This document shows, in pieces, positions 1 to 64,000 of a stretch of DNA of 64,000 bases (positions are counted from its first letter, which is position 1; each line of letters opens with the position of its first letter). The position numbers were made by a program, and so were the translations under genes. The stretch lies in the NCBI RefSeq assembly GCF_021083185.1, contig NZ_JAIGQB010000001.1:62001-126000 (forward strand). Reading direction: 5' to 3'. The notes beneath the pieces were generated by a model. That model did no database searches. It worked only from the letters and a program-made list of their open reading frames with translations, and was not told the origin of the DNA. The stretch is from Nocardioides furvisabuli (lineage in GTDB: Bacteria; Actinomycetota; Actinomycetes; Propionibacteriales; Nocardioidaceae).

Positions 1-10
1 CCTGCAGGTC

Positions 11-1234
11 GTGGCGAACGCGGTCCGTGCGCGTATCCCCGAGCTCGTTTCGGCGATCGAGAGGACATCAGCGCAAGAAGTCCCCGAGATCTATGAGAAG
101 GACGATCCGGTCTACAACGAAGCCGAGCGGTCCAGCGTCCTCTCAGCTCTGACCAGCATCGTCGACGGCCTCGCCGACGGGCGACGGCCGCCCGACCGTC
201 CTTCGGATGCAGCACTCCAAGAGGCTCGGATTGCTGCTCAGGCCGGAATCGACCTCCACTCGTTGCTGCGCACCTACAGGGTCGGTCAGTCGATTCTGTG
301 GGACGTCATCCTGGAAGAAACCCTGCGTGTAGTCGAAGTCGACGAAAGACGTATGGCTGTCCTTCGACAGGCATCGGATTATCAGTACGGCTGGAACAAC
401 AAGGTGACCGAAGCGGTCATCGCGGCCTACCAGGCTGAACACAACGCCTACTTCTTCCGGAGTCAAGACAGGAAGCGGCGCGCAGTGGTCAGCGACATCC
501 TGCGTGGGATGCCGGCTGACGTTCAGCAGCTCGGCTACAGCCTGCGCACAGAACATCTTGCGGTGGTGGCGTGGGGGCGCTCGCCCGAAGCAAACATCCG
601 AGCGCTGGCGGTCAGTCTGGACGCAAGGCATCTGACGGTGAGCGGAACGTCCGGGACGTACCTCGGCTGGTTGGGTTCATCATCGTTGAAGCGAGTCCTC
701 GATGAGCGACCTGAGGCCGCCCGGGCGATGCGCGAGACTCACCTTGCCTTGGGCGAGGTGTCACACGGGGTCGATGGCTTCCGGCTGAGTCATCGACAGG
801 CCTGGCAGGCGTACAGGGTAGGCAAGCTGCGGTCCGCAGATGTCGTCGCGTACGGCGATGTGGCACTCGAGGCATTGATGCTCAAAGACCGGCAGGCCGT
901 TCAGGACTTCGTGTCGCGCGAGCTAGGCCCGCTCCACGACGATGACGATCCGCGGGGGGAGCTGCTCAAGTCCACCTTGCGTGCCTACTTCCGGTCTGGA
1001 CAGAACGCGGCCTCGACGGCGCAGGCCATCCATGTCCACGAACGGACGGTCGCGTATCGACTTCGCTCGATCGAGTCCCGACTCGGCGTGACCATCAGCG
1101 CTCGCCGCGACGAGCTGGCCGTTGCGCTTCGGCTGGCCGACCTTCTGAGTCAGGTGTCGAGTGCGGACCTGCGTGATCTCGACGTCCACGCGGACGCCGG
1201 GCTGGGACCAGACCCCGAGGCCGCCGCCCCGTAG
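11..1234 (+). CDS. PucR/CdaR-type transcriptional regulator (5' end may be cut)
   Basis: Transcriptional regulator of the PucR/CdaR type, a family that usually activates nearby catabolic genes. The N-terminal half (about residues 10-160) is helical and resembles sensor regions of this family. A central segment (about 165-300) fits the degenerate GGDEF-like region. The C-terminus (about 325-375) is a clear PucR helix-turn-helix: a TLRAYF segment, then NAASTAQAIHVHERTVAYRL and a SIESRLGV segment. The first usable start is GTG at 11, but the frame stays open to the window edge (CTG CAG GTC before it), so the true start may lie upstream. It is read in the same direction as the molybdenum hydroxylase subunits that follow, 170 bases away, and is the obvious candidate to control them. 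No effector can be inferred. Confidence 0.8.
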   Translation: MANAVRARIPELVSAIERTSAQEVPEIYEKDDPVYNEAERSSVLSALTSIVDGLADGRRPPDRPSDAALQEARIAAQAGIDLHSLLRTYRVGQSILWDVILEETLRVVEVDERRMAVLRQASDYQYGWNNKVTEAVIAAYQAEHNAYFFRSQDRKRRAVVSDILRGMPADVQQLGYSLRTEHLAVVAWGRSPEANIRALAVSLDARHLTVSGTSGTYLGWLGSSSLKRVLDERPEAARAMRETHLALGEVSHGVDGFRLSHRQAWQAYRVGKLRSADVVAYGDVALEALMLKDRQAVQDFVSRELGPLHDDDDPRGELLKSTLRAYFRSGQNAASTAQAIHVHERTVAYRLRSIESRLGVTISARRDELAVALRLADLLSQVSSADLRDLDVHADAGLGPDPEAAAP

Positions 1235-1403
1235 GTCGATCGCCACCGTCCCTTGTCGTTGTCGACCAAGCGGGCGCCCTCCTTTGTCCTGACTGCGCAA
1301 TGGGCACGCGGTGACGAAGTGATCAGACTGTTCGGACAGTCGGAACAGGCGTCGTGCCGGACCCGCACCAGCGGTGGGATCCGATCGACGCTCTACGAGA
1401 GGG

Positions 1404-2297
1404 ATGACCGTGAAGCCACCGCCGTTCGAGTACGTGGTCGCCACATCGGTGGACCACGCCATCAATCTCGTCAGCCAGGACGAGGACGCGAAGTTCCTCG
1501 CGGGCGGCCAGAGTCTCATCCCGCTGCTCAGTCTGCGGTTTGCGAGCCCGACTCTGTTGGTCGACATCTCTCGCCTCGCCGAGCTTCGAGACGTTCACCG
1601 GGCCGGCGACGTGCTCCACATCGGTGCACTCACCCGTCACTCAGACATTCACCAGCTTCCGCTCGTCAAGCAGGACGCTCCACTCCTCTCCGAAGCGGCG
1701 GGATGGGTCGCTCATTCACAGGTCCGCAATCGAGGGACGTTTGGCGGTGCGATTGCGCACAGCGACAGCGCCGCCGAGTTCCCGGCGGTCCTCCTCGCTG
1801 TCGGAGCAACCATCGTCACCAGGTCCGCAGACGGCGAGCGACGCATCCCGTGCCGAGACTTCTTCGGCTCACACTTCCAGACCGCTCTCAGACACGGCGA
1901 ACTCCTGACAGGTGTGGAGCTGCCCCGGCACGCCCACTTCAACAGGTGGGGGTTCTCGGAATTCGCGCGCCGTAAGGGCGACTACGCCATCGGGGGCGCA
2001 GCAGTCAACGCCCGCGTCGACGAGAGGGGCCGCTGTACGCACGTGCGCGCGGGCCTGATCGCAGCAGGCCCAGGCCCCACGTCAGCCGAGGGCCTGGATG
2101 AAGCACTTCGCGATCGTGTCGTTGACGAAGCAGCTGTGTCAGAAGCGGTCGCCCGCGTCGAAGGACACCTCAACCCGGAGAGCAACGTGCACGGGACGAG
2201 GGAGTACCGGCGCGCAGTCGTCGCCGAGTCGTTGCGGCGCGCGCTACTCCAAGCGTTCGACCTCGACCCCGCCGGAACCGATAGGAGAACCGCATGA
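1404..2297 (+). CDS. molybdenum hydroxylase FAD-binding subunit (CoxM/XdhB/NdhF-like)
   Basis: FAD subunit of a xanthine dehydrogenase/CO dehydrogenase-type molybdenum hydroxylase, about 297 residues, the usual size. It passes electrons between the 2Fe-2S subunit and the acceptor. The N-terminus carries the FAD-binding FLAGGQSLIPLLSLR segment, the middle has the NRGTFGGAIAHSDSAAEFP motif, and the C-terminus has the CO dehydrogenase flavoprotein domain. I chose ATG 1404 (MTVKPPPFEYV), just after GAGAGGG, because family members begin just before such a segment; an in-frame GTG at 1374 only adds a non-conserved leader. It overlaps the 2Fe-2S gene by ATGA. The large Mo-cofactor subunit that normally completes the trio is not in the window. 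It could be a nicotine, ketone, purine or aldehyde dehydrogenase subunit; the substrate cannot be decided. Confidence 0.88.
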   Translation: MTVKPPPFEYVVATSVDHAINLVSQDEDAKFLAGGQSLIPLLSLRFASPTLLVDISRLAELRDVHRAGDVLHIGALTRHSDIHQLPLVKQDAPLLSEAAGWVAHSQVRNRGTFGGAIAHSDSAAEFPAVLLAVGATIVTRSADGERRIPCRDFFGSHFQTALRHGELLTGVELPRHAHFNRWGFSEFARRKGDYAIGGAAVNARVDERGRCTHVRAGLIAAGPGPTSAEGLDEALRDRVVDEAAVSEAVARVEGHLNPESNVHGTREYRRAVVAESLRRALLQAFDLDPAGTDRRTA

Positions 2298-2785
2298 AGA
2301 CTCGTGTGACCGTCAACGGTGAGGGATTCGAGCGTGACGTCGAGCCGCGAATGCTTCTCTCGGACTTCCTGCGCCACGAGCTGGGTCTGACCGGCACCAA
2401 CGTGGGATGTGAGCACGGCGTGTGTGGCAGTTGCACCGTCCTCCTCGATGGCGAGCCTGTGCGATCGTGCACCATGCTGGCCGTCCAGAGCGACGGCCGG
2501 CGACTGACCACGGTCGAAGGACTTGCCTGCGACCAGAAGCTGCACGGACTCCAGGAGGCATTCACCGCGTGCCACGGTCTCCAGTGCGGCTTCTGCACGC
2601 CCGGGATGCTGATGACCCTCTTGCCGGTCTACAACGAAGCCCGTCGGCTCAGCGACGATGAGATCCGCGAGGTCATCTCGGGGAACCTGTGTCGCTGCAC
2701 CGGCTATCAGCAGATCGTCGAAGCGGCCCGCCAGGCGATCGACGAGGCCGCCGACATGGCCGACTCCGCTGAAACCGAGGCATAG
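2294..2785 (+). CDS. molybdenum hydroxylase 2Fe-2S subunit (CoxS/XdhC-small type)
   Basis: Small iron-sulfur subunit of a molybdenum hydroxylase, 163 residues, complete. The plant-type ferredoxin cluster ligands are Cys39, 44, 47 and 59 (CEHGVCGSC...C). The helical domain's second cluster is held by Cys98, 101, 133 and 135 (CGFC...CRC). All eight ligands are present. It transfers electrons from the Mo centre to FAD. Its ATG overlaps the stop of the FAD gene (ATGA), so the two are translationally coupled. The next gene on this strand is a transport lipoprotein 730 bases on, not the expected CoxL-type catalytic subunit. That subunit must lie outside the window, be encoded elsewhere, or be lost. 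Confidence 0.92.
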   Translation: MKTRVTVNGEGFERDVEPRMLLSDFLRHELGLTGTNVGCEHGVCGSCTVLLDGEPVRSCTMLAVQSDGRRLTTVEGLACDQKLHGLQEAFTACHGLQCGFCTPGMLMTLLPVYNEARRLSDDEIREVISGNLCRCTGYQQIVEAARQAIDEAADMADSAETEA

Positions 2786-3512
2786 CAGGACGCCCGAGGC
2801 TCGGCCGCGGCAGAGGCGTCGCTAGGAAGCCGCCGCGGTCTTCGTCCGGGCGTGTTCCAGCTTTCAAGCGGTGTACGCGTACCGCTGACCTCGCACGGTG
2901 CCGTCTGAGCGCACCCGCGCCTCGAGCGCTCCCGCACGGGCCGAGCGGTCGGCAGGAACGGCTGCCGCCTGCGGACCGTTCGAGTTGCGCGCTCCTTGCC
3001 AGGCGTGGCGGTCGCCGAGAACGGACTGGACAAGTGAAGGGGGCGGCCCGCCGCGTCGTATGGACCTGGGCCACCATCCGCTCGTCCACCAGCCGTACCT
3101 GTCTAGCCCGCCTCGCCCGAGGTGTCCGCCCGTGACCCCGCAAGGACCGACTGCGTCGGCGGCACCGCTACCGCCCGTTTGTCATGAGACACACACGCAC
3201 AAGGTCAATTCGTCCAATTCAGGCAACAGGCGCATGGGAGCCACTCCCACGATAGCCCCAAGTCACACGGTTCGGCCGTGTCGCTGGGCTCACGAGGCCC
3301 CGCCGGCACCACGAATGAGGCCATGCGGATCCTGCTCGGCCTCGCTCACAAGAAGGAGAGAAGAAGGCACGTCGCTCCCCGAGGGCCTCCGCCCACCAAG
3401 CGCCCCCTCGACACGCAACTGCCTCTCACGACAACGGCCACTCTCGGCATGAGGGCCGCGCAACGTCAGACGGGTTCGCGCCCGTGCCTTGTACGTAACC
3501 GAAAGAGGAAAA
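2786..3512. other. 727-base stretch without a recognised gene
   Basis: No protein family could be recognised on either strand. The overlapping open frames here (for example 2898-3452 on the plus strand) are arginine/proline-rich and lack a convincing ribosome site. A molybdenum hydroxylase large subunit or its remnant would be expected after the 2Fe-2S gene, but I could not find its motifs. The last 100 bases probably hold the promoter of the binding-protein gene. Confidence 0.5.
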
Positions 3513-4688
3513 ATGCGTTCGACATTCGACAAGCCGGCCCGCCGGCTGGCCAGCGTCTCCTTGGCGCTCCTCGTGATGGCCACGAGCGCGGCATGCAGCA
3601 CTGAGTCCGATACGCCTGCCGCCAGTGGCAGTGGCGGCGACGAGATTGCCGAAGATGCTGCGAAGACTCTGGAATCCGAATTCTACGGGCAGGGGAGCTA
3701 TGCCGAACCACCTGCCGAGGGACCCGAGGCTCAACGAGGGGCTCGGATCGCGGTGATCGTCTCCGGCGTCCAATCCCCGACAGGCACCAAGCAGGTAGAG
3801 GCCGCGCGAGAAGTCGCTGATCTCCTCGGCTGGGACCTCACGGTGTTCGACGGCAAGTACGAGCCCGCCGAGTACCAGGAGGGCATCCGTCAGGCCATCT
3901 CGCAGAAGGCGGACGTCATCTGGCTCTACTCCATCGACTGCCCACTCGCCGAGACCGCGCTCGCTGAGGCCAAGAAAGCGGGCATCCCCGTGGTCTCCCA
4001 AGAGGCCGCAGACTGCACCGACGTGGACCCGCAGGCCGAGTCCTACTTCGCCGAAACGCTGGCCTTCAGCCAAGGCACCTTCATCGACTGGGCCAAGGCC
4101 ATGGGCGAATCGCAGGCGACCTGGCTCCTGGCGCAGCTCGGCGAAGACGCAGACGTGATCGAAGTCAGCGTGCCCGAACTGGTTGTCACGAACGCCATCC
4201 ATGAGGGATTCCAGGCCGCCATGCAGGAAAAGTGCCCCACGTGCAAGGTCACCGAGGTCAAGGCACAGATCGCGGACTTCGGCCCCGCACTTCAGGAGAA
4301 GATCGAGACTGCTCTGCTGCGCAACCCGAACGCCAACGGCATGGCACTGTCCTACGACGACTTGATGACCACGGGCGGCTCAGCTGCGGTCCTTGCGTCG
4401 GGACGCAACGATTCGCTCGCCGTCATCGCCGGCAGCGGCTTCCCCGCCAACGTCGACCTCGTCCGCAAGGGACAAGGTCAGGATGCGGGCTTCGCCTACG
4501 ACATGGGTTACGAGACCTGGGCTGCTGCCGACATGATCAACCGGCTGCTGGCGGGCGAGGAGCAGGGCCCGTCAGGGGTTGGCATCGCCGTCTTCGACGC
4601 CGACAACGGATTGCCGCCTGAGGGCGAGGCGTGGTCAGTCGGCATCGACTACAAGCCGGTCTACAAGGCAATGTGGGGCGTTTCCTGA
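3513..4688 (+). CDS. orphan sugar-type ABC transporter substrate-binding lipoprotein
   Basis: Extracytoplasmic solute-binding lipoprotein of the type 1 periplasmic-binding fold (ribose/autoinducer-2 binding class), about 391 residues. ATG 3513 follows AGAGGAAAA; an upstream TTG at 3489 only lengthens the leader. The N-terminus is a lipoprotein signal: basic start, hydrophobic stretch, then SAAC with the lipidated Cys at residue 28. The mature part begins with a Ser/Gly/Glu-rich linker, then RIAVIVSGVQSPTG and a two-lobe fold with alternating strands, including GIPVVSQEAADC. No ABC permease or ATPase gene is nearby, so it is an orphan here; partners may lie elsewhere. The position, between the hydroxylase subunits and the SMR/MOSC genes, suggests it binds the catabolic substrate, but that is inference. 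Confidence 0.85.
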   Translation: MRSTFDKPARRLASVSLALLVMATSAACSTESDTPAASGSGGDEIAEDAAKTLESEFYGQGSYAEPPAEGPEAQRGARIAVIVSGVQSPTGTKQVEAAREVADLLGWDLTVFDGKYEPAEYQEGIRQAISQKADVIWLYSIDCPLAETALAEAKKAGIPVVSQEAADCTDVDPQAESYFAETLAFSQGTFIDWAKAMGESQATWLLAQLGEDADVIEVSVPELVVTNAIHEGFQAAMQEKCPTCKVTEVKAQIADFGPALQEKIETALLRNPNANGMALSYDDLMTTGGSAAVLASGRNDSLAVIAGSGFPANVDLVRKGQGQDAGFAYDMGYETWAAADMINRLLAGEEQGPSGVGIAVFDADNGLPPEGEAWSVGIDYKPVYKAMWGVS

Positions 4689-4700
4689 CATGCGCCGCGT

Positions 4701-4733
4701 CGGGGGGACGTCACTCGTGGTGGCGTCCCCCCG
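4701..4733 (+). terminator. strong GC hairpin after the binding-protein gene
   Basis: Inverted repeat starting 13 bases after the stop codon. CGGGGGGACG pairs with CGTCCCCCCG, extended by T-G and CAC/GTG around a five-base loop. There is no U tract after it, which is common for actinobacterial terminators. It separates the lipoprotein gene from the SMR-MOSC pair. Confidence 0.6.
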
Positions 4734-4955
4734 CCGACGTCCGACCAGGTCGCAAGCACCAGGACCTATGGTCGCGAACGTCTCGATGACATCCGCATCG
4801 AACGTAGGTCACGAGCGACGGGCTGAAGGTTGTCGGAATGCGCTAAGCGCGCCGTCGGTTTCCCACACCTCGCTGGCAGACGGCCGGTAGGGAAGCGCCC
4901 TACCTTCGGGGTTGTTCGGACATGATGAACTGACACTGGGCAAGGCGGAGACACG

Positions 4956-5363
4956 ATGGTGACCTACTTGCTGCTCGGGCTGGCGATTGCCGTCGAGGTG
5001 ATGGCCACCTTGTCGCTGCGAGCATCCGAGGGCTTCAGCAGGCTCCTGCCGAGCATCGTCGTGCTCGGCGGGTACGGGCTGTCGTTCTTCCTGCTCTCCT
5101 TGGTGCTCCAGCGCGGTATGGACGTCGCTGTCGTGTACGCACTGTGGTCTGCGACGGGCATCGTGGCCATCGCCGCGATCGGCGCGACATTCCTGGGCGA
5201 ACGTCTCACCAGCGTCCAAATCTTGGGCATCGCGCTCATCATCGCAGGGGTCCTTGCACTCGAACTCGGTGCGCGCCACGTTTCGTCGGCGGCACACGCC
5301 AGTCGGGTCGTGGAACAACAAGGCGACAGTAGGTCCACACCTCGTTGGGTCGAGAAGCACTGA
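4956..5363 (+). CDS. SMR-family small multidrug/amine exporter
   Basis: Small multidrug resistance (EmrE/QacE) type proton-coupled exporter, about 135 residues with four membrane segments. The essential membrane-embedded glutamate is Glu14 (AIAVEVMATLSL), the same position as in EmrE. The later ALWSATGIVAIAAIGATFLGE segment matches the conserved WSG(T/A)G region of helix 3. The C-terminal tail of about 25 residues is longer than in EmrE. ATG 4956 follows AAGGCGGAG. It overlaps the MOSC gene by TGATG. SMR proteins often work as pairs; no second SMR gene is seen, so it may be a homodimer. In the Arthrobacter nicotine plasmid pAO1 an SMR pair exports amine by-products, so a similar role is possible here. 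Confidence 0.88.
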   Translation: MVTYLLLGLAIAVEVMATLSLRASEGFSRLLPSIVVLGGYGLSFFLLSLVLQRGMDVAVVYALWSATGIVAIAAIGATFLGERLTSVQILGIALIIAGVLALELGARHVSSAAHASRVVEQQGDSRSTPRWVEKH

Positions 5364-6163
5364 TGATGCCGGAACCTGAGGCGGTCGGCACGGTCGTACA
5401 GCTGTACACCACCGCGACCAAGGGGTTCGCGCTGCGCGAGGTCGAGCACGTCCAGGTGACAGCGTCTGGGATCGCAGGAAACCGCGAGTTCTTCCTGGTC
5501 GACATCGACGAGCGCCTCTACTCGGTGCCGACGGATCCCGTCTTCCTTGACTGTTGGACCGCCTACGATCCGGTTGCCAACACCTTCCGGTCGGGGAGGC
5601 GGGCCATTGTCGACGTCGAAGCCGAAGTGCTGCCCAGGGGTCCTGTCCGCCCGTTCCAGTTCGACGAGCGCACAGTCGACGGGAGGTGGGCCCCAGGGCC
5701 ATGGGACGCATGGTTCTCCGAACTTGCCGGGCGCAACCTGCGACTGGTTCAGTGCGCTGATCCCGGCGGAGGAGGTGACGTTCACCCAGTCACCATCGTC
5801 TCTACAGCCTCGATCGAGTCGCTGGGGCACGAGGCCGACGGCAGCCGAGTGGACGGTCGTCGTTTCCGATTGAACATGACGCTCGATCTCGGTCCCGCCC
5901 CCTATCGTGAGGATTCATGGGCTGGTCATGTCCTGACCGTCGGAGACGCCGAGCTGCGGGTGATCGGCGGAGTGCCGCGATGCGTGGCTGTCGAACATCG
6001 TCCAGATGACGGCGACCGCGCACTCCAGGTGCAACGGAGAATCCGGGAAGTGCGGGGTGCCACGCCTAGTGAAGCGGGTCCCGCCGTCCTGTTCGGCATG
6101 TACGCCAGGGTCGTTGCCACGGGCTCTGTGCGAGTCGGGGACCTGGTTGCGCTGCTGACCTGA
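5363..6163 (+). CDS. MOSC-domain protein
   Basis: About 266 residues with an N-terminal MOSC_N beta-barrel-like part and a C-terminal MOSC domain. MOSC proteins handle molybdenum cofactor-bound sulfur or reduce N-hydroxylated compounds with a Mo cofactor. The expected Cys near the C-terminal part is seen in GGVPRCVAVEHRPDDG, and EPEAVGTVVQLYTTATKG matches the conserved start of the N-terminal barrel. ATG 5363 overlaps the SMR stop (TGATG), and GAGAAG at 5352 serves as ribosome site; an in-frame TTG at 5345 is less likely. Its place next to molybdenum hydroxylase subunits and XdhC supports a Mo cofactor link. It could instead be an mARC-like reductase. Confidence 0.8.
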   Translation: MMPEPEAVGTVVQLYTTATKGFALREVEHVQVTASGIAGNREFFLVDIDERLYSVPTDPVFLDCWTAYDPVANTFRSGRRAIVDVEAEVLPRGPVRPFQFDERTVDGRWAPGPWDAWFSELAGRNLRLVQCADPGGGGDVHPVTIVSTASIESLGHEADGSRVDGRRFRLNMTLDLGPAPYREDSWAGHVLTVGDAELRVIGGVPRCVAVEHRPDDGDRALQVQRRIREVRGATPSEAGPAVLFGMYARVVATGSVRVGDLVALLT

Positions 6164-6239
6164 TGGTTGTTGCGCAGAGACGTTCCCCGTCTCGCAGGCC
6201 CACCTCAGCCGTCACACGGACATCGTTCCTACGGCTATG

Positions 6240-7127
6240 TCACAACCCGAGAATCTGCTCCATGGCGCGACTGACACGCTCGGCGTCCTCGTGGTACTTC
6301 ACGACCGCTCCGAGTGTGAGGGCGGCCGTCTCGAGGTCGAGGTCAACTGTTTGGAGGTGGTGGAGTGCCTTCGCCCAGTCCAGTGTCTCGGCAACACCGG
6401 GCGGCTTGAGCAGCCCATGTTCCTCGCGACGGACCTCTTGGACCACACGAACGACCTGCGCTGCCAGTTCGCCGGACACCTCGGGCGCGCGTGAGCGAAC
6501 GATCTGCAGTTCGCGTTCCAGGTCCGGATGCTCAACCCAGTGGTAGAGGCATCGGCGTTTCAGCGCATCGTGCAGCTCGCGTGTCCGGTTTGAGGTGAGA
6601 ACGACTACGGGAGGAACGGATGCCCGGACTGTGCCGATCTCCGGGATGCTTACCTGGTTCGTGGACAGCACTTCGAGCAGGAAGGCCTCGAATTCGTCGT
6701 CCGCTCGATCGACTTCGTCGATGAGCAGGACCGTCGGAGCCTGCTGGAGGGCGTGCAGCACCGGGCGCGCCAGAAGGAAACGTTCGTCGTAGAGGCCCCT
6801 TTCTGCATCTGTCGCGTCGACCGACCCGGCTGCCTCCAAGGCACGCAGGTGCAGGATCTGGCGAGGGAAGTCCCAATCGTAGAGCGCCTGCGTGGAGTCG
6901 ATGCCCTCGTAACACTGGAGACGCAGTAGGGGCAACTGCCAGGCGGTGGCAACCGCCTCTGCGAGCGCGGTCTTTCCCGTTCCCGGTTCGCCCTCGAGCA
7001 GCAGCGGCCTGCCCATCTTCATGGCGAGAAAGACGACGGCAGCCATCTCGGGCGAACACAGGTAGCCGGTCTGTCCCAGCATCCGCTGTACGTCGTCGGG
7101 TGACTGCACCCGGTCCGCGGGGATCAC
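6240..7127 (-). CDS. MoxR-family AAA+ ATPase (CoxD-like, hydroxylase-associated)
   Basis: MoxR-type AAA+ ATPase, about 295 residues, a chaperone-like protein that helps mature metal enzymes such as Mo hydroxylases. Walker A GEPGTGKT is at residues 46-53, Walker B VLLIDEVDRA begins at 133, and sensor 1 is VVLTSNRTRELHDALKRRC. The start is GTG at 7127, overlapping the XdhC stop (GTGA) on the same strand, which is better than the far upstream start inside XdhC. It is last in the operon oxidoreductase - XdhC - MoxR. The usual VWA partner (CoxE) is missing next to it; a separate MoxR-VWA pair sits at 32.9-35.2 kb. With the Fe-S/FAD subunits it fits a CoxDEF-style maturation set. Confidence 0.88.
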   Translation of the reverse strand: MIPADRVQSPDDVQRMLGQTGYLCSPEMAAVVFLAMKMGRPLLLEGEPGTGKTALAEAVATAWQLPLLRLQCYEGIDSTQALYDWDFPRQILHLRALEAAGSVDATDAERGLYDERFLLARPVLHALQQAPTVLLIDEVDRADDEFEAFLLEVLSTNQVSIPEIGTVRASVPPVVVLTSNRTRELHDALKRRCLYHWVEHPDLERELQIVRSRAPEVSGELAAQVVRVVQEVRREEHGLLKPPGVAETLDWAKALHHLQTVDLDLETAALTLGAVVKYHEDAERVSRAMEQILGL

Positions 7128-8269
7128 AGCATGACCGCAGCGTCGGTGTGATGAATCGCGCCGTCGGTCGAGCTGAGAGGCGCCCCAGTCCCACCCCAAC
7201 GCGCCGCGACGATCTCGGCCGCGATGCTGACAGCGGTCTCCTCCGGGGTGCGAGCGCCGAGGTCGAGCCCGATCGGGCTCGACATGCGGTCGAGCTGGTC
7301 TTGCGTGACACCAGCCTCTCGGAGGCGACTCACCCGGTCGTCGTGCGTGCGACGTGATCCCATCACGCCGACATATGCGGCAGGAAGCGTGAGGGCAACA
7401 GACAGCAGAGGCACATCGAACTTCGGGTCGTGTGTCAGGACTGCGATGACCGTGCGATCGTCGATTCGTCCGTCTTGATGTTCTCTGGCCAGGTATCTGT
7501 GTGGCCAGTCGACCACGACCTCATCGGCGTCGGGGAACCTCGCTGTCGTCGCGAAGACAGGTCGCGCGTCGCACACGGTGACTTTGTAACCGAGGAAGGA
7601 CCCGACGGAGGCAACCGCCGCGGCGAAGTCGATAGCTCCGAAGACGAGCATCCGTGGTTGCGGGGCGAACGCTTGGACGAACACCTTCATCCCTTCGCCG
7701 AGCCGCTGGCCGTCGGGACCATACGTCAGCACCGAGTTGTGACCAGCAGCCAACAGCCCTAGAGCATCGTCGGCAACTGCGTCGTCGGCCCGGTCGCTGC
7801 CCAATGAGCCCTTGATGGTGCAGCGTCCCTCACTGGGGTGCAGCACGATGCGCCGCCCACGCCGCGCGGCGTCTGGGTGGTCGACGACCGTGGCGACGGC
7901 GACAGGCAGACCCGTGCGGATGTCGTCGACGACTTCGGCGAAGTGAGGGAAGGTTTCGCGGTCGAGCCGTTCGACGAAGACGTCCAGCTCTCCTCCGCAC
8001 GTGAGTCCAACCGCGATCGCCTCGTCGTCGGAGTAGCCGTAGTGCTCAAGCACCGGAACGCCGTCCGCGACGACCTCCCGCGCGATCTCGTAGACGGCGC
8101 CCTCGACGCAGCCCCCTGAAACCGAACCGTGCACCGTCCCATCGGGTCCTACACCCATCGCGGCACCGGGTCCACGCGGGGCAGACTTCGCCGTGTCGAC
8201 GACCGTGGCGAGCCCTACTGCGACTCCGTCGTCCCACCAGTCGCTGAGGCGATCGATGATGTCACGCAT
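7124..8269 (-). CDS. XdhC/CoxI-family molybdenum cofactor insertion protein
   Basis: XdhC/CoxI family, 381 residues. These proteins bind molybdopterin cofactor, promote its sulfuration and insert it into xanthine dehydrogenase-type enzymes. The N-terminal XdhC domain shows SVSGGCVEGAVYEIARE and GLTCGGELDVF. The C-terminal Rossmann domain shows MLVFGAIDFAAAVASVG, the YVGVMGSRRTHDDR segment and SPIGLDLGARTPEETAVSI, the family signature. It lies 21 bases after the oxidoreductase gene and overlaps the MoxR gene, forming one minus-strand operon facing the SMR-MOSC pair. Its presence implies that a functional Mo hydroxylase is made, although the catalytic subunit gene is not visible in the window. 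Confidence 0.92.
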   Translation of the reverse strand: MRDIIDRLSDWWDDGVAVGLATVVDTAKSAPRGPGAAMGVGPDGTVHGSVSGGCVEGAVYEIAREVVADGVPVLEHYGYSDDEAIAVGLTCGGELDVFVERLDRETFPHFAEVVDDIRTGLPVAVATVVDHPDAARRGRRIVLHPSEGRCTIKGSLGSDRADDAVADDALGLLAAGHNSVLTYGPDGQRLGEGMKVFVQAFAPQPRMLVFGAIDFAAAVASVGSFLGYKVTVCDARPVFATTARFPDADEVVVDWPHRYLAREHQDGRIDDRTVIAVLTHDPKFDVPLLSVALTLPAAYVGVMGSRRTHDDRVSRLREAGVTQDQLDRMSSPIGLDLGARTPEETAVSIAAEIVAARWGGTGAPLSSTDGAIHHTDAAVML

Positions 8270-8290
8270 GATATGTCTCCTCGAGGTTGG

Positions 8291-9721
8291 TCAGCCAAGG
8301 AAGGTTGTGGGATCTATCCGCGCTATCAGCCTGGTGGGGAGGTCGATGCGAGCTTCTTGGTCTTGCTTGCGGTCTTGGCGAAGCATCGCCGTCTTGACGA
8401 GCTGCCCACCGAGATACCGGATCGGCTCGGGAGGGAGGCCCCGTCCTGACGGTGCTCTCGTGAGAAATGAGGTCGTCATCCCGTCCGTCGACCTGGTGGC
8501 GAGGCCAGCCAAGATCTGTGCGCCGATCACGGACGGTCCGATGCCATCACCCGAGTAGCCCGTACCGAAATAGACGCCCGGGAAGCCTGCTATTTCGCCG
8601 AAGAACGGCAGCGAGGACAGCGAGTACTCAACGGGAGCGCGCCACGAAGACAGCAGTTCGGCACCTCGCAGGTCGGGCACTGTCCGTGCCATCTGCGTCA
8701 ACAGGCGTTCAGGATGGGGTGCTGCTCTGAACAGGGTATTCGCACCGCTCACGCCCCAACCGATCCCGAGGCCTGCCTTGCCGAAGAGAAGGTCTCCGCT
8801 GCTCAACGGGCGCCAGTAGTCCAGCAGGCGTCCTGAGTCCGACACGTTGGCGAGTGGTGCACTTCTCAGGGGGTGCCGCGGGCGGACCACGACATTGTCT
8901 GAGGCGGTTGTGACGAGGTGGGAGCGAAGCTGCGGGAACTGGTTGCACCATGCGTTGATCGCGAGGACGACCGAACCGGCCCGGACCGATCCGAAGGTGG
9001 TGGTCACGGTGGTGGCGGCGTGCTCGCGACGCAGGCCTGTCATCGGTGTGTGTTCGTGGACGTGGACGCCGAGGCTCTCGGCGACCCTCATCAGACCCCG
9101 CGCTAGACGGGCGGGGTGGAGGCCCACGCAAGTCGGGTCGAGGACGCCCCCCCGTGTGGGTGCCCCAGCGAGTCGCGTCGCCTCCTCCTCGTCGAGTTCG
9201 ATGAAGGGGTTGTCGCTGTAGTCGGCTGCCATCGCGAGGGTGTCGCGCCACGCTCCGTCCTGGCTGCTGTTGTTCGACGCCCACAACCAGCCGTTCGATT
9301 GGATCTGGGCGTCGATGCCGTGTTCGGCACAGAAACGGCGAATGTGCTCGATCGCCTCTACTGAGGCTCGCGCGACGTCTACGGCTTCGTCTTTTCCGCC
9401 TGCGCTCACCAGCGAGGGAAGTTTGGGCCAGAGGTTCATCAACATCCCGGCGTTCGTTCCGCTCGCTCCGCAGCCGCACAGCCCCGCCTCGACGAGCGTG
9501 ACATCGATGCGGGGGTCACGCGTCTTGAGCTCGATCGCGGTCCACAGGCCGGTGAACCCGCCACCGACGATGCATACGTCGGCTCGGACATGCGATGTCA
9601 GCGACTCTGGATCGGAGCGATCATGTTCCTCGACCAGGGCGTCGGCCATCCAGAACGATCGAACCCCAGCGTCGGCTACGTTCAGACCGTGGACGCGTGG
9701 GACACGCCAAACGTCCCTCAT
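8291..9721 (-). CDS. FAD-dependent amine/amino-acid oxidoreductase (DAO family)
   Basis: Flavin oxidoreductase of the D-amino-acid oxidase superfamily, 476 residues. The dinucleotide-binding motif is ADVCIVGGGFTGLWTAIEL (about residues 48-66), followed by GCGASGTNAGML, typical of the gamma-glutamylputrescine oxidase/glycine oxidase branch. The C-terminal flavin-closing motif is YFGTGYSGDGIGPS. ATG 9721 follows GGGAGGCGGCCG. The conserved SFWMADAL segment at residues 23-30 supports this longer start. It heads the operon with XdhC and MoxR. The likely reaction is oxidation of a secondary amine or an amino acid with release of an imine and electrons. A second member of the family is encoded at 19395-20786; the substrates cannot be read from sequence. 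Confidence 0.85.
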   Translation of the reverse strand: MRDVWRVPRVHGLNVADAGVRSFWMADALVEEHDRSDPESLTSHVRADVCIVGGGFTGLWTAIELKTRDPRIDVTLVEAGLCGCGASGTNAGMLMNLWPKLPSLVSAGGKDEAVDVARASVEAIEHIRRFCAEHGIDAQIQSNGWLWASNNSSQDGAWRDTLAMAADYSDNPFIELDEEEATRLAGAPTRGGVLDPTCVGLHPARLARGLMRVAESLGVHVHEHTPMTGLRREHAATTVTTTFGSVRAGSVVLAINAWCNQFPQLRSHLVTTASDNVVVRPRHPLRSAPLANVSDSGRLLDYWRPLSSGDLLFGKAGLGIGWGVSGANTLFRAAPHPERLLTQMARTVPDLRGAELLSSWRAPVEYSLSSLPFFGEIAGFPGVYFGTGYSGDGIGPSVIGAQILAGLATRSTDGMTTSFLTRAPSGRGLPPEPIRYLGGQLVKTAMLRQDRKQDQEARIDLPTRLIARIDPTTFLG

Positions 9722-10055
9722 CGGCCGCCTCCCCGGGCACGCGTCGTTGCCGAGGGCCGGCGCGTAGGCGGACTAGCGACGAACCCCATGCCACACATTC
9801 GCCCAACTTAGGAGCGTTGGCGATCACAGGCCTGCACGGTCGCCGTCAAAGTTGTCCAACGGCTTGTGTGGAAGCGGTAGGGGCACGGTAAAGGTGTGTG
9901 CACGACCATTTGAACAGGTGACGTTCCAAGCTGGGCGTGCCCCCTCACTCTCTGCGGCTTCCGTACATTCTGATCGTCGGCCTTGCACCACCTTGCAATG
10001 CGGGAGCGGCATCCTCAGGCGAGCATGAGCGTCGAGTCCGGAGGGGGCGCCGAAG
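9722..10055. promoter_or_regulatory. divergent intergenic region, oxidoreductase operon / ferredoxin reductase
   Basis: 334 bases between two divergently read transcription units, so it should hold both promoters. I see no gene. An eight-base inverted repeat, GGGGCACG at 9880 and CGTGCCCC at 9936, is the only pair of arms that stands out. The spacing of 48 bases makes an operator role uncertain. Confidence 0.4.
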
Positions 10056-11690
10056 ATGACCTTCGTTATCACCCAGTCGTGTTGCGAGGACGCGGCATGC
10101 GTCCCGGTGTGCCCGGTCCAGTGCATCCGACCTCGACCCGGTGACGCAGACTTCGCGACCGCTGAGCAGCTCTACATAGACCCGTCGAGTTGCATCGACT
10201 GCGGCGCCTGCGCCACTGCATGTCCCGTCGATGCCATCTTCGCTGAAGACGAACTGCCTTCGAGCCTCTCCGAGTTTGGTGCCATCAACGCCGACTACTT
10301 CAAGGCGCATCCGTTGACGCCAGCTGAGCCGCCGGCGGTGTCCCGCCACCATGTTCCTCGCAGCGTGTCCCCAATGAGGGTGGCGGTCATCGGATCGGGC
10401 CCCGCAGCCCTCTACGCGGCCGCCGAGCTGTCAGAGATCCCTCGTGTCGAGGTGACGATCATCGAGCGGCTCCCCACGCCTTTCGGGCTGATCCGTGCAG
10501 GAGTCGCTCCTGACCACGAGTCCACCAAGCGGGTGGCCGATCGGCTCGGTCGTGTGCTGGTCAGGCCGAACGTGACATGCTTGTTCGACGTTGAGGTGGG
10601 ACGCGACCTCTCGATCGCCGAAGTGTTGGAGCATCACCACGCGGTGATCGTGGCTACAGGCGCAAGTCGTCCGCGACGGGCCGGCGTCCCAGGAGAAGAT
10701 CTCGCCGGCTCCGTTTCGGCTCAAGAGTTCGTGTCTTGGTACAACGGCCATCCCGACAGAGCGTCACTACCGTTTCCCGTGACTGGGCCCAGAGCGGTCG
10801 TCATCGGCAACGGCAACGTCGCCCTCGACATCGCTCGACTTCTCGCTCAGCCGGCCGCCGCGTACGAGTCCACGGCCGTATCCGACGGCGCCCTGAAGTC
10901 TCTCGCCGCGAGCGGCATCGAGGAGGTAGCAGTTGTCGGACGCAGATCACAGGCCTTCGCTGCCTACAGCACGTCCGAGCTGGCGGCGCTGGCGAGCTTG
11001 CAGACGGTTGACCTTCTCGCTGAGGCGGACGAAGTCGCTGTCAGCGACGATGATCGGACCGTTGCCGGGGCGTCGAGCCGCGGCTGGGCCCTTCCTCGCC
11101 GATACAGGATTGTCGCCGAGGCCGCCACTCGCCCGCGAACGCACAGTCGACGGATAGTTCTCCGCTACGGGCTGACGCCGACGGCGGTCCTGGGGGACCA
11201 TCACGTGACCGGCGTCGAGCTGGCCGGCCCTGACGGGACCACCCAGGTCATCGAAGCCTCGCTGGTCGTGTGGGCGCTGGGATTCACTGGACATCCCATC
11301 GACGGACTGCCCTTCGACGCAGACACAGGCACGGTTCCGAACCGTGCTGGTCGGGTCACAGACCTGTCCACAGGGCGTGTGGTTCCGGGTGTGTACTGCT
11401 CCGGATGGGCAAAGCGAGGCGCCTCTGGGGTCATCGGGACGAACCGTGTCGACTCGGCGGAAACAGTTGCGTCGCTGGTCGAGGACTTCACCGAAGGTCG
11501 CCTTGCCGATCCACCCGGGGACTCGAGCTCATTCGCAGCCCTCGCACGCGTTCGGCGACCCGGCCTGTTGGACGTAGACGGCTGGCGTCGTATCGACGCT
11601 GCAGAAGTGGACGCTGGCCGCGACGAAGGACGCTCCCGCATCAAGCTCGCGACCTGGACGGATCTGCGCGATGCAGGCCGCGGCGACTGA
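10056..11690 (+). CDS. ferredoxin-ferredoxin/NADP reductase fusion (FprB-like)
   Basis: Fusion of a bacterial-type ferredoxin with an adrenodoxin reductase-like flavoprotein, 544 residues, the domain plan of mycobacterial FprB. The ferredoxin part has Cys9, 15, 19, 23 and Cys46, 49, 52, 56 as cluster ligands; an extra Cys10 is adjacent. The reductase has FAD motif VAVIGSGPAALYAAAEL, NADPH motif AVVIGNGNVALDIARLL, and the C-terminal GWAKRGASGVIGTNR, a family signature. ATG 10056 is preceded by GGAGGGGG. It moves electrons between NADP(H) and ferredoxin-type carriers. Inside a cluster rich in flavin and Mo oxidases it may supply or drain electrons for a monooxygenase or demethylase outside the window. 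Confidence 0.9.
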   Translation: MTFVITQSCCEDAACVPVCPVQCIRPRPGDADFATAEQLYIDPSSCIDCGACATACPVDAIFAEDELPSSLSEFGAINADYFKAHPLTPAEPPAVSRHHVPRSVSPMRVAVIGSGPAALYAAAELSEIPRVEVTIIERLPTPFGLIRAGVAPDHESTKRVADRLGRVLVRPNVTCLFDVEVGRDLSIAEVLEHHHAVIVATGASRPRRAGVPGEDLAGSVSAQEFVSWYNGHPDRASLPFPVTGPRAVVIGNGNVALDIARLLAQPAAAYESTAVSDGALKSLAASGIEEVAVVGRRSQAFAAYSTSELAALASLQTVDLLAEADEVAVSDDDRTVAGASSRGWALPRRYRIVAEAATRPRTHSRRIVLRYGLTPTAVLGDHHVTGVELAGPDGTTQVIEASLVVWALGFTGHPIDGLPFDADTGTVPNRAGRVTDLSTGRVVPGVYCSGWAKRGASGVIGTNRVDSAETVASLVEDFTEGRLADPPGDSSSFAALARVRRPGLLDVDGWRRIDAAEVDAGRDEGRSRIKLATWTDLRDAGRGD

Positions 11691-11844
11691 GCAGGGCCGT
11701 GGCGCCGGGCTGGCGATAGCCGTGAAGAACGCAACTCACTACGCAAACGCCGGCGCCTTTTCTTCGGACAGTGAGTAGGACGGCTGGTCGGCGGGGAGGC
11801 AACATCGAGAAAGTCCGCTTGCACCCCGTACCGAAAGGCTGCAC

Positions 11845-12477
11845 ATGTCGCCCGTCAAGGTCGCCGTCATTTACTACTCCGCTACAGGGACCATCCACTC
11901 GATGGCAGAGCGGTTGGCGACATTCGCGCGCGGCGCGGGAGCTGAGGTCCGGCTTCTCCGAGTCGAGGAACTGGCCCCACCGGAAGCAGTGTCGCGCAAC
12001 CAGGCGTGGGCAGAGCACGCGAACGCAACTGAGCAGATCGACGTCGCCTCGGCCGAGGACGTGGTTTGGGCTGATGGTGTCCTATTCGGCACACCAACAC
12101 GATTCGGGAACGTCGCAAGTCAGTTGAAGCAGTTCTTGGACACGCTGGGGCCCCAGTGGTCTCAGGGTCTGCTCGCGGACAAGGCCTATGCCGGTTTCAC
12201 GGCCACGCAGACGGCGCACGGCGGTCAGGAGTCGACGCTGCTCGCCCTCTACAACAGCATTTACCACTTCGGCGGTGTCCTGGTCCCACCCGGCTACACC
12301 GACCCCTTGAAGTTCGTCGACGGCAACCCGTACGGGGTATCCCATGTGACCGGCCAGTCGAATAACGAACCTCTTGGAACGCCGCAGGTTGCCGCGCTTG
12401 AACACCTGGCCAACCGTCTGGTCCTGGTGTCGGACAAGCTGCGTGGACTGTCCCCGTCAGACCAGGACGAGAAGTAG
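11845..12477 (+). CDS. NAD(P)H:quinone oxidoreductase, WrbA-like flavodoxin fold
   Basis: WrbA-type FMN quinone reductase, 210 residues. The N-terminal FMN phosphate loop is YYSATGTIHSMAE, the middle motif is GTPTRFGNVASQLKQFLD (PTRFG is diagnostic) and the later segment is GFTATQTAHGGQESTL. It would reduce quinones by two electrons to avoid radical formation. ATG 11845 follows GAAAGG. It stands 154 bases after the ferredoxin reductase, on the same strand, and may protect against quinoid or reactive intermediates of the catabolic pathway, as flavodoxin-type reductases do in the nicotine pathway. The physiological electron acceptor is unknown. Confidence 0.88.
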   Translation: MSPVKVAVIYYSATGTIHSMAERLATFARGAGAEVRLLRVEELAPPEAVSRNQAWAEHANATEQIDVASAEDVVWADGVLFGTPTRFGNVASQLKQFLDTLGPQWSQGLLADKAYAGFTATQTAHGGQESTLLALYNSIYHFGGVLVPPGYTDPLKFVDGNPYGVSHVTGQSNNEPLGTPQVAALEHLANRLVLVSDKLRGLSPSDQDEK

Positions 12478-12570
12478 CACGCGACGCTGTCGGCTCCGCC
12501 AACTATCCCCGAGCCCATCCACTGGTGTGGGCGGCAATCCTCATCCTGCGACCACGATGGAGGTATGACG

Positions 12571-12768
12571 ATGGCACAACCACAGGCCGTCGGCAGGCAG
12601 ACGAAATGGGCGACCCCGGCCAGGACGGGGTGGTCAGCGACGCAGGCGAAGTCCCACAAGCCCTGCGAGGACTGCGGCGCAGAGCTCGAGCAGTGCGCTG
12701 GATGTTCTGAGCAGCGGTGCTTGAAGTGCGAGCCGTACCTTTCTGACGACTGCCGCTGGACGTTGTAG
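12571..12768 (+). CDS. small Cys-rich zinc-ribbon-like protein
   Basis: Possible small gene of about 65 residues, not recognised. Residues in the second half carry a CEDC, a CAGC and a CLKC pair, spaced like a small zinc-binding knuckle protein, plus one more Cys near the end. The first half is Gln/Ala/Thr/Lys-rich. GGAGG at 12559-12563 lies seven bases before ATG 12571; another ATG at 12565 is too close. It lies between the quinone reductase and the folD remnant. The good ribosome site and the paired Cys argue for a real gene; the short length argues against certainty. Confidence 0.45.
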   Translation: MAQPQAVGRQTKWATPARTGWSATQAKSHKPCEDCGAELEQCAGCSEQRCLKCEPYLSDDCRWTL

Positions 12769-12782
12769 CAACCCGGCCCTCA

Positions 12783-12860
12783 GGCCCCCTATGGCACGCG
12801 TCCACCGTCCAGGCAGGCACATGTTCGACATCTGGGTGGACGTCTCCCACGATGCCCTCA
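12783..12860 (-). pseudogene. degenerate folD fragment
   Basis: About 80 bases that repeat, with roughly 70 percent identity, part of the intact folD gene at 13070-13150 in the same orientation. On the minus strand one frame reads [12 protein letters not shown], and after a frame change the next reads GRWTRAIGGLRAG; intact FolD reads [20 protein letters not shown]. Small insertions break the frame and no start remains. This is the C-terminal part of a former second folD copy or a rearrangement scar, 110 bases beyond the intact gene's stop. Confidence 0.65.
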
Positions 12861-12967
12861 AACGCCCGGGAGCATGCTGGTGTCGCCGAGCAACGACGAG
12901 ACGACGTGACGGATCAGTGGTATGCGGGAGTGTTCATCACTTCGATCGTGCTCTCTCGTAAGGGGTC

Positions 12968-13864
12968 TCAGGAGACCGCACGGGTCTCGAGTGTCGAGTC
13001 GGTCGCCAGACCAGCGGCCCGCTCCGCTAGTTCAACCACGTTCATGAGAAGCATTGCGCGTGTCATGGGACCAACGCCCCCGGTCGCGCGGGTCCACCGC
13101 CCGGCCACACCCTCGACGTCCGGGTGGACATCGCCAAGGATTCCCTCGACGGTGCGCGTGATACCGACCGAAAGGACCGTGGCGCCAGGCTTGATCCAGT
13201 AAGGCTTCACGAGATGGGCGACGCCTGCGGCAGCGATCACCACATCAGCCACCCTCGTATGAGCGGCGACGTCGACGGTTGCCTCATTGACCATCGTGAC
13301 GGTGGCGTGCTCGCTGGGGCGAGTCAACATGAGGCCCAAGGGTCGGCCCACAGTCGTACCGCACCCGATGACACAGAACTGCGATCCAGTGATCGGGACG
13401 TCATTGCGCCGCAAGAGGTCCAAGATGCCGCGAGGAGTGCAGGGCAAGGTGCCAGGCTGGTTCAGAACCAGTCGGCCAAGGTTCACTGGATGCAGGCCGT
13501 CCGCGTCCTTGTCGGGGTCAACGGCGTTCAGTACCGCATGCATGTCGGCGTGGCGGGGGAGTGGCAGTTGCACGATGAAGCCGCTGCATCGCGGGTCCGC
13601 GTTGAGACTCTCCACTACGTCGAGAATGGCGGTCTGACTCGCATGCTCGGGAAGATCGATTCGAATCGACTCGATGCCAACCTCTGCACAGTCACGGTGC
13701 TTGCCGGCGACATAGGACTGGGAGCCCGCATCCTCGCCGACGAGAACCGTTCCAAGTCCCGGGCGATGTCCGATCGCCTCAAGAGCAGCAATGCGGTCCC
13801 TGAGTGAGTCCTTGACCCGTTGGGCGGCGAGCTTGCCGTCGATGACGATGGCCTTACGGTCCAC
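12968..13864 (-). CDS. folD: methylenetetrahydrofolate dehydrogenase/cyclohydrolase
   Basis: Bifunctional FolD, about 298 residues: oxidises 5,10-methylene-THF with NADP and hydrolyses methenyl-THF to 10-formyl-THF. Seen are the [14 protein letters not shown] segment with the catalytic Tyr and Lys, [21 protein letters not shown], the PCTPRG motif, GRPLGLML, and the closing [12 protein letters not shown]. The start is GTG 13864, preceded on the minus strand by GGAGGGCCATCAG; starts further upstream add a non-conserved leader. It is divergent from the folate-dependent oxidase and near purU, so it is likely a dedicated copy for catabolic one-carbon flow, additional to a housekeeping FolD elsewhere. 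A broken folD piece lies just downstream. Confidence 0.95.
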
Positions 13865-13985
13865 CTGATGGCCCTCCTGACTGCACCCTGCACGGGCTGG
13901 AATGTCGGCCGCACTTGGCAACGAGACGCATGCCGGTTCCTGTCCGCGATCTCGCGCGACACGTCGGCACTCGCAACGACGGCCC

Positions 13986-14061
13986 GTTCGCGAACAACCG
14001 TGACGCACCTAGAGGGAACCGGCTATTGATCAATCGCACAACAGTAGGCCGCTCAATTGAT
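13986..14061. promoter_or_regulatory. candidate operator palindromes between folD and the folate-dependent oxidase
   Basis: Three perfect short palindromes occur in the 262-base divergent region: GTTCGCGAAC at 13986-13995, ATTGATCAAT at 14025-14034 and TCAATTGA at 14053-14060. The last two share the CAAT/ATTG half sites, separated by about 28 bases centre to centre. The region must hold both promoters. The AT-rich sites stand out in a GC-rich background and could bind the PucR-type regulator encoded at 17.5-19.1 kb. This is inference. Confidence 0.4.
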
Positions 14062-14126
14062 GGACCGTCGCATGGCTCGTTGGTGCTATCGCCCGGCACG
14101 GTGACACATCGAGGGAAGGTGGCTTC

Positions 14127-16577
14127 ATGGAAGCGAAGCAGTTGCCCGCTCGGGCACAGGTCGTGATCGTCGGCGGCGGAATCATCGGAACCAGCACCGC
14201 GTATCACCTCGCGCGGCGAGGTTGGACCGACGTCGTCCTGCTCGAGCGCAACACGCTCACGTCCGGCACCACTTGGCATGCGGCAGGGCTGGTGACGCAA
14301 GCGCGTGGTACCTGGGGAACCCGCGAGGTGGTGCAGCGCAGCCTCGACGTCTTCCACAGCCTTGAGCAGGACACCGGGTTCTCTACCGGCTTCGTGAAGA
14401 CCGGAACGATGAACTTAGCGACCTCTCCGGAACGACTCGCCGAGATCAAGCATCTTGCGTCGGTCGTGCGCGGCAACAAGATCGAAGCCGAGATCCTCGA
14501 CGTAGACCGCACTCTCGAACTGCACCCACTGCTGAACCCGGAGGGGCTGTTGGGAAGCCTCTACTTCCCCGAGGACGGACGCGGAAGCGCTACCGACACC
14601 ACGATCTCGCTGGCCCGCGGCGCCACCAAGCGCGGGGTCCGCATCATCGAGGGCGTCGTCGTGACTGGTGTCGAGACGGCCGACGGCCGCGTCACCGGCG
14701 TCCACACCACCTCTGGAACCATCGAAGCCGAGTACGTCGTCAACGCAGCGGGAATGTGGGGCCGAGAGCTCGGCGCCATGGCCGGAGTCGACATTCCCCT
14801 CCAAGCACTCGCGCACTACTACGTCGTCACTGAGGCCATCAAGGACCTCCCGAGGAACCTTCCCACCATCAAGAGCGGCGACGAGTACTCCTACGTCAAG
14901 GACGAAGCGGGCGCGCTCATGGTGGGATTCTTCGAACCCGGCAGCTACGCCTGGGCCTCCGAAGGCATCCCGGTCAACAACGGCTTCATCCAGCTGCCCG
15001 AGGACTGGGACCACCTCGGACCCTTCTACGAGAAGATGATCGAACGTGTGCCCGTGCTGGCCGATGCCGGCGTGCGGCTGCACTTCTGCGGCCCCGAGAG
15101 CTTCACTCCCGACGGTCAGTACCACCTCGGCGAAGCGCCCAACCTGCGCAACTTCTTCGTCGCCGCGGGTTTCAACTCCGTCGGGTTCCTCTCCGGCCCC
15201 GGCGCCGGATCCGTACTCGCCGACTGGATCGTCGACGGGCGGAGCCCGGTCGACCTCCCCGAGACCGATCTCGGTCGAGTGCAGCGCCATGAGACGAACC
15301 GTCGCTTCCTCGAGGCTCGTGTGCTGGAGTCACTCGATCTGTCGTACGAGGTGCATTGGCCGTTCCAGCAGCGTTCCAGCGCTCGACCGTTGCGGGTCAG
15401 TCCTCTCTACGGAGCCACCTCTGATGCTGGCGCCGTCTTCGGCGAACTGGCGGGCTGGGAGCGTGCCAATTGGTACGCCCCCGACGGCGTTGAGCGCCAC
15501 TACGAGTACTCATTCGAGCGCCCGAACTGGTTCGAGCACTCGGCGCGCGAACACCGCGCGATTCGTGAAGCGGTCGGCATGATCGACACGTCGTCCTTCG
15601 GCAAACTTCTTGTCCAGGGACGAGACGCGGTCAGTGTCCTCAACCGTTTGTCCGTCAATGACGTCGACACGGCGGTCGGCCGAATCACTTACACCCAATG
15701 GCTCAACGAGCAGGGCGGCATCGAAGCAGACGTCACTATCACCCGGATCGCCGACAACGAGTTCCTCGTCCTGTCCGGGCCAGCCACCGTGAACCGGGAC
15801 CTCGCGTATCTCAAGCGCCACATCGGCAACGATGAGTTCTGCACGGTCGCTGACGTCAGCGGAACGATGGCCATGCTGGCGGTGATGGGTCCACGAGCCC
15901 GGGACCTCCTCGCGCCGTTGACCGACGCGGATCTGTCCAACGAGAACTTCGCGTTCGGCGAGTCTCGTGAGATTGACCTCGGCTACACCAAGGTGCGCGC
16001 CACCCGAGTCACCTACGTCGGCGAACTTGGCTGGGAACTCCTCATCCCCTCCGAGAGTGCTCTTCATATTTGGTACCTGCTCCGAGACGCCGGTGAACCG
16101 CTTGGCCTTCTCCCGGTCGGCTACCACGCCATGAACTCCCTGCGTCTCGAAAAGGCGTACCGCAGTTGGGGCCACGACATCTCCGGCGCCGACAACCCCA
16201 TCCAGGCGGGCTTGTCGTTCACCGTGAAGTGGGACAAGCCCGGCGGATTCATCGGCCGCGAAGCGCTGGAGAAGATCAAGGACGAGGGCGTCAACCGTCG
16301 CCTCGTCCAATTCGTCCTCGAAGACCCAGACCAGCTGCTGTTCCACGACGAGCCCATCTACCGAGACGACCAGCTCGTCGGGCGAGTGGCTTCCGCGCAG
16401 TACGGCCACACGCTAGGAGGCGCCGTCGCGCTCGGCTGGGTGAAATCTGCCGAGGTCGTCGAACGCGCCTGGTTCCAAGAGGGCCGCTACGAGATCGAAG
16501 TCGCGGGCCAACGAGTCTCCGCCCGCGCATCCCTTCGCCCCTTGCACGACCCGAAGTCCGAAAGGCCCAAGAACTGA
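14127..16577 (+). CDS. folate-dependent demethylating oxidase (dimethylglycine/sarcosine/methylaminobutyrate oxidase-like)
   Basis: 816 residues: an N-terminal DAO-type FAD domain plus a C-terminal GcvT-type folate domain. This is the plan of dimethylglycine oxidase, sarcosine dehydrogenase and 4-methylaminobutanoate oxidase (MABO). FAD motif VVIVGGGIIGTSTAYHLARR begins near residue 12. SGTTWHAAGL contains His51, at the position that binds FAD covalently in relatives. The folate part begins about residue 430 and shows GMIDTSSFGKLLVQGRDA, NEQGGIEADVTITR and SLRLEKAYRSWGHDI. It removes an N-methyl group by oxidation to an imine and loads formaldehyde onto THF as methylene-THF. ATG 14127 follows GAGGGAAGGTGG. 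It overlaps purU by TGATG. The exact methylamine substrate is not determinable. Confidence 0.9.
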   Translation: MEAKQLPARAQVVIVGGGIIGTSTAYHLARRGWTDVVLLERNTLTSGTTWHAAGLVTQARGTWGTREVVQRSLDVFHSLEQDTGFSTGFVKTGTMNLATSPERLAEIKHLASVVRGNKIEAEILDVDRTLELHPLLNPEGLLGSLYFPEDGRGSATDTTISLARGATKRGVRIIEGVVVTGVETADGRVTGVHTTSGTIEAEYVVNAAGMWGRELGAMAGVDIPLQALAHYYVVTEAIKDLPRNLPTIKSGDEYSYVKDEAGALMVGFFEPGSYAWASEGIPVNNGFIQLPEDWDHLGPFYEKMIERVPVLADAGVRLHFCGPESFTPDGQYHLGEAPNLRNFFVAAGFNSVGFLSGPGAGSVLADWIVDGRSPVDLPETDLGRVQRHETNRRFLEARVLESLDLSYEVHWPFQQRSSARPLRVSPLYGATSDAGAVFGELAGWERANWYAPDGVERHYEYSFERPNWFEHSAREHRAIREAVGMIDTSSFGKLLVQGRDAVSVLNRLSVNDVDTAVGRITYTQWLNEQGGIEADVTITRIADNEFLVLSGPATVNRDLAYLKRHIGNDEFCTVADVSGTMAMLAVMGPRARDLLAPLTDADLSNENFAFGESREIDLGYTKVRATRVTYVGELGWELLIPSESALHIWYLLRDAGEPLGLLPVGYHAMNSLRLEKAYRSWGHDISGADNPIQAGLSFTVKWDKPGGFIGREALEKIKDEGVNRRLVQFVLEDPDQLLFHDEPIYRDDQLVGRVASAQYGHTLGGAVALGWVKSAEVVERAWFQEGRYEIEVAGQRVSARASLRPLHDPKSERPKN

Positions 16578-17434
16578 TGCACGACCTCATCCTCACCCTC
16601 TCGTGCCAGGACCGACAGGGGATCGTCGCCATGGTCGGCGGATTCCTTGCTGACCGTGGGTTCAGCATCCGCGACAGCCAGCAGTTCGGAGACGAAGACA
16701 CCGGCCTGTTCTTCATGCGAGTGCACGCCGCACCTGACCCGGACCGGACTTTCGACTTCGATGCCCTTCGCGACGAGTTCGGTGCGTCCGTCGGCGACGT
16801 ACTCGATGCTGCGTGGGAGGTCCACGACCCCACACGCAAGCACCGAATGCTCGTCATGGTGTCGCGTCAAGGTCACTGCCTCAACGACCTCCTTCACCGC
16901 GCACGGACCGGTTCAATGCCCGCGGAGGTAGTAGCAGTCGTCTCCAACCACGACGACTTCCGCCAACTCGTCGAGTGGCACGGCATTCCGTTCCACCACG
17001 TGCCGGTCACCGCCGACACCAAGGGGTGGGCCGAGGCGGAACTGCGCAAGCTCGTCACGTCCTACGACGCCGACTCGGTCATCCTCGCCAGATACATGCA
17101 GATCCTTTCGAACGAACTGTGCGAGGACCTGGCGGGCCGAGCCATCAACATTCACCACAGCCTGCTTCCGAGCTTCAAGGGGGCCCGGCCGTACTTCCAG
17201 GCACACGCCCGAGGGGTAAAGGTCATCGGTGCGACCGCCCACTACGTAACCGGTGACCTCGATGAAGGACCGATCATCGAGCAGGACTTCACCCGGGTCG
17301 ATCACATGAGCTCCGCAGCTGATCTGACCGCGATCGGACGCGACCTCGAAGCGCTCGCCCTTGCACGCGCCGTGACCGCACACGCGGAGCACCGTGTCCT
17401 GATGAACGGGACGAGGACGGTGGTTTTCCGATGA
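16577..17434 (+). CDS. purU: formyltetrahydrofolate deformylase
   Basis: PurU, about 285 residues, hydrolyses 10-formyl-THF to formate and THF. An N-terminal ACT domain (LSCQDRQGIVAMVGGFLAD) precedes a formyltransferase fold with NHDDF, FHHVPVTADTK, the active-site NIHHSLLPSFKGARPY and YVTGDLDEGPIIEQD, which contain the catalytic Asn, His and Asp. ATG 16577 overlaps the oxidase stop (TGATG), so the two are coupled. With FolD across the divergent promoter it completes a loop: methylene-THF to formyl-THF to formate, freeing THF for the next demethylation. The same three genes form one operon on the nicotine plasmid pAO1. A high-flux catabolic role is favoured over purine-pool balance. Confidence 0.95.
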   Translation: MHDLILTLSCQDRQGIVAMVGGFLADRGFSIRDSQQFGDEDTGLFFMRVHAAPDPDRTFDFDALRDEFGASVGDVLDAAWEVHDPTRKHRMLVMVSRQGHCLNDLLHRARTGSMPAEVVAVVSNHDDFRQLVEWHGIPFHHVPVTADTKGWAEAELRKLVTSYDADSVILARYMQILSNELCEDLAGRAINIHHSLLPSFKGARPYFQAHARGVKVIGATAHYVTGDLDEGPIIEQDFTRVDHMSSAADLTAIGRDLEALALARAVTAHAEHRVLMNGTRTVVFR

Positions 17435-17544
17435 GTACTCAAGAGGATGCACCCGAGCGCAACGATCGCAGCGGGGCGTTCGATGCCCGCGCGGCGGAGG
17501 ACGTACCAACCATCGGGGAGCACATCCAACTGGGCGTCAACTAG
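17431..17544 (+). CDS. 37-residue ORF coupled to purU
   Basis: ATG 17431 overlaps the purU stop by ATGA and opens a 37-residue frame ending at TAG 17544 (MSTQEDAPERND...HIQLGVN). It is acidic, without hydrophobic stretches. It was not recognised. It may be the head of a gene that was cut off by rearrangement, since the minus-strand regulator gene ends inside it, or a chance frame after purU. Confidence 0.3.
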   Translation: MSTQEDAPERNDRSGAFDARAAEDVPTIGEHIQLGVN

Positions 17545-19111
17545 ACCCGTTAGGCAACCTGCCGGCGCTAGATCCAGCCCGTCTGGGATTAACGTCGTCC
17601 CCGCCAGTCAGGAGACCCAGGGTCCGCAACGCCAGGTACAGCTCGGCTTGGACGCCGAAGTCCCTGAGGTCCACACCCAAGATCTCCTCGATCTTCTTCA
17701 ACCGGTAGACCAACGTCTGCTTGTGGATCCCGAGCCGTCGCGATCCTTCCTGCCACGAGCGATTTGCGTCGAAGTACACCTGCAGCGAGCGAACGAGCTC
17801 CGACTCGTTGGACTCGTCGTAGGTGAGAAGTGGGCCCAACAGTCGTTGAACTGCTACTTCTCCCTCGGCCACCGTATTGGGCATGAAGTACGAGCCGTGG
17901 GAGCCGTACACCGCCGACTGCGCACCAGACTGGCGTGCGCTCTCAAGCGCCCATCTGGCTTCCCTGAACGCATCTGCCAGCCGCCCGATGGCAGCCAATG
18001 GTTGGCTCACCCCGACGCTCACATCGAAGTCGTCGACGCCAAGTCCGCTGTCGTAGGCAGCATCCGACACTACTAGCAGGTGGGTGTCGTCTACCGAGGT
18101 GTAGAGGTGTGGCCATTCCACAAAACTAAGTGACTCGACCAGCCCGCCGGCGGCGACATCAGGTTCCATGGAGTCGTCGGGCGTCTCGTTCCACACCAGT
18201 ACCCGCCACGGACCGCCGCGTAGTCCGTGTGCGCGCATCTGCGCCAGTGCGGCATCTGGGGAGATGGCGCCGGCGAGCATGTTCCGAGCGAGCTCGGCCG
18301 CGCGAGCGCGTACCCGTGCTGCGCGGGCAGCACGTCGCTCCACCTCGAGACCCGCGATCGTTGCTGCGTGCTGAGCCAGGAGGAGGTCGGGTGCATCAGT
18401 TGGGGCGTGAGGGGTCACCAGAAGGGCCGCCATGTTACGAGCCCCGACGGGGACCAGGAGCACCGAGGCTTCGTCGGTCTTGAACCGGTTGAAGGCTGAG
18501 AGTTGCCCTCGCTGCTCGCGCACACGTTCAAGGATGGATGCCCGTAGGGGACCCGGGATTGACGTGGTGCTCGGAAGCAGAGGTCGTCCGCTTCGAAGTT
18601 CGACGACGTTCAACGAGGCTCGCAGTTCGGTGCCAAGTTGGTCGAGCAGACGGTCCCCGGCCTCGCCACCCTGCGTCCGGCGAAGGATCTCGTACAGGCG
18701 CAGGATTCGTGACGCGCGGGAGTCGCCTCTGCCGCGCGCCGCGTCAGCGACAACGCGGGCGATGGTGACGAACGGAACGGCCCGAGCTGTGAGCATGATG
18801 GGGAAGCCGAGGTCCTCCGCGGCCGCTATCGCCTCAGGTGTTAAGGGAGGCGCTGCGAACCCCTCACCGAGGGCCAGCCCGGCGATGTTGGCACGGGCAA
18901 GTTCGCGCACGAAGTTCGCCTGACCGTCTGCATCCGAGGGAAAGCTGTAGCCGTCGGTCATGAGGAGATCGCCGCTACCCAACCAATGCCAAGGGTCCTC
19001 GACTTCACAGGTGTGCGCCCACGCGACCTCGCGGTCACGTCCCGCTTGACCGGCAACCAGACGGGTCCTGATCAAAGGGTCGTCGATCAGGGACTGGACG
19101 GTGAACTTCAC
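17537..19111 (-). CDS. PucR-family transcriptional regulator
   Basis: PucR family activator, about 524 residues. An N-terminal PucR domain (about 1-125: SLIDDPLIRTRLVAG, DPWHWLGSGDLLMTDG, ALGEGFAAPPLTPEA) precedes a central GGDEF-like region and a C-terminal helix-turn-helix, SWQEGSRRLGIHKQTLVYRL then KKIEEILGVDL. GTG 19111 (VKFTVQSL) matches the usual start of the domain; an upstream in-frame start at 19174 adds 21 atypical residues. It converges on purU and is upstream-divergent from nothing obvious. Regulators of this type control purine, amine and polyamine use, so it is the best candidate controller of the oxidase-purU and folD promoters. The ligand is unknown. Confidence 0.88.
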   Translation of the reverse strand: MKFTVQSLIDDPLIRTRLVAGQAGRDREVAWAHTCEVEDPWHWLGSGDLLMTDGYSFPSDADGQANFVRELARANIAGLALGEGFAAPPLTPEAIAAAEDLGFPIMLTARAVPFVTIARVVADAARGRGDSRASRILRLYEILRRTQGGEAGDRLLDQLGTELRASLNVVELRSGRPLLPSTTSIPGPLRASILERVREQRGQLSAFNRFKTDEASVLLVPVGARNMAALLVTPHAPTDAPDLLLAQHAATIAGLEVERRAARAARVRARAAELARNMLAGAISPDAALAQMRAHGLRGGPWRVLVWNETPDDSMEPDVAAGGLVESLSFVEWPHLYTSVDDTHLLVVSDAAYDSGLGVDDFDVSVGVSQPLAAIGRLADAFREARWALESARQSGAQSAVYGSHGSYFMPNTVAEGEVAVQRLLGPLLTYDESNESELVRSLQVYFDANRSWQEGSRRLGIHKQTLVYRLKKIEEILGVDLRDFGVQAELYLALRTLGLLTGGDDVNPRRAGSSAGRLPNGSS

Positions 19112-19394
19112 TGCCCCATGCTCCCACGCATGGACTGGGGCGTCCGTTACGACCGGGCCTATCCCCTTGTACACAGGCCCCGCGCATCGCTAGGCGAACG
19201 CACAGGGCCAGACGACGGCTGCCGGGCTTGATATCCGGAGTTCCGGACGCGACGAGGTGCAGCAGCAGGTTGCCCGCGGACAGTCGAGATTCCTCTAGGT
19301 CGGGTGACAGCGCGCCCGTCCCGACCGCTCGCGCGGGTGCCTGCGACCACATTCCGGTCGCGCCCGCCACAGACAACGGTGATCGGGCGGCTCG

Positions 19395-20786
19395 TCAGTG
19401 CCCCAAGACTCGCCAGAAAGACGACGCGAGCCGAGAGGGCTTGCCTGAGCTCGACTCCGTCCGATCCGCGATCGAAAACGCCATCGTTCCGGCGTTGACG
19501 CCGAGCCAGCGGAAGGGCTCAGGCTCCCATTTCGGCGATTGCCTGCCAGCCCAAGGGAGTGCCCGCACAGGATCGTCCAAGTCGACGATCTCGGCCGCGA
19601 GTGTGCGACCCGCAAGGTGGGCTGTCGCGACGCCGTCCCCAACGTACCCGCCCGCTTGGGCAAAGCCCCTGCGCCGGTCGTAACCGACGGAGGGGTACCA
19701 GTCGCGAGGAATGCCGAGATTGCCGCCCCAAGCGTGGGTGAACTCAACGCCACCGATCGACGGAAAGATCTCGGTCAGGATGTTGCGCAGCATCGCGTGA
19801 ACGCGTGCATCGTTGTCGTACTCGGGCCTGATGCGAGAGCCGAAGTGGTACGGAGCCCCACGCCCACCGAACGCGAGCCGGCCGTCGGCTGTGCGCTGAC
19901 CGTAGATGCGCAGATGGCGTTTGTCGCTGAAGGTTTCACGCTGCCGCAGACCGATCTCATCCCACTGCTCGTCGCTCAACGGCGCGGTCGCAACCATCAG
20001 CGAGTACATCGGAACCAGGTCCCGCTTGGCGCCGGGCAGATCGGCCGTGTATCCCTCCGTGGCACGGACGATGACCTCAGCGCGAACCACACCACGCGAG
20101 GTATCCAGGCGTCGTTCGCTGATCGCCTCCACCGTCGTGTCCTCGAAGATCTTCACGCCGAGGCCGCGAACCACCCGCGAAAGTCCGCCCGCCAGCTTGG
20201 CAGGATGCAGTGCAGCGCAGTGAGGAGTGAACGTTGCCCCGTGCAGGTCTGAGGCCGCCACCCGACGAGAAGCCTCCTCGCGGGAGAGGAGTTGCATGTC
20301 CTCGGCGTCGAATCCCCAGTCTCGCCATGCTCGTACCTCGCCTTGAGCGCGCGCCCACTGTGCAGTGTTTCGGGCCACCGAAACGTACCCGCCCTGCTCG
20401 AAGTCGCAGTCGATGGCCTCCGACGCAATCACAGAACCGATCTCGCGTACGGTCGAGAACATCGCTCGCTGCATCTCGACTGCACCTGAGCGGCCGCTCC
20501 CAGACGCGACCTTGCGGAAGCTCGTCGGGAAGATCGCCGAGCACCAGCCGCCGTTACGTCCAGATGCGCCGAACCCGACGAACTCCTTCTCGATGATGCC
20601 GATCCGCAGGTTAGGGTCGGCCTTCGCCAGGTAATAGGCCGTCCACAGGCCCGTGTAGCCAGCGCCGACGATGGCGACGTCCAAGGTCGTGTCACCTGGC
20701 AGTTCGCTTCCCGGTGTACCGGTAAGCGCTGCGTCTTCGTGCCAGAAGCTGATGGCAGCGGCCGTCGAGTCGTGCGTCGTGGTCAT
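19395..20786 (-). CDS. FAD-dependent oxidoreductase, gamma-glutamylputrescine oxidase-like
   Basis: DAO-superfamily flavoenzyme, 463 residues. VAIVGAGYTGLWTAYYLAKA (about 38-57) binds FAD, GFGASGRNGGWCSAIFP is characteristic of the PuuB/glycine-betaine-related branch, and AGGYVGDGVATAHLAGR closes the flavin site. HAWGGNLGIPRDWYPSVG fits the substrate-side segment of the same branch. ATG 20786 follows GGAGAA on the minus strand. It is followed by the regulator gene and preceded by the cupin gene, all on the minus strand. It likely oxidises a primary or secondary amine. It is a distant paralogue of the enzyme at 8291-9721. The C-terminal 40 residues are Ser/Arg-rich and not conserved. Confidence 0.85.
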   Translation of the reverse strand: MTTTHDSTAAAISFWHEDAALTGTPGSELPGDTTLDVAIVGAGYTGLWTAYYLAKADPNLRIGIIEKEFVGFGASGRNGGWCSAIFPTSFRKVASGSGRSGAVEMQRAMFSTVREIGSVIASEAIDCDFEQGGYVSVARNTAQWARAQGEVRAWRDWGFDAEDMQLLSREEASRRVAASDLHGATFTPHCAALHPAKLAGGLSRVVRGLGVKIFEDTTVEAISERRLDTSRGVVRAEVIVRATEGYTADLPGAKRDLVPMYSLMVATAPLSDEQWDEIGLRQRETFSDKRHLRIYGQRTADGRLAFGGRGAPYHFGSRIRPEYDNDARVHAMLRNILTEIFPSIGGVEFTHAWGGNLGIPRDWYPSVGYDRRRGFAQAGGYVGDGVATAHLAGRTLAAEIVDLDDPVRALPWAGRQSPKWEPEPFRWLGVNAGTMAFSIADRTESSSGKPSRLASSFWRVLGH

Positions 20787-20969
20787 TGGTGTACTCGTTC
20801 TCCGTTAATGAATGGTGGTCGCTTCGGGCTCGATAGCCTGGGGTGACGGCGGCGCACAGCCGGTGGCACCGGCGGCGGGCCGACAAACGGTTCAGTGCTG
20901 AGGGTTCGGGGTGGCTAGGATGCTTTCACCCGGTCGGCAGGTGGGGGGCGCAGTGACTGATAGGGCCGC

Positions 20970-21350
20970 CTAGTCGCGGAAGATGGCGAAGGACTTCGTC
21001 ACTGTCTCGGTTACGTTCCACGTCCCGGTCCACCCGGCTGGAATGAGGAACATCGTGCCGGGTTCGAGCGAGAAAATGACTCCGTCGTCGCCGACCAGTT
21101 GCGCCCGACCGCCGACGATGTGCATCAACTCGACGTAGCCGGAGTGATCCGATCGGAACGCTCCGGGGGTGCAGGTCCAGGCGCCGGCCTGACGATCCTT
21201 TTCGTCGATGAATGACAGCGTGCGAGTGGCAGGTTCGCCATCGACTGGATTGGGCACAGCCACGGCAGCGGGCCAAGGCACGTCCATCAGCGAGACGACG
21301 CCTGCGAGAAGAGTGTCGGTAGGGGTCGCGGATTCCTCGGTGTCAGCCAT
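20970..21350 (-). CDS. cupin-domain protein
   Basis: Small single-domain cupin of 126 residues. The two beta-barrel motifs are degenerate: HSGYVELMHIVGGRAQLVGD, then FSLEPGTMFLIPAGWTGTWNV. The usual metal ligand set (HxH...E...H) is incomplete; one Glu remains and the second-motif His is replaced by Thr, so metal catalysis is doubtful. It resembles the cupin_3 type found beside amine and opine catabolic genes. I chose ATG 21350 (MADTEESATPTD), which starts the conserved part; the longer frame is low complexity. It lies just upstream of the flavin oxidoreductase on the same strand. Role unknown, perhaps ligand binding or sensing. Confidence 0.75.
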   Translation of the reverse strand: MADTEESATPTDTLLAGVVSLMDVPWPAAVAVPNPVDGEPATRTLSFIDEKDRQAGAWTCTPGAFRSDHSGYVELMHIVGGRAQLVGDDGVIFSLEPGTMFLIPAGWTGTWNVTETVTKSFAIFRD

Positions 21351-21619
21351 GTTCGTCGCTTTCGTGGGGTCGATTCTGTGTGCCTGCTGCGGCAGCTCTC
21401 TGCGCAACGCAGAAAGAGAAAACCCGTTGAACGGCGCAGCGCTCCTGCTTCGCGCAAGGCTGGCCCGGCATCGCGCTGTGTGATCGAGCGACACCGCAGT
21501 AGGCCTCTCCCGTGCAGGAACATGCTGTTGCGGTTGGGAGACGAGCGCCACTAGACGCACTTCCAAACAGCTCCTTGGCCGCTGACGTTACGTACGACAC
21601 GGGTCGTCGAGCCCACCCA

Positions 21620-21990
21620 ATGGCTAGCGCAACACCGCGTGACGGACTCCGTCTCGACGCACATCAAAACGCCCATAGGAGCGTCCCGAAGCGGGCGGGC
21701 GTCTCTTGGCCTTTCCCGATCGATCGCCGACTCGACCAGTTGGTCGATCTAGCCGCCCACGTGGGCGCGAACACGAGCAAGCACGGATTGGCGGCGACGT
21801 TGGTGGCTGCAGCCGACAGGCGAACAGCACATCTTGGAGTGGCTACTTAGTTGGCGTACAAGCCGGGGGCGCGATGTGGTGCCTGGCATGGAAGACGCTG
21901 CACCGGTTGGTCGAGATGCCTCGTCATCGGCCGGGACGCAGAGCGTGGGTACGCCTGCGCACCGGCGGCTGGACCGGCGAGACGCCCGCA
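21620..21990 (+). pseudogene. frameshifted small actinobacterial hypothetical gene
   Basis: Two adjacent plus-strand frames together resemble one small actinobacterial protein. The first reads PIDRRLDQLVDLAAHVG then TSKHGLAATLVAAA, ending about 21810. The second, two frames over, continues PTGEQHILEWLLSWRTSRGR about 21814-21875. Such proteins usually have this order: an RLD-LV-A helix, a TS-(R/K)-EL-AAL helix, then PTDGE...L...YR. A frameshift around 21805-21815 would split them. No clear start or ribosome site. I recall this family only as hypothetical. The region is otherwise empty from 21351 to 22124. Confidence 0.4.
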
Positions 21991-22124
21991 CCGTAGATGG
22001 TCTCCGGGCCGGGCTCCACTACGCGCGCGCGGCCGTGCCTCGCGGGAGGGCTGTGTCCGTAGTGTGTCCCGGGGTTAGTCGCCGGCAGTCCGGTCTCAAA
22101 TTGGGACCGAGCCAACGCAGTCTG

Positions 22125-22163
22125 AAAAAAGACAAAACCGCAGGTCAGCGGGCTGACCTGCGG
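22125..22163 (-). terminator. rho-independent terminator of tRNA-Arg
   Basis: On the minus strand, an 11-bp stem CCGCAGGTCAG/CTGACCTGCGG with a four-base loop is followed by TTTTGTCTTTTTT. It starts 13 bases after the tRNA 3' end, so it terminates the tRNA-Arg transcript. Confidence 0.88.
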
Positions 22164-22176
22164 CTTCATCGATCTG

Positions 22177-22249
22177 CGCGCCTGTAGGGATTCGAACCCC
22201 AAACCTTCTGATCCGTAGTCAGATGCTCTATCCGTTGAGCTACAGGCGC
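22177..22249 (-). tRNA. tRNA-Arg (anticodon ACG)
   Basis: 73-base cloverleaf on the minus strand. The acceptor stem GCGCCTG pairs with CAGGCGC, the anticodon stem is TCTGA/TCAGA with loop CTACGGA (anticodon ACG), and the T loop is TTCGAAT. The CCA is not encoded. It marks the right edge of the accessory region. Its 3' side points into that region, as expected of an integration site. Confidence 0.95.
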
Positions 22250-22464
22250 CCGTCGCGTGCGCCGACTGGCGCAAGGACTCGATGAGGATAGCCGACGGCA
22301 CGGGAGCAGGCGAAATCAAGGTCCGGCACTTCTGTCGGCGCCGTCCCGGTGCGGTCGGGACTTCCGACCCGTTCGGCCGTCCGAGGCGGTGCCCTAGGGT
22401 GCCTAGCACCGCACACGCGACGACACGTCGAACAACGGGTCGTCGCACGACGAGAGGGAGCGCG

Positions 22465-24303
22465 ATGGCAGATCTCGAGGCAGTCCTGGACGAAGCCGGG
22501 CTGACCAACCCCCGTGTCCGCGAGTTCGTCAAGGAGTACGCCGAGCTCACCGGTGCCGAGCACGTCGAGGTGGTCAACGCCTCCGACGACGCCCGTCTCC
22601 TCGAGGAGGCCGTGGCGGCCGGCGAGCTCCAGCGTGCAGGGGAGGGGCGCTTCTACTCCCGCAGCTACTACAAGGACACCGCCCGCTCCGAGGAGCGCAC
22701 CATCGTCGCCACGAGCGACGAGTCGGACCGCGGGGTCTACAACAACTGGCGCCCTGCCTCGGAGATGAAGCCGATGCTCCACGACCGGATGCGCGGCGCG
22801 TCCGAGGGCAGGACGATGTACGTCATCCCCTACCTGATGTCGCCCCCCGGCAACCCGCTCGAGCCGTGGGCGGCGGGCGTCGAGCTCACCGACACCCGCA
22901 CCGTCGTGCTCCACATGATCCGCATGGCCCGCGTGGGCGTGCAGTTCGTCAACGGCCTTGAGGACCCGGACTCGTTCGTCCGCGCGGTCCACGTCACCGG
23001 CGACCTGGAGAACCTCGGCCAGGGCACCCCCGACGACCAGCGCTACTTCGTGACCGTCGCCGACGAGCGCACGATCCTGCACTTCGGTTCCTCCTACGGT
23101 GGCAACGCGCTCCTGGGCAAGATCGCCCACGGCCTGCGGCAGGGGGCGTACGACGGCTGGGCGAGCAGGAAGTTCCTCGCCGAGCAGTACATGCTCATCG
23201 GGATCCACGACAAGGAGACCGGGAAGACGTGGCACGTCTGCGGTGGCTTCCCCAGCGCCTCCGGCAAGACCAACCTCGCGATGATGGCTCCCCCTGACGC
23301 GCTGGGCGACCGCTACCACGTGACGTTCTACGGCGACGACATCGCCTGGCTCTGGGTGGACGAGGAGTCCGGCCGGCTGATGGGGATGAACCCCGAGTAC
23401 GGCGTCTTCGGCGTCGCGAAGGACACCAACGAGGTGACCAACCCCAACGCGCTGGCCTCGATCCGGGAGGGCTCGCAGGCGATCTTCACCAACGTCGCCC
23501 ACAACCCCACGACGGGTGAGGTGTGGTGGGAGGGCAAGACCCCGAAGCCGCCGACGGACGTCAAGGGCTGGCTCGACTGGACCGGTGCCCCGCTGGCGGA
23601 CCGCAAGGACAACGACACGGCGGCCTGGGCGCACCCGAACAGCCGCTTCACCACCACCCTGGCCAACGTCCCCAACATCGCGCCCGACTACGACGTGCCG
23701 ACCGGCGTGCCGATCGACGCGATCATCTTCGGTGGCCGCACCCGCGACCGCGAGCCGCTGATCCGTGCGATCACCGACCTGGCCGAGGGCGTCTACGACG
23801 GCCTCACGCTCGGCGCCGAGGCGACGTTCGCTGCAGAGGGCGTCGACGGCCAGCTGCGCTACGACCCGATGTCGAACCGTCCGTTCATGGCGTACGGCGA
23901 GGGCGACTACGCGCGGCACTACCTCGACGTCGTCGGTGCGGCGACCGAGCAGCCGATCTTCGCGCACGTGAACTGGTTCCAGAAGGACCCCGACGACGGG
24001 CACTTCCTGTGGCCCGGCTACAGCGACAACCTCCGGCCGCTGCTGTGGTTGCTGCAGCTGAAGAACGGTGAGGTCCAGGGGCGACGCACGGCCGTGGGCA
24101 TCATCCCGACGGAGGAGGAGCTGGACCTCGCAGGGATGGACGTCCCGGCCGCCGACCTCGAGCGCATCCTCACCATCGACAAGGAGCGGTGGCAGCAGGA
24201 GATGGGCTTCCGCGAGGAGCACCTCTCCCAGTTCGACCGGATGCCGGGCGAGATCTGGGAGGCGCACCGGCGCGTGGCCGCCGCCCTCGACGCAGAGGCC
24301 TGA
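22465..24303 (+). CDS. pckG: PEP carboxykinase (GTP) paralogue with Cys-to-Ser change in the P-loop
   Basis: GTP-type phosphoenolpyruvate carboxykinase family, about 612 residues, would interconvert oxaloacetate and PEP. Family marks present: [21 protein letters not shown], the kinase loop FPSASGKTNLAMM, YGDDIAWLW, HPNSRF and GVPIDAIIFGGR. Two marks depart from the family. The hyper-reactive P-loop Cys of GTP PEPCKs is Ser266, and the guanine-side [11 protein letters not shown] segment is WPGYSDNLRPL. The copy at 28482-30329 keeps both. ATG 22465 follows GAGAGGGAG; earlier in-frame codons lie in the leader. It stands alone after tRNA-Arg, with the c-di-GMP gene 49 bases on. It may be a working variant with altered nucleotide use or control, since Ser is tolerated in some relatives; activity cannot be judged. 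Confidence 0.9.
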   Translation: MADLEAVLDEAGLTNPRVREFVKEYAELTGAEHVEVVNASDDARLLEEAVAAGELQRAGEGRFYSRSYYKDTARSEERTIVATSDESDRGVYNNWRPASEMKPMLHDRMRGASEGRTMYVIPYLMSPPGNPLEPWAAGVELTDTRTVVLHMIRMARVGVQFVNGLEDPDSFVRAVHVTGDLENLGQGTPDDQRYFVTVADERTILHFGSSYGGNALLGKIAHGLRQGAYDGWASRKFLAEQYMLIGIHDKETGKTWHVCGGFPSASGKTNLAMMAPPDALGDRYHVTFYGDDIAWLWVDEESGRLMGMNPEYGVFGVAKDTNEVTNPNALASIREGSQAIFTNVAHNPTTGEVWWEGKTPKPPTDVKGWLDWTGAPLADRKDNDTAAWAHPNSRFTTTLANVPNIAPDYDVPTGVPIDAIIFGGRTRDREPLIRAITDLAEGVYDGLTLGAEATFAAEGVDGQLRYDPMSNRPFMAYGEGDYARHYLDVVGAATEQPIFAHVNWFQKDPDDGHFLWPGYSDNLRPLLWLLQLKNGEVQGRRTAVGIIPTEEELDLAGMDVPAADLERILTIDKERWQQEMGFREEHLSQFDRMPGEIWEAHRRVAAALDAEA

Positions 24304-24351
24304 TCCCGCAAATCGCCTCGGCGGCCGTCGATCGCACATACGATCAACGGC

Positions 24352-26625
24352 GTGTCAAGATCTCGTCAACTCGCGGACTCCGTGCTGTGGTCGCGCGACG
24401 GCAAGCCCAGCGTCGGCCTCGCGGTTCCCTTCGCCGTCCTGGCGGTGGCGTGCCTCGGGGTCATCCTGGTCCCGCCGTACGCCAGCGCGTGGTGGGTCTA
24501 CGCGCTGGCCGCGCTCGTCCTCGTGGTGGTCGCAGGTCTGCTGGCGCTCTCGCTGCGCCGGCCCGACCGCACGTGGCTGGACCCGGCGCCGGCGTACCTG
24601 ATGTTCCTCTTCGTGGGACTCGTGCACCACGCCGCGGGCGGCGCACTCGGAGGCACGTCGACCGGCCTGACGGCGAGCCTCCTCCTGCCCATCATCTGGC
24701 TGGCCATCACCGGAACGCGGCGGGAGCTGTGGGTGGCGAGCGGCCTGACCGTGCTCGTCTTCGTCCTCCCGATCGTGCTCATCGGAGCCCCGGACTACAT
24801 GTGGGCCGACTGGCGACGGGCGGTGGTCTGGATCACCGTGGCGATCGTGCTCGCACCGGTCATCCAGCGCATCGTGCACGACCTCGACCGCGAGACCCGT
24901 CGTGCCCGGACGGCGAACGAGCGTGTGGAGCGGCTCTTCGACAGCGCCCCGCACGGTGTCGCCCTGCTCGACCCGGCAGGCACGGTCGTCCGCGTCAACA
25001 CCGCCCTGGCGGTGATCGTCGGCCTGGAGCCGCCCGACATGGTCGGGCACCCCTTCACGAGCTTCGAGACGCCCGGCGAGGACGCCATCTCGGACCACGT
25101 GGAGCGCCTGATGTCCCACCGCAGCGAGATCATGGACGCCGAGTGCCGTTTGCGGGACTCGGGCGGCAACGACGTCGCCGTGGCGCTGAGCAGCACCGTG
25201 GTGCAGGACCCGCAGATCGGCGACATCGTGATGGTCAACGTCGTCGACGTCTCCGACCGGCGCCGCTACCTCGACCGGCTCGCCCACCTCGCGGACCACG
25301 ACGTGCTCACCGGGCTGGCCAACCGGCGCCGCTTCGAGAGCGAGCTCGAGCGCCACCTCGACCGGTGCCGGCGCCACGGCCCCAACGGCGCCCTGCTGCT
25401 GCTCGACCTCGACAACTTCAAGCAGGTCAACGACTCGCTCGGGCACAACGCCGGCGACCAGCTCCTCGTCACGATCGCGGGGCTGCTGCGTCGCTCGATC
25501 CGCAGCACCGACGTCGTGGCACGCGTGGGCGGCGACGAGTTCGCCATCTTGCTCACCGACGCCGACCAGGCCGCTGCCCAGCGGGTGGCGGACCTCGTCG
25601 TCGAGCGCATCCGCGACCACGCGGCGACCCTCGACGGCGTACGTCGCCACGTGTCCGCGAGCGTGGGTGCGGTCACCTTCGCGGCGGCCGCCGAGCACTC
25701 CGCCGACATCCTCGCCCTGGCCGACATGACGATGTACGACGCCAAGGAGTCGGGCCGCAACCGCGTCGCCCTCCTCGCCGAGGGAGAGGGCCGCGGACCG
25801 CGCAGCTCGATGCGGCTGCAGTGGCAGTCCCGGATCGAGGAGGCGCTGGAGCACGACCGCTTCGCGCTCCACTTCCAGCCCATCATGGACATGAAGACCG
25901 GTCGCATCGACTCAGCCGAGGTGCTCCTGCGCCTGCGCGGCGAGGACGGCGAGCTCGTGCCGCCCGGCCGCTTCGTCTACATCGCCGAGCGCGCCGGCCT
26001 CATGCCGCGGGTCGACCGCTGGGTGCTCGACCGCAGTCTCGAGATGCTCGCGCAGCTGCGCCAGATCGTGCCCGACTTCTGCCTGGAGGTGAACATCTCC
26101 GGGGCGTCGATGGGAGACCCGGCCGTCGAGCAGACCATCCTGTCCGCGCTCCAGCGCTTCGAGGTCGACCCGCACGCGCTGATCCTGGAGATCACCGAGA
26201 CCTCCGCGGTGGCCGACGTTGCCCTGGCCCGTGAGTTCGCCGAGCGGATGGCGGCCCTCGGGTGCCGCTTCGCCCTCGACGACTTCGGCGCGGGCTTCGG
26301 CTCCTTCTACTACCTCAAGCACCTGATCTTCGACTACGTGAAGATCGACGGCGAGTTCGTCGCGCACGTCCACCGCTCGTCGGTGGACCGCACGATCGTG
26401 CGGTCGATCGTCGGCATCGCCCGCGACCTCGGCAAGGAGACGGTGGCCGAGTTCGTCTCCGACCCCGAGATCCTCGAGGTGGTCCGGGCCGAGGGCGTCG
26501 ACTACGCCCAGGGCTTCCTCATCGGCAAGCCCGTGCCGATGGACGTCTTCATCGACGAGTTCCTCCTCGCGCCTGCGCCCGCGCTCGCGCCCGCGCCCGC
26601 CGTGGCCGCCGTGGCGGCGGACTGA
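24352..26625 (+). CDS. membrane PAS-GGDEF-EAL c-di-GMP turnover protein
   Basis: 757 residues. Five or six N-terminal membrane segments (to about residue 180) are followed by a PAS domain (from RVERLFDSAPHGVALLDPAG), a GGDEF domain and an EAL domain. GGDEF is intact at residues 393-397 (RVGGDEF), so it could make c-di-GMP. The EAL signature is EVLLRL (523-528), with the NISG, EITET, LDDFGAG and KIDG(E)F residues needed for phosphodiesterase activity present, so both activities are possible. The C-terminus is an Ala/Pro repeat tail. GTG 24352 is the first start; the ribosome site is weak. The glycosyltransferase gene follows after 13 bases, suggesting c-di-GMP control of polysaccharide synthesis. 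Confidence 0.92.
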   Translation: MSRSRQLADSVLWSRDGKPSVGLAVPFAVLAVACLGVILVPPYASAWWVYALAALVLVVVAGLLALSLRRPDRTWLDPAPAYLMFLFVGLVHHAAGGALGGTSTGLTASLLLPIIWLAITGTRRELWVASGLTVLVFVLPIVLIGAPDYMWADWRRAVVWITVAIVLAPVIQRIVHDLDRETRRARTANERVERLFDSAPHGVALLDPAGTVVRVNTALAVIVGLEPPDMVGHPFTSFETPGEDAISDHVERLMSHRSEIMDAECRLRDSGGNDVAVALSSTVVQDPQIGDIVMVNVVDVSDRRRYLDRLAHLADHDVLTGLANRRRFESELERHLDRCRRHGPNGALLLLDLDNFKQVNDSLGHNAGDQLLVTIAGLLRRSIRSTDVVARVGGDEFAILLTDADQAAAQRVADLVVERIRDHAATLDGVRRHVSASVGAVTFAAAAEHSADILALADMTMYDAKESGRNRVALLAEGEGRGPRSSMRLQWQSRIEEALEHDRFALHFQPIMDMKTGRIDSAEVLLRLRGEDGELVPPGRFVYIAERAGLMPRVDRWVLDRSLEMLAQLRQIVPDFCLEVNISGASMGDPAVEQTILSALQRFEVDPHALILEITETSAVADVALAREFAERMAALGCRFALDDFGAGFGSFYYLKHLIFDYVKIDGEFVAHVHRSSVDRTIVRSIVGIARDLGKETVAEFVSDPEILEVVRAEGVDYAQGFLIGKPVPMDVFIDEFLLAPAPALAPAPAVAAVAAD

Positions 26626-26638
26626 GCGCCGTCGAGAC

Positions 26639-28093
26639 ATGGCACCGCAGAGGGGAGCAGGCCGCGTGCAGTGGCTGCAGAGGTCCGTGGGACTGGCGAT
26701 CGTCGGCACCGCAGCGCTGGGGGCGTCCGCCCTCTGGCTGGCGGTGGCCGCCGGGGCTCCCGAGAGGGGCAGCGCCCCGAGCGAGGGGGTGCTCTTCGGC
26801 GCCTGGCGCGTCTTCTACGACACCGAGATGCCCGCGCCGCGCGTCCTCCTGGCCGCGGTGGGAGTCGCACTGCTGCTGGCCGCGGCGGTCGCCGGGCTCG
26901 AGCGTCGCCTGCTGACCCGGGCGCGCCGCAGCGAGGACGGCAACCGGATGCCGCTGGCGCCGAAGCTGGTGATGGCCGAGACGCGCGGACACTTCGCCGG
27001 TCCCGTCACGATCACGGTCCTCATCCCGGCCCACAACGAGGAGGGCTGCATCGCGGAGACGCTCTCCTCCCTCCTCGCCCAGGAGCCCCCGCCGGCGCGG
27101 ATCGTGGTCGTCGCCGACAACTGCACCGACGGGACCGTACGCCTGGCGCGCGAGGCCGGCGTCGAGGTCTTCGAGACGGTGGCCAACCGGCACAAGAAGG
27201 CGGGCGGGCTCAACCAGGCGCTGCACGACCTCCTCCCCACCCAGGGGGACAACGACTGCGTGATGATCATGGACGCCGACACCACGCTCGACCCCGGCTT
27301 CCTCGCCGGCGCCACGCGCCGGCTCACCGACGACCGGGCCCTGATGGCGGTCGGGGGTCTCTTCTACGGCGAGGACGGCTTCGGCCTCATCGGGCAGTTC
27401 CAGCGCAACGAGTACACGCGCTACCAGCGCGACCTGCGCCGGCGCCGTGGTCGTGTCTTCGTGCTCACCGGAACGGCGTCGGTCTTCCGCCCGCGTGCCC
27501 TGCGCGCGGTGGCCGAGGAGCGCGGTGGGCTCCTGCCCGGCGTGCCGGGCGACGTCTACGACACCGTGGCCCTCACCGAGGACAACGAGCTCACGATCGC
27601 GCTGAAGACGCTCGGCGCGCTGATGGTCTCCCCGCGCGAGTGCACCGTCGTCACCGAGGTGATGCCGTCGTGGAGCGGGCTGTGGGCGCAGCGGCTGCGC
27701 TGGCAGCGCGGTGCGCTGGAGAACCTCGGCGCCTACGGCATGCGGCCGCAGACCTTCCGCTACTGGATGCAGCAGCTCGGCATCGGCTACGGCGTCATCG
27801 CGCTCGCCGCCTACCTGCTGCTGATCCTGCTGATGGTGCTGGCCACGTCGACCTGGGTGTGGTTCCCGTTCTGGATCGGCATCGGCCTCGTCTTCACCCT
27901 CGAGCGGGTCGTCACCGTGTGGCGCGGCGGGTGGCGCGCGCGCCTGCTGGCGCTCTCGCTGTTCCCCGAGCTCGGCTACGCGATGTTCCTCAACGTGGTC
28001 TACCTCAAGGGCGTGTGGGACCTGACGCTGGCGCGCCAGGCCGACTGGAAGCACGTCGTCCAGCCCGAGTCCGCCGTGCGGACGGGGGTCTGA
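26639..28093 (+). CDS. membrane family 2 glycosyltransferase (processive polysaccharide synthase type)
   Basis: Glycosyltransferase family 2 of the cellulose/hyaluronan synthase plan, 484 residues. Two N-terminal membrane segments, cytoplasmic catalytic domain, then three or four membrane segments. Visible catalytic motifs: VLIPAHNEEGCIAETL, DADTTLDPGF (DxD), TEDNELT (TED) and QRLRWQRGALEN (QxxRW). It would polymerise an exopolysaccharide from nucleotide sugars. No PilZ domain is visible, so any c-di-GMP control by the upstream GGDEF-EAL protein would need another receptor. It has 13 bases before it and 1 base after it to neighbours on the same strand, so the three form one unit. The product sugar is unknown. 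Confidence 0.9.
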   Translation: MAPQRGAGRVQWLQRSVGLAIVGTAALGASALWLAVAAGAPERGSAPSEGVLFGAWRVFYDTEMPAPRVLLAAVGVALLLAAAVAGLERRLLTRARRSEDGNRMPLAPKLVMAETRGHFAGPVTITVLIPAHNEEGCIAETLSSLLAQEPPPARIVVVADNCTDGTVRLAREAGVEVFETVANRHKKAGGLNQALHDLLPTQGDNDCVMIMDADTTLDPGFLAGATRRLTDDRALMAVGGLFYGEDGFGLIGQFQRNEYTRYQRDLRRRRGRVFVLTGTASVFRPRALRAVAEERGGLLPGVPGDVYDTVALTEDNELTIALKTLGALMVSPRECTVVTEVMPSWSGLWAQRLRWQRGALENLGAYGMRPQTFRYWMQQLGIGYGVIALAAYLLLILLMVLATSTWVWFPFWIGIGLVFTLERVVTVWRGGWRARLLALSLFPELGYAMFLNVVYLKGVWDLTLARQADWKHVVQPESAVRTGV

Positions 28094-28094
28094 G

Positions 28095-28310
28095 GTGTTC
28101 GGCGTGGTCCCGATGGGGGTGCTCCTGCCCGACAGCATCATGCGTCACGAGGCCATCGCGGTGCTCGCCGCGTTCGTCGCGATCAACACCATCGTCTACG
28201 TGACGCTGTCGGTGGCCAAGATCCTGCCGAAGGTCTACGTCAGCGACTGGTTCACCACGCGCAACCGCCGGGCGGAGACCCGCAGCATCCATCCCGACGC
28301 GCCGATCTGA
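28095..28310 (+). CDS. small membrane protein coupled to the glycosyltransferase
   Basis: 71 residues with one membrane helix (about 19-44: AIAVLAAFVAINTIVYVTLS) and a basic tail. GTG 28095 comes one base after the glycosyltransferase stop, so translation is probably coupled. Not recognised. It may be a partner or stabiliser of the polysaccharide synthase. Confidence 0.65.
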   Translation: MFGVVPMGVLLPDSIMRHEAIAVLAAFVAINTIVYVTLSVAKILPKVYVSDWFTTRNRRAETRSIHPDAPI

Positions 28311-28481
28311 CACAGCGGCGGGGCTGCCCAGCCTCGCCCGGAGCATGCGTGCGGGCAGCGAGATCCACGTCACAACCCTTAGACCGATCCAATACGTGCT
28401 CGCTCACACAAGCGCTAGCGTCCGGAAAAAGTCGCCGACAACGAGGCCGCGCGAACCGCGACGAACGCTGAAGGAACGGGC

Positions 28482-30329
28482 ATGACCGCCACCATCGACA
28501 CCCAGACGACTCCGCCGACGACCCACGAGGGCATCCTCGCCTGGGTCACCGAGATCGCCGAGCTCACCCAGCCCGACACCATCCACTGGTGCACCGGCTC
28601 CGACGAGGAGTGGGCCCAGCTCACCACCTCCCTCGAGGCGACCGGGACGTTCACGCGGCTGAACCCCGACGTCATGCCCAACTCGTTCCACGCCGCCTCC
28701 GACCCGACCGACGTCGCACGGGTCGAGGACCGCACCTACATCTGCTCGGTCGACGAGCGCGACGCCGGCCCCACCAACAACTGGATGGACCCGGCGAAGA
28801 TGAAGGACCTCATGCGCGGGCTCTACGCCGGCTGCATGCGGGGCCGCACGATGTACGTCATCCCGTTCGTGATGGGCCACCTCGAGGCCGACCAGCCGAT
28901 GTTCGGCGTCGAGGTCACCGACTCGGCGTACGTCACCGTCTCCATGCGCGTCATGGCCCGCATGGGCAGCGACGTCCTCGACCGCATCGAGGAGCTCGAC
29001 GCCGCCGGCCGCGACCCCCAGTGGGTGCCGGCGCTGCACTCGGTCGGCATGCCGCTCGAGCCCGGCCAGGCCGACGTCGCGTGGCCGTGCAACGACACCA
29101 AGTACATCGTCCAGTTCCCCGAGGAGCGGATGATCTGGAGCTTCGGCTCGGGCTACGGCGGCAACGCCCTGCTCGGGAAGAAGTGCTACGCCCTGCGCAT
29201 CGCCTCGGTGATGGCGCGCGACGAGGGCTGGCTGGCCGAGCACATGCTCATCCTCAAGCTCACCTCGCCGCAGGGCGTGACCAAGTACGTCGCCGCGGCC
29301 TTCCCGAGCGCGTGCGGCAAGACCAACCTGGCGATGCTCAAGCCGACCATCCCCGGCTGGACCGTCGAGGCGATCGGCGACGACATCGCGTGGATGCGGG
29401 TCGGCGAGGACGGACGCCTCTGGGCGGTCAACCCCGAGTTCGGCTTCTTCGGCGTCGCTCCGGGAACCAACGAGCACACCAACCCGCACGCGATGGAGAC
29501 CATCCGCAAGGGCAACTCGGTGTTCACCAACGTTGCGCTGACCCCCGACGGCAACGTGTGGTGGGAGGGCCTGGAGAACACGCCTGCCGAGGCCACCAGC
29601 TGGAAGGGCGAGCACTGGACGCCGGAGATCGCCGAGGAGACCGGCGAGCTCTCCAGCCACGCCAACAGCCGCTACTGCACCCCGATCAAGCAGTGCTCGA
29701 TCCTCGCCGACGAGTACGACGACCCGCGCGGCGTGCCGATCGACGCGATCCTCTTCGGTGGCCGCCGCAAGACCACCATCCCGCTCGTGACCGAGGCCCG
29801 CGACTGGAACCACGGCACCTTCATGGGCGCGACGCTCTCCTCGGAGACCACTGCGGCGGCCGTGGGCGCGGTCGGCGTGGTGCGCCGCGACCCGATGGCG
29901 ATGCTGCCCTTCATCGGCTACAACGCCGGCGACTACTTCGGTCACTGGGTCGGCATCGGCAAGGACAACGATGCCGCGAAGCTGCCGAAGATCTTCTACG
30001 TCAACTGGTTCCGCCGCTCCGACGACGGTGACTTCCTGTGGCCCGGGTTCGGCGAGAACAGCCGCGTGCTCAAGTGGATCATCGAGCGCATCGACGGCCA
30101 GGCCGCCGCGGTCGAGACCCCCATCGGCCACGTGCCGGCGCCGGGATCGCTCGACGTCGACGGCCTCGGCCTCACCGACGACCAGCTCGCCCAGGCGCTC
30201 GCGGTCGACGCGGAGGAGTGGAAGGCCGAGATCCCGCAGATCGAGGAGTGGTTCGAGAAGTTCGGCGACGACCTGCCCGCCGTGCTCTGGAGCGAGCTCG
30301 ACACGTTGAAGGCGCGCCTCGGGGCCTGA
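28482..30329 (+). CDS. pckG: phosphoenolpyruvate carboxykinase (GTP), canonical copy
   Basis: Canonical GTP-dependent PEP carboxykinase, 615 residues, first step of gluconeogenesis from oxaloacetate. All marks are kept: [46 protein letters not shown] with reactive Cys278, [29 protein letters not shown] and [19 protein letters not shown] 28482 follows GAAGGAACGGGC. About 170 bases of upstream space give it its own promoter. It is separated from the divergent copy (22465-24303) by the c-di-GMP/glycosyltransferase unit. This copy is presumably the main enzyme. Confidence 0.97.
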
Positions 30330-30474
30330 CCCCACCGCGTCGTACGCCTCGACCCGCCCACCGGTGCGCCGGTGCGGCGGGTCGTGGCAGTCCGGGGCTG
30401 TGTTCCGGGGTGGTCACTGGTGCTCGTGTGGCACGATCACCTCACTGGTGTCGGGGGTGAGCGGGAGGTGCGTC

Positions 30475-31482
30475 ATGCCCTTGGGGCAGCACGAGCGCGC
30501 GATCTTCGAGGAGCAGGCCACCCCGCTCTACGAGGAGATCGTGAGCTCCGGCGGGATCGCCGTGACCGACGAGCGCATCGGCCGGCGCGGGGAGCTCCAG
30601 CGGGCCTTCGAGCTGCTCGTGGAGGTCGGCCTGGTCGTCAGGAGTGACGACGAGGCCTACTGGCGCGCCGTGGACCCGGCGGCCGTCCAGGCGCGCGTGG
30701 TGGCCCCGTTGGGCCAGCAGGGCGCCGAGCTGATCGCGGAGTCCGCCCACTGGGCGCAGGCCTTCAGCACCCTCTCCCACGCCTGGCGTCGCTCGCCCAG
30801 CGCCGTCGGCGGGCCCTTCGCGGAGATCCGCGGCCTCGCGACCATCGGGAACTTCCTCGCCTCACTGGTCAGTGACGCCGAGGTCGAGCTGCTGACCGCC
30901 CAGCCGCAGGACCGTCGCGGAGTCAAGCAGCTCGGTGAGGCCGGCGCCCGGGAGATCGCCGCCCTCAAGCGCGGCGTCAAGATGCGCACCCTCTACCAGC
31001 ACGCGGCCCGCCGCGGCACCGACACCCGCAAGTACGTCGCCGCAGTGTCCGCCGCGGGCGCCGAGGTGCGCACCCTCGACGAGTTCTTCAACCGCCTCAT
31101 CGTGGTCGACCGGCGCATCGCGATCATCCCGAGCCACGAGGGGATGAACGCCGCCATGGTGATCAGCGACCGCTCGATGGTGGGCTACCTCGTCGACATG
31201 TTCGAGCGCCACTGGGAGCGGGCGCGGCCCTTCACCAGCAGCGAGACCTCCCTGATGCGTGACATCGCCGCGGAGCAGCGCGCGATGACCATCCGCATGC
31301 TCCTGGAGGGGCGGGCCGACCCGGCGGGCGCCAAGCGCCTCGGCGTCAGTCCCCGGACGTACGCCGGCTACGTGGCGGACCTGAAGAACGAGTTCGAGGT
31401 GGAGACCCGCTTCCAGCTCGGCTACGAGATGGGCAAGCGGGGGATCTCGGGCCGCGAGACCGACGAGCCCTCGACGAAGTAG
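30475..31482 (+). CDS. PLD-like/TrmB-type regulator with C-terminal HTH
   Basis: About 335 residues. The N-terminus is a winged-helix-like segment (to about 75). The middle (about 115-240) contains LKRGVKMRTLYQHAARRGTD and VRTLDEFFNRLIVVDRR, typical of the phospholipase-D-like sensor region of actinobacterial LuxR/TrmB regulators. The end (about 265-325) is a helix-turn-helix: AMTIRMLLEGRADPAGAKRL, then GVSPRTYAGYVADLK. ATG 30475 follows GGGAGG. Its 3' end faces a terminator and the convergent gene of a 44-residue secreted peptide. In my experience such regulators often sit beside small secreted peptide genes in actinobacteria, so a signalling pair is suspected. Otherwise, a stand-alone metabolic regulator. 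Confidence 0.8.
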   Translation: MPLGQHERAIFEEQATPLYEEIVSSGGIAVTDERIGRRGELQRAFELLVEVGLVVRSDDEAYWRAVDPAAVQARVVAPLGQQGAELIAESAHWAQAFSTLSHAWRRSPSAVGGPFAEIRGLATIGNFLASLVSDAEVELLTAQPQDRRGVKQLGEAGAREIAALKRGVKMRTLYQHAARRGTDTRKYVAAVSAAGAEVRTLDEFFNRLIVVDRRIAIIPSHEGMNAAMVISDRSMVGYLVDMFERHWERARPFTSSETSLMRDIAAEQRAMTIRMLLEGRADPAGAKRLGVSPRTYAGYVADLKNEFEVETRFQLGYEMGKRGISGRETDEPSTK

Positions 31483-31502
31483 CGCGGGTCGGGGAAATGA
31501 GG

Positions 31503-31532
31503 CAAGGGCAGCGACCCATGTCGCTGCCCTTG
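31503..31532. terminator. bidirectional hairpin between regulator and peptide gene
   Basis: Perfect 13-bp stem, CAAGGGCAGCGAC with GTCGCTGCCCTTG, around a CCAT loop. It lies 20 bases past the regulator stop and 108 bases past the peptide stop on the other strand, so it can end both convergent transcripts. Confidence 0.8.
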
Positions 31533-31639
31533 CTGCCGGGACTGGCCTGTGGGGGAGGCCTTCCGGACCAGAACTCGTGGGGGGTTGAGGGGGTCCGTGT
31601 CCCGGCTCTTCACTGCGTGCACATCATGGCACGGCTGGC

Positions 31640-31774
31640 TCACTTCTTGACGACGACCCGGCCACCCCACGTGGTGTCGATGCCGGCGCTGGCCGCGCCC
31701 ATCGGAACCACGGCGAAACCGAGTCCGAGAGCCGCCACGAGGGCTGCTGCTGCGATGCGGCGTACAGGGGTCAT
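31640..31774 (-). CDS. 44-residue secreted peptide ending in a DTTWG-type core
   Basis: Small gene on the minus strand, 44 codons plus stop. The precursor has a classic Sec signal: MTPVRR, then a hydrophobic AAAALVAALGLGFAVV, and a signal peptidase site after ASA (residue 30). The predicted mature peptide is 14 residues, GIDTTWGGRVVVKK, basic at its end. AAGGTG lies just before ATG 31774 at good spacing. The gene is convergent with a PLD-like/HTH regulator, with a shared terminator between them. Its high G/C third positions and clean signal peptide support a real gene. It might be an exported pheromone or cue for the regulator, or an unrelated exported peptide. No enzyme function is expected. 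Confidence 0.7.
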   Translation of the reverse strand: MTPVRRIAAAALVAALGLGFAVVPMGAASAGIDTTWGGRVVVKK

Positions 31775-31949
31775 TGTTTTTCACCTTTGCTCATGTCGCG
31801 GTGTCACAGGGGATGACCAGACCATTCTCACCCACCGTCCGGGGTCACGTCCCACCGAACGATCTGCAGGTCTGTGCATTGCAGGATCCTGCAAAGGAGC
31901 CGTCGGCCGCGCGTCGGCCCCCTCACGACGGAGGGGGCCGACCCCTGGG

Positions 31950-32040
31950 CGGAGGCGGAGGGATTTGAACCCTCGATGGGGTTTTAGCCCCAAACCCGCT
32001 TAGCAGGCGGGCGCCATAGACCGGACTAGGCGACGCCTCC
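31950..32040 (-). tRNA. tRNA-Ser (anticodon GCT)
   Basis: 91-base class II tRNA on the minus strand. Acceptor GGAGGCG/CGCCTCC, anticodon arm CCCGCCTGCTAAGCGGG with anticodon GCT, long variable arm, T loop TTCAAAT. CCA is not encoded. Confidence 0.95.
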
Positions 32041-32104
32041 ATGCCCGACCAATGGTCGAGCGCACAGAAGGTTACAAGGCGCAGGGTGCCTGCGCCGAAT
32101 CAGG

Positions 32105-32566
32105 TCAGAAGTTCCGCAGTCCCTGGCCGCGCTGGAGGTGTTCTTGGAGGTCGCGGGCGAAGGCCTCCCGGTCCATCGCGAGCATCTCCACGGGGATCGT
32201 GGTCGTCCGTCCGTCGCGCAGTCGCAGCACCACCACGGGCGCGTCGACGAGGGTCGTGGTGACGGCGTCCTCGACGTCCTTCCACCGCGCCGACGCAGCG
32301 CCGACGCCACGCACCCACTGGACCCGGTAGCCCTCATCGGTGAACTTCACGACCCAGCCCCTCTCGCGCCACAGCCACCAGCAGGCCACCAGCGCCGCGA
32401 TGGTGATCGCGACCGGCACCAGCAGGAGGACGGTGTGGAGGTCGAGCACCGCGATCAGCAGCGTGCTGACGAGGATGAGCACGGCGACCGCGCACAGCAC
32501 CACGCCCAGCAGGCGCGCCGCGACGGCGGGGGCGAGGCGGTGCACGGTGGCGGTATCGGTCGTCAC
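32105..32566 (-). CDS. membrane protein with PH-like domain
   Basis: 153 residues. Two membrane helices (about 15-35 and 40-65) are followed by a cytosolic bacterial PH-like domain (GWVVKFTDEGYRVQWVRG to RDGRTTTIPVEMLAMDRE). GTG 32566 is chosen because the longer frame runs through tRNA-Ser(TGA). It is divergent from that tRNA. Actinobacterial genomes encode many of these; function unknown. Confidence 0.7.
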   Translation of the reverse strand: MTTDTATVHRLAPAVAARLLGVVLCAVAVLILVSTLLIAVLDLHTVLLLVPVAITIAALVACWWLWRERGWVVKFTDEGYRVQWVRGVGAASARWKDVEDAVTTTLVDAPVVVLRLRDGRTTTIPVEMLAMDREAFARDLQEHLQRGQGLRNF

Positions 32567-32666
32567 GCACCGATTTTCCCACGCGGCCCGTCGGCTCGTC
32601 CCCCGGGTGGTCGAGCGCCGCCGTTGGGTAGAGTTCCGCGGTGTGCGGCGTCGCGACGCCGCACGA

Positions 32667-32754
32667 GGAGGGGTGCCGGAGCGGCCGATCGGAACCGCCT
32701 TGAAAGCGGTCGTAGGGAGACCTACCGCGGGTTCGAATCCCGCCCCCTCTGCCA
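32667..32754 (+). tRNA. tRNA-Ser (anticodon TGA)
   Basis: 88-base class II tRNA including an encoded CCA. Acceptor GGAGGGG/CCCCTCT (one G-U at the first pair), anticodon arm ACCGCCTTGAAAGCGGT with anticodon TGA, T loop TTCGAAT. Its last bases lie inside a tandem repeat. Confidence 0.93.
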
Positions 32755-32872
32755 AGGCGAAGCGGAGCGAGCCGCGGGCCGAGGGGGCGTGGGCCGGGTG
32801 CGGCGGCTGCCAAGGCGAAGCGGAGCGAGCCGCGGGCCGAGGGCCGAGGGCGCGTGGGCCGGGTGTGGCGGC
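32750..32872. repeat. two-copy tandem repeat beginning at the tRNA-Ser 3' end
   Basis: A unit that begins TGCCAAGGCGAAGCGGAGCG occurs at 32750-32807 and again at 32808-32872, and a third partial start (TGCC) follows. The second copy has a seven-base insertion (GGGCCGA duplication) and one substitution. The first copy contains the last five bases of tRNA-Ser(TGA), so the repeat was seeded at the tRNA 3' end. Confidence 0.8.
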
Positions 32873-32903
32873 TGCCGAGCCCGGCGAGGGCTACCCTCGC
32901 CGG

Positions 32904-33782
<879 letters not shown>

Positions 33783-33788
33783 TCCGCG

Positions 33789-35165
33789 GTGAGCCTGCTC
33801 GACACCCACATCGGCTTCGTGGAGGCACTGCGCGCCGCGGGGCTGTCGGTCTCGCTCGCCGAGGGGCTCGACGCGATCAGCGCGCTGGAGCAGGTCAGCT
33901 GGCACGACCGCGAGACCGTGCGGGCGGCGTACGCCGCGACGCTGGTCAAGCGACAGCCGCAGCGGGTGACCTTCGACGCGGTCTTCGACATCTACTACCC
34001 GCGGCTCGTCGGCGACGGTGTCGCGCGCGAGCGCGACGGTGACGAGTCGGAGCCGGCTGCCGGTCCGCGCGACACCGGCCCTGACCTCGAGCGCTTCCGC
34101 GAGGCCCTCGCCGAGGCGCTGGCCTCCGGCGACCAGCAGACGTTGCAGGACCTTGCAGCGGAGGCGGTCGCACGCTTCGGGGCGATGCCCGGGCGTGGTC
34201 CGGGGCTGTCGAGCTGGTCGGCGTACACCTCCCTCCAGCGGGTCTCGCCCGCCGAGCTCGTGGACCGCCTCGTGCAGGGGCTGCTCGCCGAGGGTCTCGA
34301 TGCCGACCGGGCCCAGCGCACGGCTGGACGCCGCATCGGGGACTTCACGCGGATGGTGGAGGGCGACGCCCGTCGGCGCATCGCCGAGGAGAAGGGGCCC
34401 GAGCACGTCGCGGGCGTGACCGTGCGCCCGACGATCGACCGCCTCGACTTCACCGCCGCCCGGCGCAGCGACCTCGAGGAGATGCGACGCGAGGTCTACC
34501 CCCTTGCGCGCCGCCTGGCCGCGCGGCTCACCAAGGAGCAGCACGCCCGCCGTCGCGGCCCCCTCGACGTACGCCGCACCGTGCGCGCCTCGATCGCCAC
34601 CGGCGGGGTGCCGCTGACCACCCACCACCGTCCGCGGCGCCCGCACCGCACCGAGCTCGTGGTGCTGTGCGACGTCAGTGGGTCGGTCGCGAACTTCGCG
34701 CAGTTCACCCTGATGCTGGTCTTCGCGCTGCGGGAGGCCTTCAGCGGCGTGCGGGCCTTCACCTTCGTCGACGACGTGGCCGAGGTCAGCGACGTGTTCC
34801 GCCCCGGCGCCGACGTGGCCGAGGTGATGGAGTCACTGGCCGCGAGCATGTCGCAGGCCGCGATGTTCGGCCGCACCAACTACGGACGTGCGCTGACCCG
34901 CTTCGCCGAGGAGCACCCCGACGCGATCGGTCCGCGGTCGTCCCTGCTGGTCCTCGGCGACGGGCGCTCGAACTACAGCGACCTCGCGCTGCCCGTGCTC
35001 GCCGACCTCGCGGGACGGGCCCGGCACGCGTGGTGGCTCAACCCCGAGCACCCGCGGCACTGGGCCACCGGCGACAGCGCGGCCGACCAGTACGGCGCGA
35101 TCGTGCCGATGGTGGAGTGCCGCAACCTCGCCCAGCTCGGCGAGTTCGTGCACGCGATCGCGTGA
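33789..35165 (+). CDS. VWA-domain protein of the CoxE type
   Basis: 458 residues, CoxE-like. The C-terminal von Willebrand A domain (from about residue 280: TELVVLCDVSGSVANFAQF) has the DVSGS metal site, with NYGRAL and LLVLGDGRSNYSD supplying the remaining metal-site residues. The N-terminal half is charged and helical. It partners the upstream MoxR gene (six bases between). CoxE-CoxD pairs assist cofactor assembly in CO dehydrogenases; in actinobacteria many lack a nearby hydroxylase. GTG 33789 follows CGCG without a strong ribosome site, so translation may be coupled to the MoxR gene. Confidence 0.88.
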   Translation: MSLLDTHIGFVEALRAAGLSVSLAEGLDAISALEQVSWHDRETVRAAYAATLVKRQPQRVTFDAVFDIYYPRLVGDGVARERDGDESEPAAGPRDTGPDLERFREALAEALASGDQQTLQDLAAEAVARFGAMPGRGPGLSSWSAYTSLQRVSPAELVDRLVQGLLAEGLDADRAQRTAGRRIGDFTRMVEGDARRRIAEEKGPEHVAGVTVRPTIDRLDFTAARRSDLEEMRREVYPLARRLAARLTKEQHARRRGPLDVRRTVRASIATGGVPLTTHHRPRRPHRTELVVLCDVSGSVANFAQFTLMLVFALREAFSGVRAFTFVDDVAEVSDVFRPGADVAEVMESLAASMSQAAMFGRTNYGRALTRFAEEHPDAIGPRSSLLVLGDGRSNYSDLALPVLADLAGRARHAWWLNPEHPRHWATGDSAADQYGAIVPMVECRNLAQLGEFVHAIA

Positions 35166-35172
35166 GGGGCGC

Positions 35173-36495
35173 TCAGCCGGCGAGGTAGCCGAGTCCCTGG
35201 AGCCGGGAGATCTCGGCCCTGAGCTCGGGGTGCTGGGCGCTGTCGGCGGCACGGGCGCCGGCGACGTAGACGTGGGCGCCGGCGCGGTCGCCGCTGTCGA
35301 AGACCACCGTGAGGCGGTTGGTCGTGCGCGCGTTGATCAGCGAGCCGAGGAGTGCGACGGGGTCGGCCCGGTCCTCCAGGGAGAGCATGCGCACGGCGTC
35401 GGGGATCCGGGGCACCTGCGCCGACGGCGCGCCGGCGGTGACGACCTGGTCGACCACGAAGCGGGAGGAGACGAGGCTCGCCGCGATCTCGGCGGCGACG
35501 GTGCCGCCGGCGGCGGACCCGACGAGCATGACGCGCGCGTCGTCCTCGGTCACCGCCTTCTCGATCGCCCGCACGACCTGGCCGGCCGACGTGGTCGGGT
35601 CCGCGCCGACGAGGCGGAGCCGGCCGGACTCCGTGCCCAGCGAGCCGGGCAGGTAGGCGATGTAGCGGCCCGTGCCCACGCGCTGGACGCTGATCCGGCG
35701 GTCCTCGGCGACCAGGTTGGCCATCAGCTCCTCGAGGGAGTGCGGTGCCCCGGCGGCGTCCGTGCCCACCTCGGGCTCGGCCTCCTCGACCTCGACGAAG
35801 GAGCCTGCCGAGTCGCGGAATGCCGACACCGCGTCGGTCGGGAACGGGTCGACACCGATCGCCCGGAGGCCGCCGCGCGCAGCGGCCGCACCCTGGTCGG
35901 AGGACAGCACGCCCGCGGTGAGCAGCGAGCGCATGTGGAGGCCGTCGAGCAGGCCACCGCCACCCGACAGGTGCTCCATGAGGTCGGGGTTGCTCTCGGC
36001 GAGCTCGCTCAGGTAGGCGGTGACCCCGTCGCGGTCGAGCATGTCGCTCTCGATCAGGCCGGCGCTGACGATCGCGCCACCCAGCGCCACCTCGGGGGCG
36101 AGGTAGCCGATGGCGCGGCCGGCGATCGACCCGAGCGTCGTGTAGGCCGCCTGCTGGAGCTCGTCGATCCAGCGGTAGGTCAGCACCGTGGCGCGTACGA
36201 CGAGCGCGTCGGCGTCGAGCTCCACCGAGCGGGTGAGCAGCCCGTGCTTGCCCGTGGTGGCGGCCCGGACGTCCTCCTCGGCCCGGCCCCAGGTGGCGGG
36301 GGAGAGCGGACCGGAGTCGACGACGTCGTCGTCGCGCAGGATCTCCGCACCCAGGCGGGCCCGGGTGCGCATCTCGTTGCCGGAGGCGTCGAAGAGGTCG
36401 GCGAGCGCCAGCATCTGGTCGTACTTGTCCGCAGCGACGGCCGCCGAGGAGTCGTCGTCGGCGCTGTGGGTGCGGGGGATGTCGAGGTCACTCAT
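35173..36495 (-). CDS. T7SS-linked degenerate alpha/beta-hydrolase
   Basis: 440 residues, beginning with a helical part like the long T7SS-associated fold seen in WXG100-type helices, then an alpha/beta-hydrolase-like C-terminal half. The nucleophile elbow reads MLVGSAAGG (residues 323-331). The family pattern is LVGHSQGG, so the Ser nucleophile is Ala328 and the neighbouring His is Ser. The SLEDRADPVALL segment and a late HVYV fit the other parts of the fold. The C-terminal half therefore looks catalytically dead. ATG 36495 overlaps the EspG-like gene's end by 8 bases. Placed in a three-gene operon with an EspG-like and a WxG protein, it may be a structural or secreted factor of the secretion system. 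Confidence 0.7.
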   Translation of the reverse strand: MSDLDIPRTHSADDDSSAAVAADKYDQMLALADLFDASGNEMRTRARLGAEILRDDDVVDSGPLSPATWGRAEEDVRAATTGKHGLLTRSVELDADALVVRATVLTYRWIDELQQAAYTTLGSIAGRAIGYLAPEVALGGAIVSAGLIESDMLDRDGVTAYLSELAESNPDLMEHLSGGGGLLDGLHMRSLLTAGVLSSDQGAAAARGGLRAIGVDPFPTDAVSAFRDSAGSFVEVEEAEPEVGTDAAGAPHSLEELMANLVAEDRRISVQRVGTGRYIAYLPGSLGTESGRLRLVGADPTTSAGQVVRAIEKAVTEDDARVMLVGSAAGGTVAAEIAASLVSSRFVVDQVVTAGAPSAQVPRIPDAVRMLSLEDRADPVALLGSLINARTTNRLTVVFDSGDRAGAHVYVAGARAADSAQHPELRAEISRLQGLGYLAG

Positions 36496-37435
36496 CGGTG
36501 GGCTCCTCCCGGACCAGGACCTGCGCGAGCACGGGGGCGAGCTCGGTGGCGAGGGCGTCGGGGTCGACGCGGACGACCGAGACGCGCGCGCCGTCGTCGT
36601 GGCGGGGGGTGAGGGAGTGCCAGCCGTCCTTCAGCAGCACCCACGAGACCACGCCCACCGCGGTGGTGGCACGCTCGGACACCTCGGCGGCCAGGATGCG
36701 CAGCCGGCCGCGGCCCTCGGCGTGCACGGCGGAGACCGCGGCGGCCGCCTCGGCGTCACCGAGCTCGTCGCCGTCGGCCAGCACGGCACCGTCGGCATGG
36801 CCGACCAGCACCGGGACCAGGTCGGAGCGACCCGACCGCAGCGCCTCGCCGACCGAGTCGGCCAGCGCGTAGGGCACGTCGAGACGGGCCGGCACCTGCG
36901 AGCTGGTCAGCGGCAGGTCCTCGGGAACTGCGGTCACGCGCGCGAGCTCGGTGGTCCACTGCGTGACGGGGAACCACGCGAGCTCGAAGACGATGCCGTC
37001 GCAGGTCGACAGGCTCGCCACCGCGTCACCGGCCTGGCGGTGCCACGCCTTGACCTGGGTGGCACCGGCAGCGACGTCGATGTCGAGGGCGAGGCGCGGC
37101 GTCGCGAGCAGGCCGACCGCACCGAGCACGCCCGGGTCGGCGCCCTCGTCGGTGAGCAGGCCGCGTCGCCGGAGGGTGTCGTGCGGGTCGTGGAGGGTGC
37201 CCAGCGCGTCGGCGTACGCCGAGTCCTCGGCCGAGCCGCGGCTCTGGCCCAGGCGTCCCGAGAGCGAACCTGCGTCGGTGGCCTCCCCGGGGTGGAGGTC
37301 GAAGGGGAGCGGTGCCCCGCCGGCGAGCTCGGCGACCACGCGCAGCTCGGGGAGGGTCAGGGCGAGCCGTCGCGCGAGGCCGTCGAGGAAGCTCGCCGGC
37401 ACCGGGGGCGGGGTCGTGAGGTCGATGGTCACCAT
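36488..37435 (-). CDS. EspG-like T7SS chaperone candidate
   Basis: 315 residues. The fold pattern of beta-strand-rich halves with a conserved LRRRGLLTD segment, plus position beside a WxG-motif gene and a T7SS locus, fits the EspG family, cytosolic chaperones for secreted ESX substrates. In mycobacteria EspG recognises PE/PPE-type pairs; no PE/PPE gene is visible here, so its cargo may be the neighbouring WxG protein. ATG 37435 (MVTIDLTTPP) is close to the stop of that gene (1 base). The assignment is from context and general pattern, not a diagnostic motif. Confidence 0.55.
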   Translation of the reverse strand: MVTIDLTTPPPVPASFLDGLARRLALTLPELRVVAELAGGAPLPFDLHPGEATDAGSLSGRLGQSRGSAEDSAYADALGTLHDPHDTLRRRGLLTDEGADPGVLGAVGLLATPRLALDIDVAAGATQVKAWHRQAGDAVASLSTCDGIVFELAWFPVTQWTTELARVTAVPEDLPLTSSQVPARLDVPYALADSVGEALRSGRSDLVPVLVGHADGAVLADGDELGDAEAAAAVSAVHAEGRGRLRILAAEVSERATTAVGVVSWVLLKDGWHSLTPRHDDGARVSVVRVDPDALATELAPVLAQVLVREEPTDE

Positions 37436-37436
37436 G

Positions 37437-37859
37437 TCAGAGGCCCGGGAGGTCGACGGTCAGCCAGTCCCGGTGGCCGGACGGGGGAGGGTCGAAGGCG
37501 AGGAGCAGGGCCTCGGCGTCGTCGGGGGCAGTCGCCGGGTCGGCCTCGGCGGCGCGGGTGCGGGCGTCCTCGACGAGTGAGGTCGCCCTGTGCGCGCGGG
37601 TCTCGATCGCCTCCTTGAGGGAGTCGACCTCGACCAGGTGGCGGGCGAGCGAGTCGGCCGCGGTCTCGTGGTGGGCGGCGGCCGCGCGGAGGTGGTCGGC
37701 GCGGTCCTGGATGCGCTCGCGCATCGCGTCGGCGGCCTTGCCGTGCCACGGCACGGCCTCGGCCTGCGACACGAGGCGCTGGGCGAGGGCCCGGATGTCG
37801 CCGCTCTGCTCGCGCAGCTGCGCGACGCGCCTGCGGCCCGCGGCGGAGTCGCCGTACAT
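37437..37859 (-). CDS. WxG-motif ESX substrate-like protein
   Basis: 140 residues, helical hairpin type. The turn has a WHG triplet (residues 38-40, AVPWHGKAADAM), the WxG signature of WXG100 proteins, with heptad-like helices on both sides. The C-terminal 35 residues are Asp/Ala/Pro-rich and end DWLTVDLPGL; no clear YxxxD/E signal. ATG 37859 starts the three-gene minus-strand operon with EspG-like and hydrolase-like partners. It is longer than the 100-residue WXG proteins at 47.7-48.3 kb, so probably a separate effector or partner. Confidence 0.65.
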   Translation of the reverse strand: MYGDSAAGRRRVAQLREQSGDIRALAQRLVSQAEAVPWHGKAADAMRERIQDRADHLRAAAAHHETAADSLARHLVEVDSLKEAIETRAHRATSLVEDARTRAAEADPATAPDDAEALLLAFDPPPSGHRDWLTVDLPGL

Positions 37860-38046
37860 CGATCACACCCTTTCGTCGGGGGACGACTACCCGGGAGGCG
37901 GCCCGCCCAAACGTTCCCACGTGGACGAGGAGGCATTCTGGCACCGCGCGAGGGCGCTGGGACGCGGCCCGTCGGACCGGTTCCGGCCGATAGGATCGGG
38001 CGCAGGCCCGACCTGCCTCCCGCCGGACCCCGTGACTGAGGTGTGC

Positions 38047-39564
38047 ATGACCTTCGACGTCCACCAGCTCGACGTGTTCGTGCTGGTCGGCGCGGTCGTG
38101 ACGTTGGCGGCGATCCTCGCGGTGCGGGTCTCGGCCGGCGTGGGCCTGCCGTCGCTGCTGATCTACCTGCTGATCGGCGTCGTGCTGGGCGAGGGGGGAC
38201 CCTTCGGGATCCCCTTCGACGACGCGCAGCTCGCGCACGCGCTCGGGTTCGGGGCCCTGGCGGTGATCCTGGCCGAGGGCGGTCTCACCACGGACTGGAG
38301 ACAGGTGCGCCCGAGCATCCGCCTCGGGCTGTCGCTGGCGACCGTCGGGATCGCGGTGTCGGTCGCGGTCGTGGCCGTCGCCACCCACTACCTCCTCGGC
38401 CTGCCGTGGGAGCTGGCCGTCCTGCTCGGTGCGATCTGCTCGCCCACCGACGCAGCGGCGGTGTTCTCCGTGCTCCGGGCACTCCCCCTGCCCAAGCGGC
38501 TGACCGGCGCGCTCGAGGCGGAGTCCGGCCTCAACGACGCCCCGACCGTCGTGCTCGTCGGCATCATCTCGACCGGCGCGGTCGGCGAGGCCGGGCTGGC
38601 CGAGACGGCGGGCATCATCGCCTTCGAGCTCAGCGTCGGCGGGCTCGTGGGGGTGGTCTGCGGGGTGGCGGGCGCGTGGCTGATGCGGCGGGTGGCGCTG
38701 CCGTCCTCGGGCCTCTACCCGCTGGCCGTGCTGTGCCTGGCGTTCACGGCGTACGGCGTCTCGTCCGCGCTGCACGCCTCCGGCTTCGCCGCGATCTACG
38801 TCGCCGCCCTCATCCTCGGCAACAGCGAGCTCCCGCACCGCGTCGCGACGCGCTCCTTCGCCGAGGGCGTCGCGTGGCTCGCCCAGATCGGCCTGTTCGT
38901 GATGCTGGGCCTGCTGCTCTCCCCCTCGCGCATCGACCTCGACACGGTCGTCCAGGCGCTCGTCACCGGGCTCGTGCTCACGCTGGTCGCGAGACCCCTG
39001 TCGGTGCTCGTCAGCAGCATCGCGCAGCCGATGGCCCCGCGCGACCTGGCCTTCATCTCCTGGGCCGGGCTGCGCGGTGCGGTGCCGATCGTGCTCGCCA
39101 CCATCCCGCTCTCCGAGGGCGTCGACGGCGCCGACGACCTCTTCGACATCGTCTTCGTGATGGTCGTGGTCTACACGCTGCTCACCGGCCCGACGCTGCC
39201 GTGGGTGGCGCGCCGCCTGCGGGTCGCGCGACGCTCCGAGCCGCGCGGCCTCGACGTCGAGGCAGCCCCGCTCGACCGGGTGGACGCCGACCTGCTCCAG
39301 GTGAGCATCGCGCCCACGTCGAAGATGCACGGCGTCGAGGTCGGGGAGCTGCGGCTGCCCCCGGGGGCGTCGGTCTCGCTGGTGATCCGCAGCGGCGACG
39401 TGCTGGTGCCGGAGCTGCGTACGGTCCTGCGCCACGGCGACGACCTCGTGGTCGTCACGCCACGGAAGCTGCGCGAGGCCACCGAGGCGCGGATGCGGCA
39501 GGTCTCGGCGAACGGGCGGCTCGCGCAGTGGCTCGGTGACCCCTCGCGGCGCGAGCGCGACTGA
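38047..39564 (+). CDS. CPA1-type K+(Na+)/H+ antiporter with TrkA_C domain
   Basis: Cation/proton antiporter, about 505 residues: roughly twelve membrane helices followed by a C-terminal TrkA_C-type regulatory domain (RVDADLLQVSIAP to HGDDLVVVTPRKLREA). The membrane domain shows GVVLGEGGPFGIPFD, ICSPTDAAAVFSVLR (the conserved SPTD/A region with the ion-binding Asp) and AESGLNDAPTVVLVG (the ND motif). Resembles CvrA/NhaP2-type potassium exchangers. ATG 38047 is preceded by GAGGTGTGC. It sits between the two T7SS arms on the opposite strand and is probably not functionally tied to them. Confidence 0.9.
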   Translation: MTFDVHQLDVFVLVGAVVTLAAILAVRVSAGVGLPSLLIYLLIGVVLGEGGPFGIPFDDAQLAHALGFGALAVILAEGGLTTDWRQVRPSIRLGLSLATVGIAVSVAVVAVATHYLLGLPWELAVLLGAICSPTDAAAVFSVLRALPLPKRLTGALEAESGLNDAPTVVLVGIISTGAVGEAGLAETAGIIAFELSVGGLVGVVCGVAGAWLMRRVALPSSGLYPLAVLCLAFTAYGVSSALHASGFAAIYVAALILGNSELPHRVATRSFAEGVAWLAQIGLFVMLGLLLSPSRIDLDTVVQALVTGLVLTLVARPLSVLVSSIAQPMAPRDLAFISWAGLRGAVPIVLATIPLSEGVDGADDLFDIVFVMVVVYTLLTGPTLPWVARRLRVARRSEPRGLDVEAAPLDRVDADLLQVSIAPTSKMHGVEVGELRLPPGASVSLVIRSGDVLVPELRTVLRHGDDLVVVTPRKLREATEARMRQVSANGRLAQWLGDPSRRERD

Positions 39565-39572
39565 GGCCGGGG

Positions 39573-40076
39573 CTACTCCGAGCCGGTGGCGCGGCAGTAG
39601 GTGGCGTCCGCCTTGGCGACCACGGACTCGACCTGCTTCTTGCGCAGCGACTGGAACTCCTCGCCGACCACGACGACGACGCCCGGGCCCAGTGCGTCAC
39701 CCTCCACGACCTGGGCTCGCCTGAACTGCCGCTTGACGAGCAGGACCGCCGGGTTCTTGGGCTCGCTCGCCCAGATCTGGGTGGTCGTCGCCGGCAGCGG
39801 CGAGTCGCCGACGTCACCCTCGACGAAGCCGCGCTCCGCGAGCTGGGCGCTGGTCGCTCCGGCCAGACCGCTGCGTCCGCTGCCGTTGAAGACGCTGACC
39901 ACGACCTGGTCGCGGCGCACCTCGGAACCGGCGGCGACCGTGGTGTCCTCGCAGATGGCGACCGGCTCCTCCTGCGGGAGCGGCTCGGTCAGCGCGGCCC
40001 AGCCCCACAGCGCGGCGACGACCACCAGCAGGGCCAGCGCGCCGAGGGTGAGCGCGGACTTCACGGCACCCGTCAT
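39573..40076 (-). CDS. membrane-anchored LytR_C-domain protein
   Basis: About 167 residues. One N-terminal membrane anchor (about 7-28) is followed by an extracellular LytR_C domain: VVVSVFNGSGRSGLAGATSA is its hallmark. It probably helps cell-wall polymer attachment or recognition; here it is a stand-alone domain without the LytR-CpsA-Psr catalytic part. ATG 40076 overlaps the stop of the upstream 102-residue gene (TGATG). The pair order small protein - LytR_C is common in actinobacteria. Confidence 0.85.
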   Translation of the reverse strand: MTGAVKSALTLGALALLVVVAALWGWAALTEPLPQEEPVAICEDTTVAAGSEVRRDQVVVSVFNGSGRSGLAGATSAQLAERGFVEGDVGDSPLPATTTQIWASEPKNPAVLLVKRQFRRAQVVEGDALGPGVVVVVGEEFQSLRKKQVESVVAKADATYCRATGSE

Positions 40077-40384
40077 CAGCCGTCCGCCAGGTGGACGCGG
40101 GCGTGCAGCACGCTGCGCTGCTGGAGCGCGGCGCGCAGGGCGCGGTGGAGGCCGTCCTCGAGGTAGAGGTCGCCCTGCCACTGCACGACGTGGGCGAAGA
40201 GGTCGCCGTAGAACGTGGAGTCCTCGTCGAGGAGGGTGTCGAGCCGCAGGGTGTCCTTGGTGGTCACCAGCTCGTCGAGGCGCACCTGGCGCGGGGGCAG
40301 GTCCGCCCAGCCGCGCGAGTCGAGCCCGTGGTCGGGGTAGGGCCGGCCGTCGCCCACCCGCTTGAAGATCACGCCCGTGATCAT
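40076..40384 (-). CDS. conserved 102-residue actinobacterial protein
   Basis: 102 residues, not assigned a function. It has a strongly patterned central part (PRQVRLDELVTTKDTLRLD, LLDEDSTFYGDLFAHVVQW, DGLHRALRAALQQR). ATG 40384 (MITGVIFKRVGDGRPYP) is chosen as the conserved start; its stop overlaps the LytR_C gene. Members are sometimes named as antitoxins, which I could not confirm: there is no toxin gene beside it. Coupling to a cell-wall-linked protein suggests a role in the same process. Confidence 0.75.
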   Translation of the reverse strand: MITGVIFKRVGDGRPYPDHGLDSRGWADLPPRQVRLDELVTTKDTLRLDTLLDEDSTFYGDLFAHVVQWQGDLYLEDGLHRALRAALQQRSVLHARVHLADG

Positions 40385-40440
40385 AACGACGCCCCTCTCG
40401 GGCCCCGCGCCGCTCCGTCCGGCGCGGCTAGGCTCGCGCC

Positions 40441-42033
40441 ATGAGTGAGACTCCCGAGGCAGCGCAGCAGGCTCCCGCCGACCCGATCTCGGCCGCCGTC
40501 GCGCCGGGCTACGACTTCGAGGGCCCGGCACTCGAGCTCGGTGGCCTGATGCTCGACGCGGACACGCTCGGCGACGTGCCGATCAGGATCCCGCTGGCGA
40601 TGCTCAACCGGCACGGCCTGGTGGCCGGGGCGACCGGCACCGGCAAGACGAAGACCCTCCAGCTGCTGGCCGAGCAGCTCAGCACCCAGGGCGTGCCGGT
40701 CTTCGCCGCCGACATCAAGGGCGACCTCTCCGGTCTCAGCCAGCCGGGCGAGAGCAGCGAGAAGCTCACCGCGCGTACGGCGAGCGTGGGCCAGCAGTGG
40801 ACGGCGACGGGCTTCCCGACCGAGTTCTACGCCATCGGCGGCCAGGGCATCGGCGTACCGGTGCGGGTCACGATGAGTGCCTTCGGCCCGACCCTGCTGG
40901 CCAAGGTGCTCGGCCTCAACGAGACGCAGGAGTCCTCACTCGGGCTCGTCTTCTACTACTGCGACTCCCACGGCCTGCCGCTGCTCGACCTCGCCGACCT
41001 GCGCGCCGTCCTGCAGTACCTCACCGGCGACCCGGCCGGGAAGGCCGAGCTCAAGACCATCGGGGGGCTCTCGCCGCAGACCGCCGGCGTCATCCTGCGC
41101 GAGCTGGTCTCCTTCGAGGCCCAGGGCGCCGACGTGTTCTTCGGAGAGCCGGAGTTCGAGACCAAGGAGTTCCTCCGCACCACCGACGACGGCCGCGGTG
41201 TCATCAGCCTGCTCGAGCTGCCGAACCTGCAGGACCGGCCCGCGGTCTTCTCCACCTTCCTGATGTGGCTGCTCGCCGACCTCTTCCACGACCTCCCCGA
41301 GGAGGGCGACCTCGACAAGCCCAAGCTGGTCTTCTTCTTCGACGAGGCGCACCTGCTCTTCAAGGACGCCTCCGACGCCTTCCTCGACCAGATCGCGCAG
41401 ACCGTGCGGCTGATCAGGTCGAAGGGAGTCGGTGTCTTCTTCGTGACGCAGTCGCCGACCGACGTCCCCGACGAGGTGCTCGGCCAGCTCGGCTCGCGCG
41501 TGCAGCACCAGCTCCGCGCGCACACGCCCAACGACGCCAAGGCACTGAAGGCGACCGTCAACACCTATCCCACCAGCGCCTACGACGACCTCGGCGAGGT
41601 CATCATGTCGCTCGGCATCGGCGAGGCCGTCGTGACCGTGATGAACGAGCGCGGCGCCCCGACGCCGGTCGCCTGGACGCGGCTGCGCGCGCCGGAGTCG
41701 CTGATGGACGCCGCCGAGACCTCCGCGATGGAGGCCGCGGTGGCGGCATCCCCGCTCGCCCCGAAGTACGCCGAGGCGATCGACCGCGAGTCCGCGCGCG
41801 AGCTGCTGGCCAAGAAGCTCGAGGAGGGCGCTCGCAAGGCGGCCGAGGACGCCCGGGTGGAGGAAATGGCCCGCGAGCAGCGCCACGAGCGGGTGAGCAA
41901 GAAGTCCTCCAAGCCCGCGCCGGAGGAGGACTCCATGATGGAGAGCGTCGTGAAGTCGCCGGTGTTCAAGGACTTCATGCGCACCGCAGCACGCGAGATC
42001 GCCCGGGGGATGTTCGGCTCCGGTCGCCGCTGA
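40441..42033 (+). CDS. HerA-like DUF853 ATPase
   Basis: 530 residues, HerA/FtsK-type ATPase of the DUF853 family. Walker A GATGTGKTKTLQLLAEQL at about 60-77, Walker B LVFFFDEAHLLF, and arginine-finger-type QTVRLIRSKGVGVFFVTQSP. The C-terminal part is a Glu/Lys-rich helix linker (ARELLAKKLEEGARKA) followed by a short conserved end. No NurA-type nuclease is near. It is divergent from the 102-residue gene with 56 bases between, and convergent with eccC. Probably a DNA- or membrane-associated motor of unknown role. Confidence 0.88.
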   Translation: MSETPEAAQQAPADPISAAVAPGYDFEGPALELGGLMLDADTLGDVPIRIPLAMLNRHGLVAGATGTGKTKTLQLLAEQLSTQGVPVFAADIKGDLSGLSQPGESSEKLTARTASVGQQWTATGFPTEFYAIGGQGIGVPVRVTMSAFGPTLLAKVLGLNETQESSLGLVFYYCDSHGLPLLDLADLRAVLQYLTGDPAGKAELKTIGGLSPQTAGVILRELVSFEAQGADVFFGEPEFETKEFLRTTDDGRGVISLLELPNLQDRPAVFSTFLMWLLADLFHDLPEEGDLDKPKLVFFFDEAHLLFKDASDAFLDQIAQTVRLIRSKGVGVFFVTQSPTDVPDEVLGQLGSRVQHQLRAHTPNDAKALKATVNTYPTSAYDDLGEVIMSLGIGEAVVTVMNERGAPTPVAWTRLRAPESLMDAAETSAMEAAVAASPLAPKYAEAIDRESARELLAKKLEEGARKAAEDARVEEMAREQRHERVSKKSSKPAPEEDSMMESVVKSPVFKDFMRTAAREIARGMFGSGRR

Positions 42034-42056
42034 GGGTTCCCGGGCGCCACCCGGCG

Positions 42057-45000
42057 TCACATGGTCGGGTCGAGCCAGGCCAGCTGGGTCGTCTGCGTGC
42101 CGCCGTCGCGGGTGACGACGCGCGCCCGACCCTCGGGCGCGGGCTGCGGGCGGAGGTTGCCGATCAGCACGCCCTCGTCGCGCGGGCCCGAGAGCATCAC
42201 TCCCGGCATCGCGAGGTCGCGCAGCGACTGGATGACCGGCTCGTAGAGCGCGCGGGAGGCACCGCCCGTGCGCCGTGCCACCACCACGTGGAGGCCGACG
42301 TCGCGGGCCTGCGCCATCAGCGGCTGCAGCGAGGAGACGGGCGAGGACTGCTGGGTGGCGACCAGGTCGTAGTCGTCGACGACGACGAAGACCTCTGCGC
42401 CGGTCCACCACGAGCGGCTGCGCAGCTGGTCCGGCGTCACGTCGGGACCGGGGATGCGGCCCTCGAGGTAGCTCGCGATGTCCTTCAGCGTCGGCGTGGC
42501 CTGGGTCGCGGAGGTCAGGTAGTTCAGCAGGTACTCGTCGGGGACCTCGCCGAGCAGCGAGCGCCGGTAGTCGACCAGGACGATCTGCGCCTCCTTGGGC
42601 GTGCGCGTGCGCATGACCTCGTGGACGTACGCCCGCAGCAGTGCGCTCTTGCCCGACTGTCCGTCGCCGAAGATCAGCATGTGCGGCTCGGCGTCGACGT
42701 CGAGGCCGACCGGGGCGAGCTCCTTCTCGTTGATGCCGAGCAGGATCTGGCGCTCGGGCAGCTGGCGGCGCACGGCGTCCTCGCGGATGGCCTCCAGCGT
42801 GACCTTCTCCGGCAGCAGGCGCAGCTTGGGGCCCTCGGGGCCCTTCCACGCGGCGGCCATCGTGTGGATGAGGTCGTCGACGCCGTCGCCGAGGGTGTCG
42901 GCGTTGCCGTCGCCGTCGATGCGCGGAAGCGCACCGAGGAAGTGCAGCTTCGACGGCACCAGGCCGCGCCCGGGCCGGCCGACGGGCACGAGGGCCGCGA
43001 CCTTGCGGTCGACCTCGGAGTCGAGCGGGTCACCGAGGCGCAGCTCGAGCTTGGAGCCGAAGACGTCGCGCATCGCGGCGCGGTAGTCGGCCCAGCGGGT
43101 GGAGGCGGTGACGATGTGGAGGCCGAAGGTCAGGCCGCGGGCGGCGAGCTGCTGGATCTCCATCTCGAGGTCGTCGAACTCCGCACGCAGCGTGCTCCAG
43201 CCGTCGATGACGAGGAAGACGTCGCCCCAGCCGTCGTCGACGCGGCCCTGGGCGCGACGCGAGCGGTAGGTCTCGATGGAGTCGATGCCGTTGGTGCGGA
43301 AGTAGGCCTCGCGGCGGTCGACGATGCCCTCGACCTCCGCCATCACACGGCGTACGACGTCGGGCTCGGAGCGCGTTGCGACACCCGAGACGTGCGGCAG
43401 CCGGGCCAGTGGCGCGAACGTGCCGCCGCCGAAGTCGAGCACGAAGAACTGCGACTCCATCGGGGTGGTCACCAGCGCCATGCTCGTGACGATGGTGCGC
43501 AACAGCGTGCTCTTGCCCGAGCGCGGGCCGCCGACGACGGCGACGTGGCCCGCGGCGCCGGTGAGGTTGAGCGTCATCGTGTCGCGGCGCTGCTCGCGGG
43601 GGCGGTCGACGGTGCCGAGCGGGATCACCAGGCCGGGCACGTCGCGCCACTGCGGCGAGGTCAGGCCCAGGTCGGGGTGCTCGACGAGGTCGGGCATGAG
43701 CTCGTCGAGGGTGTCGGGCACGTCGAGCGGCGGCAGCCACACCTGGTGCGCCTCGGGGCCCTTGCCGATCATCCGGGTCACGGCGATGTCGAGCAGCGAG
43801 GGCTGCTCGCCCTGCGGCTGCGGGGCGGCGACGTCGGCGGCGTCGTCGGCCACCGGCTCGAGCGCCTGCACCTCGGAGATCGTGAAGGGCAGGATGCCGC
43901 GGATGGCGCCGCCCTCGTCGCGGGTGACGCGGGTGCGGCTCGACGGCGGCCCCGAGACGTACGCCGCCTTGAAGCGCAGCAGCGTGGACTGGTCGGGCTT
44001 GAGGTAGCCCAGGCCCGGGACGGCGGGGAGCTCGTAGGCGTCCGGCACGCCGAGGACCGCGCGCGACTCGCCGGCGGAGAAGGTGCGCAGGCCGACGCGG
44101 TAGGACAGGTGCGACTCCAGGCCGCGCAGGCGCCCCTCCTCGAGGCGTTGCGAGGCGAGCAGCAGGTGCAGGCCGAGGGAGCGGCCGAGGCGGCCGATGG
44201 CGACGAAGAGGTCGATGAACTCCGGTTTGGCCGAGAGCATCTCGGAGAACTCGTCGACGACGATGAACAGCGACGGCATCGGCTCGAGCGGCTCGCCGTT
44301 GGCGCGGGCCTTCTCGTAGTCGCGGACCGAGGCGTAGTTGCCGGCGTCGCGCAGCAGCTCCTGGCGACGCGTCATCTCGCCGGACAACGCGTCCTGCATG
44401 CGGTCGACGAGGGTGAGCTCGTTGGCGAGGTTGGTGATGACGGCCGAGACGTGCGGCATGTCGGCCATGCCGGCGAAGGTCGCGCCACCCTTGAAGTCGA
44501 CGAGCACGAGGTTGAGCTGCTCCGAGGAGTGCGTCATGACCAGGCCGAGCACCAGCGTGCGCAGGAACTCCGACTTCCCGGACCCGGTCGCGCCGATCAC
44601 CAGGCCGTGGGGGCCCATGCCCTGCTGGGCGGACTCCTTGATGTCGAGGTGGATCAGGCCACCGGAGTCACCGATGCCGATCGGCACCCGCAACCGGTCG
44701 CGCGCCGGCCGTGGCCGCCAGGCGGTGGCGGGGTCGTAGGCGAAGATGTCGCCGAGCCCGAGCAGGTCCATGTGGTCAGGGGTCGTCGAGGTGATGTCGA
44801 CGGCGCCGCCGGCCGAGGACGACTCCGCGCTCGCGGTCTTCAGCGGCGCGATGCGACGTGCGTACGCCTCCGCGGTGGCGATGTCGCACTGGTCGGCCAG
44901 TGCCCGCACGGGCTCGCCGCGCAGCCGCAGCGCGCTGACCGGGCGCTTGCCCAGCTCGTCGGGGCCGTCGGCGAACTCCAGCCGCAGCCGCGTCGAGTCC

Positions 45001-46055
45001 TCGAGCTCGTCCCACCGGCTCGGCAGGTCGAGCAGCGTCACGCCGTGCAGGCCGTCGGGCGGCACGATGTGGTTGCCGGGCGGCAGGTGGCCGCCGTCGA
45101 TGACCAGCAGGATGTGGGGTGTCGCGGCCCGCTCGTCGGCACCGAAGCGGGGCCGGTCGCCGAGGTCGGGGGGCAGCAGGTTGCCGAGGTCGTCGAGCGA
45201 CGTCGAGACCAGGCGCATCGGCCCGACCGCGTCGACCTCGCGGGTGCTCTGGGCGTGGGGGAGCCACTTGACCCAGTCCCAGTGCGTGAGGTTCTGCTCA
45301 GAGCTGAGCACCGCGACGATCAGCTGGTCGGGGTTCTGGAAGGCCGTCGCCGAGCAGATCATCGCCCGCGCGGTCGAGCGGACCTCCTCGGCGTCGCCGC
45401 ACAGCTCGATGCGGTCGAAGGCGCGCAGGTCGATCGAGGCCGGCAGGTGGGGCTGGAGCCGGTGCACCACCAGCAGGCGGTGGAGCGCGGACGCGGCGGC
45501 CGGGTCGACCTGGTCGACGGGCGCGCTCTCCGGTGGCACCAGCTCCAGCGACAGCGGCTGTGAGCACAGGCCGTAGCGGACGTGGAGGAAGTTGTCGTCG
45601 GAGGCGGTGTGCTCCCACAGGCGGGTGCGGTCCTCGGCGAGCGCGGGCAGCGCGGACGGCTCGGGGTGGTGCCAGTTGAGTGCGCGGCGCTGCTGGTCGG
45701 CCGCCTCGCGGGCGACCTTGCGGATGTTGCCGAGGTAGCGGAGGTACTCGGTGCGCGAGCCGGTGACCTGCTGGGCGCGCTGCTTCCGCTGCCGGTCGAT
45801 CTGCACGATGATGAAGCCGAGCGTGGCGAAGAGGAACATGCCAGCCGCGAGGAAGCTGCGGGTGCGGTTGCCGCCGCCGCCCATCGTGGCGACGAGCACG
45901 ATCGAGCCGAGGCTGCCGAGCATCGGGATGGCGTTCATCAGGACGCCACCGGCGCCCTCGCCCTCCTGCAGCTCCGGCGGGGGCTGGAGCACGATCTGAC
46001 CGCCCGGCATCTCCGGCTCGTCGAGCCTCTGGCCGCCCCGCAGTGTCGTGCTCAC
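42057..46055 (-). CDS. eccC: type VII secretion ATPase EccC (three FtsK/SpoIIIE domains)
   Basis: EccC, 1332 residues, the coupling ATPase of ESX secretion. Two N-terminal membrane helices (about 38-95), then three FtsK/SpoIIIE domains. Walker A: GATGSGKS (488-495), GGPRSGKS (842-849) and GDGQSGKS (1130-1137). Walker B-like strands: LVLVDFKGGATF, FFVLDFGGGTF and IVLVDYRRSLLG. All three P-loops are intact. It is one polypeptide, as in Streptomyces, not split as EccCa/EccCb. It is divergent from eccD1; the promoters share 46056-46171. WXG100 proteins docking to its last domain would be exported. Confidence 0.96.
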   Translation of the reverse strand: MSTTLRGGQRLDEPEMPGGQIVLQPPPELQEGEGAGGVLMNAIPMLGSLGSIVLVATMGGGGNRTRSFLAAGMFLFATLGFIIVQIDRQRKQRAQQVTGSRTEYLRYLGNIRKVAREAADQQRRALNWHHPEPSALPALAEDRTRLWEHTASDDNFLHVRYGLCSQPLSLELVPPESAPVDQVDPAAASALHRLLVVHRLQPHLPASIDLRAFDRIELCGDAEEVRSTARAMICSATAFQNPDQLIVAVLSSEQNLTHWDWVKWLPHAQSTREVDAVGPMRLVSTSLDDLGNLLPPDLGDRPRFGADERAATPHILLVIDGGHLPPGNHIVPPDGLHGVTLLDLPSRWDELEDSTRLRLEFADGPDELGKRPVSALRLRGEPVRALADQCDIATAEAYARRIAPLKTASAESSSAGGAVDITSTTPDHMDLLGLGDIFAYDPATAWRPRPARDRLRVPIGIGDSGGLIHLDIKESAQQGMGPHGLVIGATGSGKSEFLRTLVLGLVMTHSSEQLNLVLVDFKGGATFAGMADMPHVSAVITNLANELTLVDRMQDALSGEMTRRQELLRDAGNYASVRDYEKARANGEPLEPMPSLFIVVDEFSEMLSAKPEFIDLFVAIGRLGRSLGLHLLLASQRLEEGRLRGLESHLSYRVGLRTFSAGESRAVLGVPDAYELPAVPGLGYLKPDQSTLLRFKAAYVSGPPSSRTRVTRDEGGAIRGILPFTISEVQALEPVADDAADVAAPQPQGEQPSLLDIAVTRMIGKGPEAHQVWLPPLDVPDTLDELMPDLVEHPDLGLTSPQWRDVPGLVIPLGTVDRPREQRRDTMTLNLTGAAGHVAVVGGPRSGKSTLLRTIVTSMALVTTPMESQFFVLDFGGGTFAPLARLPHVSGVATRSEPDVVRRVMAEVEGIVDRREAYFRTNGIDSIETYRSRRAQGRVDDGWGDVFLVIDGWSTLRAEFDDLEMEIQQLAARGLTFGLHIVTASTRWADYRAAMRDVFGSKLELRLGDPLDSEVDRKVAALVPVGRPGRGLVPSKLHFLGALPRIDGDGNADTLGDGVDDLIHTMAAAWKGPEGPKLRLLPEKVTLEAIREDAVRRQLPERQILLGINEKELAPVGLDVDAEPHMLIFGDGQSGKSALLRAYVHEVMRTRTPKEAQIVLVDYRRSLLGEVPDEYLLNYLTSATQATPTLKDIASYLEGRIPGPDVTPDQLRSRSWWTGAEVFVVVDDYDLVATQQSSPVSSLQPLMAQARDVGLHVVVARRTGGASRALYEPVIQSLRDLAMPGVMLSGPRDEGVLIGNLRPQPAPEGRARVVTRDGGTQTTQLAWLDPTM

Positions 46056-46171
46056 GCGTCCCCCGTTGCCTCACCCGTCGAAGTCGCGACGATGATAGGT
46101 GTGCACCAGCACGGGCGCGACTACCCTGCTTTCCGAGAAGCACCCGCCCGATGCACGAGAAGGGGGATTTC

Positions 46172-47554
46172 GTGTCGGACGTCGCGATGCCCAGCTCTGC
46201 TGACGCGACCATCGCCGTGAGCATCCACGGCCCTGCCGGGGTGCTGGACCTCGTCGTGCCTGCCGGAGCCACGTCCGTCGACGTCGCGCGCGAGTACGCC
46301 AGGCAGGCCGAGGCCGCCGGTGTCGTCTCCGGGATCCCGCTGCTGCAGACCGCGCTCGGGGAGCGGCTCAACGCGACCGTGCCGCTGGCCGAGGTCGGGG
46401 TGCAGTCCGGCGACGTGCTGGTCGCCACCACCGGCGTGCACCGACCCCGCAAGGTCACCCTGCTCGAGGCGGCGAAGGACGCGCCCGAGACCCCTGCGCT
46501 CGCGTCCATGGTCGCCAGCGTCGCGTCCCTCGCAGCCGCGCTGGCCGGGTGGTACGCCGCCCGCGCCGGGGAGGACACCGTCCGCACCGTCACGGTGGGG
46601 ATCCTGCTCGCGTGCGCGCTGGTCGGCGCGCTGCCCCTCGGCCGGCACACCCGCCAGCGCGCGGCGGCCGCACCCGCCTTCGCCGCGGCCGCCGCCTTCG
46701 CAGCCCTCCACGAGCCGGGCCTGCACCTGCTGCCCGCGATCCTCGGCGCGGCCGGCATCGCTGCCGCGGTCGTGGCCGGCATCGGTCGAGCGCTGTCGGT
46801 CGACGGTGGCGACGAGATCGGCACGGTGTGGATCGCCGCCGGACTCACCGTCTTCGCCTGCTGCGCGCTGCCCGCGCTGATGGGCTGGGACGCCCGCGTC
46901 GCGTGGACGCTGCTGGTCCTCGGCTCGATGATGGCCGCGCGGTTCGCGCCGTCGCTGGCCATCGACGTCCCCGACGAGGTGCTGCTCGACCTCGACCGAC
47001 TCGCCGTCACGGCCTGGTCGGCGCGCGACTCCCAGCGCAAGGGCCGGCGGGGCCGCATCGTGGTGGCTGCCGACGCGATGGAGCGCCTGGTCCACCGGGC
47101 CTCGCGCATCGTCACCGGCGCCTCGGCCGCCATCCTCGTGACCGTCGTGGTCGCCAGCCCACTCCTGCTGCGCAGCGCCACCATCGACCTCGACCGCATC
47201 GGCGCCCGCTGCCTGGTGTTCTTCGCCGGCTGCTCGCTGCTGCTCGCCGCGCGCTCCTACCGCCATGCCGCTGCGCGGGCGCTGCTGCGCCTGGCCGGGC
47301 TCGGCGCGCTGGTCTCCCTGGCGGTGCACCTCGTCGTGGGACCAGGCGCCTCCCACCTCGACACCTTCTTCTACGTCGTGGTCGCGCTCGGGGTGGTCGC
47401 GCTCGCCGCGGCCATCGCCACGGGACGCGGCTGGCGCTCGGTCTGGTGGTCGCGCCGGGCCGAGGTCGCGGAGGCGCTGTGCGGCAGCCTCGCCTTCGCC
47501 TCGGCGGTCGTCGCGGCCGGCGTCTTCCGCCGCCTGTGGGAAATGACGTCGTGA
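46172..47554 (+). CDS. eccD: type VII secretion membrane protein EccD, copy 1
   Basis: EccD-like, 460 residues. An N-terminal ubiquitin-like (YukD) domain spans about 8-90 (ATIAVSIHGPAGVLDLVVPA to SGDVLVATTG). About eleven membrane helices follow from residue 110. EccD forms the large membrane vestibule of the ESX core. GTG 46172 follows AGGGGG; an ATG 21 bases upstream lacks a ribosome site. It is divergent from eccC and precedes the WXG100 pair. A second, different full-length EccD is encoded at 48564-49946. Confidence 0.9.
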   Translation: MSDVAMPSSADATIAVSIHGPAGVLDLVVPAGATSVDVAREYARQAEAAGVVSGIPLLQTALGERLNATVPLAEVGVQSGDVLVATTGVHRPRKVTLLEAAKDAPETPALASMVASVASLAAALAGWYAARAGEDTVRTVTVGILLACALVGALPLGRHTRQRAAAAPAFAAAAAFAALHEPGLHLLPAILGAAGIAAAVVAGIGRALSVDGGDEIGTVWIAAGLTVFACCALPALMGWDARVAWTLLVLGSMMAARFAPSLAIDVPDEVLLDLDRLAVTAWSARDSQRKGRRGRIVVAADAMERLVHRASRIVTGASAAILVTVVVASPLLLRSATIDLDRIGARCLVFFAGCSLLLAARSYRHAAARALLRLAGLGALVSLAVHLVVGPGASHLDTFFYVVVALGVVALAAAIATGRGWRSVWWSRRAEVAEALCGSLAFASAVVAAGVFRRLWEMTS

Positions 47555-47693
47555 TGTTTAGCCCGAATCCGGTCGGGTAGATGCTCGTCAGCGCGGGGGG
47601 CCGGGACGTCTCCCCGAGCACCGGATCACCACCAGTGGATCACCAACACACAGAAGCTCGGTCGGTTCGACCGCCGAGGGAGAAGGATCTTTC

Positions 47694-48005
47694 ATGAGCG
47701 AGATGTACGGCCAGACAGAGAAGGCCCTCTCCAAGGGCGCCGACTTCGTCGACCAGGCCCGCGGTGACGTGAAGAACAAGTGCGGCGTGCTCTCCGGCAA
47801 CATCCAGACGATGATGGGTGGATGGGGCGGCCAGGGCGCGACCGCGTTCAACAACCTCATGATCGCGTGGGACCAGAAGCAGGAGACGATCCTCAAGGCC
47901 CTCGACCAGCTCTCCGCGTCGATGAAGGAGACCGAGCGCGACAACGTCTCGACCGACGAGAGCCAGTCCGCCACCCACACCAACCTCCAGGGCCGCCTCG
48001 GCTGA
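47694..48005 (+). CDS. WXG100 protein (Esx-like), first of pair
   Basis: 103 residues, helix-turn-helix WXG100 fold with WGG at the turn (MGGWGGQGATAF). It follows GGAGAAGG. The C-terminal tail (ESQSATHTNLQGRLG) lacks an evident YxxxD/E signal. It lies 30 bases before its partner; together they should form the secreted EsxA/EsxB-type heterodimer recognised by EccC. Between eccD1 and eccD2. Confidence 0.93.
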   Translation: MSEMYGQTEKALSKGADFVDQARGDVKNKCGVLSGNIQTMMGGWGGQGATAFNNLMIAWDQKQETILKALDQLSASMKETERDNVSTDESQSATHTNLQGRLG

Positions 48006-48035
48006 CGCCGAGCCCCTCACAGACTCAGGAGATCG

Positions 48036-48329
48036 ATGATGAGCTTCGACGGAATCAAGGTCCAGCACGGGTCCCTCGACGCCGGTGCCGCCGACGTCAT
48101 GAAGGCCGCCAAGGACATCGAGGCGCGCCTCGACCAGCTCGAGAACGAGCTGAACCCCCTCAAGTCGGACTGGAACGGTAACGCCAAGATGGCCTACGAC
48201 CAGGCCAAGGCGAAGTGGGACCAGGCGATGACCGAGATGACCCTGCTGCTGCAGCAGGCCAGCCAAGGCGTCGACGCGTCCAACGCCGAGTACAAGGCGG
48301 CCGACGCCCGGGGCGCCAACCGCTTCTGA
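48036..48329 (+). CDS. WXG100 protein (Esx-like), second of pair
   Basis: 97 residues with WNG at the turn (LKSDWNGNAKMAYDQAK), a typical EsxA/EsxB member. The ATGATG start leaves a choice of 48036 or 48039. A late YKAADA resembles the YxxxD export motif, so this partner probably carries the signal. A hairpin terminator follows 23 bases later. Confidence 0.93.
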   Translation: MMSFDGIKVQHGSLDAGAADVMKAAKDIEARLDQLENELNPLKSDWNGNAKMAYDQAKAKWDQAMTEMTLLLQQASQGVDASNAEYKAADARGANRF

Positions 48330-48351
48330 GCGCCGCGAACGACACCTGATC

Positions 48352-48385
48352 GAGGCCGGTCGTCCCCACGGGGGCGACCGGCCTC
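48352..48385 (+). terminator. hairpin after the WXG100 pair
   Basis: GAGGCCGGTCG pairs with CGACCGGCCTC, extended through T-G and CCCC/GGGG to a three-base ACG loop. It lies 23 bases past the second WXG100 stop and separates that pair from eccD2-eccB-mycP, allowing higher expression of the small substrates. Confidence 0.75.
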
Positions 48386-48563
48386 GCGCCCTCTTCTGCA
48401 CAGCTTCCGCACGTCTGCCCGGAGCCGTCGGCCCGCCGCCACCACGAGGGTGGGGCGCGCCGCGTCCCACCGTCGGTGGGGTGGGAGGAATTCGCCTAGG
48501 CTGCACTCCGTTCGGTGCCCGGCCCGCGTCGGCGCACGTGAAGCACAACCAGGGGGAACACCA

Positions 48564-49946
48564 ATGAGTCAGGGGTCCTCGGTCGCCTCGGGCCTGGTCC
48601 GGGTGACCGTCGCATCGGGGTCCCGGCGCGTCGATCTGGTGCTGCCGGGGGCGATCCCCGTCGCCGAGCTGGTGCCCGAGCTGGCCCGCTCGGTCGGCCT
48701 GCTCGACGCCTCCACCGTCTACGGCGGCTACCGCCTGGTGACCCAGGAGGGCCGGATCCTGGCCGCCAACGCAGGCCTCACCATGCAGGGCATCGAGGAC
48801 GGCGGCCTGCTGACGGTCACCGCCGGCGTCGACGACAAGGCGCCGCGCGTCTACGACGACGTGGTCGAGGCGATGGCCGACGTGGTGGAGAACGAGCTCC
48901 GGCCGTGGGAGCCCTCGGCGGGACGACGTACGGCGCTGGGCGCGGGCAGCATCCTGCTCGGCCTCGGTGCGCTCGCGCTGCTGCTGCGGGGCGAGAGCCT
49001 GCTGGGCGGTGTCGCCGCCGCGGTGATCGCCGGCCTCCTCGTCGTCGGCGGCATCGTCCTGGCCCGGGCCCAGGAGGAGCCCGAGGCCGGCGTGGTGGTG
49101 TCCCTCCTCGCCGCCCTGTACGCCGGCGTGGCGGGGCTGCTGCTCGCCCCCGGCGCGCTGCCGGGCTGGGCGTGGCCCCTCGACGACGCCTTCTTCTCCG
49201 ACCCGCTGCTCCTCGCCGGGCTCGGTGTCCTCACCGCCGGTCTGGTCGCCGTCGTCGGCCTGCAGGACGGCCGTCCGCTGGTCATCCCGGCCATCGTGGT
49301 GGGCGCGGTGCTCGTGGCGAGCTCGGTGCTGATCCGGGTCGCCACGCTCGAGCCCGACGTCGTCTTCACGGTGCTCCTGACGCTCGTGGTCCTCGCCGGC
49401 AGCATCTTCCCGTGGCTGGCGCTCGGGGTCACCGGCACCAAGGTCGACCAGCTCTACTCCCTGCACGACATCACCGCCGACCCCGAGGAGATCGACCCCG
49501 ACGAGGTCGCCGCCGACGCCCGGGTGGGCCACGAGATCCTGCTGGCCGTCTCCGCGACGGTCGGCACCCTGCTGGTCCTCCTCGCGCCGTTCGCGGTGGG
49601 CCGCGGCGCCTACGGCACGGTGCTCGCGGCCGTGTGCTGCCTGGCCGTCATGTTCCGCACCCGCCAGTACCGCACCGGCGCCGAGGTCCTCGCCGGCCTC
49701 GCGTCCGGGATCCTGGGCCTGGTGTCGGTGGCGGTGTCGATGCTCCTGATCCACGACGGCTGGCGCGCCGGTGCGGCCATCGGCCTCGCCGGGGTGGGCG
49801 CCGTGCTGCTGGCGCTGACCCTCGTGCCGGCCTCGCCATCGGTGCGACGCGGCCGGATGGGTGACGTGGTCGAGATGGTGACCCTGCTCGCGCTCCTCCC
49901 GCTGATGGTGCTCGCGGCGGGCTTCGTCGCCGCTGTGGCGGGCTGA
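48564..49946 (+). CDS. eccD: type VII secretion membrane protein EccD, copy 2
   Basis: Second EccD-like protein, again 460 residues, with a ubiquitin-like N-terminal domain (about 8-90: LVRVTVASGSRRVDLVLPGA to DGGLLTVTAG) and about eleven membrane helices. Its sequence differs strongly from copy 1, so the pair is not a recent duplication. ATG 48564 follows AGGGGGAACACC. It heads the eccD2-eccB-mycP unit (16 bases to eccB). EccD acts as a dimer in mycobacteria; here two genes could give a heterodimer. Not a fragment, since both keep all segments. Confidence 0.88.
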   Translation: MSQGSSVASGLVRVTVASGSRRVDLVLPGAIPVAELVPELARSVGLLDASTVYGGYRLVTQEGRILAANAGLTMQGIEDGGLLTVTAGVDDKAPRVYDDVVEAMADVVENELRPWEPSAGRRTALGAGSILLGLGALALLLRGESLLGGVAAAVIAGLLVVGGIVLARAQEEPEAGVVVSLLAALYAGVAGLLLAPGALPGWAWPLDDAFFSDPLLLAGLGVLTAGLVAVVGLQDGRPLVIPAIVVGAVLVASSVLIRVATLEPDVVFTVLLTLVVLAGSIFPWLALGVTGTKVDQLYSLHDITADPEEIDPDEVAADARVGHEILLAVSATVGTLLVLLAPFAVGRGAYGTVLAAVCCLAVMFRTRQYRTGAEVLAGLASGILGLVSVAVSMLLIHDGWRAGAAIGLAGVGAVLLALTLVPASPSVRRGRMGDVVEMVTLLALLPLMVLAAGFVAAVAG

Positions 49947-49962
49947 GGCGGGCTGGGAACAG

Positions 49963-51381
49963 ATGGCCACCAAGAAGGACCTGGTCGAGGCCCACGCCTT
50001 CAGCCGCCGCCGCCTGGTCACCGCGTTCGTCTCCGGCGCCCCGGGCGGCCGCGAGGTCGAGCCGGTGCGTCCCGGCCGGGTGCTGATCGGCGGCGTCGCG
50101 TTGTCCGTGCTGCTGCTCGCCGGTGCCGCGATCGCGGGCTTCCTGCTCGGCCGACCGCCGGCCCAGTGGCTCGACGAGGGCAGCTTCGTCATCTCCAAGG
50201 ACACCGGCGAGCAGTACGTCGTGCTGCGCGGCGGCGACGACCCGCTGCTCCAGCGGGTCCCCAACTACGTCTCGGCGCAGCTGCTGCTCGAGGACGCCGA
50301 GCTGACGCCCTACACCGTGCGCGACAAGTACATCCGCACCGTGCAGCTCGGCGAGGACCTCGGCATCGAGGGTGCCCCGGCGGGACTGCCGTCGGCGGGC
50401 GAGCTCGTGGACGACGGCTGGACCGCGTGCACCGGCTCCGAGGTCGGCATCAAGGTCGCCGTCCAGCAGGCCCCGACGGTCGAGGACCTCACCGGGTCGG
50501 CGTTCCTGGTCGCCCACGAGGGCGAGCAGTGGCTCATCGCGACGGCGCCGGCAGTGGGCAACCAGCAGGAGCGCGCCTACCGCTTCCCGATGCCGGCCGA
50601 CCAGACCTCCGCCTCCACCGTCGGCAACCGCATCGGCTTCGGTGCCACCCCCGTCGAGGTCGACGTCGACTGGCTCAATCTCTTCCCCGAGCGCGACGCG
50701 CTGGAGGAGGAGGCCTTCGGCGTGACGCGGCGCGGCGAGTCGGTGCCCTACGGCGACAGCCGCACCGACCTCTCCCGCTACCGCATCGGCGACCTGCTGC
50801 TCGCCGACACCGGACGCTACTACCTGCTCGGCGACCAGGCTCCCGAGGAGCTCTCGCCGTTCGCCGGCATGGTCTACGACGTCGTCGGTCGCGCCGCGAC
50901 CCCGGTCAGCGAGGACCTCGTCGCGTCCTTCGGGGCCACGAAGTACCCCGCCGAGTGGCCGACCGCGCTGCCCACGGCGGTTCCCAACGGTGCGCTGTGC
51001 GGCGTCCTGCACCCCGGGGCCGGTGCCGACCCGGCCGTCAGCCTGGCGACCAACCCGACCGGCGCGGCCGACCCGGGCGAGGTCTCGCCGGGGCGCCACG
51101 AGGTCGACGTCGAGCCCAGCGCAGGGGCGTACGTCCAGTCCGGCTCGGAGGCCGCGGCCGACGCCGGCACCCCCTACGTCATCGACACCAAGGGCGAGAA
51201 GTACGCGCTGCTCGGTCCACAGGTGCCGGACTTCATCGGCTATGCCGAGGTGGACCCGCCGCTCGTGCCGAGCACGTGGCTGGAGTTCTTCGAGCCCGGC
51301 GTGCCGCTGTCGACGAACCGGGCCCGCCGGCTGCCCGACGACGCGGCGCCCGCCGCCGCGGAAGAGGACAGCGGCTCGTGA
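49963..51381 (+). CDS. eccB: type VII secretion protein EccB
   Basis: EccB, 472 residues, a core ESX component. A short cytosolic N-terminus (KKDLVEAHAFSRRRLVTAF is characteristic) is followed by one membrane helix (about 45-66) and a large extracytoplasmic repeat domain: PAQWLDEGSFVISKDTGEQYVVL, then four repeated strand-helix units, and AKYxL-like segments. Cys at the GWTACTGSEVGIK and GALCGVL positions likely form a disulfide as in other EccB. ATG 49963 follows GGGCTGGGAACAG. Its stop overlaps mycP (GTGA). Confidence 0.95.
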   Translation: MATKKDLVEAHAFSRRRLVTAFVSGAPGGREVEPVRPGRVLIGGVALSVLLLAGAAIAGFLLGRPPAQWLDEGSFVISKDTGEQYVVLRGGDDPLLQRVPNYVSAQLLLEDAELTPYTVRDKYIRTVQLGEDLGIEGAPAGLPSAGELVDDGWTACTGSEVGIKVAVQQAPTVEDLTGSAFLVAHEGEQWLIATAPAVGNQQERAYRFPMPADQTSASTVGNRIGFGATPVEVDVDWLNLFPERDALEEEAFGVTRRGESVPYGDSRTDLSRYRIGDLLLADTGRYYLLGDQAPEELSPFAGMVYDVVGRAATPVSEDLVASFGATKYPAEWPTALPTAVPNGALCGVLHPGAGADPAVSLATNPTGAADPGEVSPGRHEVDVEPSAGAYVQSGSEAAADAGTPYVIDTKGEKYALLGPQVPDFIGYAEVDPPLVPSTWLEFFEPGVPLSTNRARRLPDDAAPAAAEEDSGS

Positions 51382-52619
51382 GCCGCGCACGACTGCGTAC
51401 GACGCTCGCGGCGGGCCTGGTCGCCGCGGGGGTCGTGCCGCTGTGGGTGATCCCTGCCTCCGCGGAGCACGACGCGCCGTGCTCGGTCGGTGAGGTGCCC
51501 GGCTCGGAGCAGCTCGCCGACACGCACAGCCGCGACAACCCGGCCTTCGAGCGGATGCACGTCGAGCAGGCGCAGGAGCTCGCGACAGGTCGGGGCGTGA
51601 AGGTCGCGGTCATCGACAGCGGCGTGATGCCGCTGCCGGGCATCGACCGCCCGACGGCTGTCGCGGTCGGCGGGGCGTCCGCGACCGGCATCCTGTCCGG
51701 CCACGGCACGATCGTGGCGGGCCTGATCGCCGGCCCGCGAGGCGTCGCTCCGGACGCGCAGGTCTTCGACTACAAGGTCTACGACACCGAGGTCGCCGAC
51801 ATCGCCGAGGGCGAGAAGCAGGTGACCTCGGCGGGGATCGTCGCCGGCATCGAGGCCGTGATCGCCGACCACCGCACGCAGCAGTTCGACGTCGTCAACA
51901 TCTCCCTCGCCGTGGGACAGTCCGACCCGAGGCTCGAGGCGGCGGTCGCGCGCCTCGTCGAGCTGCCGCTCGTCGTCGTGGCCGCCTCCGGCAACGTCGA
52001 GGAGCGCGGCGGCTCGGGCGACGAGTCCTTCGAGGGCACGCCCGGCAACGACGCCGACGTCTACCCGGCCGACTACCCCGGAGTGCTGGCGGTGAGCGCG
52101 GTGCCGCCGGGCTTCGAGGACCCGAGCACCTACGTCCTGCCCAACCTCGACACCGACGTCGCCGCGCCCACGCTCGGCGCGATCTCGCTCAACGCGTCCG
52201 GGCAGGCCTGCGACATCGTGGAGGTCGCCACGTCGTGGTCGGCGGCGGAGGTCAGCGGCATCATCGCGCTGTTGCGCGAGCGCTTCCCCCGCGAGACCCC
52301 GCAGCAGCTCGTCGCCCGCCTGCAGGCCACCACCGAGGGCGACGGCCCGGTGCAGGGCGAGGACGGTGCGGTCGCGAACCCGTGGACCGGCGCCGGTGTG
52401 GTGCAGGCCCACGACGCGCTCACCCGCGAGCTGAAGCCCGGTCGCCAGGGCAGGATCGAGACGACCGTCGCCGAGACCCGCACCGACGCGCAGGCGCCTC
52501 CCGCGCCCGAGCGCATCGACCTGTTCAGCACCCCGCGCGCGATCCTGCTGTGGTCGGGCCTGGTCGCCGGTTCGCTGCTGGCGCTGGCCTTCATGCTGCG
52601 CCCGCTGCTGCGGCGCTGA
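51378..52619 (+). CDS. mycP: mycosin subtilisin-like protease MycP
   Basis: Membrane-anchored mycosin, about 413 residues: N-terminal signal (to about 29), subtilase domain, C-terminal helix (about 385-405) and RPLLRR tail. The catalytic triad is Asp80 (VAVIDSGV), His109 (SGHGTIVAG) and Ser286 (ATSWSAAEVSGI); oxyanion Asn lies in VVVAASGNV. The usual GTSFAAP around the Ser is changed to ATSWSAA, losing the conserved Pro, so the active-site loop is unusual, though the Ser is kept. GTG 51378 overlaps the eccB stop. MycP stabilises the ESX complex and cleaves some substrates. Confidence 0.93.
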   Translation: MSRARLRTTLAAGLVAAGVVPLWVIPASAEHDAPCSVGEVPGSEQLADTHSRDNPAFERMHVEQAQELATGRGVKVAVIDSGVMPLPGIDRPTAVAVGGASATGILSGHGTIVAGLIAGPRGVAPDAQVFDYKVYDTEVADIAEGEKQVTSAGIVAGIEAVIADHRTQQFDVVNISLAVGQSDPRLEAAVARLVELPLVVVAASGNVEERGGSGDESFEGTPGNDADVYPADYPGVLAVSAVPPGFEDPSTYVLPNLDTDVAAPTLGAISLNASGQACDIVEVATSWSAAEVSGIIALLRERFPRETPQQLVARLQATTEGDGPVQGEDGAVANPWTGAGVVQAHDALTRELKPGRQGRIETTVAETRTDAQAPPAPERIDLFSTPRAILLWSGLVAGSLLALAFMLRPLLRR

Positions 52620-52685
52620 CACGCGCGATGGCCCTGCGCACCCGTTCCGACCTCACCCTCCCCGAGACCGTGATGGAATCCAGCC

Positions 52686-53753
52686 ATGACTGACACCTCG
52701 GACGAGCCCGTAGCCGTCATCCTGGCCGGCGGCCAGGGATCGCGGCTGTGGCCGATCAGCCGGGACCGTCGGCCCAAGCAGTTCCAGCCGGTCGTCCGCG
52801 ACCGCCCGCTGCTCACCGGGACCATCGAGCGGCTGAGCGAGCTGGTCGACCCCTCGCGCATCCACGTCTCGACCCGCGCACGCTTCGCCGACGCCGCGCG
52901 CGCCACCCTCGGCCCGGTGCCCCCGGAGAACCTGATCCTCGAGGAGGATCCCGCCGGCCCGGCGACCGCCTTCGCCCTCAGCATCGCCACGCTCTCGCAC
53001 CTCTACGGCAATGCGCCGGCCCTCATCGCGCCCTCGGACCACCTGATCAACGAGGAGGAGGCCTTCAACGCCGCCTCCCGCGACATGCTCGCCCAGCTGG
53101 CCACCACGCCCGCGTCGATGGTGGTGCTGGGTGCCGAGCCGACGCGCTACGACCCGAGCCTGGGCTACATCCACACCCGCGGCGGCGACGGCGCGGTCGA
53201 GGTCATCGACTCCTTCCACGAGAAGCCCGACCAGGAGACCGTCGACGAGCTCGCCGGCTCCGGGACGCTCTACTGGAACACCGCCTGCTACGGCGTACGT
53301 GTGCAGGCGGCGTGTGACGCCTACCGGACGGCGCTGCCGCTGATCTTCGACTCGATCGAGCGCTTCGCCCGCGCGACCCCCTCGCAGCAGGGCTACCGCG
53401 GTGCCGCGATCGGCGGGCACGAGATCTATCCGCTCCTGTGGGCCGGGATGGAGTGCCTCGTCGTGCCGCGACAGCTCGGGTGGACCGACGTCGGCACCTG
53501 GACCCGCCTCGAACGCGTCCTCGCCGACCAACGGGTCACCTCGATCGGTCCGGCGCTCCAGCTGGGCGCGGACAACGTGCTGGTGGCGAGCATGGACGGA
53601 CGCCCGGTCGTGACGCTGGGTGCGAGCAACCTGATCATCGTCACCCACGAGGACGCCGTCTACGTCCTGGACAAGGACCAGGTCCTCGACACCCCCACCC
53701 TCGAGCGGCTCCGCTCGTTGCTCGCGGCCAGCACCCGCGAAGACCTCCTCTGA
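52686..53753 (+). CDS. manC: mannose-1-phosphate guanylyltransferase
   Basis: 355 residues, makes GDP-mannose from mannose-1-phosphate. The N-terminal AVILAGGQGSRLWPISRDRRPKQF-type motif is complete (first half AVILAGGQGSRLWPISR). APSDHLI, the FHEKP motif, YWNTACYG and LGWTDVGTW confirm the family. It has no C-terminal isomerase domain. It supplies GDP-mannose for actinobacterial mannolipids and glycans. About 48 bases separate it from the epimerase gene. Confidence 0.9.
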   Translation: MTDTSDEPVAVILAGGQGSRLWPISRDRRPKQFQPVVRDRPLLTGTIERLSELVDPSRIHVSTRARFADAARATLGPVPPENLILEEDPAGPATAFALSIATLSHLYGNAPALIAPSDHLINEEEAFNAASRDMLAQLATTPASMVVLGAEPTRYDPSLGYIHTRGGDGAVEVIDSFHEKPDQETVDELAGSGTLYWNTACYGVRVQAACDAYRTALPLIFDSIERFARATPSQQGYRGAAIGGHEIYPLLWAGMECLVVPRQLGWTDVGTWTRLERVLADQRVTSIGPALQLGADNVLVASMDGRPVVTLGASNLIIVTHEDAVYVLDKDQVLDTPTLERLRSLLAASTREDLL

Positions 53754-53801
53754 CACCGGGCGTCCTGCCCGCCGCGCCCTCACCCTCGCACGAAGGAACC
53801 C

Positions 53802-55103
53802 ATGTCCCACGAGAACAGCCAGCACATCGTCGTCGTCGGCACCAAGCCCGACATCATCAAGCAGGCGCCGATCTACCACGAGCTGCGCAACCGCGGGCAC
53901 GACGTCGTGCTGTGCCACACCGGCCAGCACTACGACCACAACCTCTCGCAGTCGATGCTCGACGAGTTCGGTGTCCGCGAGGACGTGAACCTCGAGGTGC
54001 GCGGCGGCGTCAACGACCTGGTCTCCGGGATCACCGCCAAGCTCGCGCTCTACCTGCGCGGCTTCGCCGAGCGCGGCGGCTTCCCGATCACCTACGTGCA
54101 CGGTGACACCACCACCGCGATGGCCGGCGCGCTCGCCACCTTCGGCGAGCGCCAGGCGCTGGTCCACGTCGAGGCGGGCCTGCGGACGCTGTCACCGAAG
54201 CCGGAGGTGCTGCAGGGCTGGCTCGACCAGGGCGCCGACCTGGACTGGGCGGCGTTCCGCGAGCAGTCGATCGACCGCAACAGCTGGACCAAGGGCAGCC
54301 GCGAGCCCTCACCCGAGCAGTTCAACACGCGTGTCGCCGACGCCGGCACAGACCTGCACGCCGCGCCGGTCGAGCTCAACCGCGAGTTCCTCGTCGACGA
54401 GGGCTTCGCGCCGGCCGCCATCGACGTCGTCGGCAACTCGGTCGTCGACGCGCTCGCGCAGGCGGTGGCGGGCAGCGACAAGAACCAGGTGCTGCAGAAG
54501 TTCCCGCAGATGGGCGACGGCTCCTTCCTCCGCTTCTGCGTCCACCGCCGCGAGAACACCACCAACCGCGACCGCTTCAACCTGCTCATGGACGCCATGG
54601 AGGAGCTGCTCGAGCAGGGACACCACGTCCTCTTCATCCGCCTGCTCGGCACCGAGGCCGCGATCGACAACTTCGGTCGCCGCCAGTGGCTCGAGGACCT
54701 CGAGGCGAGGTACGGCGAAGCGCTGATCTCGACCCCCGTGTGGGACAGCTACCTCGACGTGGTCGCCGCCATGTCGATGTGCGCGGTGATCGTGACCGAC
54801 TCCGGCTCGATCGTGGAGGAGGCCAACGTGCTCCAGGTGCCGTGCGTGACCCTGCGCTTCGGCTCCGACCGCTCCGAGACCTTCCTGGCCGGCAGCAACT
54901 TCCTCGCCCCGCCCATCGACAAGGCGCTGATGACCAGCGTCATCCACAACGTCTTCGAGCACCGTGCCGAGCTGTCGTGGGACCGCGTCTACCCCGAGGG
55001 TGCCTCGCGGATGCTCGTCGACGCGGTCGAGCGGCGCCTCGATGAGGGCAGCCTGCTGATCTCCGAGGAGTGGCGCTACGGCCTCCGGGCCCAGCTGCGC
55101 TGA
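53802..55103 (+). CDS. wecB: UDP-N-acetylglucosamine 2-epimerase
   Basis: Non-hydrolysing UDP-GlcNAc 2-epimerase, 433 residues, makes UDP-ManNAc for cell-wall polymers. Motifs: GTKPDIIKQAPIYHEL at the N-terminus, VHVEAGLRTLSPK, CVHRRENTTNRDRF and VTDSGSIVEEAN. It is about 60 residues longer than E. coli WecB; an insertion lies after the AGLR motif (DWAAFREQSIDRNSW region). ATG 53802 follows GAAGGAACC. It joins manC in a nucleotide-sugar pair and ends at a strong hairpin facing tRNA-Ser. Confidence 0.92.
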   Translation: MSHENSQHIVVVGTKPDIIKQAPIYHELRNRGHDVVLCHTGQHYDHNLSQSMLDEFGVREDVNLEVRGGVNDLVSGITAKLALYLRGFAERGGFPITYVHGDTTTAMAGALATFGERQALVHVEAGLRTLSPKPEVLQGWLDQGADLDWAAFREQSIDRNSWTKGSREPSPEQFNTRVADAGTDLHAAPVELNREFLVDEGFAPAAIDVVGNSVVDALAQAVAGSDKNQVLQKFPQMGDGSFLRFCVHRRENTTNRDRFNLLMDAMEELLEQGHHVLFIRLLGTEAAIDNFGRRQWLEDLEARYGEALISTPVWDSYLDVVAAMSMCAVIVTDSGSIVEEANVLQVPCVTLRFGSDRSETFLAGSNFLAPPIDKALMTSVIHNVFEHRAELSWDRVYPEGASRMLVDAVERRLDEGSLLISEEWRYGLRAQLR

Positions 55104-55128
55104 GCGGCGTACGCCACCGACGAACGAC

Positions 55129-55160
55129 GAGGCCCCGCACCGTGATCGGTGCGGGGCCTC
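55129..55160. terminator. bidirectional hairpin between wecB and tRNA-Ser(GGA)
   Basis: Perfect 14-bp stem, GAGGCCCCGCACCG with CGGTGCGGGGCCTC, loop TGAT. It lies 25 bases after the wecB stop and eight bases beyond the 3' end of the convergent tRNA, so it can stop both transcripts. Confidence 0.82.
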
Positions 55161-55167
55161 GTGTCAG

Positions 55168-55253
55168 CGGAGGTAGGGGGATTCGAACCCCCGAGGGCTA
55201 TTAACCCAACCCGCTTTCCAAGCGAGCGCCATAGGCCACTAGGCGATACCTCC
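55168..55253 (-). tRNA. tRNA-Ser (anticodon GGA)
   Basis: 86-base class II tRNA on the minus strand. Acceptor GGAGGTA/TACCTCC, anticodon GGA in TCGCTTGGAAAGCGG, long variable arm, T loop TTCGAAT; CCA not encoded. The third serine tRNA in the window. Confidence 0.94.
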
Positions 55254-55366
55254 GCCGAGGAGAGTACCGGTCGGCTCGGTGGGCGGTGAAATCGCCCGGC
55301 TGCGGCGCCGGCCGAGTCCCCTGCGAGCCCTCGGTTTGGGCAGCCCGTGGCGCTCGGCCTAGACTC

Positions 55367-55462
55367 CCGGCAACCCCCCACGTGGCGTCACCTCGCCCAA
55401 TCCCCCAGGGCCGGAAGGCAGCAAGGGTCAGTGAGCTCTGACGGGTGCGTGGGGGGCCTCTT
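55367..55462 (+). ncRNA. ffs: signal recognition particle RNA (small, 4.5S type)
   Basis: The domain IV core is clear: GGGCCGGAAGGCAGCAAGGG and then TCAGTGAGCTCTGACGGGTG contain the GGAA tetraloop and the symmetric internal loop. Outer arms CCCCCCACG and CGTGGGGGG close the hairpin. It binds Ffh for membrane targeting. Its place just upstream of dnaX, next to tRNA-Ser, is the usual actinobacterial order. Boundaries are approximate. Confidence 0.92.
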
Positions 55463-55529
55463 CATGTCCCCTCCACCTCAGGGGGCGGGGACATGGTCGC
55501 TGTGGGTGGACACGGTTAGGGTTCACGAC

Positions 55530-57656
55530 GTGGAGTCACCGCTCGCGCTCTATCGCCGCTACCGGCCCGAGACCTTCCAGGAGGTCATCGGGCAGGACCA
55601 CGTGACGGAGCCGTTGCGGGCCGCGCTGGCTGCCAACCGGGTCAACCACGCCTACCTCTTCTCCGGCCCGCGCGGCTGCGGCAAGACCACCTCGGCGCGG
55701 ATCCTGGCCCGCGCGCTCAACTGCGCGCAGGCGCCGATCTCCGACCCGTGCGGCGAGTGCGACAGCTGCCGGGACCTGGCCCGCGGCGGACCCGGCTCGA
55801 TCGACGTCATCGAGATCGACGCCGCGTCCCACGGCGGTGTGGACGACGCGCGCGACCTGCGGGAGAAGGCGTTCTTCGCCCCCGTGCGCGACCGCTACAA
55901 GGTCTACATCATCGACGAGGCCCACATGGTCACCACGCAGGGCTTCAACGCCCTGCTCAAGCTGGTCGAGGAGCCACCGCCGCACCTGCGCTTCATCTTC
56001 GCCACGACCGAGCCCGACAAGGTGCTGCCGACGATCCGCTCGCGCACCCACCACTACCCCTTCCGGCTGATCCCGCCGCGCCTGCTGAGCGACTATCTCT
56101 CCCAGCTCGCCGGTGAGGAGGGGGTCACCATCGAGTCGGCCGCCCTCCCCCTCGTCGTGCGCGCCGGGGCGGGGTCCGCGCGCGACACGCTGTCCGTGCT
56201 CGACCAGCTCCTCGGCGGCGCCGGTCCGGGCGGGGTCACCCACAAGCTGGCCACCGACCTGCTCGGCTTCACTCCCGACTCGCTGCTCGACGAGGTGGTC
56301 GAGGCCTTCGCCACCCGCGACGGTGCCGCGGTCTTCTCGGTCGTGGACAAGGTCGTCGAGACCGGCCAGGACCCGCGCCGCTTCACCGAGGACCTGCTGC
56401 GCCGCCTGCGCGACCTGGTCATCGTCACGGCCGTGCCCGACGCCCCGGCGACGGGCCTCATCGACGTCGCCGAGGACGCGGGGGAGCGGCTGGTGGCCCA
56501 GGCCGCGCGCTTCGGGGCGATCGAGCTCAGTCGCGCCGCCGACATCGTCGCCTCCGGGCTGACCGAGATGCGCGGTGCCACCGCTCCCCGCCTCCTGCTC
56601 GAGCTGCTCTGCGCCCGCGTGTTGCTGCCGGGCGCCGACCACACCGCCGATGGCGTGATGGCGCGCCTGGAGCGCCTGGAGCGCCGCATGGACGTCACCG
56701 GCGCACCGGCTCCCGCCACCCCCGCGCGGGCAGCGGCTGCGCCGGCTCCCGCGGCCCCGCAGGCGGCGCCGGCCGCAGCAACCCCCGCCCCCGCGCGTGC
56801 CGACGAGCCCGCTCCGCCGCCTCCGGTGCCGACCGCTCCTGCTGCCGAGGCGCCGTCGCGGCCGGAGGCCCCGGCCCCGGTGCGGGACGACGGCCCCGCG
56901 CCACCCCCGCCGATGCCCACCTCGCTGCCCGAGCCGCCGCAGCCTCCGCCGACGGTGGCCGAGCCCGCGCCGGAGCCGACGACGCCGGCCGCCCCGGGCA
57001 CGCCGGTGGCCGAGCAGCCGGCAGGACCGCGCGGCGGTCTCAGCCTCGTCGACGTACGCCGCCTGTGGCCCGACATCCTCGAGCAGACCAAGAACCGTCG
57101 CCGCCTGGCGTGGATGGTGCTCTCGCAGCACGCCCACGTCGTCGACGTCGACGGCACCCGCCTGACCGTGGGCTTCGCCAACTCCGGCGCGCGCGACTCC
57201 TTCGTCAACGGCGGTTGCGACGAGATCCTGCGCCAGGCCGCGATCGACGTCGTCGGCATGGACTGGCGCGTGGAGTCCATCGTCGACCAGTCCGGTGCCG
57301 CCGCGGAGGCACCCGTGGTGCGCCGGCCGGCCACCGACGCGCCTCCGCAGCCCGGCGCTGTCCCCGCCCCCGCCGCGGACGCCCCCGACGGCCCGCCGTC
57401 GTGGGTCACCGGTGAGTCCGCCGCGCCCGACGCACCGGCTCCGGCTCCGGCGCCCGTCGTGTCCGCAGCCCCGGCCCGCGAGGCGCTGGAGGCTGCCCGT
57501 GCAGGAGGCACTCCCGAGGCGTCCGAGCCCGTCCGGTCGGCCGACGACGACGTCGACCCCGACGACCCGGACGCCGAGTCGGCCGCGCTCGACACCGAGT
57601 CCCTGCTGAGCCAGACGCTCGGCGCGCGGCTGATCGAAGAGATCCGTAACGACTGA
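55530..57656 (+). CDS. dnaX: DNA polymerase III gamma/tau subunit
   Basis: DnaX, about 708 residues, clamp-loader ATPase. YRRYRPETFQEVIGQDHV opens the AAA+ domain; Walker A GPRGCGKTTSARILA, zinc ligands including CGECDSC, Walker B YIIDEAHM and the TTEPDKVLPTIRSR sensor follow. The middle (about residues 390-510) is a long Ala/Pro linker, and the C-terminal tau region (LVDVRRLWPDILEQTKN...) is present. GTG 55530 (VESPLALY) is chosen because the family starts just before YRRYRP; ribosome site AGGG nearby. The gene follows the SRP RNA. No programmed frameshift site was checked. Confidence 0.95.
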   Translation: MESPLALYRRYRPETFQEVIGQDHVTEPLRAALAANRVNHAYLFSGPRGCGKTTSARILARALNCAQAPISDPCGECDSCRDLARGGPGSIDVIEIDAASHGGVDDARDLREKAFFAPVRDRYKVYIIDEAHMVTTQGFNALLKLVEEPPPHLRFIFATTEPDKVLPTIRSRTHHYPFRLIPPRLLSDYLSQLAGEEGVTIESAALPLVVRAGAGSARDTLSVLDQLLGGAGPGGVTHKLATDLLGFTPDSLLDEVVEAFATRDGAAVFSVVDKVVETGQDPRRFTEDLLRRLRDLVIVTAVPDAPATGLIDVAEDAGERLVAQAARFGAIELSRAADIVASGLTEMRGATAPRLLLELLCARVLLPGADHTADGVMARLERLERRMDVTGAPAPATPARAAAAPAPAAPQAAPAAATPAPARADEPAPPPPVPTAPAAEAPSRPEAPAPVRDDGPAPPPPMPTSLPEPPQPPPTVAEPAPEPTTPAAPGTPVAEQPAGPRGGLSLVDVRRLWPDILEQTKNRRRLAWMVLSQHAHVVDVDGTRLTVGFANSGARDSFVNGGCDEILRQAAIDVVGMDWRVESIVDQSGAAAEAPVVRRPATDAPPQPGAVPAPAADAPDGPPSWVTGESAAPDAPAPAPAPVVSAAPAREALEAARAGGTPEASEPVRSADDDVDPDDPDAESAALDTESLLSQTLGARLIEEIRND

Positions 57657-57687
57657 TGCACGTCCCATCCACGACGCGGGAGACCCG

Positions 57688-58065
57688 ATGACCCAGAACC
57701 CCTTCGACGCCCTCGGCGGCGGCGGCTTCGACATGAACGCCCTGCTCCAGCAGGCCCAGCAGATGCAGCAGCAGCTCGAGGAGGCGCAGGCCAACCTCGC
57801 CCGCCAGACCGTCGACGGCACCGTCGCCGGCGGCGCTGTCTCGGTCACGGTCAACGGCGTCGGCGAGCTGGTGGGCGTCACGATCCGCACCGGGGAGTTC
57901 GACGGCAACGACCCCGACGACCTCTCGGACCTCTCCGACCTGATCGTCGCGGCCTACCGTGACGCCCGGGCCAAGTCCGAGGCCCTGGCGAGCGAGTCGA
58001 TGGGCCCGCTCACCGACGGTCTCGGCGGCGGGGCCGGCGGCCTCGGCCTCCCCGGCCTGGGCTGA
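57688..58065 (+). CDS. ybaB: YbaB/EbfC nucleoid-associated protein
   Basis: 125 residues, YbaB family DNA-binding dimer. A Gln-rich N-terminal helix ([16 protein letters not shown]) precedes the beta-hairpin ([20 protein letters not shown]) and a helix with [21 protein letters not shown] Gly-rich tail ends it. It follows dnaX by 31 bases and precedes recR by 10, the conserved dnaX-ybaB-recR order, and is thought to act with RecR in recombination. Confidence 0.94.
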
Positions 58066-58075
58066 GGGGCTTCAT

Positions 58076-58672
58076 TTGTACGAGGGCGTCGTCCAGGACC
58101 TGATCGACGAGCTGGGCCGACTGCCCGGCGTCGGTCCCAAGAGCGCGCAACGGATCGCCTTCCACCTGCTGCAGGCCGAGCCCGTCGACGTACGCCGTCT
58201 CGCCGACGTGCTGATCGAGGTCAAGGCGCGGGTGAAGTTCTGCTCGGTCTGCTTCAACGTCAGCGAGGACGAGCAGTGCCGGATCTGTCGCGACGAGCGG
58301 CGCGACCCGAGCGTGCTGTGCGTGGTGGAGGAGTACAAGGACGTCGTCGCCATCGAGCGCACCCGCGAGTTCCGCGGCCGCTACCACGTGCTCGGCGGGG
58401 CGATCTCGCCGATCGACGGCATCGGACCCGACCAGCTCCACGTCAAGGAGCTCATGCCCCGACTGGCCGATGGCACGGTCACCGAGGTCATCCTCGCCAC
58501 CGACCCCAACCTCGAGGGCGAGGCCACCGCGACCTACCTCACGCGCCTGCTCCTGCCGATGGGCTTGCGCGTCACCCGCTTGGCGAGTGGACTGCCGGTG
58601 GGCGGTGACCTCGAGTACGCCGACGAGGTCACGCTCGGCCGCGCATTCGCCGGAAGGAGATCAGCACAATGA
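58076..58672 (+). CDS. recR: recombination mediator RecR
   Basis: RecR, 198 residues, the usual size. The N-terminal HhH ([20 protein letters not shown]), the [16 protein letters not shown] zinc finger and the Toprim segment ([28 protein letters not shown]) are present. The start is TTG 58076 ([10 protein letters not shown]), with GAGGGG at 58064 as ribosome site; no ATG or GTG fits. It overlaps the next gene by ATGA at 58669. It loads RecA with RecF and RecO onto gaps. Confidence 0.94.
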
Positions 58673-59250
58673 CCGACGCCGACCAGATCAGGTTCGAGGA
58701 GCAGATCGCCGACTCGGTGACCAGCTTCCTGCTCGCCCTGCGCGAGATCGCCCGCGAGGGCAACGGCTCGGAGGCCGTGTCGCTGCTGCTGCTCGAGATC
58801 AGCCAGGTGCTGCTCGCGGGTGCCCGCCTGGGTGCGCAGACCGACTTCGCCCCGCGCGAGGAGTTCCAGCCCGACGTGGGCCCGGAGGCCGACATCGACG
58901 AGCTCCGGCTGCGCCTGGCCGACATGCTCGAGGGCATCGACTCCTACACCTTCGTCTTCGACCCCTATGTCCCCGAGGTGGTCGAGAGCCGTCTGTCCGA
59001 CGACCTCGCCTCGATCGCGATCGACCTCGAGAACGGCCTGCGTCACTTCCGCGCCGGCAACGTCGAGGAGGCGCTGTGGTGGTGGCAGTTCTCCTACGTC
59101 AACAACTGGGGCAACCTCGCCGGTGCCGCGCTGAACGCGCTGCTCACGGTCGTGGCCCACGACCGCTTCGACACCGACTTCGTCGCCAACGCGGCCGCGG
59201 TCGCGGTCGCCGATGAGATGCTGGAGGTCGACCCGGCCGAGCAGCCGTAG
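58669..59250 (+). CDS. DUF5063 protein
   Basis: 193 residues, mostly helical, matches the actinobacterial DUF5063 family ([52 protein letters not shown]). ATG 58669 overlaps the recR stop. It follows the recR gene in many actinobacteria. No function known. Confidence 0.85.
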
Positions 59251-59340
59251 AATCGGGCACGGCCTGCCGGCAACGACGCCGACGGGCTCGTCAGTCGAAG
59301 GCGGCCGCTGACGGCCGCACCCCGATCCCGAGGACCAACC

Positions 59341-61670
<2,330 letters not shown>

Positions 61671-61680
61671 TGCGCTCCTT

Positions 61681-61708
61681 CGGGATCCCCGGCCGGCCGG
61701 GGATCCCC
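61681..61708. terminator. palindromic hairpin after asd
   Basis: CGGGATCCCCGGCC is followed at once by GGCCGGGGATCCC, a near-perfect 13-bp palindrome, 10 bases past the asd stop. It ends the operon, which converges with the next minus-strand gene. The motif GGCCTGACAAC occurs twice just downstream (61728 and 61752). Confidence 0.65.
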
Positions 61709-61766
61709 GAGGTTGTCGGCCTCTGCATGGCCTGACAACGTGCGGGAGGGCCTGACAACCCCTCCG

Positions 61767-62363
61767 TCAGCGCACGTCGCGGGGCACAGGTGCCTCGCCG
61801 TTGTCGCCGACGACCGACGAGGTCACCCACCACGAGGCGCCGTAGCCGACGGCGGCCGCCAGCGGCACGGCGACCAGCGCCCACCACTCGTCGAGCGAGC
61901 CGAGCAGGAAGACCATCACGAGAACGGCCATGATCCCGACGGCCAGGACGCTCGTGGACCTGGCGTCGGCGACCCCGAGGGCGCGCAGCAGGAGGCTGCC
62001 CGCCCACGCGAGCAGGACCAGGCCGGCGAGCAGGAGCGGCAGACCGGTCGCGCCGCCGCACGACGACGTCCCGCGTACGGCGCTGCAGCCGGCGCCGGCC
62101 AGCCAGGCGAGGAGAACCGCCAGAACGCCGACGACGACGCCGGTCACGGCCGCGGCGGGCAGGCCGGTCAGTGCCACGGGTGGGAGCCGGCGCGGCTCGC
62201 GACGGCGTACCGGCTCGTCCGCCCGGTCCGGCCCGGGCTCGGCCTCGACTGCGGGGGTGGCAGTCGGCGGCTCCGCACGCTCGGACGCGGGCTTCCTCCG
62301 CCGCAGCGAGAAGGCGGGCATCTCCAGAGAGGGTCCGTCGTCGGGTTCGCCCGGGTCAGCCAT
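61767..62363 (-). CDS. proline-rich membrane protein
   Basis: 198 residues: a charged N-terminal third (SLRRRKPASERAEPPTATPA) and four membrane helices from about residue 70. It was not recognised. ATG 62363 is the clear start (MADPGEPDDGPSLE). It converges with the asd gene and is divergent from the DUF4397 gene. Probably an inner-membrane protein of unknown role. Confidence 0.65.
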   Translation of the reverse strand: MADPGEPDDGPSLEMPAFSLRRRKPASERAEPPTATPAVEAEPGPDRADEPVRRREPRRLPPVALTGLPAAAVTGVVVGVLAVLLAWLAGAGCSAVRGTSSCGGATGLPLLLAGLVLLAWAGSLLLRALGVADARSTSVLAVGIMAVLVMVFLLGSLDEWWALVAVPLAAAVGYGASWWVTSSVVGDNGEAPVPRDVR

Positions 62364-62556
62364 GGAGGCAGTGTGCCATCCGCGCGGGGCCGGAGGTCTA
62401 GTCCACAGTGGCTCCGGGTGACAACGAGAGGTCAACGGTGACCCACGGAGCAGCCACAGGAGAGTTGCCTGGCGCTGATCCGCAATCCGGGCCGTGGCCC
62501 TGCGCGAAGCATCGCCAGAGACGCGCAGGGGCGCGCCCGAGGAGCAGGAGCACGGC

Positions 62557-63444
62557 ATGAAGAGAATCGCGTGGTTGTCGCTGGTGGGTTCGTTGGCCCT
62601 GGGCCTGTCGTCCCTCGCGGGTGTGGCGCAGGCCGCCCCGCAGGAGGCGACGGCTCGGCTGATGGTCGTGCAGGCCGTGCCGGACGAGAGCCTCCACGTC
62701 GAGATCGACGACGAGGTCGTGAGCGAGGGCTCCGCGACCGGCGAGGTGCTCGGCCCGTTCACGGTCCCGGCGGGCGCACACCAGGTCAGGTTCATCGACG
62801 AGAGCGGCGACGTGGTCGTCGACACCGCGGTGGACCTCGAGGCCGGGTCGGTCCAGGACCTCGTGGTGCACCGCCCCGCGCAGGTCGGCGGCCAGCCGCT
62901 CGCCACGCTCTACGCGACCCCGACGGATCCCATCGCAGCGGGCAAGGCGCGCGTGCTGATCGCCCACACGGCCTCGGTCGCACCCGCCGACGTCCGCCTC
63001 GACGGGACCGTGGTCTTCCGCAACATCGCCAACGGGGAGTTCGCCACCGCGGACGTCGCCGAGGGCGCGCACGTCGCCGAGCTGGTGCCGTCGGGTCTCA
63101 CCACCCGGCCCATCCTCGGGCCGCTGGACGTGAGTCTCGCACGTGCCTCGGCCACGATGGTCTACGCCGTCGGCAACGCCCGGGACGCGTCGATGGACGT
63201 CATCACGCACAGCATCCCGCTCGCGTCGAGCGGCGGCGACGCGCCCACGTCGATCGACGCGGGCAGCGCCGGCCTCGCGGCGGGCATCGAGGTGTCCGCG
63301 TTCGCCGGTTCCGGCGCCATCGAGGTGGCACCCGGGACGTCCCGCTGGACTGCGATGACCGCACTGCTGGCGGCGCTCGTCACGCTCGGCGCGGGGGCGT
63401 ACGGCTGGAGCCGCAGGCGCCACGCAGTCGTCGCCTCGTCGTGA
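62557..63444 (+). CDS. secreted DUF4397 surface protein
   Basis: 295 residues. A signal peptide (to about 25, ending AQA) precedes DUF4397-type beta-rich modules (ATARLMVVQAVPDESLHVEI, KARVLIAHTASVAPADVRL). A C-terminal membrane helix and RRRH-rich tail end it, like a sortase substrate, but no LPxTG is visible before the helix (VAPGTSRWT). The next gene overlaps by GTGA and encodes a sortase, so anchoring or processing by it is likely. ATG 62557 follows GGAGCAGGAG. Confidence 0.8.
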   Translation: MKRIAWLSLVGSLALGLSSLAGVAQAAPQEATARLMVVQAVPDESLHVEIDDEVVSEGSATGEVLGPFTVPAGAHQVRFIDESGDVVVDTAVDLEAGSVQDLVVHRPAQVGGQPLATLYATPTDPIAAGKARVLIAHTASVAPADVRLDGTVVFRNIANGEFATADVAEGAHVAELVPSGLTTRPILGPLDVSLARASATMVYAVGNARDASMDVITHSIPLASSGGDAPTSIDAGSAGLAAGIEVSAFAGSGAIEVAPGTSRWTAMTALLAALVTLGAGAYGWSRRRHAVVASS

Positions 63445-64000
63445 GCCAGCCGACCGGACGGCACGCGGCCCGGCAGGGGAGAGTCGTACGCCGGCTGGCG
63501 GCCGGCGTGGCCGTGGGGACCGTCGTCGCCGTCCTCGTCACCCTCGTGGTGGTCCGCGGCGGTGCCGCTCCCACCGCCGGTGGCGCCCCGGTCGTCGAGC
63601 CGACCCCGGAGCCGGTCGCGCAGGCGCCTCGGCCGGCCCTGGCCGCGACCGCGCCCCGCACCGGCTCGGTGGCACCCGAGTCTCCGCAGCGAACCGTGCT
63701 GCCGAGCGGCACCGTGGTGCCGGTCGTCGCGGTGACGACGACCCCGGACGGCAAGCTCGACGTGCCGTCCGACGTCGACGTGGCCGGCTGGTGGCGCGGC
63801 GGGTCGCGCATCGGCGACCCGTTCGGCTCGGTGCTCGTGTCGGCTCATGTCGACTCCGAGCGGAAGGGACTGGGACCGTACGCCGAGCTCCTGGGCGTGC
63901 GCCGGGGCCAGACGGTCGTGCTGACCTCGGACACCCTGCGCCAGGAGTACGTCGTGAGCTCGCTGCGACTGCTCGCCAAGGGCCCGCTATCCGCCCACCC
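63441..64000 (+). CDS. class F-type sortase (cut by window end)
   Basis: The frame from GTG 63441, overlapping the previous stop by GTGA, encodes one N-terminal membrane anchor (about 20-40), a Pro/Ala/Thr-rich stalk, and the start of a sortase domain (LVSAHVDSERKGLGPYAELL). The His of the AHVDS motif is the catalytic His; the catalytic Cys and Arg lie beyond the window. It should cleave and attach the DUF4397 protein or others to the wall. The last residue in the window is not the C-terminus. Confidence 0.8.
   Translation, partial: MSQPTGRHAARQGRVVRRLAAGVAVGTVVAVLVTLVVVRGGAAPTAGGAPVVEPTPEPVAQAPRPALAATAPRTGSVAPESPQRTVLPSGTVVPVVAVTTTPDGKLDVPSDVDVAGWWRGGSRIGDPFGSVLVSAHVDSERKGLGPYAELLGVRRGQTVVLTSDTLRQEYVVSSLRLLAKGPLSAH

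Follow-up and report, generated by a model that had tools for sequence, protein, structure and literature searches.

A short gene for a secreted peptide and the gene of a TrmB/LuxR-type regulator that faces it, both located in a 64,000-nt window of Nocardioides furvisabuli DNA (the window being the whole stretch that was analyzed), very probably encode a signaling pair in which the peptide is a re-imported pheromone read by the PLD-like domain of the regulator. The pairing of the two genes is conserved, the peptide core is conserved and its copies agree within a precursor, core and regulator residues covary, the fold of the regulator is recognizable, and the loci have a common operator; these are results at the level of sequence. 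The first-pass annotation of this DNA had suggested a signaling system with the peptide read by a one-component regulator, and pairing, repeated core, common operator and covariation all lend support to that suggestion.

A secreted peptide gene beside a TrmB/PLD-LuxR regulator gene

The 44-codon ATG frame that had been called on the minus strand was found as claimed, and its convergence with the regulator gene is borne out by coordinates and strands (Table 1). The encoded precursor consists of MTPVRRIAAAALVAALGLGFAVVPMGAASA, followed by the predicted cut and then by GIDTTWGGRVVVKK. When precursors were scanned against Pfam and NCBIfam, no family scored above its cut-off. We place the start of the regulator at the ATG at 30475, where close relatives begin too; the ORF list opens the same frame at the GTG at 30364. 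The "perfect 13-bp terminator" reported between the genes is indeed a perfect hairpin (-33 kcal/mol, z -4.8), with a stem of 15 bp and no T-run after it. A PEPCK gene (identified by Pfam) lies upstream of the regulator gene, and a tRNA-Ser(GCT) gene lies upstream of the peptide gene; only tRNAs exceeded the gathering score when the pair region was compared with Rfam.

Table 1. Features of the peptide-regulator locus and the hairpin RNA copy of the same genome (window positions, except where a contig is named)
Feature	Position	Strand	Remarks
Regulator, proposed peptide receptor, 335 aa	30475..31482	+	TrmB-like N-terminal part, long helix, PLD-like domain, C-terminal LuxR/NarL-type HTH
PLD-like domain, residues 112-255	30808..31239	+	Proposed peptide-binding domain
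Codon of residue 139	30889..30891	+	Streptomyces counterpart (Met/Val) tracks core residue 2
Codon of residue 157	30943..30945	+	Tracks core residue 2 in 23 close Nocardioides
C-terminal LuxR/NarL-type HTH, residues 255-322	31237..31440	+	Profile match
Perfect 15-bp hairpin between convergent genes	31501..31534	+	Arms 31501-31515 and 31520-31534; terminator-like, without T-run
Secreted peptide precursor gene, 44 codons, ATG	31640..31774	-	From ORF list
Core D-T-T-W-G, residues 33-37	31664..31678	-	Proposed signal unit
Sec-type signal, residues 1-30	31685..31774	-	Predicted cut after ASA; by eye and crude signal filter
Ribosome-binding site AGGTGAA	31780..31786	-	
Conserved promoter and leader	31803..31829	-	-10-like GAGAATGG and GTCATCCCCTGTGAC; element names are our reading
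Operator TGCA-N6-TGCA-N-TGCA-N6-TGCA	31865..31893	-	About 91 nt before peptide ATG; block kept in 23 close relatives
Own hairpin RNA copy (L303)	G000:C12:227589-227692		Operator 10/12

The pairing was assessed in 66 related loci, 54 from Nocardioidaceae and 12 from Streptomycetaceae, by a uniform test that accepts an ORF of 25-140 codons with an ATG or GTG start, a crude Sec-type signal and [DEN]xxW after residue 18, at a distance of at most 700 nt. Such an ORF lies downstream of the regulator gene, in convergent orientation, in 53 of the 54 Nocardioidaceae loci, and upstream of it, in divergent orientation, in 10 of the 12 Streptomycetaceae loci; control windows from the same loci were positive once in 373. 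Conservation of the peptide beside the regulator, on which the earlier proposal had been made to depend, is thus present in two families. Among the misses, L088 has a short ORF that ends in DTSWG and is devoid of a signal sequence, in L116 the far end of the candidate, 749 nt away from the regulator match, slightly exceeds the 700-nt limit, and L123 yielded no peptide by the filter. A second set of 30 loci (L031-L060, including that of the window and drawn partly from the same genomes) gave 29 positives with a looser filter; L057 keeps a DTSWG core without a clear signal sequence. The cores that lack a recognizable signal (L057, L088) and the locus in which the filter found none (L123) count against the peptide being a pheromone.

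In Streptomyces, a divergent precursor was present in all 12 regulator clusters examined and in all 19 loci with the exact Streptomyces operator (17 found by the filter and two by hand, the latter with NSSW or NTSW, where N replaces D); these two sets have two genomes in common (G190, G075). Among more distant members of the regulator family the linkage weakens, with such a peptide near only 5 of the 48 examined, which is a further point against a pheromone. Possible peptides of other types (DNTSWG, DLPW twice, GNLGW, PDDDW, DDTGWD) were noted near the distant paralogues L161, L168, L169, L191 and L157. Streptomyces loci L177-L188 contain two to four neighboring paralogous regulators, with one recognized peptide gene each, and a Clp-like gene occurs near the pair in L180 (Pfam) and, judged by eye, in L115 and L120. 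A gene for a protein of about 110 aa occurs in 41 of the 43 Streptomycetaceae loci compared, which include two genomes twice, and in none of the 54 Nocardioidaceae loci; it directly follows the precursor gene in L180:1659-1991(-) and L120:3229-3546(-) and has no Pfam match. Its presence suggests that the system may have more parts, and we count it against the pheromone reading. By eye, the protein resembles a degenerate Rieske fragment.

Across precursors, the repeated element is a core [D/E/N]-x-x-W in 1-10 copies, for example DSTW (L269), DSGW (L180), EPTW (L120), DPGW (L115) or three times DTSWG (L065); the precursor of Streptomyces albidoflavus NRRL B-1271 contains EPTWE seven times. At least two cores are found in 37 of the 90 distinct precursors, with a maximum of ten, and in these 37 the second and third core residues agree in 204 of 206 pairs of copies from the same precursor versus 486 of 6,815 pairs from different precursors. 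The copies of the L269 precursor differ in their fifth residue (DSTWS, then V, A, T and I in its place); hence the constant unit is a tetrapeptide. It is followed by G or P in most Nocardioidaceae precursors. Neither the D and W of the core nor their codons vary among 23 close Nocardioides, whereas core positions 2, 3 and 5 show synonymous codon changes. The product had been predicted to be a 14-residue basic peptide; its D-x-x-W core is conserved, but the 14-mer as a whole is not, the tail being variable. Of 51 distinct Nocardioidaceae precursors, 44 have no more than 0-2 residues between their last [AVSTGI]xA site and the core that follows it. Some Streptomyces precursors are longer than 100 aa.

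The PLD-like sensor region that had been assigned to the regulator is weak in Pfam (PLDc_2, E 0.09; DUF7436 under its cut-off) and clear by profile and fold searches. When a profile of 49 relatives was used, residues 7-250 aligned with archaeal TrmBL2 (E 8e-12) and residues 255-322 with HTHs of the LuxR/NarL type, the best at E 2e-6. The AlphaFold2 model has a mean pLDDT of 82.8 and a pTM of only 0.52, so that the arrangement of its domains is uncertain. It matched the TrmBL2 structure 5bpi (Foldseek E 3e-12), and PLD-fold proteins such as NucT matched model residues 112-253 with a Z of 18.5 and an rmsd of 1.9 for 135 residues. With the register set by eye, the HKD positions correspond to F205, R207 and D212, the first two being replacements and the third being kept; in the profile of 49 relatives D212 is invariant and R207 nearly so. 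Because HKD residues are replaced, catalysis by the PLD-like domain has presumably been lost. Pfam, profile and fold comparisons revealed no tetratricopeptide repeats (TPR) in the regulator. An AHL-type LuxR regulator was ruled out, since no AHL-binding domain was found among Pfam matches up to E 1. A DUF7436 search returned no Streptomyces among its matching controls; several regulator homologues on Streptomyces plasmids carry the annotation "LuxR C-terminal-related".

Covariation of the peptide core with regulator residues

The case for the regulator as the probable receptor is built chiefly on the covariation of its residues with the core. In 29 distinct Streptomyces pairs (window numbering), residue 139 follows core position 2: the 19 pairs with Ser there all have Met139, and the 10 with Thr, Ile or Val there all have Val139. 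The distance-corrected r is 0.90, compared with 0.45 for the next-best column and a maximum of 0.47 in 60 permutations. The permutations take no account of relatedness, and more weight belongs to changes that recur in parallel: on the regulator tree, residue 139 and core residue 2 each change seven times by parsimony and agree at every tip, and the sister pairs L182/L273, L276/L285 and L271/L272 differ at both. Core position 3 is weakly tied to residues 148, 184 and 193 (0.28, 0.26 and 0.24 versus a permuted maximum of 0.23).

Nocardioidaceae regulators are only about 30% identical to those of Streptomyces. Met139 is found there in five of six DSSWG pairs and in no pair with a core-2 residue other than Ser, and Leu139 is found in both DSAWG pairs. 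Ser at core position 2 thus goes with Met139 in only 5 of 8 Nocardioidaceae pairs; the residue rules are local, and this counts against a pheromone. A second rule holds in a set of 23 close Nocardioides pairs, whose regulators are more than 80% identical to that of the window (L114 left out): all 15 pairs with DTxWG have Gly at residue 157, and none of the 8 with D[IYF]TWG does. The Fisher value is 2e-6, compared with 2.8e-4 for the best of 40 permutations, and residue 157 and core residue 2 change three times each. L114, which at 75% identity served only as outgroup, combines DYSWG with Gly157, which breaks the rule and also speaks against the pheromone reading; more distant DTxW pairs have other residues at position 157. 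Residues 121, 125, 126, 129, 133, 154, 160 and 163 are associated with core residue 2 as well and, in the model, lie on two helices of the PLD-like domain. Residues 49, 99, 169 and 217 show some association with core residue 2, yet are located outside those two helices.

Operator sites, secreted metalloproteases and a hairpin RNA

The operator word TGCA-N6-TGCA-N-TGCA occurs also in many, not all, divergent loci, and in Streptomyces a related invariant element lies between the divergent genes. In its exact form, the Streptomyces element is found once each in 19 of 41 genomes and is absent as an exact word from the other 22. The exact Nocardioides operator was counted manually at 60 places in 37 genomes of the genus (that of the window included), namely at the peptide promoter in 21 genomes, at 35 examined places (34 regions) and at four others. 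That only 21 of 37 genomes have the exact operator at the peptide promoter goes against the pheromone reading. The exact word occurs just twice in the genome of the window: at the peptide promoter, and upstream of a gene for a secreted metalloprotease, with its first base 98 nt from the gene start.

Secreted zinc metalloprotease genes start near 11 of the 35 examined places: four are matrixin/M57-like (including the one in the genome of the window), one is M43 and six are M4, as called by Pfam for L229, L230, L235, L240, L247 and L255 and by similarity for the rest. A hairpin follows at 18 of the 35 (14 clear, three weak model matches in G012, G015 and G036, and L250 with the tip only), and neither protease nor hairpin was found at six. 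At one of the four other places, G030:C328, the operator precedes the hairpin match of the same genome by 128 nt. On both strands of the 37 genomes the operator matched 74 times versus 32 for an imperfect control, the pattern read backwards, which is a different word with CpG and hence a rough yardstick only; this comparison counts against a pheromone. The operator count alone is therefore not strong, whereas its placement is. At L231 and L233 the operator is retained beside a ychF-like gene, and the metalloprotease of relatives is missing there. Two Nocardioides genomes (L253, L256) have a double operator between genes that by eye are DUF3263-like and methionine-aminopeptidase-like. A single TGCA regulon for the whole order was considered and rejected: four of the TGCA places examined in family f3, which belongs to that order (L265-L268), adjoin genes that by eye are PadR-like, and are probably unrelated.

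The hairpin RNA has a stem of 29 pairs, with compensatory changes at 17, and its tip reads TCTCGGG in all 14 sequences compared. The covariance model derived from them matched 36 of 37 genomes of the genus, of which 14 had supplied the model and some match weakly, and none of 21 other genomes. Most genomes have a single locus, G016 has two, and G001 has a weak match in addition to its first. In all 30 loci examined, an operator-like word that keeps at least 10 of the 12 fixed bases lies 148-179 nt before the hairpin tip; the operator had led to 14 of these loci, so that the independent count is 16 of 16, and control windows reach this score in 2 of 356 cases. Both strands of the RNA score in the model, and its direction thus rests on the operator. 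Four loci (L237, L242, L248, L261) gave no Rfam match at gathering score. In most of the loci compared (among L288-L317), the RNA lies between HAD-hydrolase and DUF4439-like genes.

Proposed circuit, alternatives and known systems

By analogy, we suggest export of the precursor through Sec, with signal peptidase cleaving it at the core or immediately upstream. The tail would be trimmed outside the cell, and multi-copy precursors would yield several identical signals. A permease, probably an ABC transporter for oligopeptides in general, would import the short peptide, and the presumably dead PLD-like domain of the regulator would bind it. The loaded regulator may then act at the operator of the peptide gene itself, activating it in positive feedback, and at the operators of the secreted zinc metalloproteases and the Nocardioides hairpin RNA.

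Three other explanations appear less likely, since none of them predicts the covariation. The peptide could be a secreted bait, whose fragments report extracellular protease activity or export state, not cell density, and allow the regulator to adjust protease production. We consider this improbable: in its favor, the operator is also found before three kinds of secreted metalloproteases, and longer precursors have to be cut for the core to be released, but core copies are identical within a precursor and different between species, as for a private signal, and regulator residues follow the core, for which a generic protease sensor would have no need. Quite unlikely, too, is that the peptide gene is a mere target of a regulator whose own ligand is different, for example a sugar as in archaeal TrmB. 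The TrmB-like sensor region and the operator at the peptide promoter would fit; the repeated covariation of core and PLD-like domain in two families would have no reason. Least probable is a bacteriocin or modified natural product (RiPP) under an adjacent regulator: repeat-bearing precursors resemble some RiPPs, one match to thiovarsolin is weak and sub-threshold, and the gene for the protein of about 110 aa accompanies the peptide gene in Streptomycetaceae, but the window pair lies between PEPCK and tRNA-Ser, with no modification, immunity or export gene recognized among the few window neighbors scanned, and regulator residues covary with the core.

If the peptide is indeed a pheromone read by this regulator, the pair of Nocardioides and Streptomyces, the latter being a main source of antibiotics, would represent a new receptor class. 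It supplies ready synthetic tetra- to heptapeptides for testing, and the covariation provides a starting residue code for specificity. We know of no identification of the signal that Streptomyces coelicolor imports through BldK; the pair may bear on which peptides actinobacteria import as signals.

Linear gene-encoded peptide pheromones that are read intracellularly by a transcription factor are known from Firmicutes. The circuit logic is already known, and the receptor class would be new. No description of the peptide-regulator system was found among the literature matches listed, from a search that covered few subscription papers and no preprints, and a description that we have not seen is possible. 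Several identical signal units in one exported precursor are familiar from the yeast alpha-factor, from which the present system differs in being bacterial, in its tetrapeptide core and in the proposed cytoplasmic transcription-factor receptor. The window regulator has the winged helix, long helix and PLD-like domain of archaeal TrmB/TrmBL2; unlike these, it has an additional LuxR-type HTH at its C-terminus and a secreted peptide gene as partner, and archaeal TrmB itself has a sugar-binding domain (structure 2f5t). With actinobacterial LuxR-type solos it has in common the C-terminal LuxR/NarL-type HTH; its sensor, in contrast, is PLD-like, and an AHL-binding domain was not found. The main text of a survey of actinobacterial LuxR solos (PMC3466318) contains neither "TrmB" nor "PLD".

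According to PMC10075063, RRNPP systems are defined by a secreted propeptide of 10-100 aa encoded beside a receptor of 250-500 aa with tetratricopeptide repeats; an oligopeptide permease imports the mature peptide, which the intracellular receptor binds. The signals of Actinomycetota are described there as typically enzyme-made small molecules (PMC10075063). Like the RRNPP systems of Firmicutes (PlcR-PapR, NprR-NprX, Rgg-SHP, Rap-Phr), the pair described here joins a small Sec-type propeptide gene to that of a putative intracellular DNA-binding receptor, the sizes of both products (44 and 335 aa) fall within the RRNPP ranges, and extracellular proteases are among the likely targets. Proteases are also controlled by NprR-NprX and PlcR-PapR. 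Unlike in RRNPP systems, the putative receptor is TrmB/PLD-like with a LuxR-type HTH, and phylum, signal motif and operator differ; as no TPR was found in it, the pair is not a member of RRNPP. More tentatively, TrmB/PLD-LuxR proteins may be a general class of cytoplasmic peptide receptors of actinobacteria, with [D/E/N]-x-x-W signals, a small residue code (139, 157, 148 and neighbors), several paralogues per genome of which many perhaps answer peptides encoded elsewhere, and, in Nocardioides, a circuit driving secreted proteases and a structured RNA. Such a class would be the actinobacterial counterpart of RRNPP.
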